64,000 bases of DNA from Polyangiaceae bacterium (GTDB lineage: Bacteria > Myxococcota_A > Polyangia > Polyangiales > Polyangiaceae): positions 620,001 through 684,000 of the forward strand of contig JAHBVX010000002.1 in assembly GCA_019637295.1 (NCBI GenBank). The letters run 5' to 3'. A program made the position numbers and the translations under genes. Below the pieces are notes generated by a model. That model ran no database searches. It was given only the letters and a program-made list of their open reading frames with translations, and was not told the DNA's origin. Each line of letters begins with the position of its first letter. The stretch's first letter is position 1. Shown in pieces: positions 1-64,000 of this stretch.

Positions 1-74
1 ACGAGGTGCGCCAGACCTGGCAGTTCTTCCGGGATCGGCGCCCGGACGCCTACGACGAGCTGGTCCGGCCCTGA
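1..74 (+). CDS. C-terminal end of an upstream gene, possibly beta-ureidopropionase (nitrilase superfamily)
   Basis: The window opens inside an open frame that reads 23 codons and stops with TGA at 72-74. The visible tail contains WQFFRDRRPDAY, which I recall as typical of the C-terminus of nitrilase-superfamily amidohydrolases annotated as beta-ureidopropionase. The next genes are a uracil permease and semialdehyde dehydrogenase, and dihydropyrimidinase and dihydropyrimidine dehydrogenase follow at 14.5-18.6 kb. The missing step of that pathway, N-carbamoyl-beta-alanine hydrolysis, would fit here. The assignment rests on a short tail and context, so it is tentative. Confidence 0.4.
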   Translation, partial: EVRQTWQFFRDRRPDAYDELVRP

Positions 75-89
75 TCGGGGCGAGGGACC

Positions 90-1496
90 ATGCCGCAGAA
101 GACGCTGCTGTACGGCATCGATGACGTGCCGCCGCGGCGCGAGACGTTGTTTCTCGGGCTGCAGCACTACCTCACGATGTTCGGCTCGACCATCGCGATC
201 CCGCTGATCATGGCCGAGCCCCTCGGGCTGTCGGACGAGCCCGCGGCGCTCGGCTGGCTGATCGGCACGATGTTCTTCGTCAGCGGCATCACGACGCTCT
301 TGCAGACCACCTGGGGCAACCGCCTGCCCATCGTGCAGGGGGGTACGTTCTCGTTTCTCGCGCCGGCCATCGCCATCTGTGGCATGGCGGGGGTCAGCGG
401 CGCGGGCTACGAGGTGCGGCTGCAGCACATCCAAGGCGCGGTGATCATCGGCGCCTTGTTCGAGATCCTGGTGGGCGCGAGCGGCCTGGTGGGCAAGCTG
501 CTGCGCTTCGTGGGACCGGTCACCATCGCGCCCACCATCGCGCTCATCGGCCTGAGCTTGTTCAAGTTCGGCGCGCCCATCGCCGGCAAGCACTGGGGCA
601 TCGGCGGGCTGACCATCGGCCTCATCATCTTGTTCTCTCAGATCCTGCGCCATCGTCACCGCGCGTTCGCGCTGTATCCGGTGCTGCTGGGCATCGTCGG
701 CGCCTGGGGTACGGCGGCCGTGCTGACGGCGGCGGGTGTGTTCGGCCCCGGGCACCCGGCCTTCTGCAGCCTCGACAAAGTGCACGCCGCGCCGTGGGTG
801 CGCATCCCGTACCCCTTGCAGTGGGGTCTGCCCGCCTTCGGCGTCGCGGCCACCGTCGGCATGCTGGCCGGCTACATCGCGTCGGTGGTCGAGTCCATCG
901 GCGACTACTTCGCGGCGGCGCGCCTGTCGGGCGCGCCCACGCCGACGGCCAAGGTCGTCAATCGGGGCATCACCTTCGAGGGCATCGGCTGCCTGGTGGC
1001 GGGTCTGTTCGGCACCGGCAACGGCACCACCAGCTACAGCGAGAACATCGGCGCCATCGGGCTGACCCGGGTCGGCAGTCGGCGGGTGGTGCAGACGGGC
1101 GCGTGCCTGATGCTCGTGCTAGGAGGCGTCGCCAAGTTCGGAGCGCTGTTCACCACCATTCCCCAGCCCATCGTGGGCGGCATGTACTGCGTGCTGTTCG
1201 GCATGATCGCCGCCGTGGGGCTATCCAATCTGCAACTCATCGATCTGAACTCGGCGCGCAATCTGTTCATCATCGGATTCTCGTTTTTCATGGGGCTCAG
1301 CATTCCCGAGTACGTGAACGCTCACCCCTTCGCCTTCGAGCCCAAATGGCTCGCGGACATCACGAACACGCTAGGCAAGACGGGCATGGCCGTCGGCGCG
1401 TTCTTGGCTCTGTTTCTGGACAACATCATCCCCGGTACGACCGAGGAGCGGGGGCTCCATCATGTCGGCACCGCTCTGAAGGAGAACGCATCATGA
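90..1496 (+). CDS. NCS2-family uracil/xanthine permease
   Basis: A 468-residue polytopic inner-membrane protein of the nucleobase:cation symporter-2 family (UraA/RutG/PyrP type), expected to import uracil or a related base with protons. Family signatures are visible: the N-terminal QHYLTMFGSTIAIP stretch (about residues 26-39), QGGTFSFLAP, the VESIGDYF segment (about 268) and GTGNGTTSYSENIG (about 308), which carry the acidic residues used for base binding in UraA. Length is normal for the family. The stop overlaps the start of the downstream dehydrogenase by ATGA, so the two are probably translationally coupled. Neighbouring pyrimidine-degradation genes favour uracil or thymine over xanthine as substrate; specificity is inferred from context. 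Confidence 0.9.
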   Translation: MPQKTLLYGIDDVPPRRETLFLGLQHYLTMFGSTIAIPLIMAEPLGLSDEPAALGWLIGTMFFVSGITTLLQTTWGNRLPIVQGGTFSFLAPAIAICGMAGVSGAGYEVRLQHIQGAVIIGALFEILVGASGLVGKLLRFVGPVTIAPTIALIGLSLFKFGAPIAGKHWGIGGLTIGLIILFSQILRHRHRAFALYPVLLGIVGAWGTAAVLTAAGVFGPGHPAFCSLDKVHAAPWVRIPYPLQWGLPAFGVAATVGMLAGYIASVVESIGDYFAAARLSGAPTPTAKVVNRGITFEGIGCLVAGLFGTGNGTTSYSENIGAIGLTRVGSRRVVQTGACLMLVLGGVAKFGALFTTIPQPIVGGMYCVLFGMIAAVGLSNLQLIDLNSARNLFIIGFSFFMGLSIPEYVNAHPFAFEPKWLADITNTLGKTGMAVGAFLALFLDNIIPGTTEERGLHHVGTALKENAS

Positions 1497-2995
1497 CTCA
1501 GTCGCAAACCCTGCCCGCCTTCCCCGCGCGAAGCTACGACTTCGTGGAGTACGTCCCGGCCAAGAACTGGATCGACGGTCAGTGGGTCGACGCCGCGAGC
1601 GGCCAGACCATCCCCGTCGAGAACCCGCGGCACGGCAAGGCGCTGAGCAAGGTCGTGCTGAGCGGCGCGGAAGACGTCGACCGCGCCGCGAAGGCAGCAA
1701 AGAAGGCCTTCGAGTCCTGGCGCCGGGTGCCGATCAAGGAGCGCGCGCAGGTGTTCTTCAAGCTCAAGGAGCTGATGGAGCGGGATCTGGAGGAGCTGAG
1801 CTGGCTCGTTACCCACGAGAACGGCAAGATCATCGAAGAAGCGCGGGCCAGCGTGCTCAAGGGCATCGAGTGCGTCGAGTTCGGCGCCTCGCTGCCCAAC
1901 GCCGCCGCGGGGGAGCGCCTCGAGGTCAGCCGCGGCGTGACTTGCACGCAGGATCACGAGCCCCTCGGCGTGGTCGCGGGCATCACGCCCTTCAACTTCC
2001 CCATCATGGTCCCGCTGTGGATGATGCCGCAGGCCATCGTGGGAGGTAACGCCTTCATCCTCAAGCCCAGTGAGCAGGTGCCGCTGGGGTCACTGAAGCT
2101 CGCGCAGCTGCTCGAAGAGGCGGGGCTGCCCAAGGGCGTGTTCAACGTCGTCCACGGCGGCGTGGACGCGGTCAACGCCCTCTGCGATCACGAGGACATC
2201 CAGGCCATGGCCTTCGTCGGCTCCACCAAGGTGGCCCGGCTGGTGTACGCCCGCGGCGCGGCCGCGGGCAAGAGCATGCTGTGTCTGGGCGGCGCGAAGA
2301 ACCACCTGATCGTCGTGCCCGACGCCGACGTGAAGCTGACGGCGGAGAACGTGGTCGCTTCGTTCACCGGCTGCGCCGGACAGCGCTGCATGGCGGCCAG
2401 CGTGCTGGTGGCGGTGGGCGAGGTCGATCACGTCATCGATGCGATCAAGAAGCGCGCCTCCGAGCTCACCGTGGGCAAGGAGCTGGGCCCCGTGATCAAC
2501 AAGGCCAGCGAAGAGCGCATGGGCCGCTACGTGGACGAGGCCGAGAAGCAGGGCGCCAAGGTGCTGGTGGATGGGCGCGGCAAGCGCGGCGCGCCGGAGG
2601 GCTACTGGTTCGCGCCCACCGTGCTCGATGGCGTGACGGAAGACATGCCCGCCTGGAAGGACGAGATCTTCGGGCCGGTGCTGTCGATCGTCCGGGTCAA
2701 GACCGTGGACGAGGCCATCGCGCTGGAGAACCGCTGCCCCTACGGCAACGCCTCGAGCGTGTACACCACCAGCGGCGCGGTCGCGGAGTACGTCACCGGC
2801 CGCGTGGAGGCCGGCATGGTCGGCGTGAACATCGGCGTGCCCGTGCCGCGGGAGCCCTTCGGCTTCGGCGGCTGGAACCACAGCAAGTTCGGCCACGGAA
2901 ACATCACCGGCATGGACGGCTACCGCTTCTGGACGCGACCGCGCAAAATCACCAGCAAGTGGGAGCTGCAGCAGGACAGCAACTGGATGAGCTGA
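1493..2995 (+). CDS. mmsA: Methylmalonate/malonate-semialdehyde dehydrogenase (CoA-acylating)
   Basis: A 500-residue aldehyde dehydrogenase superfamily enzyme converting (methyl)malonate semialdehyde, CoA and NAD+ to propionyl-CoA or acetyl-CoA with release of CO2. The active-site segment FTGCAGQRCMA carries the nucleophilic cysteine near residue 299. The NFPIMVPLWMMP segment near residue 165 is characteristic of MmsA rather than generic aldehyde dehydrogenases. The open frame continues upstream of the chosen ATG, but this ATG overlaps the permease stop (ATGA), has AAGGAG just upstream and gives the family's usual length. In this cluster it would act last, on the semialdehyde made from beta-alanine or beta-aminoisobutyrate by the aminotransferase at 11761. 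Confidence 0.93.
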   Translation: MTQSQTLPAFPARSYDFVEYVPAKNWIDGQWVDAASGQTIPVENPRHGKALSKVVLSGAEDVDRAAKAAKKAFESWRRVPIKERAQVFFKLKELMERDLEELSWLVTHENGKIIEEARASVLKGIECVEFGASLPNAAAGERLEVSRGVTCTQDHEPLGVVAGITPFNFPIMVPLWMMPQAIVGGNAFILKPSEQVPLGSLKLAQLLEEAGLPKGVFNVVHGGVDAVNALCDHEDIQAMAFVGSTKVARLVYARGAAAGKSMLCLGGAKNHLIVVPDADVKLTAENVVASFTGCAGQRCMAASVLVAVGEVDHVIDAIKKRASELTVGKELGPVINKASEERMGRYVDEAEKQGAKVLVDGRGKRGAPEGYWFAPTVLDGVTEDMPAWKDEIFGPVLSIVRVKTVDEAIALENRCPYGNASSVYTTSGAVAEYVTGRVEAGMVGVNIGVPVPREPFGFGGWNHSKFGHGNITGMDGYRFWTRPRKITSKWELQQDSNWMS

Positions 2996-3059
2996 AACGA
3001 GCCTGGGAAGGCGCGCCCCCGGGTTTGGGGAACCGCGCTAGGCTTGGCGCCGGCCCACC

Positions 3060-4232
3060 ATGACGAACGATTCCATCCCCTTCTTGCCCTACGGCCGCCA
3101 GAGCGTGGACGAGGCCGATGTCGCTGCTGTCGTCGAGGCGCTCCGGTCCGACTATCTGACGACTGGTCCCGCTGTCGCGGCCTTCGAAGCCAAGCTGGCC
3201 CGGGCGGTCGGCGCGGAGCACGCCATCGCCGTCAGCAGCGGGACCATGGCGCTCCATGCAGCCTACGCCGCCGCCGGCATCGGTCCGGGGGACGAGGTCG
3301 TGGTCCCGGCCACGACGTTCCTCGCTACGGCCAACGCCGCCGTCTACGTCGGGGCGAGCCCGGTCTTCAGCGACGTGGATCCGGACACCGGCTTGATGAG
3401 CGCCGTTCACCTAGAGAGGCGAGTTGGCAAGCAGACGCGAGCCATCGTTCCGGTGCATCTGAACGGCATGCCTTGTGACCTGCAGGCCATTGCTACCTGC
3501 GCGGAGCGCGTCGGGGCGATCGTGATCGAGGACGCCGCACACGCGCTCGGAGCCTCGTATCGAGATCGCCCGGTGGGCTGCGGTGCTCACTCGAGGATGA
3601 CCGTGCTGTCGTTTCATCCCGTCAAGCACATCACGACCGGGGAAGGGGGCGCCGTGGTCACCAACGACGAAGCCTTGGCGAAGAGGCTCCGACAGTTCAG
3701 AAACCATGGCATGACCCACGAGGCCACGGCCTTCGAGGAGCCGTCCCCCGGGCCCTGGTACTACGAGCAGCAGTCGCTCGGGCACAACGGGCGCATCACT
3801 GACATCCAGTGCGCGCTCGGTTCGAGTCAGCTCGACAAGCTCGCTGGGTTCATCGAGCGGCGGCGGCAGATCGCCGCACGCTACGATCTGCAGCTAGCCG
3901 GCCTCACGGGCATTGAGCCTGTGATTGGGACGCGCTCCGACGCGGTCAGCGCGTATCACCTGTACGCAGTGCTGATCGACTTCGAGGGTTTCGGCGTGAC
4001 CCGAGCGCAGGTGATGCAGCGCCTGCGTGAGCGCGGCATCGGCACTCAGGTCCACTACATCCCGGTGCCCAGTCAGCCCTACTATCGCCGCATCACGGCG
4101 TATGACGCGGGCGACTACCCCGGCGCGGTGCGGTATTACCAGCGCGAACTCTCCCTGCCCATGTACCCCGCGCTGTCGGATTCGGACGTGGACCGTGTCG
4201 TGAGAGAGCTCCGCGTCTCGCTCGGGATCTGA
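3060..4232 (+). CDS. pseC: PseC: UDP-4-amino-4,6-dideoxy-N-acetyl-beta-L-altrosamine transaminase
   Basis: A 390-residue PLP-dependent aminotransferase of the DegT/DnrJ/EryC1/StrS family. It opens with FLPYGRQSVDEAD and SDYLTTGP, the pattern I associate with PseC. The Schiff-base lysine lies in FHPVKHITTGEGG at about residue 189, and SSGTMALH near residue 60 binds PLP phosphate. In the pseudaminic acid pathway it transaminates the 4-keto sugar made by PseB (encoded convergently at 10159). It is the first gene of a tightly packed seven-gene run; its TGA shares one base with the ATG of the next gene. Specificity is supported by the other pathway genes around it. Confidence 0.88.
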   Translation: MTNDSIPFLPYGRQSVDEADVAAVVEALRSDYLTTGPAVAAFEAKLARAVGAEHAIAVSSGTMALHAAYAAAGIGPGDEVVVPATTFLATANAAVYVGASPVFSDVDPDTGLMSAVHLERRVGKQTRAIVPVHLNGMPCDLQAIATCAERVGAIVIEDAAHALGASYRDRPVGCGAHSRMTVLSFHPVKHITTGEGGAVVTNDEALAKRLRQFRNHGMTHEATAFEEPSPGPWYYEQQSLGHNGRITDIQCALGSSQLDKLAGFIERRRQIAARYDLQLAGLTGIEPVIGTRSDAVSAYHLYAVLIDFEGFGVTRAQVMQRLRERGIGTQVHYIPVPSQPYYRRITAYDAGDYPGAVRYYQRELSLPMYPALSDSDVDRVVRELRVSLGI

Positions 4233-5962
4233 TGCCTACGGTCGCGGTCATCGTGCAGGCGCGCATGGGGTCGTCGCGACTGCCTGGGAAAGTGCTCCGG
4301 GAGGTAGGCGGCGCGACGCTGCTGGCGCACCTCGTTCGTCGCCTTCGGCGCGCGAGCACCGCCACGACCATCATCGTCGCGACTACCACCGCGCCGGCGG
4401 ATGACGCGATCCTGGACGAAGCGGCTCGCCTGGGCGTGGGTGTGTTTCGCGGCTCCGAGGAGGACGTCTTGAGTCGCTATGCCGGCGCAGCCGCAGCGCT
4501 GGAGGCGGAGGTCATCGTTCGCGTCACGTCGGACTGTCCGCTGCTCGATCCGGTGGAGCTCGATCGCGTCGTCAGAGCGTTCGAAGGCGCCGGGGTGGAC
4601 TACGCGAGCAACCAGGCGGGCTCGGAGCGCCGGATCCCGCGGGGACAGGACGTGGAGGTCATGACGCGTGCGGCGCTGGAGCGCGCGGCGCGCGAGGCGA
4701 GCGAGCCGGGTGACCGGGAGCACGTGACCCCCTTCCTGTACCGAAGCCCGGGCCGGTTTCGTACGCTGCTGACGCATCGTCCGGGCCGGGACGGGTCCGG
4801 GTTTCGCATCACGGTGGACACGCCGGAGGACTTGGAGGTGGTGCGCGCGGTCGTGAGTGCGCTGGGGTCTGACGCCCCGCTGGACGCCATCATCGACTAC
4901 CTGGACCGGCACCCGGAGGTCGCGCGACTGAATCAGGGTGTGGCGCAGAAGGACCTGACCGGTGACGCCGAGCGACGGCAGCGTCGGATCGCGGGTCGCA
5001 CCCTGCTGGCCCAGGCGCACGCGGGACCAAGCGTGGGGTTCGGTCATGTCGCTCGGGTCGGCGCGCTGCTCGAGGCCTGGGTCGAGGCCGGTGGGCGTGC
5101 GGTGTTGGCTGGCTCTGGCCTGGAGGGGGGCATCATCGAGCGGCTCGTGCGCGCGGGCGTCGAGCTGGCTACAGACACCGCCGAGCCGGTCGCCATCGCC
5201 ATCGACGGTTACGACTTCGAACCGACGCACTACGCTAGCCAGCGCCGCCGCGCGTGCACAGTGGTGCTGGACGACTTCGCTGAGCGCGGCTTGGACGCGG
5301 ACGTCGTGGTCAACCCCAACGTGGGCGCGTCTGCGGAGCGCTACCCGTCGACGAGCCGCGTCTTGGTTGGTGCCCCCTACGTGCTCTTGCGTCGCGAGAT
5401 ACGTCAGCTCGTCGCGCGCCCCGCCGAGCGCCCCCATGGAGTGGTCGTCAGCTTCGGCGGCTCGGATCCCACGGGGCTGACTCTTCGGCTGCTCGAGGCG
5501 GGTCTGCCGGCAGGCGTGCCCGTGGACGTGCTGGTCGGTCCCGCCGTGAGCGCCTCGGTTCGCCCCGCGCTCCTTGCGTTCCAGAGCGACTTCGTGCGCG
5601 TCCACCTGGACCCGCCCAACGTGGGTGCGCTGTTTCACGACAAAGCGTTGGCGATCGCGGCGGCAGGTTCTACCGTATGGGAGCTCATGGCCCTGGCAGT
5701 GCCAACCATCTTGGTCGTGGTCGCGGACAACCAACGGGTCGTCGCCGACGGGGCCGTCCGCCTAGGGGGGGCCATCCATGCCGGCGACGCCGACGCGGGT
5801 GCGCCCACGCGCATCCGGGAGCTGTCGGCGGAGCTGCTCAGCCAGCCCGAGCGCCTGGCGGGGCTGCGCGCACGCGGCCAGGGTCTGATTGACGGGCGTG
5901 GCGTCTGGCGCGTGATTGACACGGTGTTGGACGCTGTCGAAGAACGGGAGACCGGAGAATGA
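4232..5962 (+). CDS. Fusion protein: SpsF/PseF-type CMP-sugar cytidylyltransferase joined to PseG nucleotidase
   Basis: A 576-residue protein with two catalytic domains normally made as separate proteins. Residues 1 to about 245 match SpsF-type cytidylyltransferases: VIVQARMGSSRLPGKVL at the N-terminus, VTSDCPLLDP near 95 and a basic linker after about 235. Residues from about 255 match PseG, the UDP-sugar hydrolase that releases 2,4-diacetamido-2,4,6-trideoxy-L-altrose: GFGHVARVG (GxGH motif), VLDDFAERGLDADVVVNPN, SFGGSDPTG and AAAGSTVWELMAL. No stop or frameshift separates the halves. It would thus supply the PseG step and the final CMP-activation step. The stop overlaps the pseI ATG (ATGA). 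A 532-residue antisense frame here is a GC-rich shadow. Confidence 0.85.
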   Translation: MPTVAVIVQARMGSSRLPGKVLREVGGATLLAHLVRRLRRASTATTIIVATTTAPADDAILDEAARLGVGVFRGSEEDVLSRYAGAAAALEAEVIVRVTSDCPLLDPVELDRVVRAFEGAGVDYASNQAGSERRIPRGQDVEVMTRAALERAAREASEPGDREHVTPFLYRSPGRFRTLLTHRPGRDGSGFRITVDTPEDLEVVRAVVSALGSDAPLDAIIDYLDRHPEVARLNQGVAQKDLTGDAERRQRRIAGRTLLAQAHAGPSVGFGHVARVGALLEAWVEAGGRAVLAGSGLEGGIIERLVRAGVELATDTAEPVAIAIDGYDFEPTHYASQRRRACTVVLDDFAERGLDADVVVNPNVGASAERYPSTSRVLVGAPYVLLRREIRQLVARPAERPHGVVVSFGGSDPTGLTLRLLEAGLPAGVPVDVLVGPAVSASVRPALLAFQSDFVRVHLDPPNVGALFHDKALAIAAAGSTVWELMALAVPTILVVVADNQRVVADGAVRLGGAIHAGDADAGAPTRIRELSAELLSQPERLAGLRARGQGLIDGRGVWRVIDTVLDAVEERETGE

Positions 5963-7017
5963 AAGACGCCTTTCCCATCCACGGGAAGCTGGTGGGGCGC
6001 GGCGGTCGCTGCTTCGTGATCGCCGAGGCCGGCAGCAACCACAACGGCAGCCTCGACGTGGCGAAGAAGCTGGTGGAGGTAGCGGCCAAGGCGGGGGCGG
6101 ACGCCGTGAAGTTCCAGACCTTCCGCGCCTCTCGCCTGTACCCCAAGACGGCCGGAACGAGCGACTACCTCGGAACCGACACGCCCATCTTCGATCTGAT
6201 CCAGGCCATGGAAATGCCCGAGGCCTGGCTGCCCGAGATCCGAGACCTGGCGCATGCCCACGGTCTCGCCTTCATCTCGAGCCCGTTTCACGAGGAGGCC
6301 GTGGCGATCCTCGACCCGTACGTGGACGCGTTCAAGATCGCCTCCTACGAGCTGACGCACCAACCACTGCTTCAGGAAGTGGCCCGTCGCAACAAGCCAG
6401 TGCTGCTCTCGACGGGCGCGTCCGATCTCGAGGAGACCCGACGCGCCGTGAGTGTGCTCGAGGAGGCCGGCTGTCGGGAGCTGGTCGTGCTGCAGTGTAC
6501 CGCCTCGTATCCCACGCCCCTCGACGCCGCCAACGTTCGGGCGCTGGTCACGCTCCGCGACGAGCTGTCCATCCCAACCGGGTTGTCGGATCACACTCGG
6601 GACCCGGTCGTGGCGCCGAGCGCAGCGGTCGCGCTAGGGGCAGCCGTCATCGAGAAGCACTTCACGTTGTCCAACGAGCTGCCCGGCCCGGATCACGCCT
6701 TTGCGGTGGAGCCCGCCGAGTTGGCTCGCCTGGTCCGTCGGGTGCGGGAGACGGAGCAGGTGCTCGGGACCGGGCTGAAGGCGGTGCAGGGGGTCGAGCA
6801 GGAGCTGCGGCACTTCGCGAGACGCAGCATCTTCACGACGATGGAGGTCAAGGCGGGGGAGCGCTTCGGACGCCACAACGTCGACGTGCTTCGCCGGGGC
6901 AAGCTGGCGACGGGGCTCGACCCGTCCGAGTTGCCGCGGGTGCTCGCAGCCGTCGCGGCGAAGGACCTCGCAGCCGAGGTGCCGCTGGAGGAGTCAGACT
7001 TGCAGCGGATCGAGTGA
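5959..7017 (+). CDS. pseI: PseI: pseudaminic acid synthase
   Basis: A 352-residue NeuB/SiaC/PseI-family synthase, which condenses the 6-deoxy-diacetamido sugar with phosphoenolpyruvate to give pseudaminic acid. The N-terminal TIM-barrel part shows FVIAEAGSNHNGS (about 18-30), DAVKFQTF, SSPFHEEAV, STGASDLEETRRA and GLSDHTRDPVVA; the segment after about residue 285 (RRSIFTTMEVKAGE...) is the antifreeze-like SAF domain. Length is normal. The ATG overlaps the end of the upstream fusion gene. NeuB and LegI homologues look alike; pseudaminate specificity is argued from the accompanying PseB, PseC, PseG and PseH homologues. Confidence 0.88.
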   Translation: MKDAFPIHGKLVGRGGRCFVIAEAGSNHNGSLDVAKKLVEVAAKAGADAVKFQTFRASRLYPKTAGTSDYLGTDTPIFDLIQAMEMPEAWLPEIRDLAHAHGLAFISSPFHEEAVAILDPYVDAFKIASYELTHQPLLQEVARRNKPVLLSTGASDLEETRRAVSVLEEAGCRELVVLQCTASYPTPLDAANVRALVTLRDELSIPTGLSDHTRDPVVAPSAAVALGAAVIEKHFTLSNELPGPDHAFAVEPAELARLVRRVRETEQVLGTGLKAVQGVEQELRHFARRSIFTTMEVKAGERFGRHNVDVLRRGKLATGLDPSELPRVLAAVAAKDLAAEVPLEESDLQRIE

Positions 7018-7020
7018 GGC

Positions 7021-7503
7021 ATGTCGGATGTAGCCATCGTGCTGCGGCCCGCGACGGCCGAGGACTGCCGGCGGGTGTACGAGTGGGCCAACGATCCCGT
7101 CACTCGCAGAGCTTCGTTTCACAGCGCCGAGATCACCTGGGCGGAGCACTCGATGTGGTTCGAGGCGTCGCTCGCAAACCCCAGGCGCCAGCTGTTCATC
7201 GGCGAGGCAGACGGTGAACCCTGCGCGCTGTTGCGCCTCGATCACGGGCCCGATCAGTGCGCCGAGATCGGCATCAACCTGGCGCCTGGTCAACGCGGTC
7301 GTCGTCTGGGAACGCCGCTACTGCGCGCGGCCAGCCAGCTGGCCGAGTCGAGCCAGGTGCGACGGCTGGTCGCGCACATCAAGCCGGACAACCCGGCCAG
7401 TCTGCGCACCTTCGTCAGCGCGGGCTATCAGCCCGCGGGCGAGGCGACCGTCGCGGGGTGCCCGGCGCTGCGCTACGAGCTCGAGGTCACGAGCCATGTC
7501 TGA
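7021..7503 (+). CDS. pseH: PseH-like GNAT N-acetyltransferase
   Basis: A 160-residue GNAT-fold acetyltransferase. It begins with LRPATAEDCRRVYEWANDP, a start shared with PseH/SpsD-type sugar N-acetyltransferases. The acetyl-CoA-binding loop is in the region EIGINLAPGQRGRRLGTPLL, and NPASLRTFVSAGY forms the usual C-terminal GNAT motif. In the pathway it would acetylate the 4-amino group made by PseC, using acetyl-CoA. It starts 3 nt after the pseI stop, and its end overlaps the next gene by 8 nt (ATGTCTGA), so co-translation is likely. GNAT proteins are diverse; the identification as PseH depends largely on position. Confidence 0.75.
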   Translation: MSDVAIVLRPATAEDCRRVYEWANDPVTRRASFHSAEITWAEHSMWFEASLANPRRQLFIGEADGEPCALLRLDHGPDQCAEIGINLAPGQRGRRLGTPLLRAASQLAESSQVRRLVAHIKPDNPASLRTFVSAGYQPAGEATVAGCPALRYELEVTSHV

Positions 7504-8788
7504 GCGGCGCGTCGGCCTTCGACTCGGTTGGGAGCATACCCATCGCGAGCTCCTGCCGGCGCTGATCGCGCTCAACTGGCTGAAGCGACAGGGCGTGACG
7601 GGTCGGCTCGAGCACATGTCGTCGCTGGGCGCCGCTCCGGGCGGACGCGAGGTGGTGATGGTGCCGTTCTACTACGACGACCAGGTTCGTGACCGGTACC
7701 TGACGCTCCACGACCTCTCCGCGCGTTGGTTCGTCAATCTCGCCTACGAGCAGATGCACTTCCGCTGCGGGAGGGGTTACCTGCTGCCGGATGGCGCCTT
7801 CGCTCGGGAGCAGATGTTGCACTGCGCGTGGGGTGACGTGTTCCGCGACTTGCTCATCGGGCACGGAATCCCCGAAGAGCGCATCCGGGTGACGGGTCAT
7901 CCTCGGTTCGATCTGTACCACCGACCGGAGCTGCTGCTCGGACGACGCGCCCTGGCAGCTCGCTACGACCTCGACCCGGACGCTCCCTGGGTGCTGGTGC
8001 CCTACAACTTCAACATGGCGTACATCTCGGACTTGCTGCGACGCCAGCTCCTGGACAGGAAGTACGAACTGACCTCGGAGTTCCTGGCGGGCTTCGCGCA
8101 GGCGCGGGATGCGTTCACCGAGCTGGTACGTACGCTGGCCGACGAGTTTCCCGAGATCGTCTTCATCCTGCGGGTGCACCCGGCGGGCTACGAGGCCGAG
8201 TCGCTGTACCACGGCGAGTCGAAGCGTCGCTCCAACATCCACGTCATCGCCGAGTTCGACATCGCCAACTGGATCAGCGAGGCGGCTCTGACGGTGGTGT
8301 GGAACAGCACGTCGAGCATGGAGGCGATGGTGGCTCAGCGTCCCGTCATCTGCTACGAGCCCTTCCCGTTCTCCGAGATCTTCGAGTACGACGTGAACCG
8401 CATCGTGCCGACGTTCCGCAGCAAGGACGACATTCTGGAGGTCGTACGCCGACTGCCCAACCCGGAGCTGTCCTACGATTGGCAGCTGTTCGAGCGTTGG
8501 TACCGGCACCGCGATGGCCGGAACATCGAGCGGTTCTGCGCCATCGTCGACGAAGCGGAGCAAGACTACGAGCGCTTCGTGTGCCGGGTGAGCACGGCCA
8601 GCTCTCGTCGAGTGACGGTCGGCCGGCGCGTCGGGCGTCTGCTGGGGGGCGCGCCCAAGGTCAAGCGCGTCGCCGAACGCCTCCTGGGTGTCGACTCTCC
8701 TGCCGTGATGGCTGCGCCACCCGAAGCCGCGCTCGGCACAGCCGTCTCCGAACTGAGCAGCCTGCCGCTGCTCGATTACCTCCGCTAG
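7496..8788 (+). CDS. GT-B-like surface-carbohydrate transferase, candidate pseudaminyltransferase
   Basis: A 430-residue protein without a clear signal peptide. The chosen ATG overlaps pseH by 8 nt; the frame is open further upstream but inside pseH. Visible features resemble the nucleotide-sugar-binding half of GT-B enzymes annotated as surface carbohydrate biosynthesis or CDP-glycerol transferase-like: RVTGHPRFDLYH near residue 130, ILRVHPAGYE (about 223) and VVWNSTSSMEAMVAQRPVICYE (about 265-286, His/Ser-rich donor loop). It is the only glycosyltransferase-like protein between the pathway enzymes and the flippase. It is therefore the best local candidate to move pseudaminate from CMP-Pse to an acceptor, though the donor is inferred only from context. 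Confidence 0.55.
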   Translation: MSERRVGLRLGWEHTHRELLPALIALNWLKRQGVTGRLEHMSSLGAAPGGREVVMVPFYYDDQVRDRYLTLHDLSARWFVNLAYEQMHFRCGRGYLLPDGAFAREQMLHCAWGDVFRDLLIGHGIPEERIRVTGHPRFDLYHRPELLLGRRALAARYDLDPDAPWVLVPYNFNMAYISDLLRRQLLDRKYELTSEFLAGFAQARDAFTELVRTLADEFPEIVFILRVHPAGYEAESLYHGESKRRSNIHVIAEFDIANWISEAALTVVWNSTSSMEAMVAQRPVICYEPFPFSEIFEYDVNRIVPTFRSKDDILEVVRRLPNPELSYDWQLFERWYRHRDGRNIERFCAIVDEAEQDYERFVCRVSTASSRRVTVGRRVGRLLGGAPKVKRVAERLLGVDSPAVMAAPPEAALGTAVSELSSLPLLDYLR

Positions 8789-8809
8789 CCCAACCGACCG
8801 TCGCCCACG

Positions 8810-10153
8810 ATGCTGACTCGTTTGCGCTCATGGGTTCAGAGAAAGGACGCATCGTTTCTGTTCTTCTTCGGCGGGCGACTGCTCGCAGGGATCTTGGCGA
8901 TCCTCACCGTGAAGTACGTGATCGCGTTCCTGTCGCGGGAGCAGTACGGCGAGTGGGGATTCTTGGGAGTGGTGGCGGCGGTGCTCGTGCCCATCGTTTC
9001 GCTGCAACTGCCCAACGCGATGATGCGGATGTACTTCGACCACGCCGACGACGCGGTCGCCGAGCGCCGCGCCCTGGTCACGAGCGTCGGGCTGAGCAGC
9101 GCGGCTGGAGCCTTGCTCGTTGCCCTCGGCGCCCTCGCCCTGTGGTTGGCGGGGGTGCAATCCTTCGTCGTCACGCTCTACCTGGTGGCCGTGGTGACGG
9201 CGCGAGTCGGGCTGAACTACTTCAGCTACTTGACGCTCGCCCGCAATGACTACGGCTTGTTCTTCTTCAGCAAGGTGTTCGAGGCCGGCACCTACCTGGG
9301 GCTGGTGACCTGGGCGGTGTTCGCGAGTCGAGGAGGCCAAGAGGGCGAGGACCCAACCGGTCGGCTGGTGTGGCTGACGGGTGCGCTGGCGATCACCTTG
9401 TGGCTGCTGGTGGCCGTAAACGTGGTGTTCTACGCGCGTGCCGGGCTCCTGCGAGTGAGCGCGCGCATACGGTCTTTTGGCGGGTACCGCGCGCTGCTGT
9501 CTTACTCGCTGCCCCTAGTGCCAAGCTTCTTCTTCGGGTGGGTGCTGGCCTCCAGCGACGTGTGGGTGCTCCGGCGGCTGTCGAGCCTGGTGGAGACGGC
9601 GGACTACGTTCTCGCGCTCGAGCTCGTGAGCGTAGTCGCCCTCGTCCAGCAGTCTGCGCTGCAGGACTGGCCGCGCTTCTACTACGCGAAGATGCGCGAC
9701 GGTGGGGAGTCGCGAGACTCGCTCATCGCCCGCCGGGTTCGGCTGTTCTTGACCATTCACGTAGCCACGATCGTGGTGGTTCGCCTGATAGCCGCGTTCG
9801 CGTACGACCTGCTCGGCGCCACCGCCTACAGCGCGGGCCTCCAGTACCTGGGCTATCTCTTGCTGGGCAACTACTGGTTCTTGCTCGGTAACGTGTTCGC
9901 TGCGGGTCTCGGTTACGCCAAGCGGACCCGGTTGATCTTGTGGGCCTTCGCGTTGCCGGGCGTGGCCAACGTGCTCTTGAATCTGTGGCTGATCCCGCTG
10001 TGGGGAGGTCGCGCCGCAGCGATCACGACCGCGGCGTCGTATGCGCTCTTCGCGGCGCTTTGCTTCGGCTTCGCACGGAAGTACTACCGCTTCACCGAGC
10101 TATCCAAGGTCGCAGGGCTCAGCCTGCTCGCGACCCTTGCTGCCCTCCTGTGA
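8810..10153 (+). CDS. Wzx-type oligosaccharide flippase (MOP superfamily)
   Basis: A 447-residue polytopic membrane protein with about 12 hydrophobic segments. The N-terminus has the layout of polysaccharide exporters: a short basic leader, then FFFGGRLLAGILAIL and the REQYGEWG motif near residue 44, like the E(E/Q)YG motif after the first helix of Wzx proteins. It would flip lipid-linked sugar units across the inner membrane. It is the last + strand gene of the pseudaminate run, 21 nt after the transferase, and converges on pseB with only 5 nt between the stops. Presence of a flippase points to a polymer or lipid-linked glycan as the destination. Confidence 0.82.
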   Translation: MLTRLRSWVQRKDASFLFFFGGRLLAGILAILTVKYVIAFLSREQYGEWGFLGVVAAVLVPIVSLQLPNAMMRMYFDHADDAVAERRALVTSVGLSSAAGALLVALGALALWLAGVQSFVVTLYLVAVVTARVGLNYFSYLTLARNDYGLFFFSKVFEAGTYLGLVTWAVFASRGGQEGEDPTGRLVWLTGALAITLWLLVAVNVVFYARAGLLRVSARIRSFGGYRALLSYSLPLVPSFFFGWVLASSDVWVLRRLSSLVETADYVLALELVSVVALVQQSALQDWPRFYYAKMRDGGESRDSLIARRVRLFLTIHVATIVVVRLIAAFAYDLLGATAYSAGLQYLGYLLLGNYWFLLGNVFAAGLGYAKRTRLILWAFALPGVANVLLNLWLIPLWGGRAAAITTAASYALFAALCFGFARKYYRFTELSKVAGLSLLATLAALL

Positions 10154-10158
10154 GGCTG

Positions 10159-11211
10159 TCAGTCGTCCAGCATGCCGAGCTGCTCGAGCAGGGCACGGGT
10201 CTGGTCCACGGTGAGCTGACGCGCGACGTCGCTGGAGTAGCGAAACGCGTCGGGAACGCGTTTCGCTCCCTCTCGACGTTCGCCTCCCCACCACGGAAAG
10301 TTGGGGCAAATCACGAAGTGTTGGTCGAGCTCCACGACGCTGCGGGCCTCGTCCTCCGTGATCAGCGTCTCGTGGATCTTCTCCCCCGGGCGGATGCCCA
10401 CGGCTTCGGTGGGTATACCGCTCGCCATGGCCTCTGCGAGCACTTGCACCGAGCAGGCCGGGAGCTTGGGAACGAAGACCTCACCGCCCCGTCCCTCTGC
10501 CAGCGCTAGCAGTACGAGGTCGACGGCGCGATCCATGCCGATCCAGAAGCGTGTCATGTTGGGATCGGTGATGGTGAGCTTCCCCTCCTTGCGCTGACGC
10601 CTGAACAGCGGCACGACGCTACCGGCGCTACCCACCACGTTGCCGTACCGCACCAGATCGAAGCGAGTGCCCCGAGCGCCGGAGTAGGAGTTCGCGGCGA
10701 CGAACAGCTTTTCCATGCACAGCTTGGTGGCGCCGTACAGGTTCACGGGGCTGACTGCCTTGTCGGTCGATAGCGCCACCAGATGACGGACGCGACGTTC
10801 GAGGGCGGCATCGACGAGGTGGGCGGCGCCGTCGATGTTGGTACGAATCGCCTCGATCGGATTGTACTCCGCGATTGGCACGTGCTTCATCGCTGCAGCG
10901 TGCACGACGATGTCCACGCCATCGAGCGCTCTGAGCAGACGACCGGGGTCGCGGATGTCGCCGACGAAGAATCGGAGGCGCGTATCACTGTTCTGCGACT
11001 GCATGACGTAGTGCTTCTGCTCGTCGCGGGAGAACACGATGACTTTGGCGGGACGGAAGTCCGTGAGCAGGCGCTGCACGAACGCGCGGCCGAAGGAGCC
11101 CGTGCCGCCGGTCACGAGTATGGTGGCGTCGGTCAGGTCCGGAGGTCGGGTAAGCAGCGGTCGCGCGAGGTCGTCTGAGGTCGAGGACATGTCGTCCGCG
11201 ATGGTTAGCAC
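10159..11211 (-). CDS. pseB: PseB: UDP-N-acetylglucosamine 4,6-dehydratase (inverting)
   Basis: A 350-residue SDR-family NAD(P)-dependent dehydratase, first enzyme of pseudaminic acid synthesis. It acts on UDP-GlcNAc. The dinucleotide-binding motif TGGTGSFG is at residues 34-41, AAAMKHVP at about 105-112, STDKA at 148-152 and YGATK at 159-163, all as in PseB/FlaA1. A longer leader of about 27 residues precedes the Rossmann fold; an internal ATG seven codons in (MSSTSDD) could be the true start. It is encoded opposite the other pse genes and converges with the flippase, so it must have its own promoter in 11212 onward. Confidence 0.88.
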   Translation of the reverse strand: MLTIADDMSSTSDDLARPLLTRPPDLTDATILVTGGTGSFGRAFVQRLLTDFRPAKVIVFSRDEQKHYVMQSQNSDTRLRFFVGDIRDPGRLLRALDGVDIVVHAAAMKHVPIAEYNPIEAIRTNIDGAAHLVDAALERRVRHLVALSTDKAVSPVNLYGATKLCMEKLFVAANSYSGARGTRFDLVRYGNVVGSAGSVVPLFRRQRKEGKLTITDPNMTRFWIGMDRAVDLVLLALAEGRGGEVFVPKLPACSVQVLAEAMASGIPTEAVGIRPGEKIHETLITEDEARSVVELDQHFVICPNFPWWGGERREGAKRVPDAFRYSSDVARQLTVDQTRALLEQLGMLDD

Positions 11212-11283
11212 AAGTTTCTAGCTGAGCGCGACGACGGCGCCGGGGGTAGGTGTCAAACCGCACGGCACGGGCGCCGCCTGCCG

Positions 11284-11693
11284 GTGCGGCTCAGCCAGGT
11301 GGACGCCACGCTGGCAACCGGGGATCGCTACGAGCTGAGCGAGGGCATCCGGTCTATCGCGCGCCCGCCGGCGACACCGGTCGGGACGAGCAGGGGCTGC
11401 GGCAGAAGCTGGTCGAGTCGCTCGGAGCCGGGACGCGCTTCGTGTGGGTGGTGCGGCTCGTCGGACCCCGCCGGGTCGAGGTGTACGAGAGCGGAAAGCC
11501 CGTGCGCACCGTCGCGAGCAACGCCGAACTCACCGCGCCGGGCACTTTGAAGAACCCCGTGCCCGTGTTGGCGCTGTTCGATCGAGAAGTGGCGCACGAG
11601 GCTACGCTGCGCAACCTGCTCCAGCGCCGCGGCTACGGCAGGCTCGACAGCGTGCGCGCTGTCGCTGGCCGCCAGGGCCTCGTCGGCGCGTGA
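11284..11693 (+). pseudogene. Broken Uma2-like (DUF820) endonuclease-fold fragment
   Basis: The + strand frame 11250-11693 contains a stretch (FVWVVRLVGPRRVEVYESG, then NPVPVLALFDREVAHEAT and NLLQRRGY) that I recognise as the C-terminal part of Uma2-like proteins, which are abundant in Polyangiales. An N-terminal-looking piece (ATGDRYELSEG) is in a different frame at about 11300-11350. The middle of the usual domain of about 190 residues is missing, and the protein stops early after GRQGLVGA. This suggests an internal deletion plus frame change. No ribosome binding site is evident. It fills the gap between the pse block and the aminotransferase. Identification is from memory of the family and is moderate. 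Confidence 0.45.
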
Positions 11694-11760
11694 CGTGTTC
11701 GGCTGAGTTCGCGACGCGGGCGTGCTAACGTCCCGGCGCTCCAAGCCGAAGGAAGCCGCC

Positions 11761-13080
11761 ATGAACAGCCAAGAGATCGTCGAGCTCTGCAAGAAGCACA
11801 CGATGTACACCTGGTCCGCGGGAGACGCGGTCAGTCCGCTGCCCATCGAGCGGGCCGAGGGCGTGTACCTGTACACCTTCGACGGGCAGCGCATCCTCGA
11901 CTTCAACAGCCAGCTCATGAGCGTGCTGATCGGGCACAGTCACCCCAAGGTGATCGAGCGCATGAAGAAGGCGCTCGACGGCTTGATCTACGTCTACCCG
12001 CAGACCGCGACGGCGGTGCGAGCGCGCTTCTCCAAGAAGCTCGCCGAGCTGACGCCGGGCGACATCAACACCTTCTACTACACCCTCGGCGGCGCCGAGG
12101 CCAACGAGAGCGCCATCCGCGCAGCGAAGCTCTACACCGGGCGCGAGAAGATCCTCTCCCGCTACCGCAGCTATCACGGCGGCACCAACGCCACGATGCA
12201 GCTCACCGGCGACCCGCGCCGCTGGGCCAACGAGCCCGGCATGCCCGGCGTGGTGCGCGTGATGGACCCCTGGCCCTACAGCTACTCCTTCGGCAAGACG
12301 GACGAGGAGATCACCGCGAACAACCTGACCTATCTGGAGGAGGTCATCCAGTACGAGGGCCCGCACACCATCGCGGCCATGTTCCTGGAGACCGTGACTG
12401 GCACCAACGGCATCTTGATCCCGCCGAAGGGCTACCTGAAGGGCTTGCGCGCGCTGCTCGACAAGTACGGCATCCTGATGGTGTGCGACGAGGTGATGGC
12501 GGGCATGGGCCGCACGGGCAAGCTGTACGCCTTCGAGCACGGCGACATCGTCCCGGACATGGTCACCATGGCCAAGGGTCTGACCTCGAGCTACGTACCC
12601 CTAGGCGCCCTCGGCATGCGCGACCCCATCGCCGAACACTTTCGCAAGAACGTGTACTGGGGCGGCCTCACCTACAACTCACATCCCTTTTGTCTGGAAG
12701 TCGCGGAAGCGGTGATGGACGTCATGCTCGAGGAAGGCATGATCGAGAACGCCGCGCGCCTCGAGCACGTGGTGAAGAAGGAGATGGCCCGCCTGAAGCA
12801 GAAGCACCCCTCCGTGCGGGAGGGCCGCTGCATCGGCTTGTTCGGTATCATCGAGACGCAGAAGAACGCCAAGGGCGACCTCTTGGCGCCGTACAACCAG
12901 AGCCACCCGGCCATGGACAAGCTGGCGAAGTTCTTCAAGGACGAGGGCCTGTTCACCTTCGTGCGCTGGAGCGCGTTCATGTGCAACCCCCCGCTGTGCA
13001 TCACGGAGGAGCAGCTGCTCGAAGGCTTCGAGATCATCGATCGCGGCCTCGCCATCACCGACGAGGCGTTCGAGGGTTGA
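11761..13080 (+). CDS. Class III omega-amino acid aminotransferase, probable beta-alanine aminotransferase
   Basis: A 439-residue fold-type I PLP aminotransferase of class III. The PLP lysine is in TMAKGLTSSYVPLG at about residue 272, preceded by the VCDEVMAGMGRTG aspartate motif (about 242). YTLGGAEANESAIRAAK and YRSYHGGT are the usual cofactor segments. The ATG at 11761 has AAGGAAGCC upstream and a conventional N-terminus; the frame runs a little further upstream without support. In this neighbourhood it would transaminate beta-alanine and/or beta-aminoisobutyrate to the semialdehydes consumed by MmsA (1493). Amino donor and keto acceptor cannot be read from the sequence. Confidence 0.85.
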   Translation: MNSQEIVELCKKHTMYTWSAGDAVSPLPIERAEGVYLYTFDGQRILDFNSQLMSVLIGHSHPKVIERMKKALDGLIYVYPQTATAVRARFSKKLAELTPGDINTFYYTLGGAEANESAIRAAKLYTGREKILSRYRSYHGGTNATMQLTGDPRRWANEPGMPGVVRVMDPWPYSYSFGKTDEEITANNLTYLEEVIQYEGPHTIAAMFLETVTGTNGILIPPKGYLKGLRALLDKYGILMVCDEVMAGMGRTGKLYAFEHGDIVPDMVTMAKGLTSSYVPLGALGMRDPIAEHFRKNVYWGGLTYNSHPFCLEVAEAVMDVMLEEGMIENAARLEHVVKKEMARLKQKHPSVREGRCIGLFGIIETQKNAKGDLLAPYNQSHPAMDKLAKFFKDEGLFTFVRWSAFMCNPPLCITEEQLLEGFEIIDRGLAITDEAFEG

Positions 13081-13087
13081 GCTAGCA

Positions 13088-13100
13088 GGCGGAGCCCGCC
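13088..13100. terminator. Short GC hairpin between convergent genes
   Basis: GGCGG-AGC-CCGCC forms a 5 bp stem 8 nt after the aminotransferase stop, in the 155 bp gap before the convergent oxidase gene. There is no T-run, so termination is only a suggestion. The rest of the gap shows nothing recognisable. Confidence 0.25.
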
Positions 13101-13235
13101 GCCTTCACTCGCGAGCGCGGAAGCTGAGGCGCGCGCTGCAGCGCAGGCCGGCGAGCGTCACTGCCCGCGAGGGAACGAGCCAGCGTCGGATGCTCCGGAT
13201 CACCGGGGCAGGGTCGAGCGGCAGGAACTTCGGGC

Positions 13236-14384
13236 TCATTCGCTGGCGGCCACCGACTCGACGAACCGCGCCGGGGACAGAAAGCGGACACCTGCCGCCG
13301 CGGCTCCGGTGAGCGCCAGACCGGCGACGGCCTCGGCGATCACCGACGCGAACTTGAAGCCGTGCCCGCTGAAGCCCGCGGCGACGATCACGCTCGGGCG
13401 CTCCGGATCCGGACCCAGGAGAAAGTCCTCGTCGGGTGTCATGGTGTACAGGCACACGCGGTGGCGCACGACCTCGGGGGTGATCCGGGGCAGGTGGCGC
13501 GCGACGACCGCCGGCAGCCACGCGGTGTCCTCCGCTCGCAGCGAGCGATCGACCTGGCTCGGATCGGTCACCACGTCCCCGCCGCTGTGCATCGCCAGCT
13601 TGACCACGCCTGCGGCGAGCGCCGGGAAGCCGTACACGAAGCCCTCGGGGGCGTCGAAGCCGAACGCGGGTGCCCCAGCTTCGAGGCGGTGTGCGGCGGC
13701 GTCCGCGGAGAGCCAGAGTAGCACCTTGCGGCGGACCTCGAGCACGCGGCCGAGCGGGCCGAGCAGCGAGCTCGCCCAGGCCCCCGGGCACACGATGGCG
13801 CGCTCCGCGCGAAACTCGCCGGCGTCGCTCCAGACCCGCACGCCCGCGCCGTCCTGCTGGAGCTCGCGCACCGTCGTGCCCGGGAGCAGCTCGGCGCCCG
13901 CGCGGCGGGCGAGCTCGATGCCCACGGAGACACACTCTTCCACGCGCAGGAACCCGGCGTCGGGCTCGACCAGGATCTCCCAGTCCGGCGGGACCGAGAG
14001 CTCCGGAAAGCACTCACCGAGGTGACGTGCGTCGAGGCGATCGAACGGCAGCCCGTGCGCTAGCGCAGCTGCGCGGGCGCCCGAGACGACCGCGCTGCCG
14101 GGAGGTCCGCACAGCACCAGGCCCGTCTCGACCGCGAGCGTTCGTCCGCTCTCGGCCTCTAGCTCACGCCACAGCTCGAGCGCGCGCGTCACCAGCGGGA
14201 CGTACTGGGGCGACTCGAAGTACGTGCGGCGATACAGGCGCGTCTCGCCGTGGGAGCTGCCGAGCGAGTGTCCCAGGGCGAACTGCTCGAGTCCGAGCAC
14301 GCGCGCTCCACGGCGGGCGAGCTCGCGGCAGGCTAGGGCACCCATACCACCCACGCCGATGACGATGACGTCGTACCCGGTCAT
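13236..14384 (-). CDS. FAD-dependent oxidase of the monomeric sarcosine oxidase / N-methyltryptophan oxidase family
   Basis: A 382-residue flavoprotein. The N-terminal VIVIGVGGMGALACRELARRG is the ADP-binding Rossmann motif, followed by GHSLGSSHGETR near residue 45, typical of the SoxA/MTOX family. The segment RVCLYTMTPDEDF carries a cysteine aligned with the residue that covalently binds FAD in monomeric sarcosine oxidase, and AAGFSGHGFKFAS follows as expected. The ATG at 14384 is chosen over an upstream start because it lies directly before the Rossmann motif. It would oxidise a secondary or N-methyl amino acid and make H2O2; the substrate is unknown. It is the only minus-strand gene inside the pyrimidine cluster and may be unrelated to it. 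Confidence 0.85.
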   Translation of the reverse strand: MTGYDVIVIGVGGMGALACRELARRGARVLGLEQFALGHSLGSSHGETRLYRRTYFESPQYVPLVTRALELWRELEAESGRTLAVETGLVLCGPPGSAVVSGARAAALAHGLPFDRLDARHLGECFPELSVPPDWEILVEPDAGFLRVEECVSVGIELARRAGAELLPGTTVRELQQDGAGVRVWSDAGEFRAERAIVCPGAWASSLLGPLGRVLEVRRKVLLWLSADAAAHRLEAGAPAFGFDAPEGFVYGFPALAAGVVKLAMHSGGDVVTDPSQVDRSLRAEDTAWLPAVVARHLPRITPEVVRHRVCLYTMTPDEDFLLGPDPERPSVIVAAGFSGHGFKFASVIAEAVAGLALTGAAAAGVRFLSPARFVESVAASE

Positions 14385-14506
14385 TTCGCGGACTGTAGCA
14401 GCTACGTCGTCCGCGCTTGCTAGGGCGGCGCCGTTGGCCTTCAATCAGACGTGACACGAGCGACGCGCCCCGGCCACGGAGCGCCGCCCCGCACAGGAGA
14501 CCGACG

Positions 14507-15898
14507 ATGAGCATTCTGATCAAGAACGGCCGCGTGGTGACGGCAGTGGACGACTACGTCGCCGACGTGTTCATCGAGGGCGAGACGGTGCGCACCATCG
14601 GCAAGGACCTGTCCGTGCAGGCGGACCGAACCATCGACGCCTCGGGCAAGCTCGTCATCCCGGGCGGGATCGATCCGCACACCCACTTCGACATGCCCTT
14701 TGGCGGCACCACCAGCGCCGACGACTTCGAGAGCGGCACCCTCGCCGCGGCCTTCGGCGGGACCACCACGGTCATCGACTTCGCCATCCAGACCAAGGGC
14801 GAGTCCACGCTCAAGGGGCTCGACACTTGGCACGCCAAGGCCGAGGGTAAGGCCAGCATCGACTACGCCTTTCACATGATCATCACCGACATGAACGACG
14901 AGCGGTTGCCCGAGATGCGGCGCCTCGCCGACGCTGGGGTCACCAGCTACAAACTGTTCATGGCGTACCCGGGCGTGCTGTACGTGGACGACGGCACACT
15001 GTACCGCGCGTTCCGTCAAGCGGGCGAGAACAAGACGCGCATCTGCATGCACGCCGAGAATGGCATCGTGATCGACGAGATCGTCAAGCGCGCGGTTGCC
15101 GACGGCAAACTCGAGCCGAAGTACCACGCGCTGACTCGTCCCACGCGCATGGAGGCCGAGGGCGTCCATCGCGCAATCGCCATCGCCGAGGTGGCGGAGG
15201 TGCCCTTGTACATCGTGCACCTGTCGTCGGCCGACGCGCTCGAAGAGGTGAAGCGCGCCCGGGTGCGCGGCGTCGACGTGGTGGCCGAGACCTGTCCCCA
15301 GTATCTGTACCTGGATCAGAGCTACTACGAGAGGCCTGACTTCGAGGGCGCCAAGTACGTCATGACGCCCGCGCTGCGCGAAAAGTGGAATCAGGAGGTG
15401 CTGTGGCAGGGGCTGCAGTTCGGGCATCTCGCCAGCATCGCGACGGATCACTGTCCGTTCTGCTTCAAGGATCAGAAGGAGCTCGGCCGGGACTCGTTCA
15501 CCAAGATCCCCAACGGCGCGCCGGGTGTGGAGAACCGCATGGCGCTCATCTACCAGGGTGTGCGCGCCGGACGCCTCGGGCTCAATCGCTACGTGGAGCT
15601 GACCAGCACCGCCGCCGCCAAGCTGTTCGGCCTCTTCCCGAAGAAGGGCACCATCGCCGTGGGCAGCGACGCGGACATCGTGGTCTTCGATCCCGAGCGC
15701 AAAGAGACGATCTCCGTGAACAACGAGCGAACGCACCACATGAAAGTGGACTACAGCACCTATGAGGGCTTCGAGGTCACGGGCTACCCGGACACGGTGC
15801 TCTCACGCGGTCGCGTGCTGGTCGAAGGCGGCAAGCTCGCGCAGAAGGGCGGGGGACGGTTCGTGAAGCGGGCGCACACGGGGGAGCTCTTGCGCTGA
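14507..15898 (+). CDS. hydA: Dihydropyrimidinase (D-hydantoinase)
   Basis: A 463-residue cyclic amidohydrolase opening dihydrouracil or dihydrothymine to the N-carbamoyl-beta-amino acid. All binuclear-metal ligands are visible: IDPHTHFD (about 57-64), the lysine to be carboxylated in SYKLFMAYPG (residue 149), histidines in CMHAENG and YIVHLSSADAL, and the aspartate in IATDHCPF. FGGTTT and TCPQYLYLD are further family signatures. The ATG is preceded by AGGAGA at 14494-14499. It follows the uracil permease and MmsA in pathway logic and is separated from convergent preA only by repeat copy 1. Confidence 0.93.
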   Translation: MSILIKNGRVVTAVDDYVADVFIEGETVRTIGKDLSVQADRTIDASGKLVIPGGIDPHTHFDMPFGGTTSADDFESGTLAAAFGGTTTVIDFAIQTKGESTLKGLDTWHAKAEGKASIDYAFHMIITDMNDERLPEMRRLADAGVTSYKLFMAYPGVLYVDDGTLYRAFRQAGENKTRICMHAENGIVIDEIVKRAVADGKLEPKYHALTRPTRMEAEGVHRAIAIAEVAEVPLYIVHLSSADALEEVKRARVRGVDVVAETCPQYLYLDQSYYERPDFEGAKYVMTPALREKWNQEVLWQGLQFGHLASIATDHCPFCFKDQKELGRDSFTKIPNGAPGVENRMALIYQGVRAGRLGLNRYVELTSTAAAKLFGLFPKKGTIAVGSDADIVVFDPERKETISVNNERTHHMKVDYSTYEGFEVTGYPDTVLSRGRVLVEGGKLAQKGGGRFVKRAHTGELLR

Positions 15899-15910
15899 CG
15901 CGCGCGTCTC

Positions 15911-16064
15911 AGCTCAAGAGCTGTCGAATAATCGACAGCTCTTTCATTCTTTCACCGGGGAGGCACGCGCCTCCCCGCCCCGCCGAAGTGAATTCGTCGG
16001 GGCGGAGCCCCACGCGGGCCGGCTCCGCCGGCGCGAACCGGGTCAAGTCCTGACAGCCCTTCAG
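15911..16064 (-). repeat. Hairpin-rich dispersed repeat, copy 1
   Basis: A 154 bp element between the convergent genes hydA and preA. Read on the minus strand it starts at the C and TGA of the preA stop codon (AAGGGCTGTC) and ends in GACAGCTCTTGAGCT, so the ends are imperfect inverted repeats. Stems seen on the + strand: a 12 bp stem around ATAA (15916-15943), GGGGAGGC/GCCTCCCC around ACGC, CCCCGCCGAA/TTCGTCGGGG around GTGAA with one mismatch, and GCCGGC/GCCGGC. By hand alignment it differs from copy 2 at about ten positions. It may act as a bidirectional terminator or be a MITE/REP-like element; no transposase is nearby. Confidence 0.88.
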
Positions 16065-17335
16065 TGCGCACCCTTCTTTGGCCTGAGCTTCGCACCCTCC
16101 GTCAGGTGTTGATTCCAGGTTGCCGGCGTGAAGCCGTTGTCCACGGCCTCCATCGTGATGCAGCCCGGCACCGGGCACACGATCTGACAGAGGTTACAGC
16201 CTACGCACTCGCTCTCGTCGATGGTTGGCACCCGGCTGGTCCCGTTCTTGGGCGGGTGCACACATTGGTGGGCGCCGTCGTGGCAGGCTACGACGCAGAG
16301 CTGGCAGCCGATGCAGGTCTTGGCGTCGATCTTCGCGATGGTCTCGTAGTTCAAGTCGAGCTCGCCCCACTCGGAGAAGCCCGGCACGGCCTTGCCCACG
16401 AAGTCGTCGAGGCGCTGAAAGCCGTGCGTTCGCATGTAGTCCTCGAGGCCCTCGATCATGTCCTCCACGATGCGGTAGCCGCGCAGCATCACCTCGGTAC
16501 ACACCTGTACGCTGGAGCTGCCGAGCAGCATGAATTCGACGGCGTCTCGCCAGTTGGTCACGCCGCCGATGCCGCTGATGGGGATGCCGAAGCCGGGCGT
16601 GCGGGCCAGGGCGGCCGTCATGTGCAAGGCGATGGGCCGGACTGCGGCGCCACAGTAGCCGCCGTTGGTGGACTGGCTGCCCACCCGTGGGTTGGGAACG
16701 AAGCGATCGATGTCCACGCCGATGATGCTCTTGATGGTGTTGATCAACGAGACGCCATGGGCACCGCCGCGCTTGGCGGCCAGCCCGTGCGGCACGATGT
16801 CCGCCACGTTGGGCGTGAGCTTCACCAGGACAGGCACGGTGGAGTACTCGACCGCCCAGGAGGTGATCCGCTCGTTGACGCTGGGCTCTTGACCCACCGC
16901 GGAGCCCATGCCCCGCTCGCACATGCCGTGGGGGCAGCCGAAGTTGAGCTCGAGGCCGTCTGCGCCCGCGTCGATGGAGCGCTTGATGATGTCCTTCCAC
17001 TCCTCCTTGGTCTCGACCATGAGCGAGACGATCACGGCGTGCTTGGGGTACTTCTTCTTGGTGTCGTAGATCTCCTTGAAGTTGACCTCGAGCGGCCGAT
17101 CCGTGATCAGCTCGATGTTGTTGAAGCCGATGGCGTTCTTGCCGGCGTAGGAGACGGCGCCAAACCGGCTCGACACGTTCTGGATGGGGGTGCCCAAGGT
17201 CTTCCACACGGCGCCGCCCCAGCCGTGGTCGAAGGCGCGCTGCACTTGCGCGCCGGAGTTTGCCGGTGGCGCGGACGCGAGCCAGAACGGGTTCGGCGAG
17301 CGGATGCCCGCGCAGTTGGCGCTGAGATCAACCAT
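16061..17335 (-). CDS. preA: NAD-dependent dihydropyrimidine dehydrogenase, catalytic subunit PreA
   Basis: A 424-residue protein: a dihydroorotate dehydrogenase-like FMN TIM barrel (residues 1 to about 330) followed by two 4Fe-4S motifs, CIGCQLCVVAC (about 350) and CVGCNLCQIVCPVPGC (about 385). LNFGCPHGMCERGMGSAVGQ and the GIGGVTNWRDAVEFMLLG segment belong to the barrel. The frame extends 46 codons upstream, but the chosen ATG has AGGAG nearby, overlaps the end of preT by 8 nt and begins with the family N-terminus. With PreT it reduces uracil/thymine to the dihydro forms, the first step of the reductive pathway. Its stop codon is the exact edge of repeat copy 1. Confidence 0.92.
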   Translation of the reverse strand: MVDLSANCAGIRSPNPFWLASAPPANSGAQVQRAFDHGWGGAVWKTLGTPIQNVSSRFGAVSYAGKNAIGFNNIELITDRPLEVNFKEIYDTKKKYPKHAVIVSLMVETKEEWKDIIKRSIDAGADGLELNFGCPHGMCERGMGSAVGQEPSVNERITSWAVEYSTVPVLVKLTPNVADIVPHGLAAKRGGAHGVSLINTIKSIIGVDIDRFVPNPRVGSQSTNGGYCGAAVRPIALHMTAALARTPGFGIPISGIGGVTNWRDAVEFMLLGSSSVQVCTEVMLRGYRIVEDMIEGLEDYMRTHGFQRLDDFVGKAVPGFSEWGELDLNYETIAKIDAKTCIGCQLCVVACHDGAHQCVHPPKNGTSRVPTIDESECVGCNLCQIVCPVPGCITMEAVDNGFTPATWNQHLTEGAKLRPKKGAH

Positions 17336-18641
17336 GGGCTTCTCCTGACAGGAAACGATCGATGGCGCGTGCCGACGCTTTGCCTTCGGCCGCGGCGTTG
17401 ACCACCTCTTTGCCGCCGTTGGCGCAGTCGCCGCCCGCGTACAGACCCTTGCGTCCGGTGAAGCCGTGCTCATCGACCACGATGCGATCGCGCTCGAGGG
17501 TCACGCCCGCGAGACCGGCCAGCAGCTGACCGAGCTTCGACTGCCCGATGGCCAAGAGCACCAATTGGGCCTCGACGACGAACTCCGTCCCGGCGAGCGG
17601 CTTCTTGGTCTCGTCGAGGCGGACGAGCTTGACGCGCTCGACGCGGCCGTTGCCCTCGAAGGCGACAGGCAGCGCCTGGAAGATGGCAGTGGCGCCCTCC
17701 ACCTTGGCCGCCGCCCACTCGTGGCGATAGCCGGGCATCTTGTCGGGCTGGCCGCGGTAGACCATCGTGCTCACCGGTACGCCGAGGCCTTTGGCCTCGC
17801 GCACGACGTCGATGGCGGTGTTGCCGCCGCCGATCACCAGAGCGGTAGTGGTGCCGTCGAGGGCGAACTGGCCGAGCTTGAAGCGCTCGATGAAGTCCAC
17901 GGCGCCGTAGACGCCCGCGAGGTCCTTGCCCGGCACGTCGAGGCTGGTGTCGGGCCCGAGGCCGAGCCCGATGAACAGCGCGTCGTGTTGCTTCTCGAGC
18001 GCTTCGAAGGTCACGTCCTTGCCGACCTCGACGCCGGTCCTGAGCTCGATCCCACCGATGGCCAGGATCCACTCCACCTCCTCGACGGAGCGGTCGGCCT
18101 TCATCTTGTACGGGGCGACGCCGGTCGTGTTGAGACCTCCAAGTACCTCGCGCTTCTCGTAAATGGTGCAGCGATGACCGAGGCGGCGAAGCTCGTGGGC
18201 AGCAGCCAGGGAGGCGGGGCCGCCGCCGACTAGCCCGATTGACTTCCCCGTGTCGGCCCCGGCGGCGAAGAAGCGATCGCCGCGCTCGAACGCGCGGTCG
18301 GTGGCGAAGCGCTGCAGCTTGCCGATCTGGATGGGTGGGACGCCCATGTGGTTGTACACGCAGTCGCCCACGCACAGCACCTCGACCGGGCACACCCGCG
18401 CGCAGCTCATGCCCAGGATGTTCGCGTCGAAGATGGTGCGGGCGGAGCCGCGGAGGTTGCCAGTCGCGATCTTGCGGATGAACTCGGGGATCTCGATCTG
18501 CGTTGGGCACGCTTTGATGCAGGGCGCGTCCGAGCAGTAGAGGCAGCGGTTGGCCTCGACCAGCGCTTGCTCCGGCGTGTACTCCCCCTTGAAATCGCCG
18601 AACACCGACTCGGCTCGCGCTACGGGCAGCTTCTTCAACAT
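17328..18641 (-). CDS. preT: NAD-dependent dihydropyrimidine dehydrogenase subunit PreT
   Basis: A 437-residue GltD-like flavoprotein. The N-terminal domain carries cysteine motifs for two Fe-S clusters (CLYCSDAPCIKACP near 33-46 and CARVCPVEVLCVGDC near 80-94). An FAD-binding GGGPASLAAAHELRRLGH (about 138) and an NAD(P)-binding VIGGGNTAIDVVREAK (about 268) follow. It passes electrons from NAD(P)H to PreA. It is transcribed ahead of preA with an 8 nt overlap, so the two subunits are coupled. Length and domain order match the bacterial PreT subunit. Confidence 0.92.
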   Translation of the reverse strand: MLKKLPVARAESVFGDFKGEYTPEQALVEANRCLYCSDAPCIKACPTQIEIPEFIRKIATGNLRGSARTIFDANILGMSCARVCPVEVLCVGDCVYNHMGVPPIQIGKLQRFATDRAFERGDRFFAAGADTGKSIGLVGGGPASLAAAHELRRLGHRCTIYEKREVLGGLNTTGVAPYKMKADRSVEEVEWILAIGGIELRTGVEVGKDVTFEALEKQHDALFIGLGLGPDTSLDVPGKDLAGVYGAVDFIERFKLGQFALDGTTTALVIGGGNTAIDVVREAKGLGVPVSTMVYRGQPDKMPGYRHEWAAAKVEGATAIFQALPVAFEGNGRVERVKLVRLDETKKPLAGTEFVVEAQLVLLAIGQSKLGQLLAGLAGVTLERDRIVVDEHGFTGRKGLYAGGDCANGGKEVVNAAAEGKASARAIDRFLSGEAHG

Positions 18642-18719
18642 CGGGCCTCTGGCTCCTCGACTCGTTTCGTCGTCACTCTAACATCGCAGTACGGAATCTG
18701 GCGTGGCAACCCGCCACCA

Positions 18720-18977
18720 TCACCCGCTGATCTTGCCCCAGGGCAACCCCGACGGGTTCGGCTCAGCAAGCTGCCACTGGGACAGGGTCATGGCCTCGAG
18801 TCGGGCTCGAAGGCAGTCCTTGCAAGCGAAGGGGGCAGAGCCGTCCGTCGTCACGCTGGCCGTCACGGCAGCGCTCACGCCGCACAAGTCGCACGAGCTG
18901 GCCTGCGCTGGGTCCTCGCTGGCGGCTCCATCGACCACGCTGCCGCGGCCACCCACTCGCACCACGATACGGTTCAT
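18720..18977 (-). CDS. Small protein with two CxxC pairs, possible zinc ribbon
   Basis: An 85-residue protein that I do not recognise. The ATG at 18977 has a near-perfect AGGAGG five bases upstream, which is the main reason to accept it. Much of the longer open frame in this register is merely antisense to parE. The product has CDLC at about 29-32 and CKDC at about 52-55, the spacing of a small zinc-binding fold, and a C-terminus rich in W and P (SQWQL, SGLPWGK). It is divergent from parE and lies 78 nt upstream of preT on the same strand. Function is unknown. Confidence 0.6.
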   Translation of the reverse strand: MNRIVVRVGGRGSVVDGAASEDPAQASSCDLCGVSAAVTASVTTDGSAPFACKDCLRARLEAMTLSQWQLAEPNPSGLPWGKISG

Positions 18978-19157
18978 GCTCGCCTCCTCGAGGCTGGACC
19001 GTACCACGAGAAGGGGCGTCTCGAAGCGCGGAAACGCAGGGAAAACGGCAGCCGGCGGCCGCGGCGTGGCGACCTCGCGGCGCGGCCGGCGCTCTGGCTT
19101 TTGCCTTTCGCGGGTGCGCTGTGGCAGGTTCCCCGGGCTCTTCGCCGAGACGCCTAC

Positions 19158-21062
19158 ATGACCAACTACGACGCTTCCGACATCACCGTGCTCGAAGGGC
19201 TCGAGCCGGTGCGTAAACGGCCGGGCATGTACATCGGCGGTGTGGCGAGCGCGGGCCTGCACCATCTGGTCTGGGAGCTGGTGGACAACGCCATCGACGA
19301 GGCCATGAATGGTCACGCCTCCGAGATCACGGTGACACTGCACCGGGACGGTCGCTCGCTCACCTGCGCGGACAACGGTCGCGGCATCCCAGTGGACGTG
19401 CACCCGAAGCACAAGAAGCCCGCCATCGAGATCATCTTCACCACCTTGCACGCCGGCGGAAAGTTCGAGCCGGGCAACTACAAGACCGCGGGGGGGCTGC
19501 ACGGTGTCGGGGCCAGCGTGGTCAACGCACTGTCGAGCGAACTCGTGGCTCGCGTGCGTCGCGGCGGCAGCGAGTTCGAGATGAGGTTTCACGCGGGCCA
19601 GGTGCAAGGCAAGCTGAAGACCGTCGGCAAGGCCCGCGGGACCGGGACGACCGTGTTCTTCCGGCCGGACCCGGAGATTTTTCCGAAGACCGAGTTCTCC
19701 GCGGAGGTGATCCGCGAGCGGCTCGAGGTGGCCAGCTTCCTGCACAAGGGGCTCCGGGTCGTGTTCGCCGACGAGACCCAAGACCAGAAGCACGTGTTTC
19801 ACCACGAGAGCGGCATCGTGGAATTTCTCGAGTCGATCCTGCGGGAGCGCAAGCAGAGGAGCGTGCACGATGCGTCTTTCACGCTGTTTCGCGAGAACGG
19901 ACTTCGCATCGAGGCAGTGCTGCGCTGGACCGAGTCGACGGACGAGCACGTGCGGAGCTTCGTCAACGGCATCCCGACGGGCAGCGGCGGAACCCACGAG
20001 AACGGATTTCGCGCCGGCGTGGTCAAGGCCGTCCGCAACTTCATCGAGACCCACAACCTCTCGCCGCGCGGCGTCACGCTGACGGCAGAAGACATTCGGG
20101 AAGGGCTGTGCGGTGTCCTCAGCGTCTTTCTCGCCGAGCCGCAGTTCCAGGGGCAGACCAAGGACCGCCTGAACAACCCGGAGGTGCAAGCCGCGGTGGA
20201 CGGCGCGGTGCGACCCGCTCTCGAACAGTGGCTCAACCAGAACCGTAGCATCGCCGAGCAGGTCGTCCATCGCGTGATCCTCGCCGCCCGCGCGCGGGAG
20301 GCATCGCGAGCCGCGAGCGCCGCGGTGACGCGACGCAGCGCGACGAGCGGTCGACTCACGCTGCCGGGCAAGCTCAGTGACTGCACCAGCACCAATCGAC
20401 GAGACACGGAGCTGTTCATCGTTGAGGGTGATTCCGCAGGGGGCAGCGCCAAGCAGGGGCGCGATCGCAGCCGGCAGGCGGTGCTGCCGCTGCGCGGAAA
20501 GGTGCTCAACACCGAGACCCTGTCCATCGCCAAGGTGCTGGAGAACCGCGAGATCGCGGACTTGGTCACCGCCCTCGGCTGCGGCGTCGGCCCTGGCTTC
20601 GACCTCGAAAAGCTACGCTACGAGCGCATCGTCTTGCTCGCCGACGCCGATAGCGACGGCAACCACATCACCACGTTGCTGCTCACCTTCTTCTACCGGC
20701 ACTTGCCGCAGCTCATTCGCGACAAGCGGCTGTTCGTCGCCGTCCCGCCGCTGTACCGCATCGACGCGGGCAACGACACGTTCTGGGCCAAGGACGACGA
20801 CGACAAGGAGCGCATCCTGCGCACGCGCGTGAAGGGCAATGCCAAGCCCGAGATCACCCGCTTCAAGGGGCTGGGCGAGATGATGCCCAAGGTGCTGTGG
20901 GACACGACTCTCAACCCGGCCACTCGGCAGTTCGTGCGTGTCGACATCGCCGATGCGCTCGAGACCGACCGCATCGTCAGCGAGTTGATGGGCAAGGACC
21001 CCTCGGCTCGCTTTCACTTCATCATGGACCGCGCCGAAGAGGCTCAAGCCTTGGACGTCTGA
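19158..21062 (+). CDS. parE: DNA topoisomerase IV subunit B (ParE)
   Basis: A 634-residue type IIA topoisomerase ATPase subunit. The GHKL ATPase shows ELVDNAIDEAMNGH, DNGRGIPVD and the lid GGLHGVGASVVNAL. The TOPRIM domain has EGDSAGGSAKQGRDR (about 422) and DADSDGNHI with the metal-binding acidic residues, followed by KGLGEM. Length about 634, the WLNQN segment near 360 and PPLYRID favour ParE over the longer proteobacterial GyrB. The ATG is chosen because MTNYDASDITVLEGLEPVRKRP is the usual family start; upstream in-frame sequence is non-conserved. Its partner ParC is not in the window; the A subunit at 32186 looks like GyrA. The 3' end overlaps meaB by 19 bp, tail to tail. Confidence 0.88.
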   Translation: MTNYDASDITVLEGLEPVRKRPGMYIGGVASAGLHHLVWELVDNAIDEAMNGHASEITVTLHRDGRSLTCADNGRGIPVDVHPKHKKPAIEIIFTTLHAGGKFEPGNYKTAGGLHGVGASVVNALSSELVARVRRGGSEFEMRFHAGQVQGKLKTVGKARGTGTTVFFRPDPEIFPKTEFSAEVIRERLEVASFLHKGLRVVFADETQDQKHVFHHESGIVEFLESILRERKQRSVHDASFTLFRENGLRIEAVLRWTESTDEHVRSFVNGIPTGSGGTHENGFRAGVVKAVRNFIETHNLSPRGVTLTAEDIREGLCGVLSVFLAEPQFQGQTKDRLNNPEVQAAVDGAVRPALEQWLNQNRSIAEQVVHRVILAARAREASRAASAAVTRRSATSGRLTLPGKLSDCTSTNRRDTELFIVEGDSAGGSAKQGRDRSRQAVLPLRGKVLNTETLSIAKVLENREIADLVTALGCGVGPGFDLEKLRYERIVLLADADSDGNHITTLLLTFFYRHLPQLIRDKRLFVAVPPLYRIDAGNDTFWAKDDDDKERILRTRVKGNAKPEITRFKGLGEMMPKVLWDTTLNPATRQFVRVDIADALETDRIVSELMGKDPSARFHFIMDRAEEAQALDV

Positions 21063-22063
21063 GTCCGTTCAGCGCCAACGCGGAAGAACTCCGCGAGCAC
21101 GCGACGGGCACCCTCGGGAGCGCTGATCTCGTCGGAATCCACCGCGCTCTCCACCTGCGCTCGGACCGAGAGCGTGCGGGCGTCGGCGTCGAGCGCACGC
21201 TCGAGACCTTCGCGGATCAAAGCGTCGAGCCACTCGCGCTGCTGTTCGCGTCGCCGCTGGGCGAGCCTGCCCGAGCTTGCCAGCTCGGCGCGGTGCTCGG
21301 CGAGCGCCGCCCAGACCTCTGCAATGCCGCGCTCCTCCGCTGCGCTCGCGGTCAGCACCCGTGGTGGATGGTCATCGTGGCTGCGGAGCAAGCGAAATGC
21401 GCTCTCGTGCTCACGTGCGGCGCTCTCCGCGCGCCGCACGTTGTCCCCATCGGCCTTGTTCACGCACAGCACGTCGACTAGCTCGAGGATTCCGCGCTTG
21501 ATCCCCTGCAGCTCGTCCCCCGCACCCGCGAGCGCCAGCAGCAGGAAGGAGTCCACCATCTGAGCTACGGCGTGCTCACTCTGACCGACACCGACGGTCT
21601 CGACGATCACCACGTCGAAGCCGGCTGCCTCGCACACCAACATCGCTTCGCGGGTGTGGCGAGCGACGCCGCCGAGGGACCCCGCTGCGGGGCTGGGCCT
21701 TATGAATGCGTCGGTCGAGGCCGACAAACGAGGCATGCGCGTCTTGTCGCCCAAGATGCTGCCGCCGGAGACCCGGCTCGACGGATCCACCGCGAGCACG
21801 GCGACCCGACAGCCTATCCCGAGCAAGTGCAAGCCGAGCGCGTCGATGAACGTGCTCTTGCCGACGCCCGGCACTCCACTGATCCCGACACGATGGGCGC
21901 GGCCCGTGCGCTTGATGAGTCGCCGAAGCAAGTCCTCGGCGGCCTGTTGGTGGTCCGTGCGTCGGCTCTCTACCAACGTTATCGCCTTGGCCAGCGCGCG
22001 CCGCTTGCCTGCCAGGACGTCCAGAGCCAACGCGGCGACGTCGGGCGGCGCCATCATCGTCAT
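21044..22063 (-). CDS. meaB: Methylmalonyl-CoA mutase-associated GTPase MeaB (copy 1)
   Basis: A 339-residue G3E-family P-loop GTPase of the MeaB/ArgK type. The Walker A motif GVPGVGKS is at residues 63-70, [19 protein letters not shown] follows, [13 protein letters not shown] carries switch elements and VNKADGDN is the guanine-specificity motif. MeaB protects methylmalonyl-CoA mutase from inactivation and gates cobalamin loading. The start overlaps the mutase stop by 4 nt, a clear operon arrangement. A second MeaB-like gene is at 30432. The 3' end overlaps parE on the opposite strand. Confidence 0.92.
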
Positions 22064-24228
22064 CCGGGCCCGGGTTCCCTGCCCCTGCGCTGCTCGATGA
22101 GCTCCAGCACACGCGTCGCGCTCGTCACGATCGGGGTGCCGGGCCCAAAAATGGCCGCCACGCCTCGGTCGTGGAGCTCGGCGTAGTCGGAGGCGGGGAT
22201 CACCCCGCCGACGACGACCAGGATGTCCCGGGCGCCCAGCGCCTCGAGGCAGCGGAGCAGCTCGGGCACGAGAGTGGTGTGCCCTGCTGCCTGCGACGAC
22301 ACCCCGATGGCGTGCACGTCATTCTCCATCGCCTGCCGAGCGGCCTCCTCGGGTGTCTGAAACAGCGGACCGATGTCCACGTCGTAGCCGGCGTCGGCGA
22401 ACGCCGTCGCGATCACCTTCGCCCCTCGGTCGTGGCCGTCTTGACCCATCTTGACGATCAAGATCCGTGGCCGTCGCCCTTGGTCCCGCTCGAAGCGCGA
22501 GATACCGTCTCGCAGCGCCTGCCAATCCGGATCGCCACCGTAGTAGCCGGCGTAGACGCCCGACAGGGTCTGCGTGCTCGCGCTGTGACGCCCGAACACA
22601 GTCTCCAGCGCGAGTGAGATCTCGCCCACCGTGGCGCGGGCCCGCGCGGCGTCGACGCTGAGCTCGAGGAGGTTCCCCTGGCCGGACTCCGCCGCTCTGG
22701 ACAGCGCGCTGAGGCACCCACGAACAGCCGCGTCGTCGCGACCGGCCTTTACGGCGGCCAGCCGCGTGAGCTGCGTCTCACGCACCGCTCGGTTGTCGAC
22801 GACTCGCACGTCGATGGGCTGCTCCTCCCGGACTGGGTAGCGATTCACGCCCACGATCACGTCCAGCCCTCGGTCGATGCGCGCCTGACGGCGGGCGGCA
22901 GCCTCCTCGATCCTCAGCTTGGGCACGCCGGTCTCCACGGCGCGGGTCATGCCCCCGAGGGCCTCGACCTCCTCGATGTGGGAGAGGGCCTTCGCGGCCA
23001 GCGCGTGGGTGAGGGACTCCATGAAGTAGCTGCCGCCGAAGGGATCGACGACGTGGGTCACCTGAGCCTCGTGCTGCAACAGCAGCTGGGTATTGCGCGC
23101 GAGCCGCGCCGCGAAATCGCTGGGCAGCGCGATGGCCTCGTCGAACGAGTTGGTGTGCAGGCTCTGAGTTCCGCCCAGAACGGCGGCCAGCGCTTCGAGC
23201 GTCGTGCGCACCACGTTGTTGTGGGGCTCCTGCTCCGTCAGGCTCACGCCGCTGGTCTGACAGTGCGTGCGCAGCATCATGCTCTCCGGCTTCGTCGGTG
23301 AGAAGCGCTCCGCGAGCAGCGTCGCCCACAGCAGCCGCGCCGCGCGCAGCTTGGCGATCTCCATGAAGAAGTTCATTCCGATGCCGAAGAAGAACGACAA
23401 GCGAGGCGCGAACTCGTCGATGTCGAGCCCCTTGGCGAGAGCGGCGCGTACGTACTCGAGTCCGTCGGCGATGGTGTAGCCGAGCTCGAGATCCGCGGTC
23501 GCCCCGGCTTCCTGCATGTGGTAGCCGCTGATGGAAATGGAGTTGAAGCGCGGCATTTGCCGCGCGGCGAAGTGGATCACGTCCGACACGATCCGCATGC
23601 TCGCGGCCGGCGGGTAGATGTACGTGTTTCGGACCATGAACTCCTTGAGGATGTCGTTCTGGATGGTCCCAGTCAGGTCTGCTCGAAGTGCGCCCTGCTC
23701 CTCTCCGGCGACGATGTACATGGCCATCACCGGCAACACAGCGCCGTTCATGGTCATGCTCACGCTGATGTCCTTCAGCGAGATGCCGTCGAACAGAATC
23801 TGCATATCCGCGACGCTGTCGATGGCGACGCCTGCCTTGCCCACGTCCCCGACTACCCGCGGGTGGTCGCTGTCGTAGCCGCGGTGGGTGGCTAGATCGA
23901 ACGCGACGCTCAGGCCCCTCTGCCCGGCGGCGAGCGCGGTACGATAGAACGCGTTGGACTCCTCGGCGGTGGAGAAGCCAGCGTACTGCCGGATGGTCCA
24001 CGGGCGGCCGGCGTACATCGTCGCCTTCGGGCCGCGCAAGAACGGAAACGCGCCGCTCACCGTGTCGATGAAGTCGAGCTCGGCGACGTCCGCGCGGGTG
24101 TACAGCGGCTTGATGGGAATACCTTCGGGGGTCTGCCAGCACAGCGACTCGGGGTCTTTGCTCCCAAGCTCCCGGCGACACAGTTCGTCCCAGGAGTCGA
24201 GGTCGGCGGCGGACTTCGGATCAATCAT
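22060..24228 (-). CDS. Methylmalonyl-CoA mutase, single-chain (Sbm/MUT type)
   Basis: A 722-residue adenosylcobalamin-dependent mutase interconverting methylmalonyl-CoA and succinyl-CoA. The catalytic barrel shows [23 protein letters not shown] near the N-terminus and [17 protein letters not shown] near 340. The C-terminal B12 domain has [13 protein letters not shown] around residue 600, with the DxHxxG lower-axial histidine. Catalytic and B12 domains are in one chain, as in homodimeric mutases. The start is ATG 24228; a GTG seven codons upstream directly abuts the epimerase stop and is a possible alternative. Downstream meaB overlaps by 4 nt; the upstream epimerase-like gene completes the propionyl-CoA branch. 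Confidence 0.94.
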
Positions 24229-24249
24229 CTGGCGAGGTCTCCGTAGCAC

Positions 24250-24735
24250 TCAGCCGGCGGCGTCGAAGGCGGCGAGCACGTCGGCCGGAGCCTGTACGAG
24301 CTCGATCAGCACTCCCTCGCCGGCGAAGGGGAACTCGTCGTTGGCCTTGGGGTGGACGAAGCACACGTCGTGTCCAGCGGCGCCAGCGCGGATGCCGCCG
24401 GGTGCGAAGCGGACGCCCTGAGCCGTGAGCCACTCGACGGCGCCGGCGAGGTCGTCCACCCAGAGGCCGACGTGGTTGAGCGGAGGCTGATCCACCCGCG
24501 GGCGGCGCTCGGGATCCAGCGGCTGCATCAAGTCCACCTCGACCCGGAAGGGGCCGCTGCCCACCACCGTGATGAGCTCGTCCACGTTCTCACGCTCGCT
24601 GCGATACTCTCCGGTGGGCTGCAGACCCAGCAAGTCGACCCAGAGCGCGCGGAGCTTCTGCTTGTCGCTCGCACCGACGGCGATCTGTTGCACGCCTAGG
24701 ACTCGAAAGGGACGCTCGGGCACGGTCGGGCTCAC
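24250..24735 (-). CDS. VOC-family protein, probable methylmalonyl-CoA epimerase
   Basis: A 161-residue vicinal-oxygen-chelate protein with two paired beta-alpha-beta-beta-beta modules. It directly precedes the mutase gene (21 nt to the chosen ATG) and meaB, so epimerisation of methylmalonyl-CoA is the obvious role. The second module has [10 protein letters not shown] with a metal-binding histidine and [10 protein letters not shown] with a glutamate. In the first module, where epimerases usually have a histidine in an HVGIAV-like strand, this protein reads VQQIAVGA, so the ligand is glutamine. This could mean an altered metal site or a related but different VOC enzyme. Annotation by context is stronger than by sequence. 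Confidence 0.68.
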
Positions 24736-25412
24736 GGCGCGCGCAGCTGCACTCCGAGCTGCACCTCGAGGTTGGAGTGAATGGAACGCAAGATGCCCGT
24801 CGTGATGCCGGCGTTCGCGTACACGCCGATGGCCTTGGCGAAATCGAACTGCGGGCCTGCGGAGAGATGAAAGACCATGTCCGTCTTGTACTCGGGATTG
24901 TTGCCTTGATAGGCCGGGTTTCCCGCGCCCGACTCGAGCTCCACACCCGCGGCCGGCTGAATGAAGATCTTGAACGCGCTGTCGCTCATCGTGTAGAGCC
25001 GAGCGCCGGCGCCGAGGACCAGGACCTCGTTGGTGTTCGTCTCGGGCTCCTTGGCGAGCCCGAACCGGCCCCAGGCAAAGGGTTCGAAGGAACCGAAGGG
25101 CGCGAAGCTGAGCGCGACGTCGAGCGCGAACGGCGCGGCGTGGCCGCAGAACTTCTGTTGATCCTTGACGGACTTCGCGGGGTCGGGAGCGCTGCAGAAG
25201 GGGGACTGATCGTAACGGAAGATCATGCGGTAGCCGCCGACCACGCCGGCGCGCAACCCGAACTGTCCGCCGTGGCTGAAGGTGCGATCCTCCTCGCCAG
25301 GACCGTCCCCGGCGGCGCTGGGCGCGGCCGGAGTGGATGGCGCGTCGTCGGCACCGTCGGCCAGCGCTGGACTCGAGAGGAGCATGGCCAGACCGAGCGC
25401 GGAGAGCTTCAT
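24732..25412 (-). CDS. Secreted or outer-membrane beta-barrel-like protein
   Basis: A 226-residue protein with a classical signal peptide ([18 protein letters not shown], cleavage expected before DGADD). An Ala/Pro/Gly-rich spacer and a mature part with alternating hydrophobic residues and aromatic-rich strands follow ([25 protein letters not shown]-like C-terminal [12 protein letters not shown]). Such patterns are common in small myxobacterial outer-membrane beta-barrels. ATG 25412 is chosen because it starts the signal peptide; the longer upstream frame is arginine-rich and unlikely. Its end overlaps the epimerase-like gene by 4 nt, so it is co-oriented and probably co-transcribed. No specific family was recognised. 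Confidence 0.65.
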
Positions 25413-25458
25413 CGTCTGGTCAGCATACCGCGAGCAGCCGCGGGTGAGCCAGCATCGC

Positions 25459-27243
25459 CTACTTGCTCTTCGCCGGCGGCGCGCTACGCGCACTGCCCGC
25501 GGTCGTCCACTCCCGCTCGGCCAGGATGGCCTCACAAAACAGCTCGATCTTCGCGCCGCCAGCCAGGGCAACGAAGCCGCTCGCGGTGGGGATTTCCTCC
25601 ACGCCGGGCAGCTCCACGGTCCTGTGGCCAGAGAGCGCCTCGAGGGTGCTCGACGGCGCGGTGAGCGCCAGGATGCCCAGGCCCGCGAACTGAGGCACCA
25701 GCCCCGCGGGGATGTGCTCCGCCACCACCGCCCGCAGCGGCGCGCCGAGGTCGGCGGCGTGGCGAGCCGCCCAGCGTACCTCTCCCAGCGAGCGCAGCAC
25801 CATCAAGCTGGGCGCCGAAGGGCGCGCCTCGTGGTCGACGATGTCGAGCGTGGCCTTGCCTGCCCATCCGAGCCGCGCTGATGCTCGGGCGGGTGGCAGC
25901 TTCGTGCCTTCGAGTCCTTCCTTGGCCTTCCCCTTGCCCTTGCGCAGCGTGAGAACGTCATCCGTGGGTAGGGTGCGCGGGACGGTCACGCGGACCGGCC
26001 GCTTGAAGCTGCGTGGGTCTCCGAGCTGGCCCGTGGCCACCGCGAACGCGATCGTCTCCGCAGAGGCGACGACGAAGCGCCGGTCCTTCGCGGCGCCCGG
26101 TTCAGGCTCGAACGTTCGCAGGCTGAGACCACCCGCGGTGGGGGGATAGAGCTCACCCGTGAGCAGGCGATGATCGGGCTCGACCAGCCGCGCGCCGGTG
26201 GCGATCAAGTCGACGAGGGCACCCGAGGCCGCGAGCACCTCCAGCGCTTGCCTCGACGGTGGAGCGAGCAGGAAGTCCAACCTGGGCGGGACGCGCTTGC
26301 TCTTGAGCAAGGCCGCCGCGGCGAGCAAATCCCGTAGTGACGCCCCCGAGTCCCCACCCAGCACGACTTGGTACACTGGCTTTCCGGCCAGCTCGCGGAC
26401 TTGTCGAACCTCCCCCGCCTCGTCCATGACGAGCGGATCCACGGCCGATAGATCCACGCTGATGACGTCCTCGCAGGGAGCGCCCGGATCCGGCAGCAGC
26501 CCGCGGTGAGCCTTCGAGCGGCGCTGATCCCGCAGGTAGACCTCGGTCTTCTCGTCGCTCACGAACACGGCTGCTGACGCTCCAAGCAGCGGCGCGAGGG
26601 CGCACAGCACGGCGCGGTCGGGCACGCTGAGCAGGCGCGCGCTCGGACCGGCGAACTCCACCACCACCGGGACGTGTCCCTGTTGATCGACGCGCTTGAT
26701 CACGTCGCCCAAGCCGCGCCGCAACAGCTCGAGCGCGACGTCCCGCACGCACACGAAGGGTCGAATTCTCCCCGACAGCAAGACCTGCACGCTGACCGGC
26801 GGTCTGACCCACACGGTCCCGTGGGTGAGCGCTTCGGCGAGCTGCGAAGGCGAGACTACCAGCGTGAGCATGCCGACGCCGCCCACCGATGCCATACGCG
26901 GCTCGTCGGTCACCGCCAGGCGCGCGGGGCTGGCGAATCGCTCGAGGTGAACCGCGGGAGGAAAGCCGATCCCGGGCCTTGCGATCAGGATGTTGTTCTG
27001 GAGCACCGCGCGCGAGACACGCTCCGGAGCGCTCAGATCAGGCTCGGCGCCGTCCGTCGTCACGCAGCGTGTGTCGTACGCGACGGCGGTCTCGACGGTG
27101 CACTTCTTGAGGCCCTGCTCGAGTGCCTCGGCAAGCACGCGGTTAGGTTCACGAGCCAAGACGATCTGATCGACCTTCACCTGGACCAGGCGGTCCTTGA
27201 GATCCGGATCGTCGGCTCGGCCCGCGAGGACCTTTTGAGTCAT
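25459..27243 (-). CDS. Aconitase-superfamily protein lacking all Fe-S cluster cysteines
   Basis: A 594-residue protein whose order of segments follows short bacterial aconitases: VLAGRADDPDLKDRLVQVKVD (start), GRIRPFVCVRDVALELL, FVSDEKTEVYLRDQ and the LRDLLAAAALLKSKRV helix. A C-terminal swivel-like domain contains RAVVAEHIPAGLVPQFAGLGILAL. At the cluster sites the family pattern GSCTN aligns to GGDSG, and PxCGPCLG aligns to PDHRLLTG, so all three cysteine ligands are replaced (Asp, His, Leu). The swivel domain also lacks the serine-arginine motif. It is therefore very unlikely to be a dehydratase. Start ATG 27243 gives the family-like N-terminus. It sits upstream of the outer-membrane-like gene, 46 nt apart. 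Role unknown. Confidence 0.72.
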   Translation of the reverse strand: MTQKVLAGRADDPDLKDRLVQVKVDQIVLAREPNRVLAEALEQGLKKCTVETAVAYDTRCVTTDGAEPDLSAPERVSRAVLQNNILIARPGIGFPPAVHLERFASPARLAVTDEPRMASVGGVGMLTLVVSPSQLAEALTHGTVWVRPPVSVQVLLSGRIRPFVCVRDVALELLRRGLGDVIKRVDQQGHVPVVVEFAGPSARLLSVPDRAVLCALAPLLGASAAVFVSDEKTEVYLRDQRRSKAHRGLLPDPGAPCEDVISVDLSAVDPLVMDEAGEVRQVRELAGKPVYQVVLGGDSGASLRDLLAAAALLKSKRVPPRLDFLLAPPSRQALEVLAASGALVDLIATGARLVEPDHRLLTGELYPPTAGGLSLRTFEPEPGAAKDRRFVVASAETIAFAVATGQLGDPRSFKRPVRVTVPRTLPTDDVLTLRKGKGKAKEGLEGTKLPPARASARLGWAGKATLDIVDHEARPSAPSLMVLRSLGEVRWAARHAADLGAPLRAVVAEHIPAGLVPQFAGLGILALTAPSSTLEALSGHRTVELPGVEEIPTASGFVALAGGAKIELFCEAILAEREWTTAGSARSAPPAKSK

Positions 27244-27609
27244 TGTGCGGGGCGGGTCCCCCGCGCGCGCACGCATTGGGCTAACGCTTCCTCTTTCCTC
27301 TGGAGTCAAGCAGGCCGGTCAAGTCCCCGAGCCTCGGGGAACGGGAACGTAGCCGCTCGGCGTCCGAAGGGTCAAGGACGACAGAGGGCAGATCTCCTTG
27401 CAGCCTTTCTCCCAGCCAGGGCCGGGGTGCAACCCTAGTTGGGCAAAATTTGTATTGCCATGCCTGGCACCATCATAACCACTGGAACTCCTTATATTTT
27501 ATGGCCAAGGGCCGCCGGCTGGGCTCCGCCGAGGCCGAGTTCGCCGCTCCTCGTGCGCCCCGAGCGCAGAAACGTTCACCCACAGCCGAGAACCGGCTAC
27601 GCTCAGCTC
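27244..27609. other. Divergent intergenic region with an AT-rich island
   Basis: This 366 bp gap lies between the aconitase-like gene (minus) and the roadblock gene (plus). Most is GC-rich and featureless. At 27440-27510 there is an unusually AT-rich patch for this genome, containing TATATT at 27493-27498 and a TGCCA-tgcc-TGGCA inverted repeat at 27456-27469. A promoter/operator for the roadblock gene is plausible; no well-spaced -35 box was found for the TATATT. Confidence 0.35.
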
Positions 27610-27969
27610 ATGTTCAAGGAGGCGCTACAAGGCGTCGTAGACGGGACCGAGGGTGGGCTTGCCGGCTTGCTCATGGACTTCGAGGGCATCCCGCTCGAGA
27701 GCTATGCGCGGCAGGACGCGGGGTTCGACATCGAGGCCGTGGGCGCCGAGGTGAGCGTCGTGGTCAAGGCCATCCAGCGCGCCACGGAGATGCTGGAGGC
27801 CGGCGACACCAAAGAGGTGTCGTTCAAGAGCGCCAAGCTCGTCACGCTCATCCGGGTCCTGAACGACAACTACTTTCTGGCGCTCACGATGGACCCTGGG
27901 GGCAACCTCGGCAAGGGGCGCTATCTGCTACGTGTCCTCGCGCCGCAGCTGCTCGAGGAGCTCGCCTAG
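27610..27969 (+). CDS. Roadblock/LC7 (MglB-like) domain protein
   Basis: A 119-residue single-domain protein with the roadblock/LC7 pattern: an N-terminal helix (FKEALQGVVDGTEGGLAGLLMD), a beta strand with GIPLESYAR, a long central helix (AEVSVVVKAIQRATEML), then EVSFKSAKLVTLIRVL and DNYFLALTMDPGGNLGKGRYLLR. Family members regulate small Ras-like GTPases such as MglA in myxobacterial polarity. No GTPase gene lies nearby, so the partner is unknown. The ATG at 27610 starts the domain; the frame extends upstream into non-conserved sequence. Confidence 0.8.
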   Translation: MFKEALQGVVDGTEGGLAGLLMDFEGIPLESYARQDAGFDIEAVGAEVSVVVKAIQRATEMLEAGDTKEVSFKSAKLVTLIRVLNDNYFLALTMDPGGNLGKGRYLLRVLAPQLLEELA

Positions 27970-28028
27970 CCCGCGTGGCACGCGCTCGTCGCGGGGCAAA
28001 GGCAACGCTGCGCGCTCGAGCGCCGCGG

Positions 28029-28517
28029 GTGAGCCCGCGGCGTCGGTCGGGTGGCACACCGCTGCTCAGGGTGTTGCTGCTCAGCGGGCCGAACTTGGAC
28101 CGCCTAGGCAAACGCGAGCCGGAGATTTACGGCAGCGCGACCCTAAGCGACGTCCACGCGCTCGTGGTCGAGATTGCCAAGGCGCTCGACGCCGAGGTGG
28201 TGTGCCGGCAGAGCAATCATGAGGGCTTGCTGATCGACTGGATCAACTCGGCCGAGGACGAAGGGTTCGACGGGATCCTGATCAACCCGGGTGCCCTGAC
28301 GCACACGTCCTTCGCGCTGTACGACTCGCTGCGTGGTGCCGGCCTTCCGGCCATCGAGGTGCACCTGTCCAATCCGGACGCCCGCGAGCCCTTTCGTCGA
28401 CGCAGTCGGATTGCGCCGGCCTGCCTGGGTCGGGTTGCCGGCTTCGGAGCCGAGTCCTACGCGCTGGGACTGCGCGGACTGATCGTCGCGCTGCGTGCGA
28501 GACGGGCCACCGCGTAG
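28029..28517 (+). CDS. aroQ: Type II 3-dehydroquinate dehydratase
   Basis: About 162 residues (GTG at 28029; a second GTG at 28071 would give 148). Type II dehydroquinase, shikimate pathway, converting 3-dehydroquinate to 3-dehydroshikimate. The active-site loop reads [17 protein letters not shown] with the catalytic arginine and tyrosine. [27 protein letters not shown] and the [14 protein letters not shown] segment supply the remaining conserved Asn, His and Arg residues. Neither start has a strong ribosome binding site; the later one truncates the first beta strand slightly. It lies between the roadblock gene and accB-accC, all on the plus strand, and may be part of one transcript. Confidence 0.9.
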
Positions 28518-28590
28518 CGGGCTTCGCGGCGCCAGATTCCGCTTCGCCCGGGCGATCGCCCACGGTACCGTCTGGGCGCAGGGTCAGCCG

Positions 28591-29043
28591 ATGGAAATTC
28601 CGCTCAAGCAGCTCAAGAACTTGATCGCGACGCTCGACGCAGGTGGCGTGTCCGAGCTCGAATACGAGGATGAAAAGATCAAGCTGCGCTTGGTGCTCGG
28701 TCGCGCCGCGCCGGCCCTCGCGACGGCTGCCGTCGCTCTACCGGCAAGCACCGTCGCCACGAGCGTCGCGCCGAGCGCGAGCGACGTCACCGATCCCGAC
28801 CTGGTCGTGGTGACGTCGCCGTTCGTCGGCACGTTCTACCGTGCCCCTTCTCCCGAGGCTCCAGCCTTCGTGGAGCTTGGTGCCCTGGTGAAGAAGGGTC
28901 AGACCCTCTGCATCGTGGAGGCCATGAAGCTCATGAACGAGATCGAAGCCGACGACAACGGCACCGTCGAAGAGGTCTTGGTCGAGAACGGCGCCAGCGT
29001 CGAGTTCGGTCAGAAGTTGTTCAAGATCCGACGGGTTGGCTGA
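28591..29043 (+). CDS. accB: Acetyl-CoA carboxylase biotin carboxyl carrier protein
   Basis: A 150-residue BCCP. Residues 1-40 form the N-terminal helix region ([15 protein letters not shown]), residues about 45-70 are the Ala/Pro/Thr/Ser-rich flexible linker, and the C-terminal biotinyl domain contains [10 protein letters not shown] with the biotinylated lysine at residue 113 and SPFVGTFY at about 76-83. It carries carboxybiotin between AccC and the carboxyltransferase in fatty-acid synthesis. The ATG at 28591 begins the conserved N-terminus. accC follows after 24 nt. accA and accD are not in the window. Confidence 0.94.
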
Positions 29044-29067
29044 GCGGATGGGGCCGCCAGGCGGGCG

Positions 29068-30435
29068 ATGTTCAAGAAGATCCTGATCGCGAATCGAGGG
29101 GAGATTGCGATGCGCATCATCCGTGCGTGTCGCGAGTTGTCCATTCGTACGGTCGCCGTCCACTCACAGGCAGACGAGGGAGCCTTGCACGTTCGCTTCG
29201 CGGACGAGGCGATTTGCATTGGTCGCGCTCCGGCCGCGGAGAGCTACCTGAACGTGCCGGCCATCATCAGCGCCGCCGAGATCAGCGCCGCCGACGCCAT
29301 CCATCCGGGCTACGGCTTCTTGAGCGAGAACGCCGCGTTCGCCCAGGTGGTCGAGCGCTGCGGACTCACCTTCATCGGCCCGCGTCCGGAGGTGATGGCG
29401 CGTTGGGGTGACAAGATCAGTGCACGAGAGCTCGCGGCGCAGTTCGATCTCCCGCTCTTGCCCGGCTCGCAGTCCCTGGAGAGCGTCTCTCACGCCGAGT
29501 CCGAGGCGCGACGCATCGGCTACCCCGTGATGCTCAAGGCGCGGGGCGGTGGCGGTGGTCGTGGGATGCGCGTCGTACGGCGCCTCGAGGAGCTTCGTGG
29601 AGCGTTCGAGTCCGCCACTGCGGAGGCGCTCGCGGGGTTCAAGAACGCAGAGCTGTACCTCGAGCGCTATGTGGAGCGACCCCGCCACGTCGAGTTCCAG
29701 GCGCTGGCCGACGAGCACGGGCAGGTCTGGACGCTGGGGGAGCGCGAGTGCAGCCTGCAGCGTCGTCATCAGAAGGTCGTCGAGGAGGCACCCTGCGTCG
29801 CCATGACCGAGCAGCGGCGCGCGGAGATGGGGGAACGGATCCGCCACGCGCTGCGGGAGACGGGCTACACGTCCCTCGGGACCCTCGAGTTCTTGATGGA
29901 CGAAGACGGGTCGCTCTACTTCATGGAGATGAACACGCGGGTGCAGGTCGAGCACCCAGTCACCGAGGTGACTACGGGCGTCGATCTGGTCATCGAGCAG
30001 ATCCGCGTGGCCGCCGGCGAGAAGCTGAACCTCCCCGACACCCGTCCGTGGAAATTCCGCGGGCACGCCATCGAGTGCCGGATCATGGCGGAAGACTCGC
30101 TCACCTTCGCGCCCTGGCCCGGTCTGATCACCGAGTACCATCCGCCTGGAGGCGCCGGTGTGCGCGTCGACTCCGGCGTGTTCGGCGGCTGGACGGTGCC
30201 GAGCCATTACGACTCGCTGCTGGCCAAGGTGATCACCCACGGTAGCACGCGGGAGATCGCGATCAATCGCATGCAGCGCGCGCTCGATGAGTTGATCATC
30301 GGTGGAATTCGCACCAACGTGGAGTTCCAGCGCCGGCTTCTGCGCGACGCAGAGGTGCTCGAGGGTCGCATGACCACCCGCACCGTCGAGCGCGTGGTGG
30401 AGGAGTACCGCGCGGAGCAGTCGCGAGCACGTTGA
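29068..30435 (+). CDS. accC: Acetyl-CoA carboxylase, biotin carboxylase subunit
   Basis: A 455-residue ATP-grasp enzyme carboxylating biotin on AccB with ATP and bicarbonate. It starts with FKKILIANRGEIAMRIIRAC, has AIHPGYGFLSENA near 72, the glycine-rich ATP loop ARGGGGGRGMR (about 158-168), ECSLQRRHQKVVEEAP, EMNTRVQVEHPVTE with catalytic residues near 290-300, and RGHAIECRI. Length is normal for the stand-alone subunit. Its stop overlaps the TTG start of the downstream MeaB-like gene (TTGA). Confidence 0.95.
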   Translation: MFKKILIANRGEIAMRIIRACRELSIRTVAVHSQADEGALHVRFADEAICIGRAPAAESYLNVPAIISAAEISAADAIHPGYGFLSENAAFAQVVERCGLTFIGPRPEVMARWGDKISARELAAQFDLPLLPGSQSLESVSHAESEARRIGYPVMLKARGGGGGRGMRVVRRLEELRGAFESATAEALAGFKNAELYLERYVERPRHVEFQALADEHGQVWTLGERECSLQRRHQKVVEEAPCVAMTEQRRAEMGERIRHALRETGYTSLGTLEFLMDEDGSLYFMEMNTRVQVEHPVTEVTTGVDLVIEQIRVAAGEKLNLPDTRPWKFRGHAIECRIMAEDSLTFAPWPGLITEYHPPGGAGVRVDSGVFGGWTVPSHYDSLLAKVITHGSTREIAINRMQRALDELIIGGIRTNVEFQRRLLRDAEVLEGRMTTRTVERVVEEYRAEQSRAR

Positions 30436-31505
30436 CGCTGCGCGCGCGAGCGGCGACTCTGTTGTCCGTGGAAGAGGAGCTGGCCCGACGAGTCGTCCAA
30501 GGCGAGGTGCGTGCTGCAGCGCGCGCTTGCCGCGCCGTCGACGACCGGTTGACCGGCTACCGTGAGCTGCTCAAGGCGCTTCACCCACACACCGGCAAGG
30601 CCTGGGTGCTAGGCGTGACGGGCAACCCAGGCGCCGGGAAGAGCACGCTGACGGATCGACTGGTGCAGCGCTTCCGAGCAGGAGGCGAGCGGGTCGCGGT
30701 GGTCGCGATTGATCCCACCAGCCCGTTCTCCGGCGGGGCGATCCTGGGCGATCGGATCCGTATGCAGCGGCACTTCGAGGATCCCGGCGTCTTCATCCGT
30801 TCGCTGGCCACACGGGGCGCTCTCGGCGGCCTGACGCGGTCGGCGCGCGATGTCGTGTCCGTGCTGGATGCCTGGGGAGCCGCTGTCGTGATCGTGGAGA
30901 CGGTCGGCGTGGGGCAAGACGAGCTGGAGATCACCCGCGCCGCGCACACTACCCTGGTCGTGGTCGCGCCCGGGCTGGGCGACGAGATCCAGGCGATCAA
31001 GGCCGGCATCCTGGAGTGCGCCGACGTCTTCGCCGTCAACAAGGCCGACCGGGACGGTGCCGAGGCGGCGGTCGCCGATCTCGAGCTCATGATCGCCCTC
31101 GGCGGTGAAGCGTTCACCAGCGCGGCGAAGCGGGGACGGGGCCACACCGCCGCTACGGTTCGTCCCGTCGTCGTCGGCGGGGCCGGCGAAGAGTGGACGC
31201 CGCCCATCACGCGCACCGTGTCGACGCGGGGAGAGGGTGTGGGCGACCTAGTGGCGCACCTCTGCGCCCACCGTGACTGGCTCTTCGAGACCGAGGCCGG
31301 CAAGCGCCGCCTGTCCGAGCGCGCCCTGCAGTCTCTGGTCCAGTCTTTCCGCGACACGGTCTCCGAGGAGGCCGTCCGTCGCCTCGGTGACCGGCTCGAG
31401 CGCACCGCGGAGCGCGTGCGCGACCACGAACTCGACCCCTACACCGCGAGTGAAGAGTTGCTCGAGCTGTTCGCTCGCGCACTGCGGGACGATGCGTCAG
31501 GCTGA
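30432..31505 (+). CDS. MeaB/ArgK-family GTPase (copy 2)
   Basis: A 357-residue MeaB-type GTPase: Walker A GNPGAGKSTL near residue 64, [33 protein letters not shown] and VNKADRDG all present. The predicted start is TTG overlapping the accC stop; the region before VEEELARRV has little conservation, and a GTG at about 30468 is an alternative. The gene is coupled to accBC rather than to a mutase. MeaB-like GTPases chaperone B12 mutases such as methylmalonyl-, ethylmalonyl- or isobutyryl-CoA mutase. This paralogue may serve a different mutase encoded elsewhere. Confidence 0.88.
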   Translation: MTLRARAATLLSVEEELARRVVQGEVRAAARACRAVDDRLTGYRELLKALHPHTGKAWVLGVTGNPGAGKSTLTDRLVQRFRAGGERVAVVAIDPTSPFSGGAILGDRIRMQRHFEDPGVFIRSLATRGALGGLTRSARDVVSVLDAWGAAVVIVETVGVGQDELEITRAAHTTLVVVAPGLGDEIQAIKAGILECADVFAVNKADRDGAEAAVADLELMIALGGEAFTSAAKRGRGHTAATVRPVVVGGAGEEWTPPITRTVSTRGEGVGDLVAHLCAHRDWLFETEAGKRRLSERALQSLVQSFRDTVSEEAVRRLGDRLERTAERVRDHELDPYTASEELLELFARALRDDASG

Positions 31506-32185
31506 AGTGCTCCGCGCGCGAGGGGGTTTTCGCCCCACGCCTTCGGCGCGGAACGCACTTGGACACACGTCCGACACTCCGCAGCCCGAGCACGCGGGGC
31601 TGCGAGCAGTGCAGACCCGTCGGCCGTGGAAGATCAGCGTGTGCGAGAGGATGTCCCAGCTCTCCCGCGGGAACGCCTTCATCAGGTCCGCTTCGATCTT
31701 CTCGGGAGTCGTCTGTTTGGTCCAACCGAGGCGCTGACTGAGGCGCTGCACGTGCGTGTCCACAACGACTCCCTCGGCGGCGCCGAAGGCCACGCCCAGC
31801 ACGACGTTGGCGGTCTTGCGTCCGACCCCAGGCAGCGCCACGAGCGCGTCGAGGGATGCGGGCACCGTCCCCGCGTGCTCGGCACACAGCGCCTTCGCCA
31901 TTCCGATCAAGTTCTTGGCCTTCTGCCGAAACATGCCCAGCCGTCCGATCAGCGTCTCGAGCGTGGGTTGGTCCGCGCGCGCCAGGCGCTCGGGCGTGCC
32001 GAAGCGGCGGAACAGGGCGGGCGTCACTGCGTTGACGGCGACGTCCGTGGACTGGGCCGAGAGCACCGTTGCCACCAGCAGCTGGAAGGGTCCGTCGTGC
32101 TCGAGCTCGCAGTGCGCGTCCGGGTGGAGGTCGCGCAGACGCCGGAGGGTTTGCCTCGCCTCACGCAGCGCCCGCGACTTGGTCA

Positions 32186-32186
<1 letters not shown>
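31497..32186 (-). CDS. nth: Endonuclease III
   Basis: A 229-residue HhH-GPD DNA glycosylase/AP lyase that removes oxidised pyrimidines. The hairpin LPGVGRKTANVV carries the catalytic lysine at residue 124 and VVDTHVQR the aspartate at 143. The C-terminal [4Fe-4S] loop has cysteines at 192, 199, 202 and 208 (C-x6-C-x2-C-x5-C). The ATG overlaps the gyrA TGA (TGATG), so nth is probably co-translated with gyrA; a GTG one codon earlier is also possible. The 3' end overlaps the convergent MeaB-like gene by 9 bp. Confidence 0.94.
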
Positions 32187-34846
<2,660 letters not shown>

Positions 34847-35012
34847 GGTGATGGCAAGGCGCGGCGCTCGAGGTGGAGCGCTCGGACGCGAGGAATCGAA
34901 GCTCTGAGTTAGCTCGGGACGAGGCCCGCGACAACACCCGGGGCCCGCAAAAATATGCTTTAGTTACGGTGGCTTATCGGGAAGAAGGAGGTTGCGACGC
35001 CGAGCCCAGCGC

Positions 35013-35378
35013 TCAACGCCGAGCGAGCTGCCACACGAGCGCCAGCGCCAGCAGGAACAGCACCCACAGGGCCCAGCGCGGCAGGAGGCGAGCGCCCGCG
35101 AGCTCGAGCACCTTCACCCGGTCCTGGAGCTGATCGACCCGCCGCCCCAGCTCCTCGACGCGGATCCGCGAGGCTTCGTCGTCGTTCAATCCTGGTGTCG
35201 GCGCGGACAGCAACGTGTCCGTGGAGCCCGCGGGCGGCGAGCTGCGTGCGGCCGTGCGCGGGGCAGGCTTCTCACGCCGTGACTCGGGGTCCGAGCTCGG
35301 TGGCGCGGCGACGTTGCGCTCGGTCGTCGCCGCGTCCTCTTCGCGCGCGCCGGTCCGCGGCTCAGAAGAAGTTGCCAA
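35013..35378 (-). CDS. Small tail-anchored membrane protein overlapping bamA
   Basis: A 121-residue protein that I do not recognise. The first 65 residues are Ala/Pro/Ser/Arg-rich and low complexity. Residues about 70-95 (RIRVEELGRRVDQLQDRVKVLELAG) look like a short coiled coil, and the last 20 residues (LLPRWALWVLFLLALALVW) form one membrane helix followed by QLARR. The start would be TTG inside the last codons of bamA (17 bp overlap), which suggests translational coupling. The coding case rests on the coiled-coil and membrane segments. A later start cannot be excluded. Confidence 0.5.
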   Translation of the reverse strand: MATSSEPRTGAREEDAATTERNVAAPPSSDPESRREKPAPRTAARSSPPAGSTDTLLSAPTPGLNDDEASRIRVEELGRRVDQLQDRVKVLELAGARLLPRWALWVLFLLALALVWQLARR

Positions 35379-37878
35379 TGGTGAACTCGAACACGCTGCT
35401 CTCCTCGTAGGGCAGCGGACTGAACGGGAAACCCCACTCGAACCGGAGCGGTCCGAGGGGCGAGAACCAGCGAATGCCGAAGCCCCAGGATGTTCGCAGC
35501 GTCCCTAGGCTATCGATGCCGTCGAAGCACGGGCTGTTCTCCGCGTAGGGCACGCTGCCCTTCGTGGTCTCGCAGTACACGTTCTCCAGGTTCCAGGCGT
35601 TGCCGGCGTCGGTGAAGAGCACGCCACGAATGCCCACCGCGTCCAGGATGGGAAACTCGAGCTCGAGGTTCTGGAAGTACATCAGGTTGCCGCCGATGTT
35701 GGCTTGGTTCGTGATGGGGGCGCTGTTGGGGTCGGTGCTGCCGGTGAGCGGGATGCGCGAGCCGATGGTGCGGAAGCGGTACCCGCGCACGTCCAGGATG
35801 CCGCCCAGGAAGAAGCGCGCGAAGATGGGCACGCCCTCTTCGGACGGGCTGGTGACGTGTCCGGCCTCGGTGTTCAGCTTCAGGACCAGGCCAGTCGTCA
35901 GCGGATAGTAGAAGCGCCCCACGAATCGGTGCCGGACGAACTCGTTGTCGGAGCCGAGCATGCTCGCGGCGAACTCGGTCGAGCCCCGGAGGTACACGCC
36001 GGCGGTGGGGAAGAGGCGGTTGTCCCGGGTGTCGTAGGTCAGGGCTGGGCGCAGGCTGGAGGTGAACCCGTCATTGAACAGGTTCGACAGCGGGAGGCGA
36101 GTGAAGACGCTCACCGCGCTCGATGTCCCGAGGAAGGTGGACTGGGTCTGGGTGCTGACCTCGTCCAGCTCGCCGGTGTAGGTCATGGAGGCGGTGAGCT
36201 CCGGCTCGACCAGCGGGTACCCGAAGGTGAGGGAGCCGCCGCGGCTCGCCTGGGAGAAGTCGTTGAAGATGCGGAGCTGGTCGAACAAATCGATGCTCGC
36301 GGAGAACCGGCTGTCCAGGAAGTAGGGCTCGTAGAAGCGGAGATTGACCAACTGCCTGAGCCCGCTGACCTGCGCCTGTAGCGACAGGTTCTGGCCGTGC
36401 CCGAACAGGTTGGCCTGCTGCACCTGGGCGGTGGCGATGAAGTTCTCGATGCTGGAGAAGCCCGCGCCGACCTGGAACGTACCCGTCGGTCGTTCCGTGA
36501 CCTCGATGTTCACCTGAACCTTGTCCGGCGCGGAGCCCTCTTCCGTCGAGATGTCCACGCGCTCGAAGAAGCCGAGGGCGGTGATGCGGCGCCGAGAACG
36601 CTCGAGGTTCGTCTCGTGGAACAGGTCCCCCTCAGCGACCTCCATCTCGCGGCGCAAGACCTTGTCGCGTGTCTTGGAGTTGCCACGGATCTCGATGCGC
36701 TCGAAGTACACCTTGGGTCCGCGCACGATCGGAACGACGATGTCGACCTCGTGCCGCTCCTGATCGAGGCGAGTCTGCGGGTTGGCCTCGACGTTCGCGT
36801 AGCCGTGGTCTCGGTACAGGGTACGGACCGACTGCAGGTCGTCCAGCAACTCGGCGCGGTTGAAGTAGTCTCCGGGGCCCGCGCGCACCTTGGCACGCAG
36901 GGCCTTGCGCCCACCGATGGGCTCGACCTCCTGTCCGCTCGGGCCTCGTTCGTACACGCGAAGCTGCCGAATGCGGTAGCGCGGACCCTCATCGATGGTG
37001 ATCGAAATTTCGATCCCGCTCTTGTCCGGAGTCAGCATCACCCGCGGGGTGTGGATGGACACGGTCAAGAAGCCGCGGTCGTAGTAGAGCGCGCTGATCA
37101 CCGCGATATCCCGCTCGAAGGCGTCCTGTCGGAACGGACCGCCGGAGCCGAAGGAGAAGAAGCTCGAGGCGCCGATGAACATCACTGCGCGCAGATCCTC
37201 GTCGGGGATCGAGTGATTGCCGATGAAGGTGATGCGCCGGACGGAGACCTGGGTTTGCTCGCGGATCGTGAACCGGACCAGCACTTCGTTGTTGCGCTGT
37301 GGCACGATCTCGCTCGTGACATCCGCCAGGAAGTAGCCCTTCTCCGCGTACATGTCGCGGATCTTCTGGATACTGCGCCGGATGGCGGGTCTGCTGAGGA
37401 TGCTGCCGTCCTTGATCTCCACCGCACCGGAGAGATCCTCAGCGTCGATCTCCGAGTTACCGTCGAACACGACCTGGCTGATGCTCGGTCGTTCGCGCAC
37501 CAAGAAGCGGAGCACGACGCCCTCGTCCACCCGCTCGAGGTCGACCTCGATGTCATCGAAGTAGCCGGAGTTCCACAGCTCGCGCACGTCCTGGGTGAGC
37601 GCGTCGGGTGAGAAGCTCTGCCCGGCGCGTTCACGCAAGTAGGTCAGGATGTCGCTCTTGGTGACCCGGCGGTTGCCCGCCACGTCGATGCGCACGATGG
37701 GCTGGCCGCGGGCCTGCTCGGCGACCGTCGGCGGCACGCGGGGTGCGCTGCGGGGGGCGGGGGTGGGGTCATCGCCGCTCGGCTGCGCGAGCGCGGTGCT
37801 GCCCAGCGCGAGCAGCGTGAAGCACGCTGCGACCAGGCACGCGGGGAGCCACCGGAGGACGAGGGAACGCGAGAACAT
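35362..37878 (-). CDS. bamA: Outer membrane protein assembly factor BamA
   Basis: An 838-residue Omp85 protein that inserts beta-barrels into the outer membrane. A signal peptide (about residues 1-31, ending STALA) is followed by a Pro-rich spacer, then five POTRA-like repeats over about residues 45-450 (visible starts include IVRIDVAGNRRVTKSDI, ISQVVFDGNSEID, VRRITFIGNHSIPDEDL and FERIEIRGNSKTRD). The 16-strand barrel contains VRGYRFRTIG, the conserved lid-loop motif VRGY/F, and the protein ends with the aromatic residue expected for outer-membrane proteins (TIGNFF). It is alone on this strand except for the small overlapping gene. A divergent lipoprotein gene lies 176 bp upstream. Confidence 0.93.
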   Translation of the reverse strand: MFSRSLVLRWLPACLVAACFTLLALGSTALAQPSGDDPTPAPRSAPRVPPTVAEQARGQPIVRIDVAGNRRVTKSDILTYLRERAGQSFSPDALTQDVRELWNSGYFDDIEVDLERVDEGVVLRFLVRERPSISQVVFDGNSEIDAEDLSGAVEIKDGSILSRPAIRRSIQKIRDMYAEKGYFLADVTSEIVPQRNNEVLVRFTIREQTQVSVRRITFIGNHSIPDEDLRAVMFIGASSFFSFGSGGPFRQDAFERDIAVISALYYDRGFLTVSIHTPRVMLTPDKSGIEISITIDEGPRYRIRQLRVYERGPSGQEVEPIGGRKALRAKVRAGPGDYFNRAELLDDLQSVRTLYRDHGYANVEANPQTRLDQERHEVDIVVPIVRGPKVYFERIEIRGNSKTRDKVLRREMEVAEGDLFHETNLERSRRRITALGFFERVDISTEEGSAPDKVQVNIEVTERPTGTFQVGAGFSSIENFIATAQVQQANLFGHGQNLSLQAQVSGLRQLVNLRFYEPYFLDSRFSASIDLFDQLRIFNDFSQASRGGSLTFGYPLVEPELTASMTYTGELDEVSTQTQSTFLGTSSAVSVFTRLPLSNLFNDGFTSSLRPALTYDTRDNRLFPTAGVYLRGSTEFAASMLGSDNEFVRHRFVGRFYYPLTTGLVLKLNTEAGHVTSPSEEGVPIFARFFLGGILDVRGYRFRTIGSRIPLTGSTDPNSAPITNQANIGGNLMYFQNLELEFPILDAVGIRGVLFTDAGNAWNLENVYCETTKGSVPYAENSPCFDGIDSLGTLRTSWGFGIRWFSPLGPLRFEWGFPFSPLPYEESSVFEFTIGNFF

Positions 37879-38054
37879 CGGGCGGTCAGGGGCGAGCGTG
37901 CCCGCGCCTCGCGGCCGGGTGCCGGGCCGAGAGGGAACGGAGCTTCGAGCAAGGAAGGGGAACCGCCATGGCGCGCAGATTGCCGCGCCGGAAGTAGCCT
38001 AGCCCGGCCTTCGTCTCAAGGTCGGACCTCGAAAATCTGCCAGACTGTGGAACC

Positions 38055-38807
38055 GTGACCTGGCATTCCCCGCACAAATGGCCGGGCCGACTTCCCGCAC
38101 CACCGGCGAGGTCCCCGCGGTGGGAGCGTCGCGCTGCGCTGGCGGGCCGAGCCGGCGGCCCATCGCTGCTCATGCTGTTGCTCGGCCTCGGGGCCGCGGC
38201 AGGCTGCAGCCGTGGCTGCGAGGGGTCGCGGGTCGAGCCCATCGTCGAGCTGTGCCGCTCGACGTGCTCGGCCCTGGGCTGTCAGGCCAGCTCGCCCGCA
38301 GCCGAGGCTTGCCAGCGGCGATGCCGCATCGACTCGTCTCAGGCCGACGACGCGGGCTGCAGCCAGCCCCGCCGAGCGCTCCTCGCCTGCGTGGCCGCCC
38401 ACCCATTCGAGTGCAGCGACTGTGCCGGCGCGGCGTGCTACGAGCTGCGCCGCGCGACAGCCTGCGCGAGCCAAGCCGAAGACCTCGAGGCGTGCCTCGG
38501 CCCCTGTCGCCTCGCCGGGCTCACCAGCCAAGCGTCGCGACCCCTCGGCGACGCGCCGGGCGCCCCGCTCGCCCACGTTCATCTCACGCTCGCTGGCTGC
38601 GCGCCCTGCGAGCCGCACAAGCCGTCGGGCGCGGGGCCGGGTTCGGCGTGTGAAGCGGCGAGCGTCTGCGACGACCATTGCTGCACGTGTCCCAACGGCC
38701 GGCTGCGCTTCCGCGCGCGCGCGTGTGTGGGCGGGCAGTGCGCGACAGCAGCCGAGACCTGCTCTGCAGCGCGGAGCGTGCCGAAGCGTGACCCCTGCGC
38801 CGAGTGA
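38055..38807 (+). CDS. Cysteine-rich lipoprotein of unknown function
   Basis: A 250-residue protein starting at GTG. A basic leader and hydrophobic segment (LLMLLLGLGAAAGC) end in a lipobox-like cysteine near residue 51, so a lipoprotein is likely. The leader before it is long for signal peptidase II; an internal start (ATG at 38172 in LLMLLL) would be more typical. The mature part has about two dozen cysteines in CxxxC and CC patterns (VELCRSTCSALGCQ, CDDHCCTCPNG), suggesting a disulfide-stabilised extracytoplasmic domain. I do not recognise a named family. It is convergent with the FHA regulator gene and separated from it by repeat copy 2. Confidence 0.6.
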   Translation: MTWHSPHKWPGRLPAPPARSPRWERRAALAGRAGGPSLLMLLLGLGAAAGCSRGCEGSRVEPIVELCRSTCSALGCQASSPAAEACQRRCRIDSSQADDAGCSQPRRALLACVAAHPFECSDCAGAACYELRRATACASQAEDLEACLGPCRLAGLTSQASRPLGDAPGAPLAHVHLTLAGCAPCEPHKPSGAGPGSACEAASVCDDHCCTCPNGRLRFRARACVGGQCATAAETCSAARSVPKRDPCAE

Positions 38808-38810
38808 GCG

Positions 38811-38964
38811 AGCTCGAGAGCTGTCGAATAATCGACAGCTCTCTCACTCTTTCACCGGTGAGGCACGCGCCTCCCCGCCCCGCCGAAGTGAATTCGTCGG
38901 GTCCCCACCCCACGCGGGCCGGCTCCGCCGGCGCGAACCGGGTCAATTCCTGACAGCCCTTCAG
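38811..38964 (-). repeat. Hairpin-rich dispersed repeat, copy 2
   Basis: A 154 bp element between a cysteine-rich lipoprotein gene (stop at 38807) and the convergent FHA-sigma-54 gene, whose TGA stop (38961-38963) is again the first bases of the element. It differs from copy 1 at about ten positions, five of them clustered at 38919-38926. Stem 1 (GAGAGCTGTCGA/TCGACAGCTCTC) and stem 3 are retained; stem 2 has one mismatch (GGTGAGGC). Same orientation as copy 1. Confidence 0.88.
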
Positions 38965-40373
38965 CCCCGGTACTCGTCGATTTGGATGCCGTGCCGCTTC
39001 ATCCAACGGTGGATCTGCATGCGCGCCTTGCCCAGCTCGCGCCCCACGGCGGCGACGTTCCCGCGATGCGTAGCCAACAGCGATCGCAGCTCCGCTTCGC
39101 TGGGGACCACGCTGCTGCGTAGCCCGTCCGGCCGCGGGTCACCCCCGTGCGGCAGGGGAGGCAGGCTCCCACGTGACGTCCCCGCGTCGGCTGCTTCATC
39201 GGCCGGCTCGCGGATCGCGTCCGGGAGCAGCTCGGGATCCAGCACGGGCGAGTCCGTGAGCGCCAGGCAGCGCTTGATGCAGGCCTCGAGCTCGCGCACG
39301 TTGTAGGGCCAGTCGTGTTCAACCAGCGCGAGCATGAACGCGAAGCTCGGTCTGGCCGCTGGTCTGCCGTGCCGCTCGAGCAGCGCGCGCACCAACATGT
39401 ATAGGTCTTCCTTGCGGTCCCGCAGCGGCGGCAGACGTAGCTGGTACTCGTTCAAGCGAGCGAACAGATCCTCGCGGAATGCGCCATCCTTCTGCAGTCG
39501 CCAGAGATCCCGATGGGTCGCACACACGATTCGGACGTCCACGCGCTCTGGTGAGGTGGCACCGAGTGGGAACACCTCTTTCGCCTGCAGCACTCGCAGC
39601 AACTTGGCTTGGGCCTCGAGCGGCATGTCTCCGATCTCGTCGAGCAGTAGCGTGCCCTCGTGGGCGAGCTTGATCAGACCTGGCTTGTCGCGGTCCGCTC
39701 CGGAGAACGCGCCGCGCTTGTAGCCGAACAGCTCGCTCTCGAGCAGCGAACCCGGTATCGCCGCGCAGTTGACGGCGTGAAAGTCGCCCCGGCGTCGGCT
39801 CAAGCGATGCAACTCGCGCGCGACGACCTCTTTGCCGGTGCCGCTCTCACCCAGCAGCATCACACTGAGCGGGGTGGGAGCGATGCGTACCAGCTCCGCC
39901 GCGATGCGGTCCATGAGGAATCCGCCGACCAACGAGCCCGCGCTCTGACCCCGTCGCTGGAAGCCCGGCGCCAGCGAGCCGTCGATGCGGTAGGGGACGT
40001 AAAGCTCGGCGTGCTTGTCCACGAACTTCAAGAGGGCATCGCCGATGCGGATCTCGCTGCCTGCCTCCAGCTCCAGCGCAGCCACGCGCCTGCCGTCCAC
40101 GAACGTGCCGTTGCGGCTACCCAGATCCCGCAGCACCCACGCGCCGCGCTCCCAGCACAGTTCGGCGTGGCGCCGGCTGACGGCGTTGACGTCCAGGGCG
40201 ATGTCCGCTTGGGGATCCCGCCCGACCACCGGGCGCTCGCCTTCGAGCATGAACGCGCCCGGCAGCTCGACGGCCGGCTCGGCGTAGAGCAGCACGAGCC
40301 CGGCTCTGGAACCGGCTCCAGGGGCGGCGGGCGCCCCGAACTGCTGCATTGCTCCGGTCGTCTTGTCGACCAT
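38961..40373 (-). CDS. FHA-domain sigma-54-dependent transcriptional activator
   Basis: A 470-residue regulator. Residues about 45-115 form an FHA phosphothreonine-binding domain (VVGRDPQAD, VSRRHAEL, GSRNGTFVDGRR). Residues about 150-375 are an AAA+ sigma-54 activation domain with Walker A GESGTGKE, Walker B LLLDEIGDMP and the sigma-54 contact loop reading GAFSGA instead of the usual GAFTGA. The last 45 residues form a Fis-type helix-turn-helix (GNVAAVGRELGKARMQIHRWM). FHA in place of a receiver domain means activation is probably linked to Ser/Thr kinase signalling, a known myxobacterial arrangement. Targets are unknown. An ATG is used at 40373; its stop is the boundary of repeat copy 2. 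Confidence 0.92.
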   Translation of the reverse strand: MVDKTTGAMQQFGAPAAPGAGSRAGLVLLYAEPAVELPGAFMLEGERPVVGRDPQADIALDVNAVSRRHAELCWERGAWVLRDLGSRNGTFVDGRRVAALELEAGSEIRIGDALLKFVDKHAELYVPYRIDGSLAPGFQRRGQSAGSLVGGFLMDRIAAELVRIAPTPLSVMLLGESGTGKEVVARELHRLSRRRGDFHAVNCAAIPGSLLESELFGYKRGAFSGADRDKPGLIKLAHEGTLLLDEIGDMPLEAQAKLLRVLQAKEVFPLGATSPERVDVRIVCATHRDLWRLQKDGAFREDLFARLNEYQLRLPPLRDRKEDLYMLVRALLERHGRPAARPSFAFMLALVEHDWPYNVRELEACIKRCLALTDSPVLDPELLPDAIREPADEAADAGTSRGSLPPLPHGGDPRPDGLRSSVVPSEAELRSLLATHRGNVAAVGRELGKARMQIHRWMKRHGIQIDEYRG

Positions 40374-40526
40374 GACGGATCCCGAGGTAACCCCAGGCCG
40401 ACGAGTGGTGCAAGGGAGGGCTCCGTGGCCAGGGCCTTTGCCGCTCGGTGCCTGCGTGCGGACAGCCCGTTCTCCGCGGGCGTGCGCTCTCGCTCAGGCT
40501 CGGTTTCGGGTCTATCCTGCGACTCG

Positions 40527-41348
40527 ATGGTCAGCCTTCGCGCCGCGGCGCTTCAGCTCTCTTGCCAAGAGGACGTCGAGGAGAATCTGCGTGCCTGCCG
40601 CGAGCAGGTGGGGCGTGCGGCCGACCGAGGCGCCAAGCTCGTGCTGTTGCCCGAGAACTTCGCCTTCATGGGACCCGAAACCCAGAAGCGCGGTATCGCG
40701 GAGACGCTGGGCGACCCGGACGCGCCCATTCAACGCAGCGTGGCAGCCATGGCCCGGGACTACGCAGTCACCCTCGTGGCGGGCGGTCTGCCGGAGCGGA
40801 GCGGTGACGATCTCCGCCCCTACAATACCGCGTGCGTGTTCGGCCCCGACGGTGGCCTCGCGGCGAGCTATCGCAAGATCCACCTGTTCGACGTCGAACT
40901 CTCGGACGGCACCTCCTTGTGCGAGTCCGAGGCCACGAGCCCGGGAGAGGCTACCGTCGTGGTGGACATTGGCGGCATGAACGTGGGCCTGAGCATCTGC
41001 TACGACCTCAGGTTCCCGGAGCTGTATCGCTCGCTGGTCGACCGGGGCGCCGACGTGCTGCTCGTCCCCGCGGCGTTCACCCTGCAGACCGGTAAGGACC
41101 ACTGGCACGTGCTGCTTCGAGCGCGCGCCATCGAAGCGCAGTGCTGGGTGGTGGCCGCAGCGCAGTGGGGCAAGCATCCCAAGGGGCGCCTGACCTACGG
41201 TCATGCGTTGATCGCCGACCCTTGGGGGACCGTGGTGGCCGAATGTTCCGATGGGGTTGGTGCTGCCGTCGCCGATCTGGACTCGGAGCTGGTGGCGCGT
41301 GTGCGAGGCTCGGTCCCGAGCCTTCGACATCGTCGAATCGGTCGCTGA
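40527..41348 (+). CDS. Nitrilase-superfamily amidase, Nit1/deaminated glutathione amidase-like
   Basis: A 273-residue carbon-nitrogen hydrolase with the Glu-Lys-Cys triad: glutamate in LLPENFAFMG (near 43), lysine in YRKIHLFDVE (near 115) and cysteine in SICYDLRFPELYR (near 153). KIHLFD and AAQWGKHPKGRLTYGHA are typical of the Nit1 branch, whose bacterial members hydrolyse deaminated glutathione or omega-amides. The frame is open far upstream into the divergent FHA gene, but the ATG at 40527 begins the conserved domain. It stands alone between a divergent and a convergent gene. The substrate is inferred from family resemblance. Confidence 0.85.
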   Translation: MVSLRAAALQLSCQEDVEENLRACREQVGRAADRGAKLVLLPENFAFMGPETQKRGIAETLGDPDAPIQRSVAAMARDYAVTLVAGGLPERSGDDLRPYNTACVFGPDGGLAASYRKIHLFDVELSDGTSLCESEATSPGEATVVVDIGGMNVGLSICYDLRFPELYRSLVDRGADVLLVPAAFTLQTGKDHWHVLLRARAIEAQCWVVAAAQWGKHPKGRLTYGHALIADPWGTVVAECSDGVGAAVADLDSELVARVRGSVPSLRHRRIGR

Positions 41349-41371
41349 CTCCGCCGCCCGAGCGGGCGGAC

Positions 41372-42370
41372 TCAGAGATGGCGCCGCGCGATCTCCGTCC
41401 AGGTTCCCGAAGGCTCGAGCGCGATGTAGCTCTTCCAGTACGGTCTGGCCTTCTGAGTCTCGCCGAGTTGCTCGTACGCCATGGCCAAGTTGAAGTACGC
41501 GTCGGAGAACTTGGAGTCGGACTCGAGCGCGCCGTGGAAGAGTGGAATGGCGAGCTCGGGGTTGCCGCGCTCGAGCATCACGTAGCCCAGATTGTACTGC
41601 GCTTCGGGTTGTCGCGAGTCTATCTCGAGCGCCTTCCGGTACAGCTCCTCTGCGCCATCCGCGTCGTGACGCCGGAAGCGGATGTTGCCCAGGTTCGTGT
41701 AGGCGATGGCCAGCCAGGGATCGTGGTCGATCGCCTGCAAATACAGCGACTCCGCCTCATCCATGGTGGACGGGTCCTCGTCGAGCGCGCTGGCTCGAAG
41801 GTACAGCTCGTAGGCCGTGCGTGCGCGCTCCCGGCCGGCAGAGGGGCGCAGGACCCGGACCACGTCGTCGCGCAGCGCTCGCACGTCGAAGTCGAGCACC
41901 ATTTGACCCGTCAGCGGCTCGAAGGCGCCATCCGCGGTGCGCACGACCACCCGCTGCCCGTCAGACACGATGCGAAGCTCGGCGAGGGGACGGGTGACCC
42001 GGGGCAGCGTGCGCTTCAGCGCGCCCACTGCGCGCGTGACGTCGCGAAGCCGTACGTTGCGCTCGAGCAGCGTCTTGGCGGTTCGCAGCGCGATCAGGTC
42101 GGCGAAGGTGTAGGCGCGCTTGCCCCGCCGCCGGCCGCTGGGTGTGACGACGCCAGCCTTGTCTAGTGTACGCAGCCGGGTGGTGCTCAGCGCGAGCAAG
42201 CGGGATATCTCCGCTCGGGTGAACAGATCCGTGAGCGGCTCGCGCGGCGTGCCCGACGGCGTCTCCGGCTCACTCGCCTTGGCGCCTCGATCGAGTGAGT
42301 CCACGCGCCCGCCTCCGGGCCCGAAGACTACGTGGATCACCTTTTCGTCGCGACGTTTCCTGCGGCCCAT
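41372..42370 (-). CDS. MerR-type DNA-binding protein with C-terminal TPR repeats
   Basis: A 332-residue protein with two regions. Residues about 45-115 resemble a MerR helix-turn-helix (LFTRAEISRLLALSTTRLRTLDKAGVV, RAYTFADLIALRTAKTLLE). Residues about 185-320 contain at least three tetratricopeptide repeats (AIAYTNLGNIRFRRHDADGAEELYRKALEID and PEAQYNLGYVMLERGNPELAIPLF). The N-terminal 40 residues are basic and disordered-looking. TPRs probably mediate protein contacts, so the DNA-binding activity may respond to a partner rather than a small ligand. ATG 42370 is preferred; a GTG four codons earlier is possible. It is convergent with the amidase gene (23 bp gap). Confidence 0.78.
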   Translation of the reverse strand: MGRRKRRDEKVIHVVFGPGGGRVDSLDRGAKASEPETPSGTPREPLTDLFTRAEISRLLALSTTRLRTLDKAGVVTPSGRRRGKRAYTFADLIALRTAKTLLERNVRLRDVTRAVGALKRTLPRVTRPLAELRIVSDGQRVVVRTADGAFEPLTGQMVLDFDVRALRDDVVRVLRPSAGRERARTAYELYLRASALDEDPSTMDEAESLYLQAIDHDPWLAIAYTNLGNIRFRRHDADGAEELYRKALEIDSRQPEAQYNLGYVMLERGNPELAIPLFHGALESDSKFSDAYFNLAMAYEQLGETQKARPYWKSYIALEPSGTWTEIARRHL

Positions 42371-42531
42371 GACGAGCACCACTGCCTGAGTGGTTCACTT
42401 CCGCCTTGCGGGCTTCGCTGTCAAGTCTCCACTGCGCCCTTGCAGCGGAGCGGCGCAAGTTGCCGCGGTTTGCGCGCGCGCGCGCCGCTCCACGAGCGAG
42501 CGCGCAGCTCGCTTGACTTCTCGCGACGGCT

Positions 42532-43023
42532 TCAGCGCCGAGACGGCTCGCGCGAGCGGCTGCGCGGCTGTGCGTCGGAGTCGAGGACCTTCGCCTCCAC
42601 ATCGACGTCGATGCGCACGCCGCGTCGGTCGCGTCGGACGCAGAGCTCGGCATGCACGCGTCCCAGCGGAGCCCTGGCCCGGAGCTCGGCTTCGAGGCAC
42701 GCGATGCGTACCGCTCGCAGGCGGCAGTGCGGGTCGCGGGTGATCAGGCGCTGTACCTCGTCCATATCCGCGGCTCCGATGCGCGCCGCGGTCAGCAGCA
42801 CGCTGGTGGAGCCATAGTAGATGGGCTCTTCCTGCTCGTGGCGGATCGCACCCTCGCTCACCACGTCGGCGGTCTCGAACAGCTCGCGCCAGCGGTAGTC
42901 GGTGCCGCGCCACAGCTCCACGGTCCGCCGCTCGACCAGCGGAAGCGAGCGCGTCTTCTTCAGACCGGGTCCGCCACGTCGCTTCACGATCGGGATCGTA
43001 CGGTGGCCTGATCCCTGGCGCAT
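42532..43023 (-). CDS. Conserved hypothetical protein
   Basis: About 163 residues; not recognised. The ATG at 43023 follows a non-coding-looking stretch. From about residue 22 the protein reads as a soluble alpha/beta domain (LVERRTVELWRGTDYRWRELFETADVV, EEPIYYGSTSVLLTAARIG, DPHCRLRAVRIACLEAELRARAPLG, HAELCVRRDRRGVRIDVDVEAKV), with an Arg/Ser-rich tail. The alternation of helices and strands and a plausible end suggest a true gene rather than an antisense shadow. It lies 161 bp upstream of the MerR-TPR gene on the same strand and is divergent from the gene at 43131. Confidence 0.5.
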   Translation of the reverse strand: MRQGSGHRTIPIVKRRGGPGLKKTRSLPLVERRTVELWRGTDYRWRELFETADVVSEGAIRHEQEEPIYYGSTSVLLTAARIGAADMDEVQRLITRDPHCRLRAVRIACLEAELRARAPLGRVHAELCVRRDRRGVRIDVDVEAKVLDSDAQPRSRSREPSRR

Positions 43024-43130
43024 ACTTTCGGCCGAGTGCGCTCCACTTGCATAAGTGGACCTGGATGCGGCTCGCCACAAACTTGGCGCCCAGGCCTCCC
43101 CTTTGCGACCCTCCGGCGCAGGAGGATGAC

Positions 43131-43478
43131 GTGAACCATTCGAGGAACTACCCAGGGCCCGAGCGCCGCACCCACCGCATGTTCGTGACCCGCAACACCG
43201 AGTACCATTTCCGGGCTGGGCAGTGCGTGGCCGTCCGAGATAGGACCTCTGGCTCCTGGCTGGTGGCCCATTTGGCGCTGAATCGCCCACTCGCGGGCCG
43301 CGTCCGATTCCAGTCCAACGGCGTGGCCCTGCCGGACGATGGCGAGCCGGAGGTTGGCGAGGCTCTGTTCTTCGGTGGCGACGGGCGGGACCTGGTCACC
43401 AGCACCCTGTGCGCCGTGGAGCGGCCCGAGAAAACGCTGGTGAGCAGCTACCCCGACCCCATGGCGTTCCTCGACTGA
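43131..43478 (+). CDS. Conserved small myxobacterial-type protein of unknown function
   Basis: A 115-residue soluble protein starting at GTG with a strong GGAGGA five bases upstream (43121-43126); this decides the start over an upstream ATG. It opens with NHSRNYPGPERRTHRMFVTRNTEYHF and continues with VAVRDRTSGSWLVAHLALNRPLAG and GEALFFGGDGRDLVTS. I recall similar hypothetical proteins in Sorangium relatives but no function. There are no membrane segments or catalytic motifs. The unrelated small gene at 43681 follows in the same direction. Confidence 0.62.
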   Translation: MNHSRNYPGPERRTHRMFVTRNTEYHFRAGQCVAVRDRTSGSWLVAHLALNRPLAGRVRFQSNGVALPDDGEPEVGEALFFGGDGRDLVTSTLCAVERPEKTLVSSYPDPMAFLD

Positions 43479-43680
43479 GCGGGCAACCCGGTTGAACCAA
43501 TTCCAGGCCCAGGGCTGCCCCGCGCCGTGGCGTACGCAGTTGCGGCGCGTAGCGGGCTTCGCGATGCGTTGGCGCACCGCGGACTTCCCTCGCAATTGCG
43601 CCAGAGCGCCGTTGGGCATCATTCTTTCATGATGGGGCCCAGCGGAGCTCCATTGCTCCCGCCGCGTCTGGTAAGACCAC

Positions 43681-43866
43681 ATGGCCCTCCCCTTCGAAGC
43701 TCCCGCATCTCCCGCCGATCCCCGCGCCGTGCAGATCCTGGCCAAGACCATCTACCGAGAGCTCCGCGCCAGCGGCTTCTCGGAAGAGGACGTCATGCAG
43801 CTCGCTGGCGAGCTGCTGTCCCGCGTCGCTGACGACGTCCGGGGAAGTGTTCGCCCACCAGCCTGA
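43681..43866 (+). CDS. Small helical conserved protein
   Basis: A 61-residue protein starting at ATG. It is almost wholly predicted helical: AVQILAKTIYRELRASGFSEEDVMQLAGELLSRVADDVR. It looks like the short myxobacterial proteins that recur with this helical signature, though I cannot name a family. No strong Shine-Dalgarno is seen (only TAAGA about 7 nt upstream). It is followed after 137 bp by the FHA-CpaF-like gene, with a promoter-like sequence between. Confidence 0.5.
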   Translation: MALPFEAPASPADPRAVQILAKTIYRELRASGFSEEDVMQLAGELLSRVADDVRGSVRPPA

Positions 43867-43927
43867 GCCAGCCGCCGACCAATCCAGGGGACATGTGCGG
43901 AAATTTCGGCTGATCGCGAACCGTTGA

Positions 43928-43958
43928 TTGACAGACTCCGGGGGCTCCCGGCTAAATT
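43928..43958 (+). promoter_or_regulatory. Sigma-70-like promoter candidate
   Basis: TTGACA at 43928-43933 and TAAATT at 43953-43958 are separated by 19 bp, slightly long for sigma-70. The expected transcript start near 43965 would leave a leader of about 39 nt before GTG 44004. The alternative GTG at 43974 would be almost leaderless, which supports the later start of the FHA-CpaF-like gene. Confidence 0.4.
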
Positions 43959-44003
43959 TCGCGCACGGTCGTAGTGATCTCCCCCCGTCAGGCCAGCGCA
44001 GCG

Positions 44004-45833
44004 GTGTTTGCTATCGTCATCAGCGAGAAGGGGGGAGCGGAGCGCCGAGAAGCCTTCGACCGCGAAGAGATCACCGTCGGTCGGGTGCAGGGCAACGATC
44101 TGATGCTGCCCAAGGGCAACGTGTCCAAGCGACACGCGCGCCTGATCTTCCGCGACGGCCGCTTCATCGTCACGGATCTCAACAGCACGAACGGCACCTA
44201 CGTCAATCGACGTCGCATTTCGCAGGCTACCATCGTGCGCGAGGGAGACCGGGTCTACATCGGCGACTTCGTGCTGCGTATCGATCCACCGGAAGCCGAC
44301 TCGGCCGCGCACATCCAGGAGAACACGGGCAGCGGTCCGGTGCCGGCTCCCGAGGGCACGTCGGAAGGCTCTGTCGCCACTCACCTCCCGTCGGCGAGGG
44401 ACCTCGATGAAGCCAGCGGTACGAGCTTCCCAGAGCCACCGCGCGTTCCGTCCCGTCCATCCTTCGCGTCTTCGCCGTCCGACTCGGTGCCGCCGCCGGC
44501 AGATCGAGCCAGCATCTTGGACGTCTCGCACGCCGACATCGACGCGCGGTCCCTCGCTCCGTCCGGGGAGCCCTCGCGGGAGATCGCGCTCGGGAGACGC
44601 GGACTCGCGATGCTCGTCGAGCACACCGTCGGCGCGATCGGCGCGGACAAGCTTGGGATGGAGCCGTCCGAGATGCTCCGGGCTCAGGTCGAGCGGGTGC
44701 TCGCGGAGCACGCCGAGGCGCTGCGGAGCGCTCCGGAGTTGGAAGGGGCGATAGACCCGGTCCGCCTCGTACCGCACGCGCGTGCCGAGGTCCTCGAACT
44801 CGGCCCGCTGGGCGCTTTGCTGGTGGACTCCAGCGTGTCCGGCGTCGCGCTGCCGCGATTCGACCAGGTCTACGCCATGCGCGGCGCCGAGCTTGGCGCT
44901 GTGGAGCCGCCGTTCTCGTCGCCCGCCTCGGTGGCGCGGATTGTCCATCGCTTGGCGCGTGCCGCGGGAGATCCGGTCCGGGAAGGGGAGACGACGGTGG
45001 TACGACGGTTGCGCGATGGCTCGCGGCTGACCGCCGTACTCAGTCGAGCCGCGGCGCATGGCCCGATCGTCTCGATTGCGCGTCCCACGCGCGCCCCTGC
45101 TTCCCTGGAGGAGCTCGTCCGCGCAGGCACCGTGTCCCGCGCCATGGCGACGCTCCTGTCGCACGCCGTGTTCTCTCGCGCCGGCATCCTGCTGGTGGGT
45201 CCACGCGGGGACGGGCTCGTCGGAATGGCAATCGCGCTCGCGGGGGTGACGTCAGCGGCGCCTATCGTCGTCGTCGAGCGCTCCGACGAGCTCGGCGTGG
45301 CGCTACCCAGCGCGGGTGTACTGCGCATTGGTGGCGACATCGACGCTGAGCGCGCCATCCTGAGTGCGGCTCAGATCCCTGGCGTGCGGCTGATCGCCGA
45401 CGTGACGGAGCCGGTCATCGCGAGCGCCACGCTCGACGCGGTGGCCAGTGGGCTCGAAGGGCTGCTCGCCGTTGCCAGCGCGCAGCACGCGCGCTGCGCG
45501 CTGCAACGGCTCGCGGCTGCGGCGATGTCCACCGCAACCTCAGCCGCATCGGCTCGAGAGCTGGTCGCCTCGAGCTTGGATCTGGTGGTCGAGATCGGTC
45601 GACTGCGCGACGGTCGTCATCGGGTCTTGCGCATCGCCGAGGTCGCGGGCGCCACCGCCGACGAGGTGGCCCTGCAGGACGTGTTCACCTTCGTGGTCGA
45701 GCGAACCGCCGCGGGGGGGGCCGTGGAGGGCACCTTCGCCGGTTCAGGGGTGGTTCCGCGGCTGGCCGCGCGAGCTGCAGCGCGCGGCTTTCCGCTGGAC
45801 AGCTCGCTGTTCTCTCGCCCGCCGTCACGCTGA
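44004..45833 (+). CDS. FHA domain fused to a CpaF/TadA-like secretion ATPase with a degenerate P-loop
   Basis: A 609-residue protein. Residues about 1-95 are an FHA domain (EITVGRVQGNDLMLPKGNVSKRHARL, NSTNGTYVNRRR). A Pro/Ser-rich linker (about 105-205) leads to a CpaF/VirB11-like module: GPLGALLVDSSVSGVALPRFDQVYAMR, RLRDGSRLTAVLS, LEELVRAGTVSRAM, and the CpaF-type C-terminus GSGVVPRLAARAAARGFPLDSSLF. At the P-loop (about 399-407) family GGTGSGKTT is replaced by GPRGDGLVG, with no lysine or threonine. The usual Walker B and TIHAN segments are also replaced. It is therefore probably a non-hydrolysing regulator or scaffold. GTG 44004 is chosen over GTG 43974 because it begins the FHA domain. 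Confidence 0.75.
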   Translation: MFAIVISEKGGAERREAFDREEITVGRVQGNDLMLPKGNVSKRHARLIFRDGRFIVTDLNSTNGTYVNRRRISQATIVREGDRVYIGDFVLRIDPPEADSAAHIQENTGSGPVPAPEGTSEGSVATHLPSARDLDEASGTSFPEPPRVPSRPSFASSPSDSVPPPADRASILDVSHADIDARSLAPSGEPSREIALGRRGLAMLVEHTVGAIGADKLGMEPSEMLRAQVERVLAEHAEALRSAPELEGAIDPVRLVPHARAEVLELGPLGALLVDSSVSGVALPRFDQVYAMRGAELGAVEPPFSSPASVARIVHRLARAAGDPVREGETTVVRRLRDGSRLTAVLSRAAAHGPIVSIARPTRAPASLEELVRAGTVSRAMATLLSHAVFSRAGILLVGPRGDGLVGMAIALAGVTSAAPIVVVERSDELGVALPSAGVLRIGGDIDAERAILSAAQIPGVRLIADVTEPVIASATLDAVASGLEGLLAVASAQHARCALQRLAAAAMSTATSAASARELVASSLDLVVEIGRLRDGRHRVLRIAEVAGATADEVALQDVFTFVVERTAAGGAVEGTFAGSGVVPRLAARAAARGFPLDSSLFSRPPSR

Positions 45834-45842
45834 AGCCCCGCT

Positions 45843-46352
45843 TCACGGACTCGCGTGTTGGCGTCGCGCGAGCTTCTTGCCCATCAGGCGGCGCTTGAGC
45901 GCGCCGACCTTGTCGATCATGAGCACGCCGTCGAGGTGGTCCGACTCGTGCTGGATGGCGACCGCCATCAGGCCGTGTGCTTCGAGCTCGAAGGGCTTCC
46001 CATCCCGATCCAGGGCGCGCAAAAGGACGCGTTCGGCGCGCTTGATGTCCTCCGAGATGCCGGGGAAGGACAAGCATCCCTCGTTCCAGCTCTGGGTTCC
46101 GTCGGTCTGCAGTAGCTCCGGATTGATGAAGACGTGGAGGTCGCTCGGCTCGTCCTCGCCGGCGATGTCGATCACGAAGATGCGCAGCGCGACACCGACC
46201 TGTGGAGCGGCGAGGCCCACGCCTGGTGCCGCGTACATCGTTTCGGCCATGTTCTCGACGAGCTGGCGCACGTCATCGTCCACCTGCGCTACGGGCTGCG
46301 CCACGGCCCTCAGCCGTGGGTCGGGATACTCGAGGATGGGGAGAATGGCCAT
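45843..46352 (-). CDS. def: Peptide deformylase
   Basis: A 169-residue metalloenzyme removing the formyl group from nascent N-terminal methionine. All three family motifs are intact: GVGLAAPQVG (44-53), EGCLSFP (91-97) and QHESDHLDG (134-142), giving the Cys and two His metal ligands and the catalytic Glu. The open frame continues upstream, but ATG 46352 gives the normal MAILPILEYPDPRLR start. It is convergent with the FHA-CpaF-like gene (9 bp gap) and 133 bp downstream of ribD on the same strand. Confidence 0.95.
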   Translation of the reverse strand: MAILPILEYPDPRLRAVAQPVAQVDDDVRQLVENMAETMYAAPGVGLAAPQVGVALRIFVIDIAGEDEPSDLHVFINPELLQTDGTQSWNEGCLSFPGISEDIKRAERVLLRALDRDGKPFELEAHGLMAVAIQHESDHLDGVLMIDKVGALKRRLMGKKLARRQHASP

Positions 46353-46485
46353 GATCGTGACGAAAGGTAACACTCGACGGCGAGCCCGGCAACCGCAGGC
46401 CCACAGTTGCTCGGTAGTCCCCCGGGCGAGACCGCGTCGGGCGAAGCGCTTCGGGTGACGGCCGCGCCTGCGATCGAGGCCGCGC

Positions 46486-47604
46486 TCAGCCGACCGTCTT
46501 CGTGCGCTTGGGATACACCATGCGACCGGACACGTAGGCGTCCGAACCGCACAGCTCCCAACGTGGGGACTCGATGCGGGGCGCGTCTGACGGACTCTCG
46601 GGCCCGGCCCAGTCGACTGCGCCGGGGCGACCGCGGGGGCCGAGCAGGACTGGCGCCACGAACACGTGCAGCTCGTCTGGATAGCCGCCGGCCAGCAGGC
46701 TTCCGGCCAGCTCCGCTCCACCTTCGCACAGCACGCTCACGACCTCGCGGACGGCTAGCTCGCGCAAGGTCGCCCGCATGTCGCAGCGGCCCTCCGCCGT
46801 GCCCGCGACTCGGATGACGTTCACCCCCAGCTCCGTGAGCGCTTCTTCGGCCCCCCGGCTCGCCTCCGCGGTGGTGACGACGCAGGTTGGGGTCTCCCGC
46901 GCGGTCTGCACCAGTTGGCAGCCCGTCGGGATGCGCAGCTTGCTGTCCATGACCACACGCACCGGGCTCCGACCGGGCACGTCTCGTACGGTCAGCCGCG
47001 GGTCGTCGGCGATGACCGTGTTGATGCCGATCATCACCGCGTCGTGGTGAGCGCGCAGGGTCTGGACGCGCGCGCGCGACTCGGAGCACGTGATCCACTT
47101 GGAGGCCCCGGTCCGCGTCGCTATGCGCCCATCCAGGGACACGGCGAGCTTGAGGGCCAGGTACGACAGCTCCTCGGTGATGTACTTGGTCCACGGCTCG
47201 ATCAGTGCCTTGGCCTCCTTCTCGAGTACCCCGACGCTGACCTCCACACCAGCGGACGTCAGCCGCTCGACACCACCGCCCGGCACGTGGGGGTTCGGAT
47301 CCTTGACGCCTATGACCACGCGCGCGATCCCGGCGCCCAGGATCTCGTCCACGCATGGCGGCGTCCGACCGAGGTGGTTGCAGGGCTCGAGGGTGACGTA
47401 CAGCGTCTTGCCCCGGGCGGCCGCGCCTGCCTCCTTGAGCGCGACGATCTCCGCGTGGTCCATGCCGGCGGACTGGTGAAACCCTTCGGCGATGATGGTC
47501 TCGCCATCCGCGACCACGGAGCCGACCCGCGGATTGGGTGAGGGATCGCCGTCGCGCGCGATCTGGATCGCGCGGGCCATCAACTTCGCGTCGATGTCTG
47601 CCAT
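46486..47604 (-). CDS. ribD: Bifunctional riboflavin biosynthesis deaminase/reductase RibD
   Basis: A 372-residue enzyme performing two steps of riboflavin synthesis: deamination of the diaminohydroxypyrimidine and reduction of the ribosyl side chain. The N-terminal deaminase (about 1-145) has MDHAEIVAL (zinc His and catalytic Glu) and TLEPCNHLGRTPPC (zinc cysteines). The C-terminal reductase (about 150-372) shows LKLAVSLDGRIAT, SKWITCSESR, DAVMIGINTVIADDP and LCEGGAELAGSLL. The start is directly next to nrdR (4 bp between genes), forming the nrdR-ribD pair common in deltaproteobacteria-like genomes. Confidence 0.94.
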   Translation of the reverse strand: MADIDAKLMARAIQIARDGDPSPNPRVGSVVADGETIIAEGFHQSAGMDHAEIVALKEAGAAARGKTLYVTLEPCNHLGRTPPCVDEILGAGIARVVIGVKDPNPHVPGGGVERLTSAGVEVSVGVLEKEAKALIEPWTKYITEELSYLALKLAVSLDGRIATRTGASKWITCSESRARVQTLRAHHDAVMIGINTVIADDPRLTVRDVPGRSPVRVVMDSKLRIPTGCQLVQTARETPTCVVTTAEASRGAEEALTELGVNVIRVAGTAEGRCDMRATLRELAVREVVSVLCEGGAELAGSLLAGGYPDELHVFVAPVLLGPRGRPGAVDWAGPESPSDAPRIESPRWELCGSDAYVSGRMVYPKRTKTVG

Positions 47605-47608
47605 CGGG

Positions 47609-48055
47609 TCACCTCAGCTTGCTCATTTCTCGCATGAACTCGTCGATGTCGCGAAACGACTTGTACACGCTCGCGAAGCGGACGTAAGCCACTTCATCGA
47701 GCGCTTGCAGCCGCGCCATCACCCGAGCCCCGATGTCCATCGAGGAAATCTCGCGTTCGCCGCTCTCGGAGAGCTCGAGCTCGAGCGCTTCCGTCGTCTC
47801 CTCGAGCTTCTCGACCGACACGGGCCGTTTATTGCATGCGATCTTCAGGCTCGCCAGCAGCTTGTCCCGGCTGAAGGGCTCCCGCTGCCCGTCCCGCTTG
47901 ACCACCGTGGGTAGTGACAGCTCCACGCGTTCGTAGGTGGTGAACCGTCGTTTGCAGGCGTCGCACGCGCGACGACGCCAGGTGACCGTACCGCCCGCGA
48001 CCAGGCGGGAGTCGAGCACGCGGCTCTCGAGCTGCCTACACGAAGGGCACTGCAT
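47609..48055 (-). CDS. nrdR: Transcriptional repressor NrdR
   Basis: A 148-residue regulator of ribonucleotide reductase genes. The N-terminal zinc ribbon has cysteines at 3, 6, 31 and 34 (CPSC and CDAC) with RRACDACKRRFTTYER; residues about 49-140 form an ATP-cone that senses ATP/dATP (VVKRDGQREPFSRDKLLASL). Length is standard. ATG 48055 precedes the zinc ribbon; the longer upstream frame is antisense-like. It lies 14 bp downstream of fabF and 4 bp upstream of ribD. Confidence 0.95.
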   Translation of the reverse strand: MQCPSCRQLESRVLDSRLVAGGTVTWRRRACDACKRRFTTYERVELSLPTVVKRDGQREPFSRDKLLASLKIACNKRPVSVEKLEETTEALELELSESGEREISSMDIGARVMARLQALDEVAYVRFASVYKSFRDIDEFMREMSKLR

Positions 48056-48069
48056 GGCGACGACCGAAG

Positions 48070-49314
48070 TCAGGACATGGCGCTGAGCACGAGCGTGGCG
48101 TTCGTGCCGCCGAAGCCGAACGAGTTGGTCAGGGCGTGCCGCACCGCGCGTTCGCGGGCCTGGTTGGGCACATAGTCCAGGACACACTCGGGATCCGGAT
48201 CGTCCAGGTTGATCGTGGGCGGGATGCGGCCGGTCTCGATCGCCTTGGCGCACAGCGCCGCCTCGACGGCGCCCGCGGCGCCGAGCAGGTGCCCCATCAT
48301 GCTCTTGGTGGAGCTGATCCAGAGCTTCTTGTCGAGAGCGTGATGCCCGAAGACCTGGGTGAGCGCCCGAGACTCCTCGATGTCGCCCGCGGGCGTGCTG
48401 GTACCGTGTGCGTTGACGTAGTCGATGGCGTCCGGCGCCAGTCGCGCGTCTCTCAGGGCCAAGGTCATGGCACGCGCGCCGCCCTCGCCTCCCGCCGCTG
48501 GCTTGGTGATGTGGTGAGCATCACTGGTCGCGCCGTAACCCGTGACCTCGGCCAGGATGCGGGCCCCCCGCTTCTTCGCGAAGGACAGCGACTCGAGGAT
48601 CAGAGTGCCGGCGCCTTCGCCGCACACGAAGCCGTCGCGACCGCGGTCCCAGGGCCGGCTCGCCCGCTCGGGCTCGTGATTGCGCCGCGAGAGCGCGAAC
48701 ATGGCAGAGAACCCGGCGATACCGATGGGCGAGATGGTGGCCTCGGCCCCGCCGGCGACCATCACCTTGGCTCGACCGCGTCGGATCCACTCTGCCGCCT
48801 CGCCGATCGCGTGGGCGCTCGACGAGCACGCGCTCGTGTGCGCGAGGCTGGGGCCGCGCAAGCCGTGCGCGATGGAGACCTGCCCGGCGGCCATGTTCGC
48901 GATCAACGAGGGAATGAAGTACGGGCTGATCTTGCCTGGCCCCTTGTGCTCCAACACGAGCGTGCAGCGCTCCAGGTTCTCGAGCCCTCCGAGGCCGACG
49001 CCGATGAAGACGCCCGTGTCCTCGCGTTCTTCGTCGCTGAGCTCTAGACCCGCGTCCTCGAAGGCCAGACGCGTGGCAGCCAGCGCGAAGGGGATGAAGC
49101 GGGTCACTTCCTTGAGCTTCTTGCGCTCCATGAAGACGCCGGGGTCGAAGTCCTTCACCTCGCACGCGAAACGCGTGGCGTACCGCTCGTCGGCGTCGAA
49201 TAGGGTGATCGGCGCCGCGGCGCTCTGAGCTCGGAGCACGGACTGCCAGGTGGCCTCCGTCCCGATGCCATTCGGGGTCACCAGCCCGATGCCAGTGATG
49301 ACGACACGTTCCAT
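48070..49314 (-). CDS. fabF: Beta-ketoacyl-ACP synthase II
   Basis: A 414-residue condensing enzyme elongating acyl-ACP with malonyl-ACP. The Cys-His-His triad is visible: C163 in TSACSSS, histidine in [13 protein letters not shown] (near 305) and histidine in [18 protein letters not shown] (near 342); [13 protein letters not shown] closes the active site. ATG 49314 gives the normal [16 protein letters not shown] start. It follows acpP, as in the E. coli order fabD-fabG-acpP-fabF. Confidence 0.95.
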
Positions 49315-49454
49315 CGAAAACAGATCCAGGCAGGGATTGACAGGTTGATGCCGAGGCCAGCGCGCCGGCGCTCGAACTCGTGTCCGGGCGCCGGCCCGCA
49401 GCGTCGTGACCGGAATGGAGCGGTGCCCGAGTTGGGGGCACCTCCGCACGGCCG

Positions 49455-49700
49455 TCAGCCGGTGGCGTTCTGCTTGATGTAGTCGACCGCGTCTTGGACG
49501 GTCCGGATCTTCTCCGTGTCCTCGTCGGGGATGTCGATCTCGAAGGCCTCCTCGAAGGCCAACACGAGCTCGACCAACCCGAGGGAGTCGGCGCCCAAAT
49601 CGTCGATGAAGGTCGACTCTGCTTTGATGTCCTTCTCGTCGACGTCGAGCTGCTCTTTGATGATGCGCTTGACCTCGGCCTCGATGTCCCGGCCTGCCAT
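49455..49700 (-). CDS. acpP: Acyl carrier protein
   Basis: An 81-residue acidic helical carrier protein. The phosphopantetheine attachment serine is S39 in [13 protein letters not shown]; the motif reads DSLGLVEL where many ACPs have DSLDLVEL. ATG 49700 has GGAGG nine bases upstream and starts [12 protein letters not shown]; twelve codons of open frame upstream are not conserved. It sits between fabG and fabF in the fatty-acid cluster and supplies the thioester carrier to the other Fab enzymes. Confidence 0.95.
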
Positions 49701-49800
49701 GTTGCCTCCAGAAGATCTGCGACCCGCGGGTCGCATCGCTTGTTGTTTCAGTACGATTGGGTTGTGTGTGCCGTAGGGTTAGAGGTCGCCGTCTGGCGGC

Positions 49801-50547
49801 CTACATGTACATTCCGCCGTTGACGCGCAGGGTTTGGCCCGTGACGTAGGCGGCTTCGTCGGAGGCCAGGTACACCACCGCGGCGGCGATGTCCTGGGCG
49901 GTGCCTGGCCGGCCCAGCGGGATGCTCGAGAGCATCGCCGCCTTGGCTTCGTCGGGCAGGGTGTGGGTCATGTCCGTCTCGACGAAGCCCGGCGCGATCG
50001 CGTTCACCGTGATCCCGCGAGAAGCGTACTCGCGCGCCAAGCTCTTGCTCACGCCGAGCAGGGCCGCTTTGGACGCTGCATACGCGGTCTGGCCGACGTT
50101 GCCGGTCTCGCCGACGACGCTGGACAAGAAGATGACCCGACCAGTCCTGGCTCGCATCATCGTCTTGATCGCCGCCCGGGCGCACGCGACCGCACCCTTG
50201 ACGTTGACGGCGAAGATGCGGTCGAAGTCATCTTCCTTCAGCCGCAGGAGCAGGCCATCTATGGAGATGCCTGCGCTGGCGACTAGCACGTCGAGGCGAC
50301 CGAGACGCTTGGCCACCTCCGTGATCGCGGCCTCCGTCGCGGCGCCCTCGGCGACGTCGACTCGGCACAGCTCGGCCCGGCCGCCCGCGCTCTGAATGGC
50401 GTCGGCGACGGAGCGTGCGGCATCCTCTGCCGAAGCGTATCCAATCACCACCTGCGCGCCGCGGGAGCCGAGGGCGAGCGCGGCAGCTGCCCCGATCCCT
50501 CGGGAGCCGCCGGTGACGAAACACACCTTGTCGGTCAGGTCGAACAT
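49801..50547 (-). CDS. fabG: 3-oxoacyl-ACP reductase
   Basis: A 248-residue short-chain dehydrogenase reducing 3-ketoacyl-ACP with NADPH. The cofactor loop TGGSRGIG is at residues 12-19. The catalytic Ser is in LSSVVGETGN (about 142), and Tyr156 and Lys160 lie in QTAYAASK. NVKGAV and PGFVETDMT are further FabG signatures. It is followed after 100 bp by acpP and preceded by fabD about 110 bp upstream, all on the minus strand. Confidence 0.94.
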   Translation of the reverse strand: MFDLTDKVCFVTGGSRGIGAAAALALGSRGAQVVIGYASAEDAARSVADAIQSAGGRAELCRVDVAEGAATEAAITEVAKRLGRLDVLVASAGISIDGLLLRLKEDDFDRIFAVNVKGAVACARAAIKTMMRARTGRVIFLSSVVGETGNVGQTAYAASKAALLGVSKSLAREYASRGITVNAIAPGFVETDMTHTLPDEAKAAMLSSIPLGRPGTAQDIAAAVVYLASDEAAYVTGQTLRVNGGMYM

Positions 50548-50656
50548 GACGGGGCCCCACGGGGCGGGGGCGTGTTTACCACGCCATGCCTCGGGTCAAC
50601 GCCGAAAGATGCGCCCTGCAGCGCCCGCCCCCCCGATCCCAGCGCCCGCGCGCCGA

Positions 50657-51592
50657 TCAGGCCAGAAATTCCGTGACTTTGCCGATGCTCTCCGGGTCCG
50701 AGACGCCCAGCACTGCCACCCGCTTGTCGATGCGCTTGACCAGACCGCCGAGGACCTTCCCCGAGCCCAGCTCGAGGGCGTGGGTGACGCCGGCCTCGGC
50801 CATGTGGGCCACGCTCTGGGACCACAGCACCGGAGCGTCGAGCTGGCGGACCAAGAGCTCCCGGATCTCGTCCTCGGACGAGGTGGGCTCGGCGGTCACG
50901 TTGCTGACGACCGGGACACGGGGGGGGGACAGCCGGATGCTCGCGAGCGCGCGCCGGACCGTCTCGGCGGCGGGTGCCATCAAGGCGCAGTGGAACGGTG
51001 CGCTGACCTTCAGCGAGATGGCCTTCAGCTTGCGAGCGGCGGCGAGCGCCTCGGCGCGCGCGACGGCACCCGCGTGGCCCGCGATCACGATCTGCCCCGG
51101 AGCGTTGTAGTTCGCAGGGGAGACGACTTCGCCCTGGGCGGCGTCGGCGCACAGCGACGTGACCGCGTCGGCATCACCACCCATGATGGCGGCCATCGCG
51201 CCTTGCCCCGGGGGTACGGCTTCCTGCATGGCCTTGCCTCGCAGGTGCACCAAGCGCACTGCATCGGCTAACTCGAGGGCGCCCGCTGCGACCAGAGCAG
51301 AGTACTCACCGAGCGAGTGCCCGGCGACGAACACCGGCGGCGGGAGCGAAGGATGGGCCTCGCGCAGCGCTTCGAGCGCCGCGATGCTCGCGGCGACGAC
51401 GGCGGGCTGGGTGTTGCGCGTCAACGTCAGCTCGCTCTCCGGGCCATCGAAGCACAAGCTGGAGAGCCTCCAGCCCAGCGCGTCGTCCGCCGCGTTGAAC
51501 ACATCGCGTGCACGCGACGACGCCTGCCACAGGGCTCGGCCCATGCCGACGTGTTGCGTGCCTTGACCCGGGAACAACCACGCGACTGTCAT
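50657..51592 (-). CDS. fabD: Malonyl-CoA:ACP transacylase
   Basis: A 311-residue acyltransferase moving malonate from CoA to ACP. FPGQGTQHVGMGR starts the protein. The nucleophilic serine is S93 in GHSLGEYSAL; the catalytic histidine lies in SAPFHCALM near residue 200; and an oxyanion-loop glutamine is in FPGQGTQ. PVVSNVTAEP and the LELGSGKVL end segment match the family. It is 13 bp downstream of fabH. Confidence 0.95.
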   Translation of the reverse strand: MTVAWLFPGQGTQHVGMGRALWQASSRARDVFNAADDALGWRLSSLCFDGPESELTLTRNTQPAVVAASIAALEALREAHPSLPPPVFVAGHSLGEYSALVAAGALELADAVRLVHLRGKAMQEAVPPGQGAMAAIMGGDADAVTSLCADAAQGEVVSPANYNAPGQIVIAGHAGAVARAEALAAARKLKAISLKVSAPFHCALMAPAAETVRRALASIRLSPPRVPVVSNVTAEPTSSEDEIRELLVRQLDAPVLWSQSVAHMAEAGVTHALELGSGKVLGGLVKRIDKRVAVLGVSDPESIGKVTEFLA

Positions 51593-51605
51593 GGCGGGGC
51601 TCGTT

Positions 51606-52598
51606 CTACATGCGAACCAGTGCGCTGGCCCAGGAAATTCCGGCGCCCAGCGCGCACATCAGCACCGTTTGCCCGGAGGTGATGCGACCGTCCCGCACGG
51701 CCTCGTCGAGGGCGATGGGAATGGATGCGCTCGAGGTGTTCCCGTAGCGCTCGATGTTGAGCACGAACTGCGAGAGGGGTAGCTCCAGCCGTTGAGCCAC
51801 TTGCGAGATGATCCGCAGATTGGCCTGGTGGGGAACCACCCAATCCACGTCTTTGGCCTCGAGCCCCGCGTCGGCCAGGGCCGAGCGCGAAGCGCTGGTC
51901 AGGTTCTTCACGGCGACCTTGAAGATGTCGCCGCCGATCATGTGAACCTTGTCACGCGCGAGCTCGAGCGACTCCCGGGTCAAGGGTTCGCGGCTCCCGC
52001 CCCCCGGGATGCACAGCGACTCGGCCAGTGTGGCGTCGGTGTACAGACGGGTGGAGAGCACGCCGCGCCCGTCCCCGCCTGCCGGGCCGAGCACCGCCGC
52101 GCCGGCGCCGTCTCCGAACAGCACGCAGGTGGTGCGGTCCTTGAAGTTGAGGACGCGTGAGAGCAGCTCGACGCCGATGACCAGGACGTGCTTGCAGCTT
52201 CCCGAGCGAATGAACTGGTCCCCGATGCTGAGCGCGTAGACGAAGCCAGCGCAGGCCGCGGCGACGTCGAAGGAGGGGATGCTACGGCACCCAAGCTTCT
52301 GCTGCACGAACGCCGCGCACGCGGGCAACGGCATGTCGGCGCTGATCGTTCCGACGATGATCATGTCCAGGTCGCCCGGCTCGAGACCTGCGGCCTCGAG
52401 GGCCCGGCGCGCCGCGGCCACGGCCATGTCGCTGGCGGCTTCCCCCTCGGCGGCCACTCGGCGCTCCTTGATGCCGGTGCGCTCGGTGATCCACTCGTCG
52501 GAGGTGTCGACGATCGACTCGAGCTCGCTGTTGCTGAGGATCCGTTCCGGAACGTAAGCGCCAGTACCCAGGATGCGACTCTTCGGGTCGACGAGCAT
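51606..52598 (-). CDS. fabH: Beta-ketoacyl-ACP synthase III
   Basis: A 330-residue initiating condensing enzyme using acetyl-CoA or a branched starter and malonyl-ACP. Triad: C116 in VAAACAGFVYAL, histidine in VPHQANLRI (near 247) and asparagine in LNIERYGNTSSASIP (near 279). Length and motifs are normal. In E. coli-type clusters plsX lies between rpmF and fabH; here rpmF is next to fabH with only 105 bp of apparently non-coding DNA between. Confidence 0.95.
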   Translation of the reverse strand: MLVDPKSRILGTGAYVPERILSNSELESIVDTSDEWITERTGIKERRVAAEGEAASDMAVAAARRALEAAGLEPGDLDMIIVGTISADMPLPACAAFVQQKLGCRSIPSFDVAAACAGFVYALSIGDQFIRSGSCKHVLVIGVELLSRVLNFKDRTTCVLFGDGAGAAVLGPAGGDGRGVLSTRLYTDATLAESLCIPGGGSREPLTRESLELARDKVHMIGGDIFKVAVKNLTSASRSALADAGLEAKDVDWVVPHQANLRIISQVAQRLELPLSQFVLNIERYGNTSSASIPIALDEAVRDGRITSGQTVLMCALGAGISWASALVRM

Positions 52599-52703
52599 GG
52601 CTCAGTGGTACGATCGACCGTCGTCCGCGTCACCCGAAATGGTTCAACCAGCGCGCCGAGGGGCCGGTTGGAAGCGCTGGCGCTCAGCGCGCCCGCGGGT
52701 GGC

Positions 52704-52895
52704 TCAGGTCTCCGTGCCGCCCTTGTTGAGCACCGAGCGGCCCTTGTAGAAGCCGCACGACGGACACGCCCGATGCGAGACCATGGGCGCGGAGCAGTTG
52801 GGGCAGGGGGTGACGTTCGGAGCGCTCACCTTGTCGTGCTGGGCACGCCGCATGTTGCGCTTGCTGCTGGTCTTTCGTCGCTTGGGGACCGCCAC
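52704..52895 (-). CDS. rpmF: 50S ribosomal protein L32
   Basis: A 63-residue basic ribosomal protein: MAVPKRRKTSSKRNMRR start, then a zinc ribbon with cysteines at 31, 34, 44 and 47 (CPNC and CPSC). Its position just after yceD/DUF177 (9 bp gap) is the usual bacterial arrangement. Confidence 0.96.
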   Translation of the reverse strand: MAVPKRRKTSSKRNMRRAQHDKVSAPNVTPCPNCSAPMVSHRACPSCGFYKGRSVLNKGGTET

Positions 52896-52904
52896 GGGGT
52901 GCTC

Positions 52905-53540
52905 CTAGTTCTTGGCTTTCTTGAGGCGCTCGGCGAAGGCCGCGAGCGGGGCGAGTCGAGGGTCGACGCCGCCGCCCGCTGGGCGCTCGTCTGGATCGGG
53001 AGCGGGCGGGATAGCGGCAAAACTCTCTGAAGGCAAGTCCGAACGCACCGGATTCATCGGCAGGTCGAGGAGCAGGAACTCCCGCACGAAGCCGTCGAGG
53101 ACAACGTGGTCGCCCTCGAAGCAGTCCTCGCCGGCCAGGTGCTCGCTGAGTTCGGGATCGTCCACCCAGGCCCGATAGCCCTTCTTGGGCTCCGCCGGGA
53201 CTTTGGGCTCGGCCTCGCGCCGCCGCCGCTTGCGGGGGCGCGCCGTCCGGTCCGAGACCGCCGTCCGCCCCAGCAGGAGCAGAATGTCGGGGGTGACTTG
53301 GACGCGGACCGGCTCGAGGCTGCGGGCGCAGGGCATGGTGACTGCGGCCTCCGCGCGGCCCCGGACCAGCACCTCGCTGCCGTTCTTGCTCAACTCGACG
53401 TGCAGGCGCCCGGGACCGTCTGGGCTCGCGCCGCTGCCCGCGAGCACGTCCTCGAGCCACTCGGGGGTGAGCACCCACTCGACGGACTTCGGGCCCTGCT
53501 CCAGATCGGCCAGGGCGACGACGAAATTGCGGGTTTGCAC
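52905..53540 (-). CDS. YceD/DUF177-family protein
   Basis: About 211 residues. The gene position directly before rpmF is diagnostic of the YceD/DUF177 family, whose plant and bacterial members are linked to rRNA accumulation or ribosome biogenesis. Sequence features agree: an N-terminal beta-rich part (VSGRGR-like VLVRGRAEAAVTMPCARSLEPV with the conserved cysteine) and a C-terminal FDLGPLV-like segment (VVLDGFVREFLLLDLPMNPV). A charged insert (RPRKRRRREAEP) interrupts the middle. The start is GTG 53540; no ribosome binding site clearly decides it. The protein is longer than the E. coli version. Confidence 0.82.
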   Translation of the reverse strand: MQTRNFVVALADLEQGPKSVEWVLTPEWLEDVLAGSGASPDGPGRLHVELSKNGSEVLVRGRAEAAVTMPCARSLEPVRVQVTPDILLLLGRTAVSDRTARPRKRRRREAEPKVPAEPKKGYRAWVDDPELSEHLAGEDCFEGDHVVLDGFVREFLLLDLPMNPVRSDLPSESFAAIPPAPDPDERPAGGGVDPRLAPLAAFAERLKKAKN

Positions 53541-53634
53541 GGGACGCGGCCGAGGCCGGACACTAGCGCCTCGGCTCGGAAACTCAAGCGGTAACGCCGA
53601 ACGAGCGCGCGCTTCGTGATAGCGTCCCGCGCGC

Positions 53635-54996
53635 ATGTGGCGCCGGCTCACCGAGGACGCCCGACCACGGAGGCTCGCCGTCGCGGCGCTGCTGTACGTC
53701 GTCTGCACCGCGATCTACTTCGCGTGCGCGGCGCCGCAGACCCTCACCCGGCACACGCCCTTCAATCACTTCGCGCTGCTGGCCGAGGCCTGGTCGCAGG
53801 GGCGCCTCGATCTCGGTGGACCACCCCCACCGCACGCGCAGAACAACGACTTCGCCAGCTACGAGGGCAAGTGGTACGTGACCTTTCCCCCGCTTCCCGC
53901 GCTCTTGCTGTTGCCGCTGGTCAAGCTGGGTGGCTCTGCCCAGAACGTCCAAGACGGACAGTTCTTCTTGTGGCTGGCGGGACTGGGCCCGGCCGTGCTG
54001 CTGCTGGTGCTGGAGAAGCTGCGTCGCCTCGGGGTCGGAGCGAGCTTCGCCGCCAACGTCGTGTTCGGCGTCCTGTTCGCGTTCGGGACGGTCTACTTCT
54101 TCACCGCAGAGCAGGGGACGGTGTGGTTCGCCGCGCACGTGGTGGGCGTGGCGCTGGCCGCGCTCTACGCGCTGTTCGCACTGGGCGCCGAGCGGCCCCT
54201 CCTGGCCGGGCTGATGCTGGGCCTCGGCTTCATGACGCGGTCACCGCTGCTGTTCGCGGCCCCGCTGTTCGTGTTCGAGGTGCTGCGCACCTGTCGCAGG
54301 CCGGGCGCGCCGCCGATCGACGGGCCGTTCCCCCGCCTGTGGGCGTGGTCGGGGCTCCGCGATGCGCTGCGCGGGCTGGACCTGGCTCCGGCGTCCAAGC
54401 GCCTGACGCTCTTCGCGCTGCCGATCGCCGTCGTGCTGGCCCTTGCCCTCTGGCACAACCACGCCCGCTTCGGCGACCCCTTCGACTTCGGCTACCGCTA
54501 CCTCACGGTGGCGTGGCAGGGCCGCATGCAGAAGTGGGGTTTGTTCAACTACCACTTCTTGGGCCGCAATCTGGCGGTCGTGCTGACCAGCCTGCCCTGG
54601 ATCCCGAACCCCCCCGGCGCCGCCCCGTTTCAGCTGAGTCAGCATGGCCTGGCGCTGTGGGTGACCACGCCGCTGTACCTGTGGCTGCTCTGGCCGCGGC
54701 GCGTCACCCCCGTGCACGTTGGCCTGTGGCTCACCGTGCTGGCGGTGGCGGTGCCCACGCTCTTCTACCAGAACACCGGCTGGATCCAGTTCGGCTATCG
54801 CTTCTCGAACGACTACGCGGTGTTCTTGTTCTGCCTGCTCGCGGTTGGAGGCTATCGCCTCAGGGCGCTGTTCGTGCTCGCGGCGATCTGGAGCATCGCT
54901 GTCAACACGTTCGGCGCCATCAGCTTTGGCCGTGGCGTGTTCGACAAGTACTACCACTCGGACCCGAGCCAGCGCACGCTGCACCAGCCCGACTGA
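53635..54996 (+). CDS. Polytopic membrane protein, possible GT-C-type glycosyltransferase
   Basis: A 453-residue protein with about ten membrane helices (for example AALLYVVCTAIYFACA, LPALLLLPLVKL, FLWLAGLGPAVLLLVL and VGVALAALYALFAL). The layout of an N-terminal helix, a large loop (NHFALLAEAWSQGRLDLGG, EGKWYVTFPPLPALL) and repeated helices is like the lipid-linked-sugar GT-C or dolichyl-mannosyltransferase-like proteins. The acidic residues expected in the first loop are not clear. It is divergent from yceD. Its stop TGA is the exact edge of repeat copy 3. Function beyond membrane location is uncertain. Confidence 0.62.
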   Translation: MWRRLTEDARPRRLAVAALLYVVCTAIYFACAAPQTLTRHTPFNHFALLAEAWSQGRLDLGGPPPPHAQNNDFASYEGKWYVTFPPLPALLLLPLVKLGGSAQNVQDGQFFLWLAGLGPAVLLLVLEKLRRLGVGASFAANVVFGVLFAFGTVYFFTAEQGTVWFAAHVVGVALAALYALFALGAERPLLAGLMLGLGFMTRSPLLFAAPLFVFEVLRTCRRPGAPPIDGPFPRLWAWSGLRDALRGLDLAPASKRLTLFALPIAVVLALALWHNHARFGDPFDFGYRYLTVAWQGRMQKWGLFNYHFLGRNLAVVLTSLPWIPNPPGAAPFQLSQHGLALWVTTPLYLWLLWPRRVTPVHVGLWLTVLAVAVPTLFYQNTGWIQFGYRFSNDYAVFLFCLLAVGGYRLRALFVLAAIWSIAVNTFGAISFGRGVFDKYYHSDPSQRTLHQPD

Positions 54997-55142
54997 AGGT
55001 CTGTCGAGAATTGACCCAGTTCATGCCGGCGAAGCCGGCCCGCGTGGGGTGGGGCCCCAGCGAATTCACTTCGTTGGGGCGGGGAGGCGCGTGCCTCCCC
55101 GGCGACAGAGTGAAAGAGCTGTCGATTCTTGACAGCTCTTGA
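54993..55142 (+). repeat. Hairpin-rich dispersed repeat, copy 3 (inverted relative to copies 1 and 2)
   Basis: A 150 bp element between the membrane-protein gene and a convergent lipoprotein gene. It starts with the C and TGA of the upstream stop codon. The ends AAGGTCTGTCGAGAATTGAC and (reverse strand) AAGAGCTGTCAAGAATCGAC agree at 16 of 20 positions, the clearest terminal inverted repeats of the three copies. Stem 3 carries A-T where copies 1 and 2 have G-C, and the GCCGGC stem has loop GAA on this strand. Confidence 0.88.
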
Positions 55143-55155
55143 CGGCTGAACTCAA

Positions 55156-55611
55156 TCACTTGATGCGGAAGTTCTGAATGGCCCAGTCGAGCTGATCCTT
55201 GTGCCGCTCGACCAGCTCCTTGGTGCCACCGAACTCCATCACGTACAGCGTGTCCTTCGTGACGAACAGCGTCACCACGTACACGTGCGGTGTCCCGCTC
55301 TCGTCGTGGCCAAAGCGCATCTGCTTGCCCTTCTGCCCGGACTTGCTCTGGACCTCTTGGCTGCCAATCAGCGCGTAGCCGCCACGATCTCGCAATTGAT
55401 TCTCGATCGCCCGCGCCCAGAAGTCCTCGCTACCCTCGGGCTCGTGGTCGAGCTCGCGGACCGCGATCACCAACCCGTCGGCCGTGGTGGCGCGGTAGTC
55501 GTGAAGGGTCTGGTCTTCGAGCTCGACGAATCCGACCGGCGTCGCCGCCTCGAACGAGTGTCCGCAGCCCGTGAGAAACGCGAAGGCTAGCACTAGTGAC
55601 AGTGACTTCAT
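55156..55611 (-). CDS. Small lipoprotein of unknown function
   Basis: A 151-residue lipoprotein: signal peptide MKSLSLVLAFAFLTGC with lipobox LTGC (acylated cysteine at residue 16). The mature part is a single domain with GFVELEDQTLHDYRATTADGLVIAVREL, a LRDRGGYALIGSQEV segment and VYVVTLFVTKDTLYVMEFGG. It resembles small proteins that detect or stabilise envelope components, but no family is named. ATG 55611 is chosen because it starts the signal peptide. The next gene upstream on this strand (55623) encodes another lipoprotein 11 bp away, so an operon is likely. Confidence 0.72.
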   Translation of the reverse strand: MKSLSLVLAFAFLTGCGHSFEAATPVGFVELEDQTLHDYRATTADGLVIAVRELDHEPEGSEDFWARAIENQLRDRGGYALIGSQEVQSKSGQKGKQMRFGHDESGTPHVYVVTLFVTKDTLYVMEFGGTKELVERHKDQLDWAIQNFRIK

Positions 55612-55622
55612 GGCTCTGGTCC

Positions 55623-56528
55623 TCACAGGCTGAGCAGGCGTCCGAGGCCCAACGTGTCCAACCAAGGGAAGGGCAGTTGGACCTTGCGTCCGGGTGAGTC
55701 CGTCGAGCGCGGAGCGAGCTCGACGGTGATGGTGGAGAACCGAACCAGCTCACCGAGCAGCTTGATGCGACCCTTGAGCCGCTCGAGCTGCGAGGTCACG
55801 CGCTCGAGCTCTCGCTCGACGGCGATCGCGTCCACGACCTTGTCGGCCTTCTTGAGCAGCTCCTCGAGGCGATTGCGTACGACCTCGAGGTTGCGGATTC
55901 GGATCTGCAGGTCGTGAAACTCCTCGGTCACGTCCTGCACGGTCACGTCCTTGTGCAGCACGTCGCCGAGCTTCTGCACCTTGGCGAGCGCGTCGTCGAA
56001 GCCCTCGGAGGGAACCCGCACCACGATGCGACGGGCCTCGCGCCGCACCAGGTAGCCCCCGCTCGCTTTGGCCAGCGCCTCGACCTGGTCGAGCACCTTG
56101 GCCGTCTCGAACACCGCCAGGTTGACCTGCGCCGTGTAGATGAGCAGCGGGGACGTGGGGGACTTCGCGGCCGTGTCCGTGCCGGGCGCGACCGGCGGCG
56201 CAGGCTGCGGCGCGCCGGTGGGCACGTCGGGACGCTGCTTGGGCGGCGGGGGGGGCTCCGCGGGCGGGCGGGCCGGGGAACCGGCTGCCTGCGCGACCGT
56301 CTCCCGCTCCGCCACGGGCGCGTTGTCGCTGCTCGTGACGTAGACGTCCTCATCGGCCTGGACCGCGCCGGCCATGGGAGCTTCCGCGGCGTAGCCCTCC
56401 GAGCCCATCGACCGGCTCTGGCTCGCGGCCGGGTACGCAGGCGCAGAGCCGCAGCCCGCGCCGAGCAGGAGCAGCACGAACGAGGCGAGCACGACGGGGT
56501 AAACGGATCGAGCTATGGTCATGGTCAT
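55623..56528 (-). CDS. DUF4349-domain lipoprotein
   Basis: A 301-residue lipoprotein with a lipobox (LLLLGAGC, cysteine about 26), a Pro-rich spacer (about 80-120), then the DUF4349 pattern: SPLLIYTAQVNLAVFETAKVLDQVEALAKASGGYLVRRE, RIVVRVPSEGFDDALAKVQKLGDVLHK, TEEFHDLQIRIRNLEVVRNRLEELL and a helical coiled region (ELERVTSQLERLKGRIKLL). The family function is unknown. In DUF4349 proteins a C-terminal membrane helix is common; here the protein ends with LPFPWLDTLGLGRLLSL. An ATG at 56522 is an alternative start. Confidence 0.83.
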   Translation of the reverse strand: MTMTIARSVYPVVLASFVLLLLGAGCGSAPAYPAASQSRSMGSEGYAAEAPMAGAVQADEDVYVTSSDNAPVAERETVAQAAGSPARPPAEPPPPPKQRPDVPTGAPQPAPPVAPGTDTAAKSPTSPLLIYTAQVNLAVFETAKVLDQVEALAKASGGYLVRREARRIVVRVPSEGFDDALAKVQKLGDVLHKDVTVQDVTEEFHDLQIRIRNLEVVRNRLEELLKKADKVVDAIAVERELERVTSQLERLKGRIKLLGELVRFSTITVELAPRSTDSPGRKVQLPFPWLDTLGLGRLLSL

Positions 56529-56595
56529 CCCTGACTCGCAACGCCGTGGGTTGCTTGCGGCTTACAGTACACGAAAACTCCTCCTCACGATCGGC

Positions 56596-57198
56596 TCACT
56601 CCTTCGGGGGCAGCTCCGCCGTCTGACCGGCGCGCACGCCATGCCGCCGCGTCCAGCCGGCGTTGACCTCCAGCACGTGCATCGCCGGGCACTCGACGGT
56701 GCGCGGCGCCTCGTTCAGCACCGGGACGTTCTCCACGATACCGACGATGGTGCCGTCCGCGGCGATGAACAGCATGTCGAGTGGCACGCACGTGTTGCGC
56801 ATCCAGAAGCCTCGCGGCTGTTCGTCGCGCCAGCTGAACAGCATCCCGGCGTTTTCGCCTAGCTCGGTCCGATACATCAACCCTCGCTCTCGATGCTCGG
56901 GCGTTCGGGCAAGCTCCGCGTCGACCTCGGGCGCGGCGGGTGCCTGGGGGAACCGCACCACCCCGCGCGGCAGCGTGGGGGCTTCGTCGGGATCGACCGG
57001 GCAGCGTGGAGCCCGGGACACCGGGGGTGGCGGCTCGGCGGGTGAGGGGACCACGCAGCGGGGCTCTGGGCTCGGCCTCGGGACCTCCGCCGGCGCGGGA
57101 GTCGAGGGCGCCCGCGTGGTGGCCACCGGCCGCGCGGGCTCCTCGGTGCGGCCGCAGCCAACGCACGCCATCAGGATCAGCCAGCCGCGCCCGCGCAT
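56596..57198 (-). CDS. DUF192-domain lipoprotein
   Basis: A 200-residue protein with a short signal and lipobox (LMACVGC, cysteine near residue 15), then a Pro/Ala-rich spacer to about residue 85 and a DUF192 domain: ELARTPEHRERGLMYRTELGENAGMLFSW, FWMRNTCVPLDMLFIAADGTIVGIVENV, VLEVNAGWTRRHGVRAGQTA. The MRNT(C/L)xPLDMLFI motif is the family hallmark. DUF192 proteins are small envelope proteins of unclear function. It lies about 70 bp upstream of the DUF4349 gene on the same strand. Confidence 0.85.
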   Translation of the reverse strand: MRGRGWLILMACVGCGRTEEPARPVATTRAPSTPAPAEVPRPSPEPRCVVPSPAEPPPPVSRAPRCPVDPDEAPTLPRGVVRFPQAPAAPEVDAELARTPEHRERGLMYRTELGENAGMLFSWRDEQPRGFWMRNTCVPLDMLFIAADGTIVGIVENVPVLNEAPRTVECPAMHVLEVNAGWTRRHGVRAGQTAELPPKE

Positions 57199-57476
57199 GG
57201 CTCGTCATAGCGCAGCCTAGCCGCGGCGACCAAAGCGGCCGCTCCGTCCGGCGGGGTGTGCCAGCCTGCGCGGCGCCGGAGTCACACTGGCGCTGGCCGG
57301 CCCGTGCGTTTTCTGTCACCAGGCCGAACTTGGGCGGGTTTTTCCAAGCGCCATAGCTGGGCATGAGCGTTGCTTTGCTCCGCGCGATGGTCGAGGTGGA
57401 AGCGGGCGGAATACGCGCCCCGGGCGCGGTGGATTCTGTTGAGTCGCAGACCCGGGGCCGCGCTAAGCTGCCGCCC

Positions 57477-58046
57477 ATGAGGCGCGCGATCGTCGCTCTG
57501 TTGCCGCTGCTCGGGGTTGCCTGCGGGGGCGCTATTGGCGCCGACGGCGACGGCGACGGCGGCCCGGGGGGCGGGGCCGGAGGAACGGGCGCCACCGGCG
57601 GCTGGTCCTTCGGCGGCACGGGCGGAAGCGGCGCTCTCGGAGGCTCCGGCGGCGCGGGCTTCGGAGGCACCGGCGGTGCGACCGGCGGGACCGGGGGCTT
57701 CATCGATCCGGGGTGCCCGGACGCCGCCGCGCCGCCGCCCACGAAGGAGTGTGAGCCGTTTGCCTCCCCGACGGGCTGTCCGGCCGGCCAGGGCTGCTTC
57801 CCGTTCGTGCAGTACCCGTCGGGCCCCTGCGAGAAGGAGCAACACGGCACCTTCTGCGCGCCAGGTGGCACCGGCAAGCAGGGCGATCCCTGTGGGGGCG
57901 AGCTGTGCGCGATTGGTCACGTCTGCGTCGTCACCGGGGTCGGCACCCAGTGCGTCAAGATGTGCGCTCCGACGGGTCCGTCGAGCTGTCCGCCGGGGTT
58001 GTTCTGCGTGCCGGTGGACGTGGAGGGGATTGGCGGATGCTTCTGA
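57477..58046 (+). CDS. Gly-rich, cysteine-rich lipoprotein
   Basis: A 189-residue protein with a lipobox (LLGVAC, cysteine about 16) followed by a low-complexity Gly/Thr/Ser tract (about 25-80, GGTGGSGG-type repeats). A C-terminal cysteine-rich domain follows (GCPAGQGCFPFV, GDPCGGELCAIGHVCV, CVKMCAPTGPSSCPPGLFCVP). The architecture of Gly-rich linker plus disulfide-rich knob is frequent in Polyangiales surface proteins. ATG 57477 starts the signal peptide; the longer upstream frame is unlikely. Its last bases overlap the start of the next gene by 10 nt, so the two are coupled. Function unknown. Confidence 0.72.
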   Translation: MRRAIVALLPLLGVACGGAIGADGDGDGGPGGGAGGTGATGGWSFGGTGGSGALGGSGGAGFGGTGGATGGTGGFIDPGCPDAAAPPPTKECEPFASPTGCPAGQGCFPFVQYPSGPCEKEQHGTFCAPGGTGKQGDPCGGELCAIGHVCVVTGVGTQCVKMCAPTGPSSCPPGLFCVPVDVEGIGGCF

Positions 58047-59641
58047 GGGTCGGACGAGCGCTCGGGCTCGCCGGCGTCGCGGGCCTGGTGGCCGCGGCGA
58101 GCGCTGGAGGTTGCGGAGCCAAGTCGGGTCTCCGCGAGCCCAGCGACGCGGGCAGGCCGGACGGCGCGACGGATGCGGGAGTCGATGCGACGGTCGCCTG
58201 CCGCTTCGACGCGGACTGCGCGCTGCCAGACCGCTGTCTCGTGAGCCTGTGCGAGGACCGCGTCTGCACCGCACCCGTGCCCATCTCCTGCGATGACGGC
58301 GACGAGTGCACCGAGGACTTCTGCGACTCCGACACGGGCGAGTGCCAGTCTCGGGAGCTCACCTCGGATCAGGACGGTGACGGCTTCAAGGGCCCGAGGC
58401 CCGGCTTCGCCCCCGGTGCGCCCGGCGCCTGCGGGGACGACTGCGACGACACGAGCCCCTTGGCTTTTCCCGGCGCGGAAGAGGTGTGTGACGGCGTCGA
58501 CAACGACTGTGACGGCATCGTGGACAACGACGCCCGCTACGAGCCCGTCGGTCCCGAGTCGGTACGGGTCTCCGCCCTGGACCTGTTGCAGGCGGGTGCT
58601 GGCGGGCTGGCCTTCAGCGGCTCGCTCTATGCGGCGGCGTACGCAGGTCAGAAGGGCGCGTGGCGCAGCTACGTCAAGGGCCTCGACTCCAGCGGCGCGA
58701 CCGCGTTCGGCGACGAGCCGATCACGAACATCCCGAGCGACACGTTCACGGGTCCAATCGTCTGGACCGGGTCCATGTTCGCGACGGTGTGGGAAGATCG
58801 TCGCGACAACGACTACGAGATCTATTTCAACCGCCTCGCTGGCGACGGCAAGAAGCTCGGGCCGGACCTGCGCATCAGCAACGCGCCCGGGTTCTCGTTG
58901 CACCCGGTCGTGATCTGGAATGGCGCCGAGTTCCTGGTGGTCTGGGACGATCGCCGGAACGGACCGCAGAACAACCGCTTGTACGGTAGGCGCGTCTCCA
59001 TCGATGGTCAGTTCATCGGTGACGAGCTCGAACTCTCGCCCACCAACCTGAACGCCGAGTTGCCCACTATCGCCAAGGGTGAGAAGACGGTCGGGGTTGC
59101 CTTCAACTCGTCCGCGCTCGGTGGCGCTGGCTTCGAGCGAGAGGTGTACCTGCGGTTGTTCAACCCGGATCTAGGCGGCGCGAAGCCGGTGGTGCTGATC
59201 ACCAAGGACCTCGGCATCAACCCGAGCGTGGTCTTCAGCAAGGATCGCTACGTGGTCGCCTACGGCAAGCGAGACACCGCGCCCAAGGATGCCATCTGGG
59301 GAGCCGTCGTGGACGAGAATGGGACGGTGCTGGTGCCGGAGAAGCGGATCACGTTCGGGGCCAGCTTCGCCAGGACGCAGGCGCTGCTGCCGCTGGGGGA
59401 TCGTCTGCTTCTCGTGTGGGCCGACGACTTCCACGGAAACTACGAGCTCTACACCAAGATGTTGTCGCTCACCCTGGATGACCTCACCCCGCGTCAGCGC
59501 ATCACCGTCGACGCCGCCGAGTCGGTGGGCCCCAATATCGCGTTCGGCCCCGATGGTGACGTAGGGGTGCTGTTCGACGATCGCCGGACCGGGAGTTGGC
59601 AGTCCTACTTCACCCGGCTCGTGTGCAAAGCCGGCGACTGA
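58037..59641 (+). CDS. MopE-like lipoprotein with a putative metal-binding motif
   Basis: A 534-residue lipoprotein. The signal ends in AAASAGGC (cysteine near 21). The cysteine-rich N-terminal part includes CRFDADCALPDRCLVSLC and a Ca-binding-like repeat (DQDGDGFKGP, CGDDCDDTSPLAFPGAEEVCDGVDNDCDG), the pattern Pfam calls a MopE-type putative metal-binding motif. The remaining about 350 residues form repeated beta-strand units such as FTGPIVWTGSMFATVWEDRRDNDYEIYF and EFLVVWDDRRNGPQNN, resembling a propeller-type repeat. It overlaps the upstream lipoprotein gene by 10 nt. Probably extracytoplasmic; function unknown. Confidence 0.78.
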   Translation: MLLRVGRALGLAGVAGLVAAASAGGCGAKSGLREPSDAGRPDGATDAGVDATVACRFDADCALPDRCLVSLCEDRVCTAPVPISCDDGDECTEDFCDSDTGECQSRELTSDQDGDGFKGPRPGFAPGAPGACGDDCDDTSPLAFPGAEEVCDGVDNDCDGIVDNDARYEPVGPESVRVSALDLLQAGAGGLAFSGSLYAAAYAGQKGAWRSYVKGLDSSGATAFGDEPITNIPSDTFTGPIVWTGSMFATVWEDRRDNDYEIYFNRLAGDGKKLGPDLRISNAPGFSLHPVVIWNGAEFLVVWDDRRNGPQNNRLYGRRVSIDGQFIGDELELSPTNLNAELPTIAKGEKTVGVAFNSSALGGAGFEREVYLRLFNPDLGGAKPVVLITKDLGINPSVVFSKDRYVVAYGKRDTAPKDAIWGAVVDENGTVLVPEKRITFGASFARTQALLPLGDRLLLVWADDFHGNYELYTKMLSLTLDDLTPRQRITVDAAESVGPNIAFGPDGDVGVLFDDRRTGSWQSYFTRLVCKAGD

Positions 59642-59660
59642 CCGGGCCCCACCGGCCACG

Positions 59661-60575
59661 TCAGCTGCGCAGCCGAGGCAGTCCGGCCTGGTGGACCTTG
59701 CCCGGCAGCTTCCGCCCGAGCACGGCCTCGGCCACCCGCCCCGCGTCGATCAGACGCGGCAGATCGATGCCCGTCTCGATGCCCATGCCGTGCAGCATGT
59801 AGACGAGGTCCTCCGTCGCCAAGTTGCCCGCGGCTCCTGGGGCGTAGGGGCAACCACCGAGCCCCGCGACGCTGGAGTCGAAGTCCCGCACGCCGAGCAT
59901 CAATCCCACCAGCGCGTTGGACAGCGCGGTGCCGCGCGTGTCGTGGAAATGCAGCGCGATCGCGTCTACGGCGACCTCGCTCAGGAACATCTCGACGATG
60001 GCAGCCGTCTGCCGGGGCGTTCCGACGCCGATGGTGTCCCCCAGGGAGACCTGATAGCAACCAAGCGAGAGCAGCGACTGCGTGATGTCCAGCGCCGCCC
60101 GGGGGTCCACGTCACCCTCGTACGGGCAGCCCCAGACGGTGGAGACATAGGCGCGGACCCGCATCCCCTCCGCGAGCGCGGGTGGCACGACATCTTCGAA
60201 CGCTGCGAGCGACTGGGCGATGGACTTGTTGGTGTTCTTCTTGTTGTGACTCTCGCTGGCGCTGAGGAAGACCGCGATCTCTGGTAGTCCGGCGGCCTTC
60301 GCCCGCTCGAACCCTTGCGCGTTGGGACACAAGGCCGAGAACGTGACCTCAGCTCGGCGACGCACGCGCCCGCAGAGTTCGTCGGCGTCCGCGAGCTGCG
60401 GAACCCAGCGTGGCGACACGAAGCTGGTGAGCTCGATTCGCGACAGTCCCGTGTCGAGCAGGGCGTCTACCAGCCTCAGCTTGGCTTCGAGCGGGATGGG
60501 CGCAGCCTCGTTCTGCAGCCCATCTCGCGGGGAGACCTCGTAGACTGAAACTCGCTCTGGCAGTCGCGCTAGCAT
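59661..60575 (-). CDS. Hydroxymethylglutaryl-CoA lyase
   Basis: A 304-residue HMG-CoA lyase: SPRDGLQNE near the N-terminus (catalytic residues), VFLSASESHNKKNTNKS, CPYEGDVD, LHFHDTRG with metal histidines near 232-235, and the flexible-loop cysteine motif GLGGCPYAPGAAGN (near 262-275). It cleaves HMG-CoA to acetyl-CoA and acetoacetate in leucine degradation or ketone-body metabolism. The ATG at 60575 has GGAG upstream and is chosen over a GTG seven codons earlier. No other leucine-degradation gene is adjacent. Convergent with the MopE-like gene (19 bp). Confidence 0.92.
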   Translation of the reverse strand: MLARLPERVSVYEVSPRDGLQNEAAPIPLEAKLRLVDALLDTGLSRIELTSFVSPRWVPQLADADELCGRVRRRAEVTFSALCPNAQGFERAKAAGLPEIAVFLSASESHNKKNTNKSIAQSLAAFEDVVPPALAEGMRVRAYVSTVWGCPYEGDVDPRAALDITQSLLSLGCYQVSLGDTIGVGTPRQTAAIVEMFLSEVAVDAIALHFHDTRGTALSNALVGLMLGVRDFDSSVAGLGGCPYAPGAAGNLATEDLVYMLHGMGIETGIDLPRLIDAGRVAEAVLGRKLPGKVHQAGLPRLRS

Positions 60576-60617
60576 CGTCGGGCTCCAGTCTGCCACAAGC
60601 TCGACCCTCCGGGCGCG

Positions 60618-62060
60618 TCAGCTCTCCACCAGCCGCGGCGGCCGGCTGCGCGGGTGCGGGGCGAACTCGATCGGGTAGTCCCCGCTGAAGCAGGCGTGGC
60701 AAAAGGGGGCTTTCGCCCCCTCGCTGGCCATGGGGAGCGAGCGAAGCTTGGCGCGCTGCACTTCTGGCGCGGCTCCAACGACTGCCTCGATCATCGCCTC
60801 GGGCGAGAGATAGGCGAGGGTGTCGCTGGTGATGTACTGATTGATCTCTTCTACCGAGTGGCTCGACGCGATGAGCTCGCCCCGCGTCGGCGTGTCGATT
60901 CCGTAGAAGCAGGGCCAGCGGGTGGGGGGGCTGGAGATGCGCATGTGGACTTCGCGCGCGCCCGCATCCCTCAGCATCTTCACGATTTTGCGGCTGGTGG
61001 TGCCTCGCACGATGCTGTCATCCACGACGACGACGCGCTTGTCGCGCAGGATGTCGGAGATGGGGTTGAGCTTCAGTCGGACCCCGAAGTGACGAATGCT
61101 CTGCTGGGGTTCGATGAACGTCCGGCCGACGTAGTGGCTGCGCACCAGGCCGAGCTCGAAGGGGATGCGAGCACGCTCGGAGTAGCCCACGGTGGCTGGA
61201 ACGCCCGAGTCCGGGACGGGGATGACGAGGTCGGCATCGATGCCGTGCTCCGTCGCCAACGCCCGCCCCAGGTTCTTGCGAGCCGCGTACACGTTGATTC
61301 CGTCCAACGTCGAGTCGGGGCGCGCGAAGTAGACGTACTCGAAGATGCAGCTCTTGCGCGCAGCGGGGCGAAAAGGCCGAACGCTGCGCAGCCCGCGCTG
61401 ATCGATCACCACCATTTCGCCGGGTTCGATGTCGCGCACGAACTCGGCGTCGATCAAGTCGAAGCTGGTGGGTTCGCTCGCGACGACGTACGCGTTCTTA
61501 CCGGGCATGATGCCGAGGCACAGCGGACGGATGCCGAGCGGATCCCGGGCGGCGATCAGCGCCCCCTGCGTCAGACACAAGAGCGAGTAGGCACCTTGCA
61601 CCTGTGAGAGCGCGTCGGCGATGCGATCTTCGACGGCGCGTTGCGTGCTCATCGCGGTCAGGTGTACGACCACCTCGGTGTCGCCGGCGCTCTGGAAGAT
61701 GGAGCCGCGCTCCTCGAGCTTCTCGCGCAGCGCGTCCGCGTTGGTGAGGTTGCCGTTGTGCGCGAAGGCGAGTGAGCCGCGGGCGTAGTCGACCGCGAGC
61801 GGTTGAGCGTTCTTCAAGAACGACCCACCCGCGGTCGAGTAGCGCACGTGCCCAATCGCGTGGGGCCCGGTCAGCCGCGCCAGCTGCGCTGGAGGGAAGA
61901 CGTCGATGACGTGTCCCATGCCCCGGTGCAGGAACAGCTGCTGGCCATCGGTGGCCGCGATGCCGGCGCTCTCCTGGCCGCGGTGCTGTAGGGCGTGCAG
62001 CCCGAGATAGGTCAGGTTGGCGGCCTCAGGGTGGCCAAAGATGCCGAAGACTCCGCACAT
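60618..62060 (-). CDS. purF: Amidophosphoribosyltransferase
   Basis: A 480-residue enzyme for the first step of purine synthesis (PRPP plus glutamine to phosphoribosylamine). The catalytic cysteine is residue 2 (MCGVFGIFG), so no propeptide needs removal beyond the initiator methionine. The PRPP-binding loop is [17 protein letters not shown]. Cysteines in [17 protein letters not shown] and [10 protein letters not shown] correspond to the four Fe-S ligands of the B. subtilis-type enzyme. The frame runs 78 codons upstream into non-coding-looking DNA. Divergent from the TPR protein gene. Confidence 0.95.
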
Positions 62061-62199
62061 GGGAGCCGGGACTCTGCCCCGCCGGCGACTCGGGTGCCAG
62101 CCCGGCGCCGGGGAAACCCCCCTGCCGCGGCACGCTTGGCGATGCCTTGGTGGAAAACATTCAGTTTTCGAGCGTTGCGTGACTATTCTCTCCCCCCGA

Positions 62200-64000
62200 A
62201 TGAGCGCCTTCGAGCAGCTCCTGGACTCCTGGCGATCCAACCCGACCGCAGACGCGACCCTCGCGCTGTGCGGGGAGCTCTCGCGCTCCCCCAACGAGGA
62301 GCTGGCGCGCGAGCTGGGCGTGCGCGCCGAGCAGTGGCATTCGGCGGACGCCGCCGTGATGCTTGCCGTGGGCCGGATGTACTTGGACTCGGGACTACTG
62401 GCTGAGTCGCAGGCGTCGCTGGTCGCCGCAGGTAAGGGCGATCCACGGGACCCCAGACCATTTCGCTATCTCGGGGAAGTGCTGCTCCGGCGGGGCGACG
62501 CGATGCGTAGCGAAAAGGTGCTCGCGCGTGCGGTGCAGCTCGGCTCGACGGATCCCGAGACGACGCTGTGGTACGACCGCGCGCAGGTCTACGTTGCGCT
62601 GCAGAAGCGCGTGGGCGCGCCCGCCGTGGCCGCCGAGGTCGCCCGCACCTTGCCGCAGCGCCCTGCCCCGGTACCCCGTCGCTCGGTGTCCAAGGTGACC
62701 GCGGGGTGGACCGGAGAGGAGCCAGCGACCCTGCCCAAGGCGATGCCTGGCGGCCTCGCTCCCGGCGCGCGCCCGCCGGTCGCGGCGCCCAAAGCTCGCT
62801 CGGTTCCTCCGCCGTTGCCGCCATCCGTCGCGCCGCCACCGCCACGCGCACCCGCCGCGCCTCCGGCCTTTCAACCGCAACCCGCCTTCCAGCCGCCTCC
62901 GCCACCCGGTTTTCAACCGGTTTCTCCCCAGCCAGTCGTGCCGGCGCCGTACTACGACGACGCCGACGAGACGACGGTCCAGCACCGGGCCAGCCAGCAG
63001 GTGCTGGGCGCTCGAGATGCCGCCGTCGCTCGCGCGCCTGCAGCCACCAGCCCCTCGGCCGCCTCGAATCCCTACGCCGCCGCGGCCGCGTCAGCGCCGT
63101 CCAACCCGCGCGCTGCCGCTCCGAGCGCCCAGGCCAATCCCCTGTTCGCCCCGGCAGCGCCGGGCGCGCCCGGCGCCACGAACGCCGCTGGGCGCCGCGT
63201 GACCTTGGCGGACGCGGCGGCGCCACCTGCGGAGCTGGTGCTCGAGCACCTGGCGCGGGTGGGTGTGTACGAGCCCGGCGGCGGGGCACCTCCCGCGTGG
63301 GAGAGCGCCGAGCGCACGAAGTCGCGGGGGAGCTGGGTGCTCGTGTTGGCAACGGTGCTGCTGGTTGGCGCAGGAGTGGGCGCGTACGTCTACGCCGACC
63401 ACGTCAAGAACGAGCGCATCGCGCTGGCTGCCAGCCTCGGTGACGAGGTGGACGGTCTGTTGCACAGCGCGAACGTGGAGGAGATCCGCAGCACCGACGA
63501 GAAGCTCGCGCGCATCTTCGAGCTCGACTCCCGAAGCCAGCGTGCGTCCAAGCTCTGGCTCCGAAACCGCGTGCTCAGTGCGCTGATGCTGCCTGAGGAG
63601 TCGAGCGGTATCGACTCTGCCGTACATCGCGCCCGTAGCCTCGAGGTGCCTGAGGAAGAGACCGCGTTCGGCAAGGTTGCGTCGTTCTTGGTCGAGAGCG
63701 ACCTGGCCGGCGCGGCCTCTCTGCTGCCCCGCTGGGACGCGAAGGCCGGCAAGGACGCCTACTATCAGCTGGTGGCGGGCTCTGCCCTGGAGCGCGCGGG
63801 CGATCTGCGGGCGATCGAACGCTACCAACTCGCGCGCACTCTCGACGACAAGCTAGTCATCGCTCACATCTTGCACGCCCAATTGGTGCTGCTCGAGGTC
63901 GGGGCCGTCAAAGGGCGTCCGCTCGTCGAGGAGGCCCGCACGAAGCTAGGTGATTCCTCGGCCAGCGCCAAGGCGCTCACCGCGCTCTTGTGGGTGGTGG
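62200..64000 (+). CDS. TPR-type membrane protein with Pro-rich linker (truncated by the window edge)
   Basis: An open frame from ATG 62200 runs at least 600 codons to the end of the window without a stop. Residues about 1-140 look like TPR/helical repeats ([50 protein letters not shown]). Residues about 165-330 are Pro/Ala-rich with [12 protein letters not shown]-type motifs, likely disordered. Residues about 377-398 ([22 protein letters not shown]) form one membrane helix, and the rest returns to helical repeat-like sequence ([22 protein letters not shown]). No catalytic motif is seen in the visible part. It is divergent from purF. Confidence 0.72.

Follow-up and report, generated by a model that had tools for sequence, protein, structure and literature searches.

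A probable aconitase-fold pseudoenzyme family without canonical cluster ligands in the Polyangiaceae

Aconitase is the textbook enzyme that moonlights once its cluster falls apart: IRP1 and IRP2 keep the ligand cysteines and switch, and in IRP1 it is domains 3 and 4 that grip the RNA. Both moonlighting and the IRP1 concept thus imply an enzyme that switches on cluster loss. Among bacterial aconitases, AcnB of E. coli switches to RNA binding in its apo state, as described in the accessible text of PMC4150767, and RNA binding by bacterial apo-aconitases is also covered in the accessible part of PMC7527780. The residues Cys358, Cys421, Cys424, Asp165, His167, His147 and Ser642 of mitochondrial aconitase (mAcn) are numbered here as in the available part of PMC8184944, which also describes aconitase X (AcnX) as binding its cluster with three cysteines, one of them at the His147 position, and the small subunit of IPMI as a separate protein in bacteria and archaea. 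A cluster-free aconitase family or an aconitase pseudoenzyme was not found in the literature searched, with most subscription journals outside its scope. Here we analyse a divergent aconitase-like gene from a member of the Polyangiaceae; ‘the window’ denotes the whole stretch of DNA analysed, 64,000 nucleotides long. A sequence-only reading of this gene had reported Asp, His and Leu at the three cluster-ligand positions of a maintained, otherwise recognisable aconitase, had thought a moonlighting or regulatory role possible, and had proposed a profile search, a structure prediction and dN/dS across relatives as checks, which were carried out.

Gene, fold and swivel domain

The gene and the elements assigned to it are as follows.

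25459..27276, minus strand: coding sequence of the putative aconitase-fold pseudoenzyme, 605 aa, start ATG 27276 (open reading frame, PF00330, Met in 77/77 orthologs)
27241..27276, minus strand: family-specific N-terminal motif, MRARAGDPPRTM (ortholog alignment compared with relatives)
25510..25875, minus strand: degenerate swivel domain, or domain 4 (model residues 468-589 compared with LeuD)
27346..27375, minus strand: TTGACC-N18-TACGTT element that resembles a promoter by its pattern only, lying 70 bp ahead of the ATG

In the ORF list of the window the open frame spans 25459..27309 on the minus strand, with a TTG start and 616 codons. The frame of 594 codons reported earlier, which begins at Met 23 (base 27243), is real, but a longer product is likelier: ATG 27276 is most likely the start, because Met occurs there (residue 12) in all 77 aligned orthologs, where it opens the near-invariant MRARAGDPPRTM. 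Residue numbers (D320, H380, L383 and the motifs) are counted from TTG 27309, whereas model residue ranges refer to the 605-aa protein. A relaxed TTGACC-N18-TACGTT pattern is present within 200 bp upstream in 31 of the 77 orthologs compared with 0.6 in shuffles, a comparison that uses mononucleotide shuffles and a pattern written after viewing the alignment, with distances to the gene that vary; a standard sigma-70 scan did not flag the element upstream of the pseudoenzyme ATG.

The profile search places the protein in the aconitase superfamily, with a PF00330 (Pfam Aconitase) score of 94.4 bits against a curated cut-off of 28.7, and PF00330 matches all 30 sequences of one alignment at E ≤ 0.001. 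The best NCBIfam models, TIGR01342 (194.4 bits) and PRK07229 (193.5 bits), stay below their cut-offs of 719 and 612, respectively, and the main Pfam and NCBIfam matches end before the swivel domain. Two further PF00330 loci of the same genome score much higher, at 534 and 317 bits. When searched against the PDB with phmmer, the window protein matches IPMI and mitochondrial aconitase.

The structure of the 605-aa protein was predicted with AlphaFold2 (pLDDT 71.8, pTM 0.65) from an input alignment of 7 sequences, the model being weak at residues 59-113 and 438-469. All 20 Foldseek matches of this model at E ≤ 0.001 belong to the aconitase superfamily. VIA-align superposed residues 9-424, corresponding to domains 1-3, on 4kp1 (Z 38.2, rmsd 2.6, 397 residues) and residues 1-586 on mitochondrial aconitase (Z about 32), and for domains 1-3 it returned no strong non-aconitase match. 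The swivel domain (468-589) matches LeuD with Z 9.2 and rmsd 2.9 over 110 aligned residues, a match that is only moderate since the next row, the unrelated cell-division regulator SteA, is close behind at Z 8.4. By profile and predicted structure, the window protein has the aconitase fold, comprising domains 1-3 plus the swivel, as the sequence-only reading had recognised.

The two parts of the protein evolve differently. Core dN/dS is 0.00-0.22 over 22 ortholog pairs, below 0.13 in 20 of them, whereas domain 4 evolves faster, at 0.04-0.50 over 21 pairs (simple Nei-Gojobori counts, with dS > 1 in some pairs). These ratios indicate that domains 1-3 are under strong purifying selection, contradict decay and, together with the open frame 25459..27309, bear out the view of a full-length, maintained gene. 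Furthermore, domain 4 is absent from six of the 77 orthologs, which are proteins of 434-460 residues. A search for domain 4 in the loci of these six gave no match; in a longer stretch of one of the genomes there is one match, which is weak (E 0.009) and distant from the gene.

Cluster ligands and other active-site residues

We aligned 77 distinct orthologs with 22 relatives of the nearest known family, picked from the second-tier matches. Of the 99 genomes in which a match was found, 77 are represented in the alignment by one ortholog each and the other 22 are outside it; two duplicates, being identical, and two further copies of the window gene were removed. Three codons of the window gene occupy the ligand positions.

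26350..26352, minus strand: Asp320, replacing the first cluster cysteine (mAcn Cys358); D in 75/77 orthologs, Cys in 0
26170..26172, minus strand: His380, replacing the second cluster cysteine (mAcn Cys421); variable, Cys in 0/77 orthologs and in 22/22 relatives
26161..26163, minus strand: Leu383, replacing the third cluster cysteine (mAcn Cys424); mostly V/M/L, Cys in 0/77 orthologs and in 22/22 relatives

Besides the conserved aspartate, the first ligand column of the orthologs contains one G and one gap, and the relatives have Cys (12) or Ser (10) there. The second column is variable in the orthologs (R, A, P, H, Q and others) and the third is mostly V, M, L or T. Thus, at each of the three positions where a catalytic aconitase has its [4Fe-4S] cysteine ligands, cysteine was found in none of the 77 orthologs, which argues against a chance loss. 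Cysteines lie within three residues of the first site in 6 of the 77 orthologs and of the third in 2, and no ortholog among the 77 has a cysteine near two ligand sites at once. In the alignment, GGDSG stands opposite GSC(T/A)N, and the CxxC loop is matched by EPDHRLLTG; both loops are anchored by their flanks (QVVLGGDSGASLRDLL versus QVIVGSCANSSLKDLL and TGARLVEPDHRLLTGELYPPTAGGLSLRTF versus SGARILEASCGPCIGNGQSPPSGSVSVRSF). Misalignment of the ligand loops was considered and rejected, given the flanking identity and the agreement of the 77 orthologs. The Asp, His and Leu of the sequence-only reading accordingly correspond to D320, H380 and L383. While the predicted structure speaks for the fold, ligand loss rests on the sequence alignment, by which the canonical cluster ligands are lost across the aligned ortholog family and the loss is ancient.

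Two deviating cases were observed in this region. In one ortholog the GGD loop falls within a gap of about 26 residues, with the frame otherwise open; this may be an assembly error. In 10 of the 22 enzyme-like relatives, which form one clade (SH-aLRT 100), Ser replaces the first cluster Cys (GSSAN), while CxxC, DSHT and SSR are kept; on these motifs, it is possible that they are two-cysteine aconitases.

Most other catalytic residues, on whose loss the sequence-only reading was silent, are also gone. Further mAcn numbers, such as Asp100, His101 and Glu262, are also used for alignment columns. DSHT, CxxC and SSR are kept in all 22 nearest relatives and lost in the pseudoenzyme family, with the Arg of SSR partly kept. 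The relatives’ residues are found in 0 and 6 of the 77 orthologs for the Asp100-His101 pair, in 0 for His147, in 0 and 0 for Ser and His of DSHT (Ser166-His167), in 0 for Asn258 and in 5 for Glu262; R, N and R of RN..GR are retained in 0, 1 and 4 of 77, and the two serines of SSR in 0 and 5. An acidic residue (D or E) persists at the Asp165 column in 75/77 orthologs and the SSR Arg in 18/77, the window protein among them. These remain as active-site traits and count against a pseudoenzyme.

The 22 relatives have 91 invariant columns in the core. At 33 of these the residue is shared by 70 or more of the 77 orthologs, and at 48 by no more than 7; domain 4 has 33 such columns, at 28 of which no more than 7 orthologs share the residue. 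Conversely, 45 positions are near-invariant and specific to the family (at least 75/77 orthologs, at most 2/22 relatives), including 10 Arg and 2 Lys versus 6 Asp and 1 Glu. Several new near-invariant residues are located on former active-site loops: the DSHT loop carries D135 and R138, the Cys358 loop G319 and D320, and the Cys421/424 loop P378 and D379. E377 and H121 are invariant in the orthologs as well, yet they are present in the relatives too. A GDPRxFKRPxR stretch is a further conserved segment of the family, in addition to the following basic motif.

26503..26535, minus strand: near-invariant LRDQRRSKAHR, residues 259-269; relatives share only L259, R264 and mostly Q262

The family as a whole is basic, with a median pI of 9.4 (range 6.7-9.9) and a median charge of +9. 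By contrast, the 22 relatives are mostly acidic, with a median pI of 5.9 (range 4.8-8.6) and a median charge of -9, computed on frames that possibly include residues ahead of the start. Relatives from two genomes of the window’s own family have pI 6.5 and 6.2, AcnA of the same genome 5.9, and ten neighbour genes at the same loci medians of 4.8-6.7. Since same-family relatives, the AcnA of this genome and the neighbour genes are not basic, genome-wide composition does not readily account for the charge; against that, pI exceeds 8 in 5 of 18 other large ORFs of the window.

Distribution and gene neighbourhood

In the order, we searched 183 genomes, comprising 108 of the window’s family (f1), 5 of a second family (f5) and 70 others. 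A strong match (E ≤ 1e-90) is found in 94 of the 108 f1 genomes, some of the 14 others being incomplete assemblies. All five f5 genomes have matches of 53-60% identity, one of them a contig-end fragment (E 1e-48). The other 70 genomes of the order gave no strong match, the best (E 1e-40) coming from second-tier enzyme-like relatives. In a phylum-wide search of 377 genomes, listed to E ≤ 1e-60, matches occur outside f1 and f5 in 11 genomes, all with enzyme-like motifs. A quick tree unites the pseudoenzyme family in a single clade (SH-aLRT 100) whose stem measures 1.86 changes per column; due to this long stem and a long-branch warning flagged for the tree, the exact root of the family is uncertain. 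The same tree places f5 inside f1, and a one-clade test leaves the alternative standing (p 0.165), so that transfer between the two is not claimed. The gene has been lost cleanly between the same neighbours, the outer-membrane-like and the Roadblock-like gene, in two genomes; having been lost at least twice, it is not essential everywhere.

The neighbours on the divergent side of the window gene are these.

27610..27969, plus strand: Roadblock/LC7-like gene, divergent, the usual neighbour within the family (Robl_LC7 18.9 bits, below the cut-off of 23; synteny)
28068..28517, plus strand: aroQ (type II dehydroquinase)
28495..29043, plus strand: accB (biotin carboxyl carrier protein)
29068..30435, plus strand: accC-like biotin carboxylase

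The pseudoenzyme gene is divergent from the Roadblock/LC7-like gene in 60 of 67 loci (some genomes are counted twice), with aroQ, accB and accC coming next in most cases. The seven loci without the Roadblock neighbour comprise six from f5 and one close to a contig end. On its opposite flank, the gene has two neighbours shared among close relatives, one outer-membrane-like and one of glyoxalase type (methylmalonyl-CoA epimerase-like), beyond which the window carries methylmalonyl-CoA mutase and MeaB. Genes for methylmalonyl-CoA mutase, the epimerase-like glyoxalase and two MeaB-type GTPases, at 21044-24735 and 30432-31505, flank the locus. In the three f5 loci examined, the pseudoenzyme gene comes after two others, one for an ATPase whose Pfam domains point to the ABC-F type and one with a glutaredoxin domain. 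Because Roadblock-like genes are present in 170 of the 183 genomes searched in the order, more than carry the pseudoenzyme gene, and relatives of the f5 glutaredoxin-domain gene in 161 of 183, some matching by the glutaredoxin part alone, a stable functional partner was not found among them. Deriving the function from the neighbours was rejected, as the f1 and f5 contexts disagree and the neighbour genes are widespread in the order.

Possible functions and relation to known aconitases

We consider it rather probable that the family represents a dedicated pseudoenzyme of the aconitase superfamily, in which the former active-site face was remade as a new binding site. The window protein would perform no aconitase-type dehydration; instead, domains 1-3 would bear a basic binding face built from former active-site loops, which would hold either a partner protein or a polyanion (nucleic acid, or a metabolite that is phosphorylated or of CoA type), and the protein would act in regulation or scaffolding. 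Domain 4 would have become an optional appendage. The bound ligand would perhaps be nucleic acid or another polyanion, as the charge of the family suggests, but basic charge can have causes other than polyanion binding, the neighbours Roadblock, aroQ, accB and accC suggest no RNA function, and the f5 gene sits elsewhere. Since the canonical ligands and most catalytic residues are absent in the family, a dedicated pseudoenzyme is preferred to a moonlighting switch. A non-catalytic role, as the sequence-only reading had it, is therefore plausible, but an IRP1-type switch on cluster loss is not supported.

Nucleic-acid binding could enter in two ways. One is a permanently cluster-free nucleic-acid-binding regulator, in which the apo-state role of IRP1 would have become fixed and a face on domains 1-3 would replace the domain 3/4 clamp; this we regard as possible but doubtful. 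The other, a regulator of IRP1 type in which domains 3 and 4 close as a clamp on an RNA hairpin, is improbable. The cluster-free fold and basic charge would suit it, and apo-AcnB of E. coli binds mRNA according to the accessible text of PMC4150767; however, the clamp uses domain 4, which here is fast-evolving and dispensed with in the short orthologs, hardly any of the RN..GR and SS residues are left, no Rfam match at the gathering threshold was found in 24000-31000, and an upstream alignment of 14 loci, inspected by eye, has no clearly conserved long leader. Basic charge is the only hint of RNA binding. At about the same level as the fixed regulator we place a new enzyme, in which the old pocket, perhaps now centred on a divalent metal, would have been remodelled to catalyse another reaction that needs no cluster. 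The new conserved D135, R138, D320 and D379 on former active-site loops, together with E377 and H121, and the acidic residues at or beside two ligand positions would fit such a pocket, whereas the third ligand place is mostly hydrophobic and a cluster-free enzyme of aconitase fold was not found in the literature searched, most subscription journals being outside its scope.

A cluster bound through different cysteines, in the manner of aconitase X, is still less probable than the RNA clamp. C82, C187 and C279 are the best-conserved cysteines (65, 67 and 64 of 77), C82 is beside the former Asp100-His101, and AcnX, as presented in the available part of PMC8184944, shows that the ligand set can move. 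Nevertheless, the three occur together in only 55/77 orthologs and are lost in differing combinations, and around position 380, as around the His147 position used in AcnX, all 77 are free of cysteine to a distance of three residues, making such a cluster very unlikely. Finally, a decaying duplicate of an aconitase gene could explain the lost catalytic residues, the clean gene loss in two genomes and the relaxed domain 4, but not the low core dN/dS, on which it was rejected, the new invariant residues or the core frames that are open across the aligned orthologs; we give it next to no weight.

If the family is a dedicated pseudoenzyme, as we favour, sequence and model suggest that it probably does a different job from aconitase. 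A Pfam-only annotation would class it with the aconitases, so that metabolic models may count a non-enzyme. A permanently cluster-free aconitase family under selection would also be a natural test of the abilities of the scaffold without iron.

Among known systems, the TIGR01342/PRK07229 monomeric aconitases (~650 aa) are nearest by profile and search (~29-33% identity) and have the same domain order, 1-2-3-4, but the window protein is far below both cut-offs and the DSHT, CxxC and SSR of these relatives are lost in its family. The large subunit of IPMI/homoaconitase (4kp1, 4kp2) superposes with domains 1-3 of the model; IPMI, however, has three cluster cysteines and, in the available part of PMC8184944, a separate small subunit, whereas the pseudoenzyme has no cysteine ligands and a fused, degenerate swivel domain. 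Aconitase X, as described in that part of PMC8184944, has likewise diverged within the superfamily and has its ligands at altered positions. With IRP1/IRP2 and the bacterial RNA-binding apo-aconitases, the pseudoenzyme has in common a cluster-free aconitase fold. These keep their ligand cysteines and switch, and a cluster-dependent switch of this type needs the canonical ligands; the pseudoenzyme, in contrast, is without them and has a dispensable domain 4.
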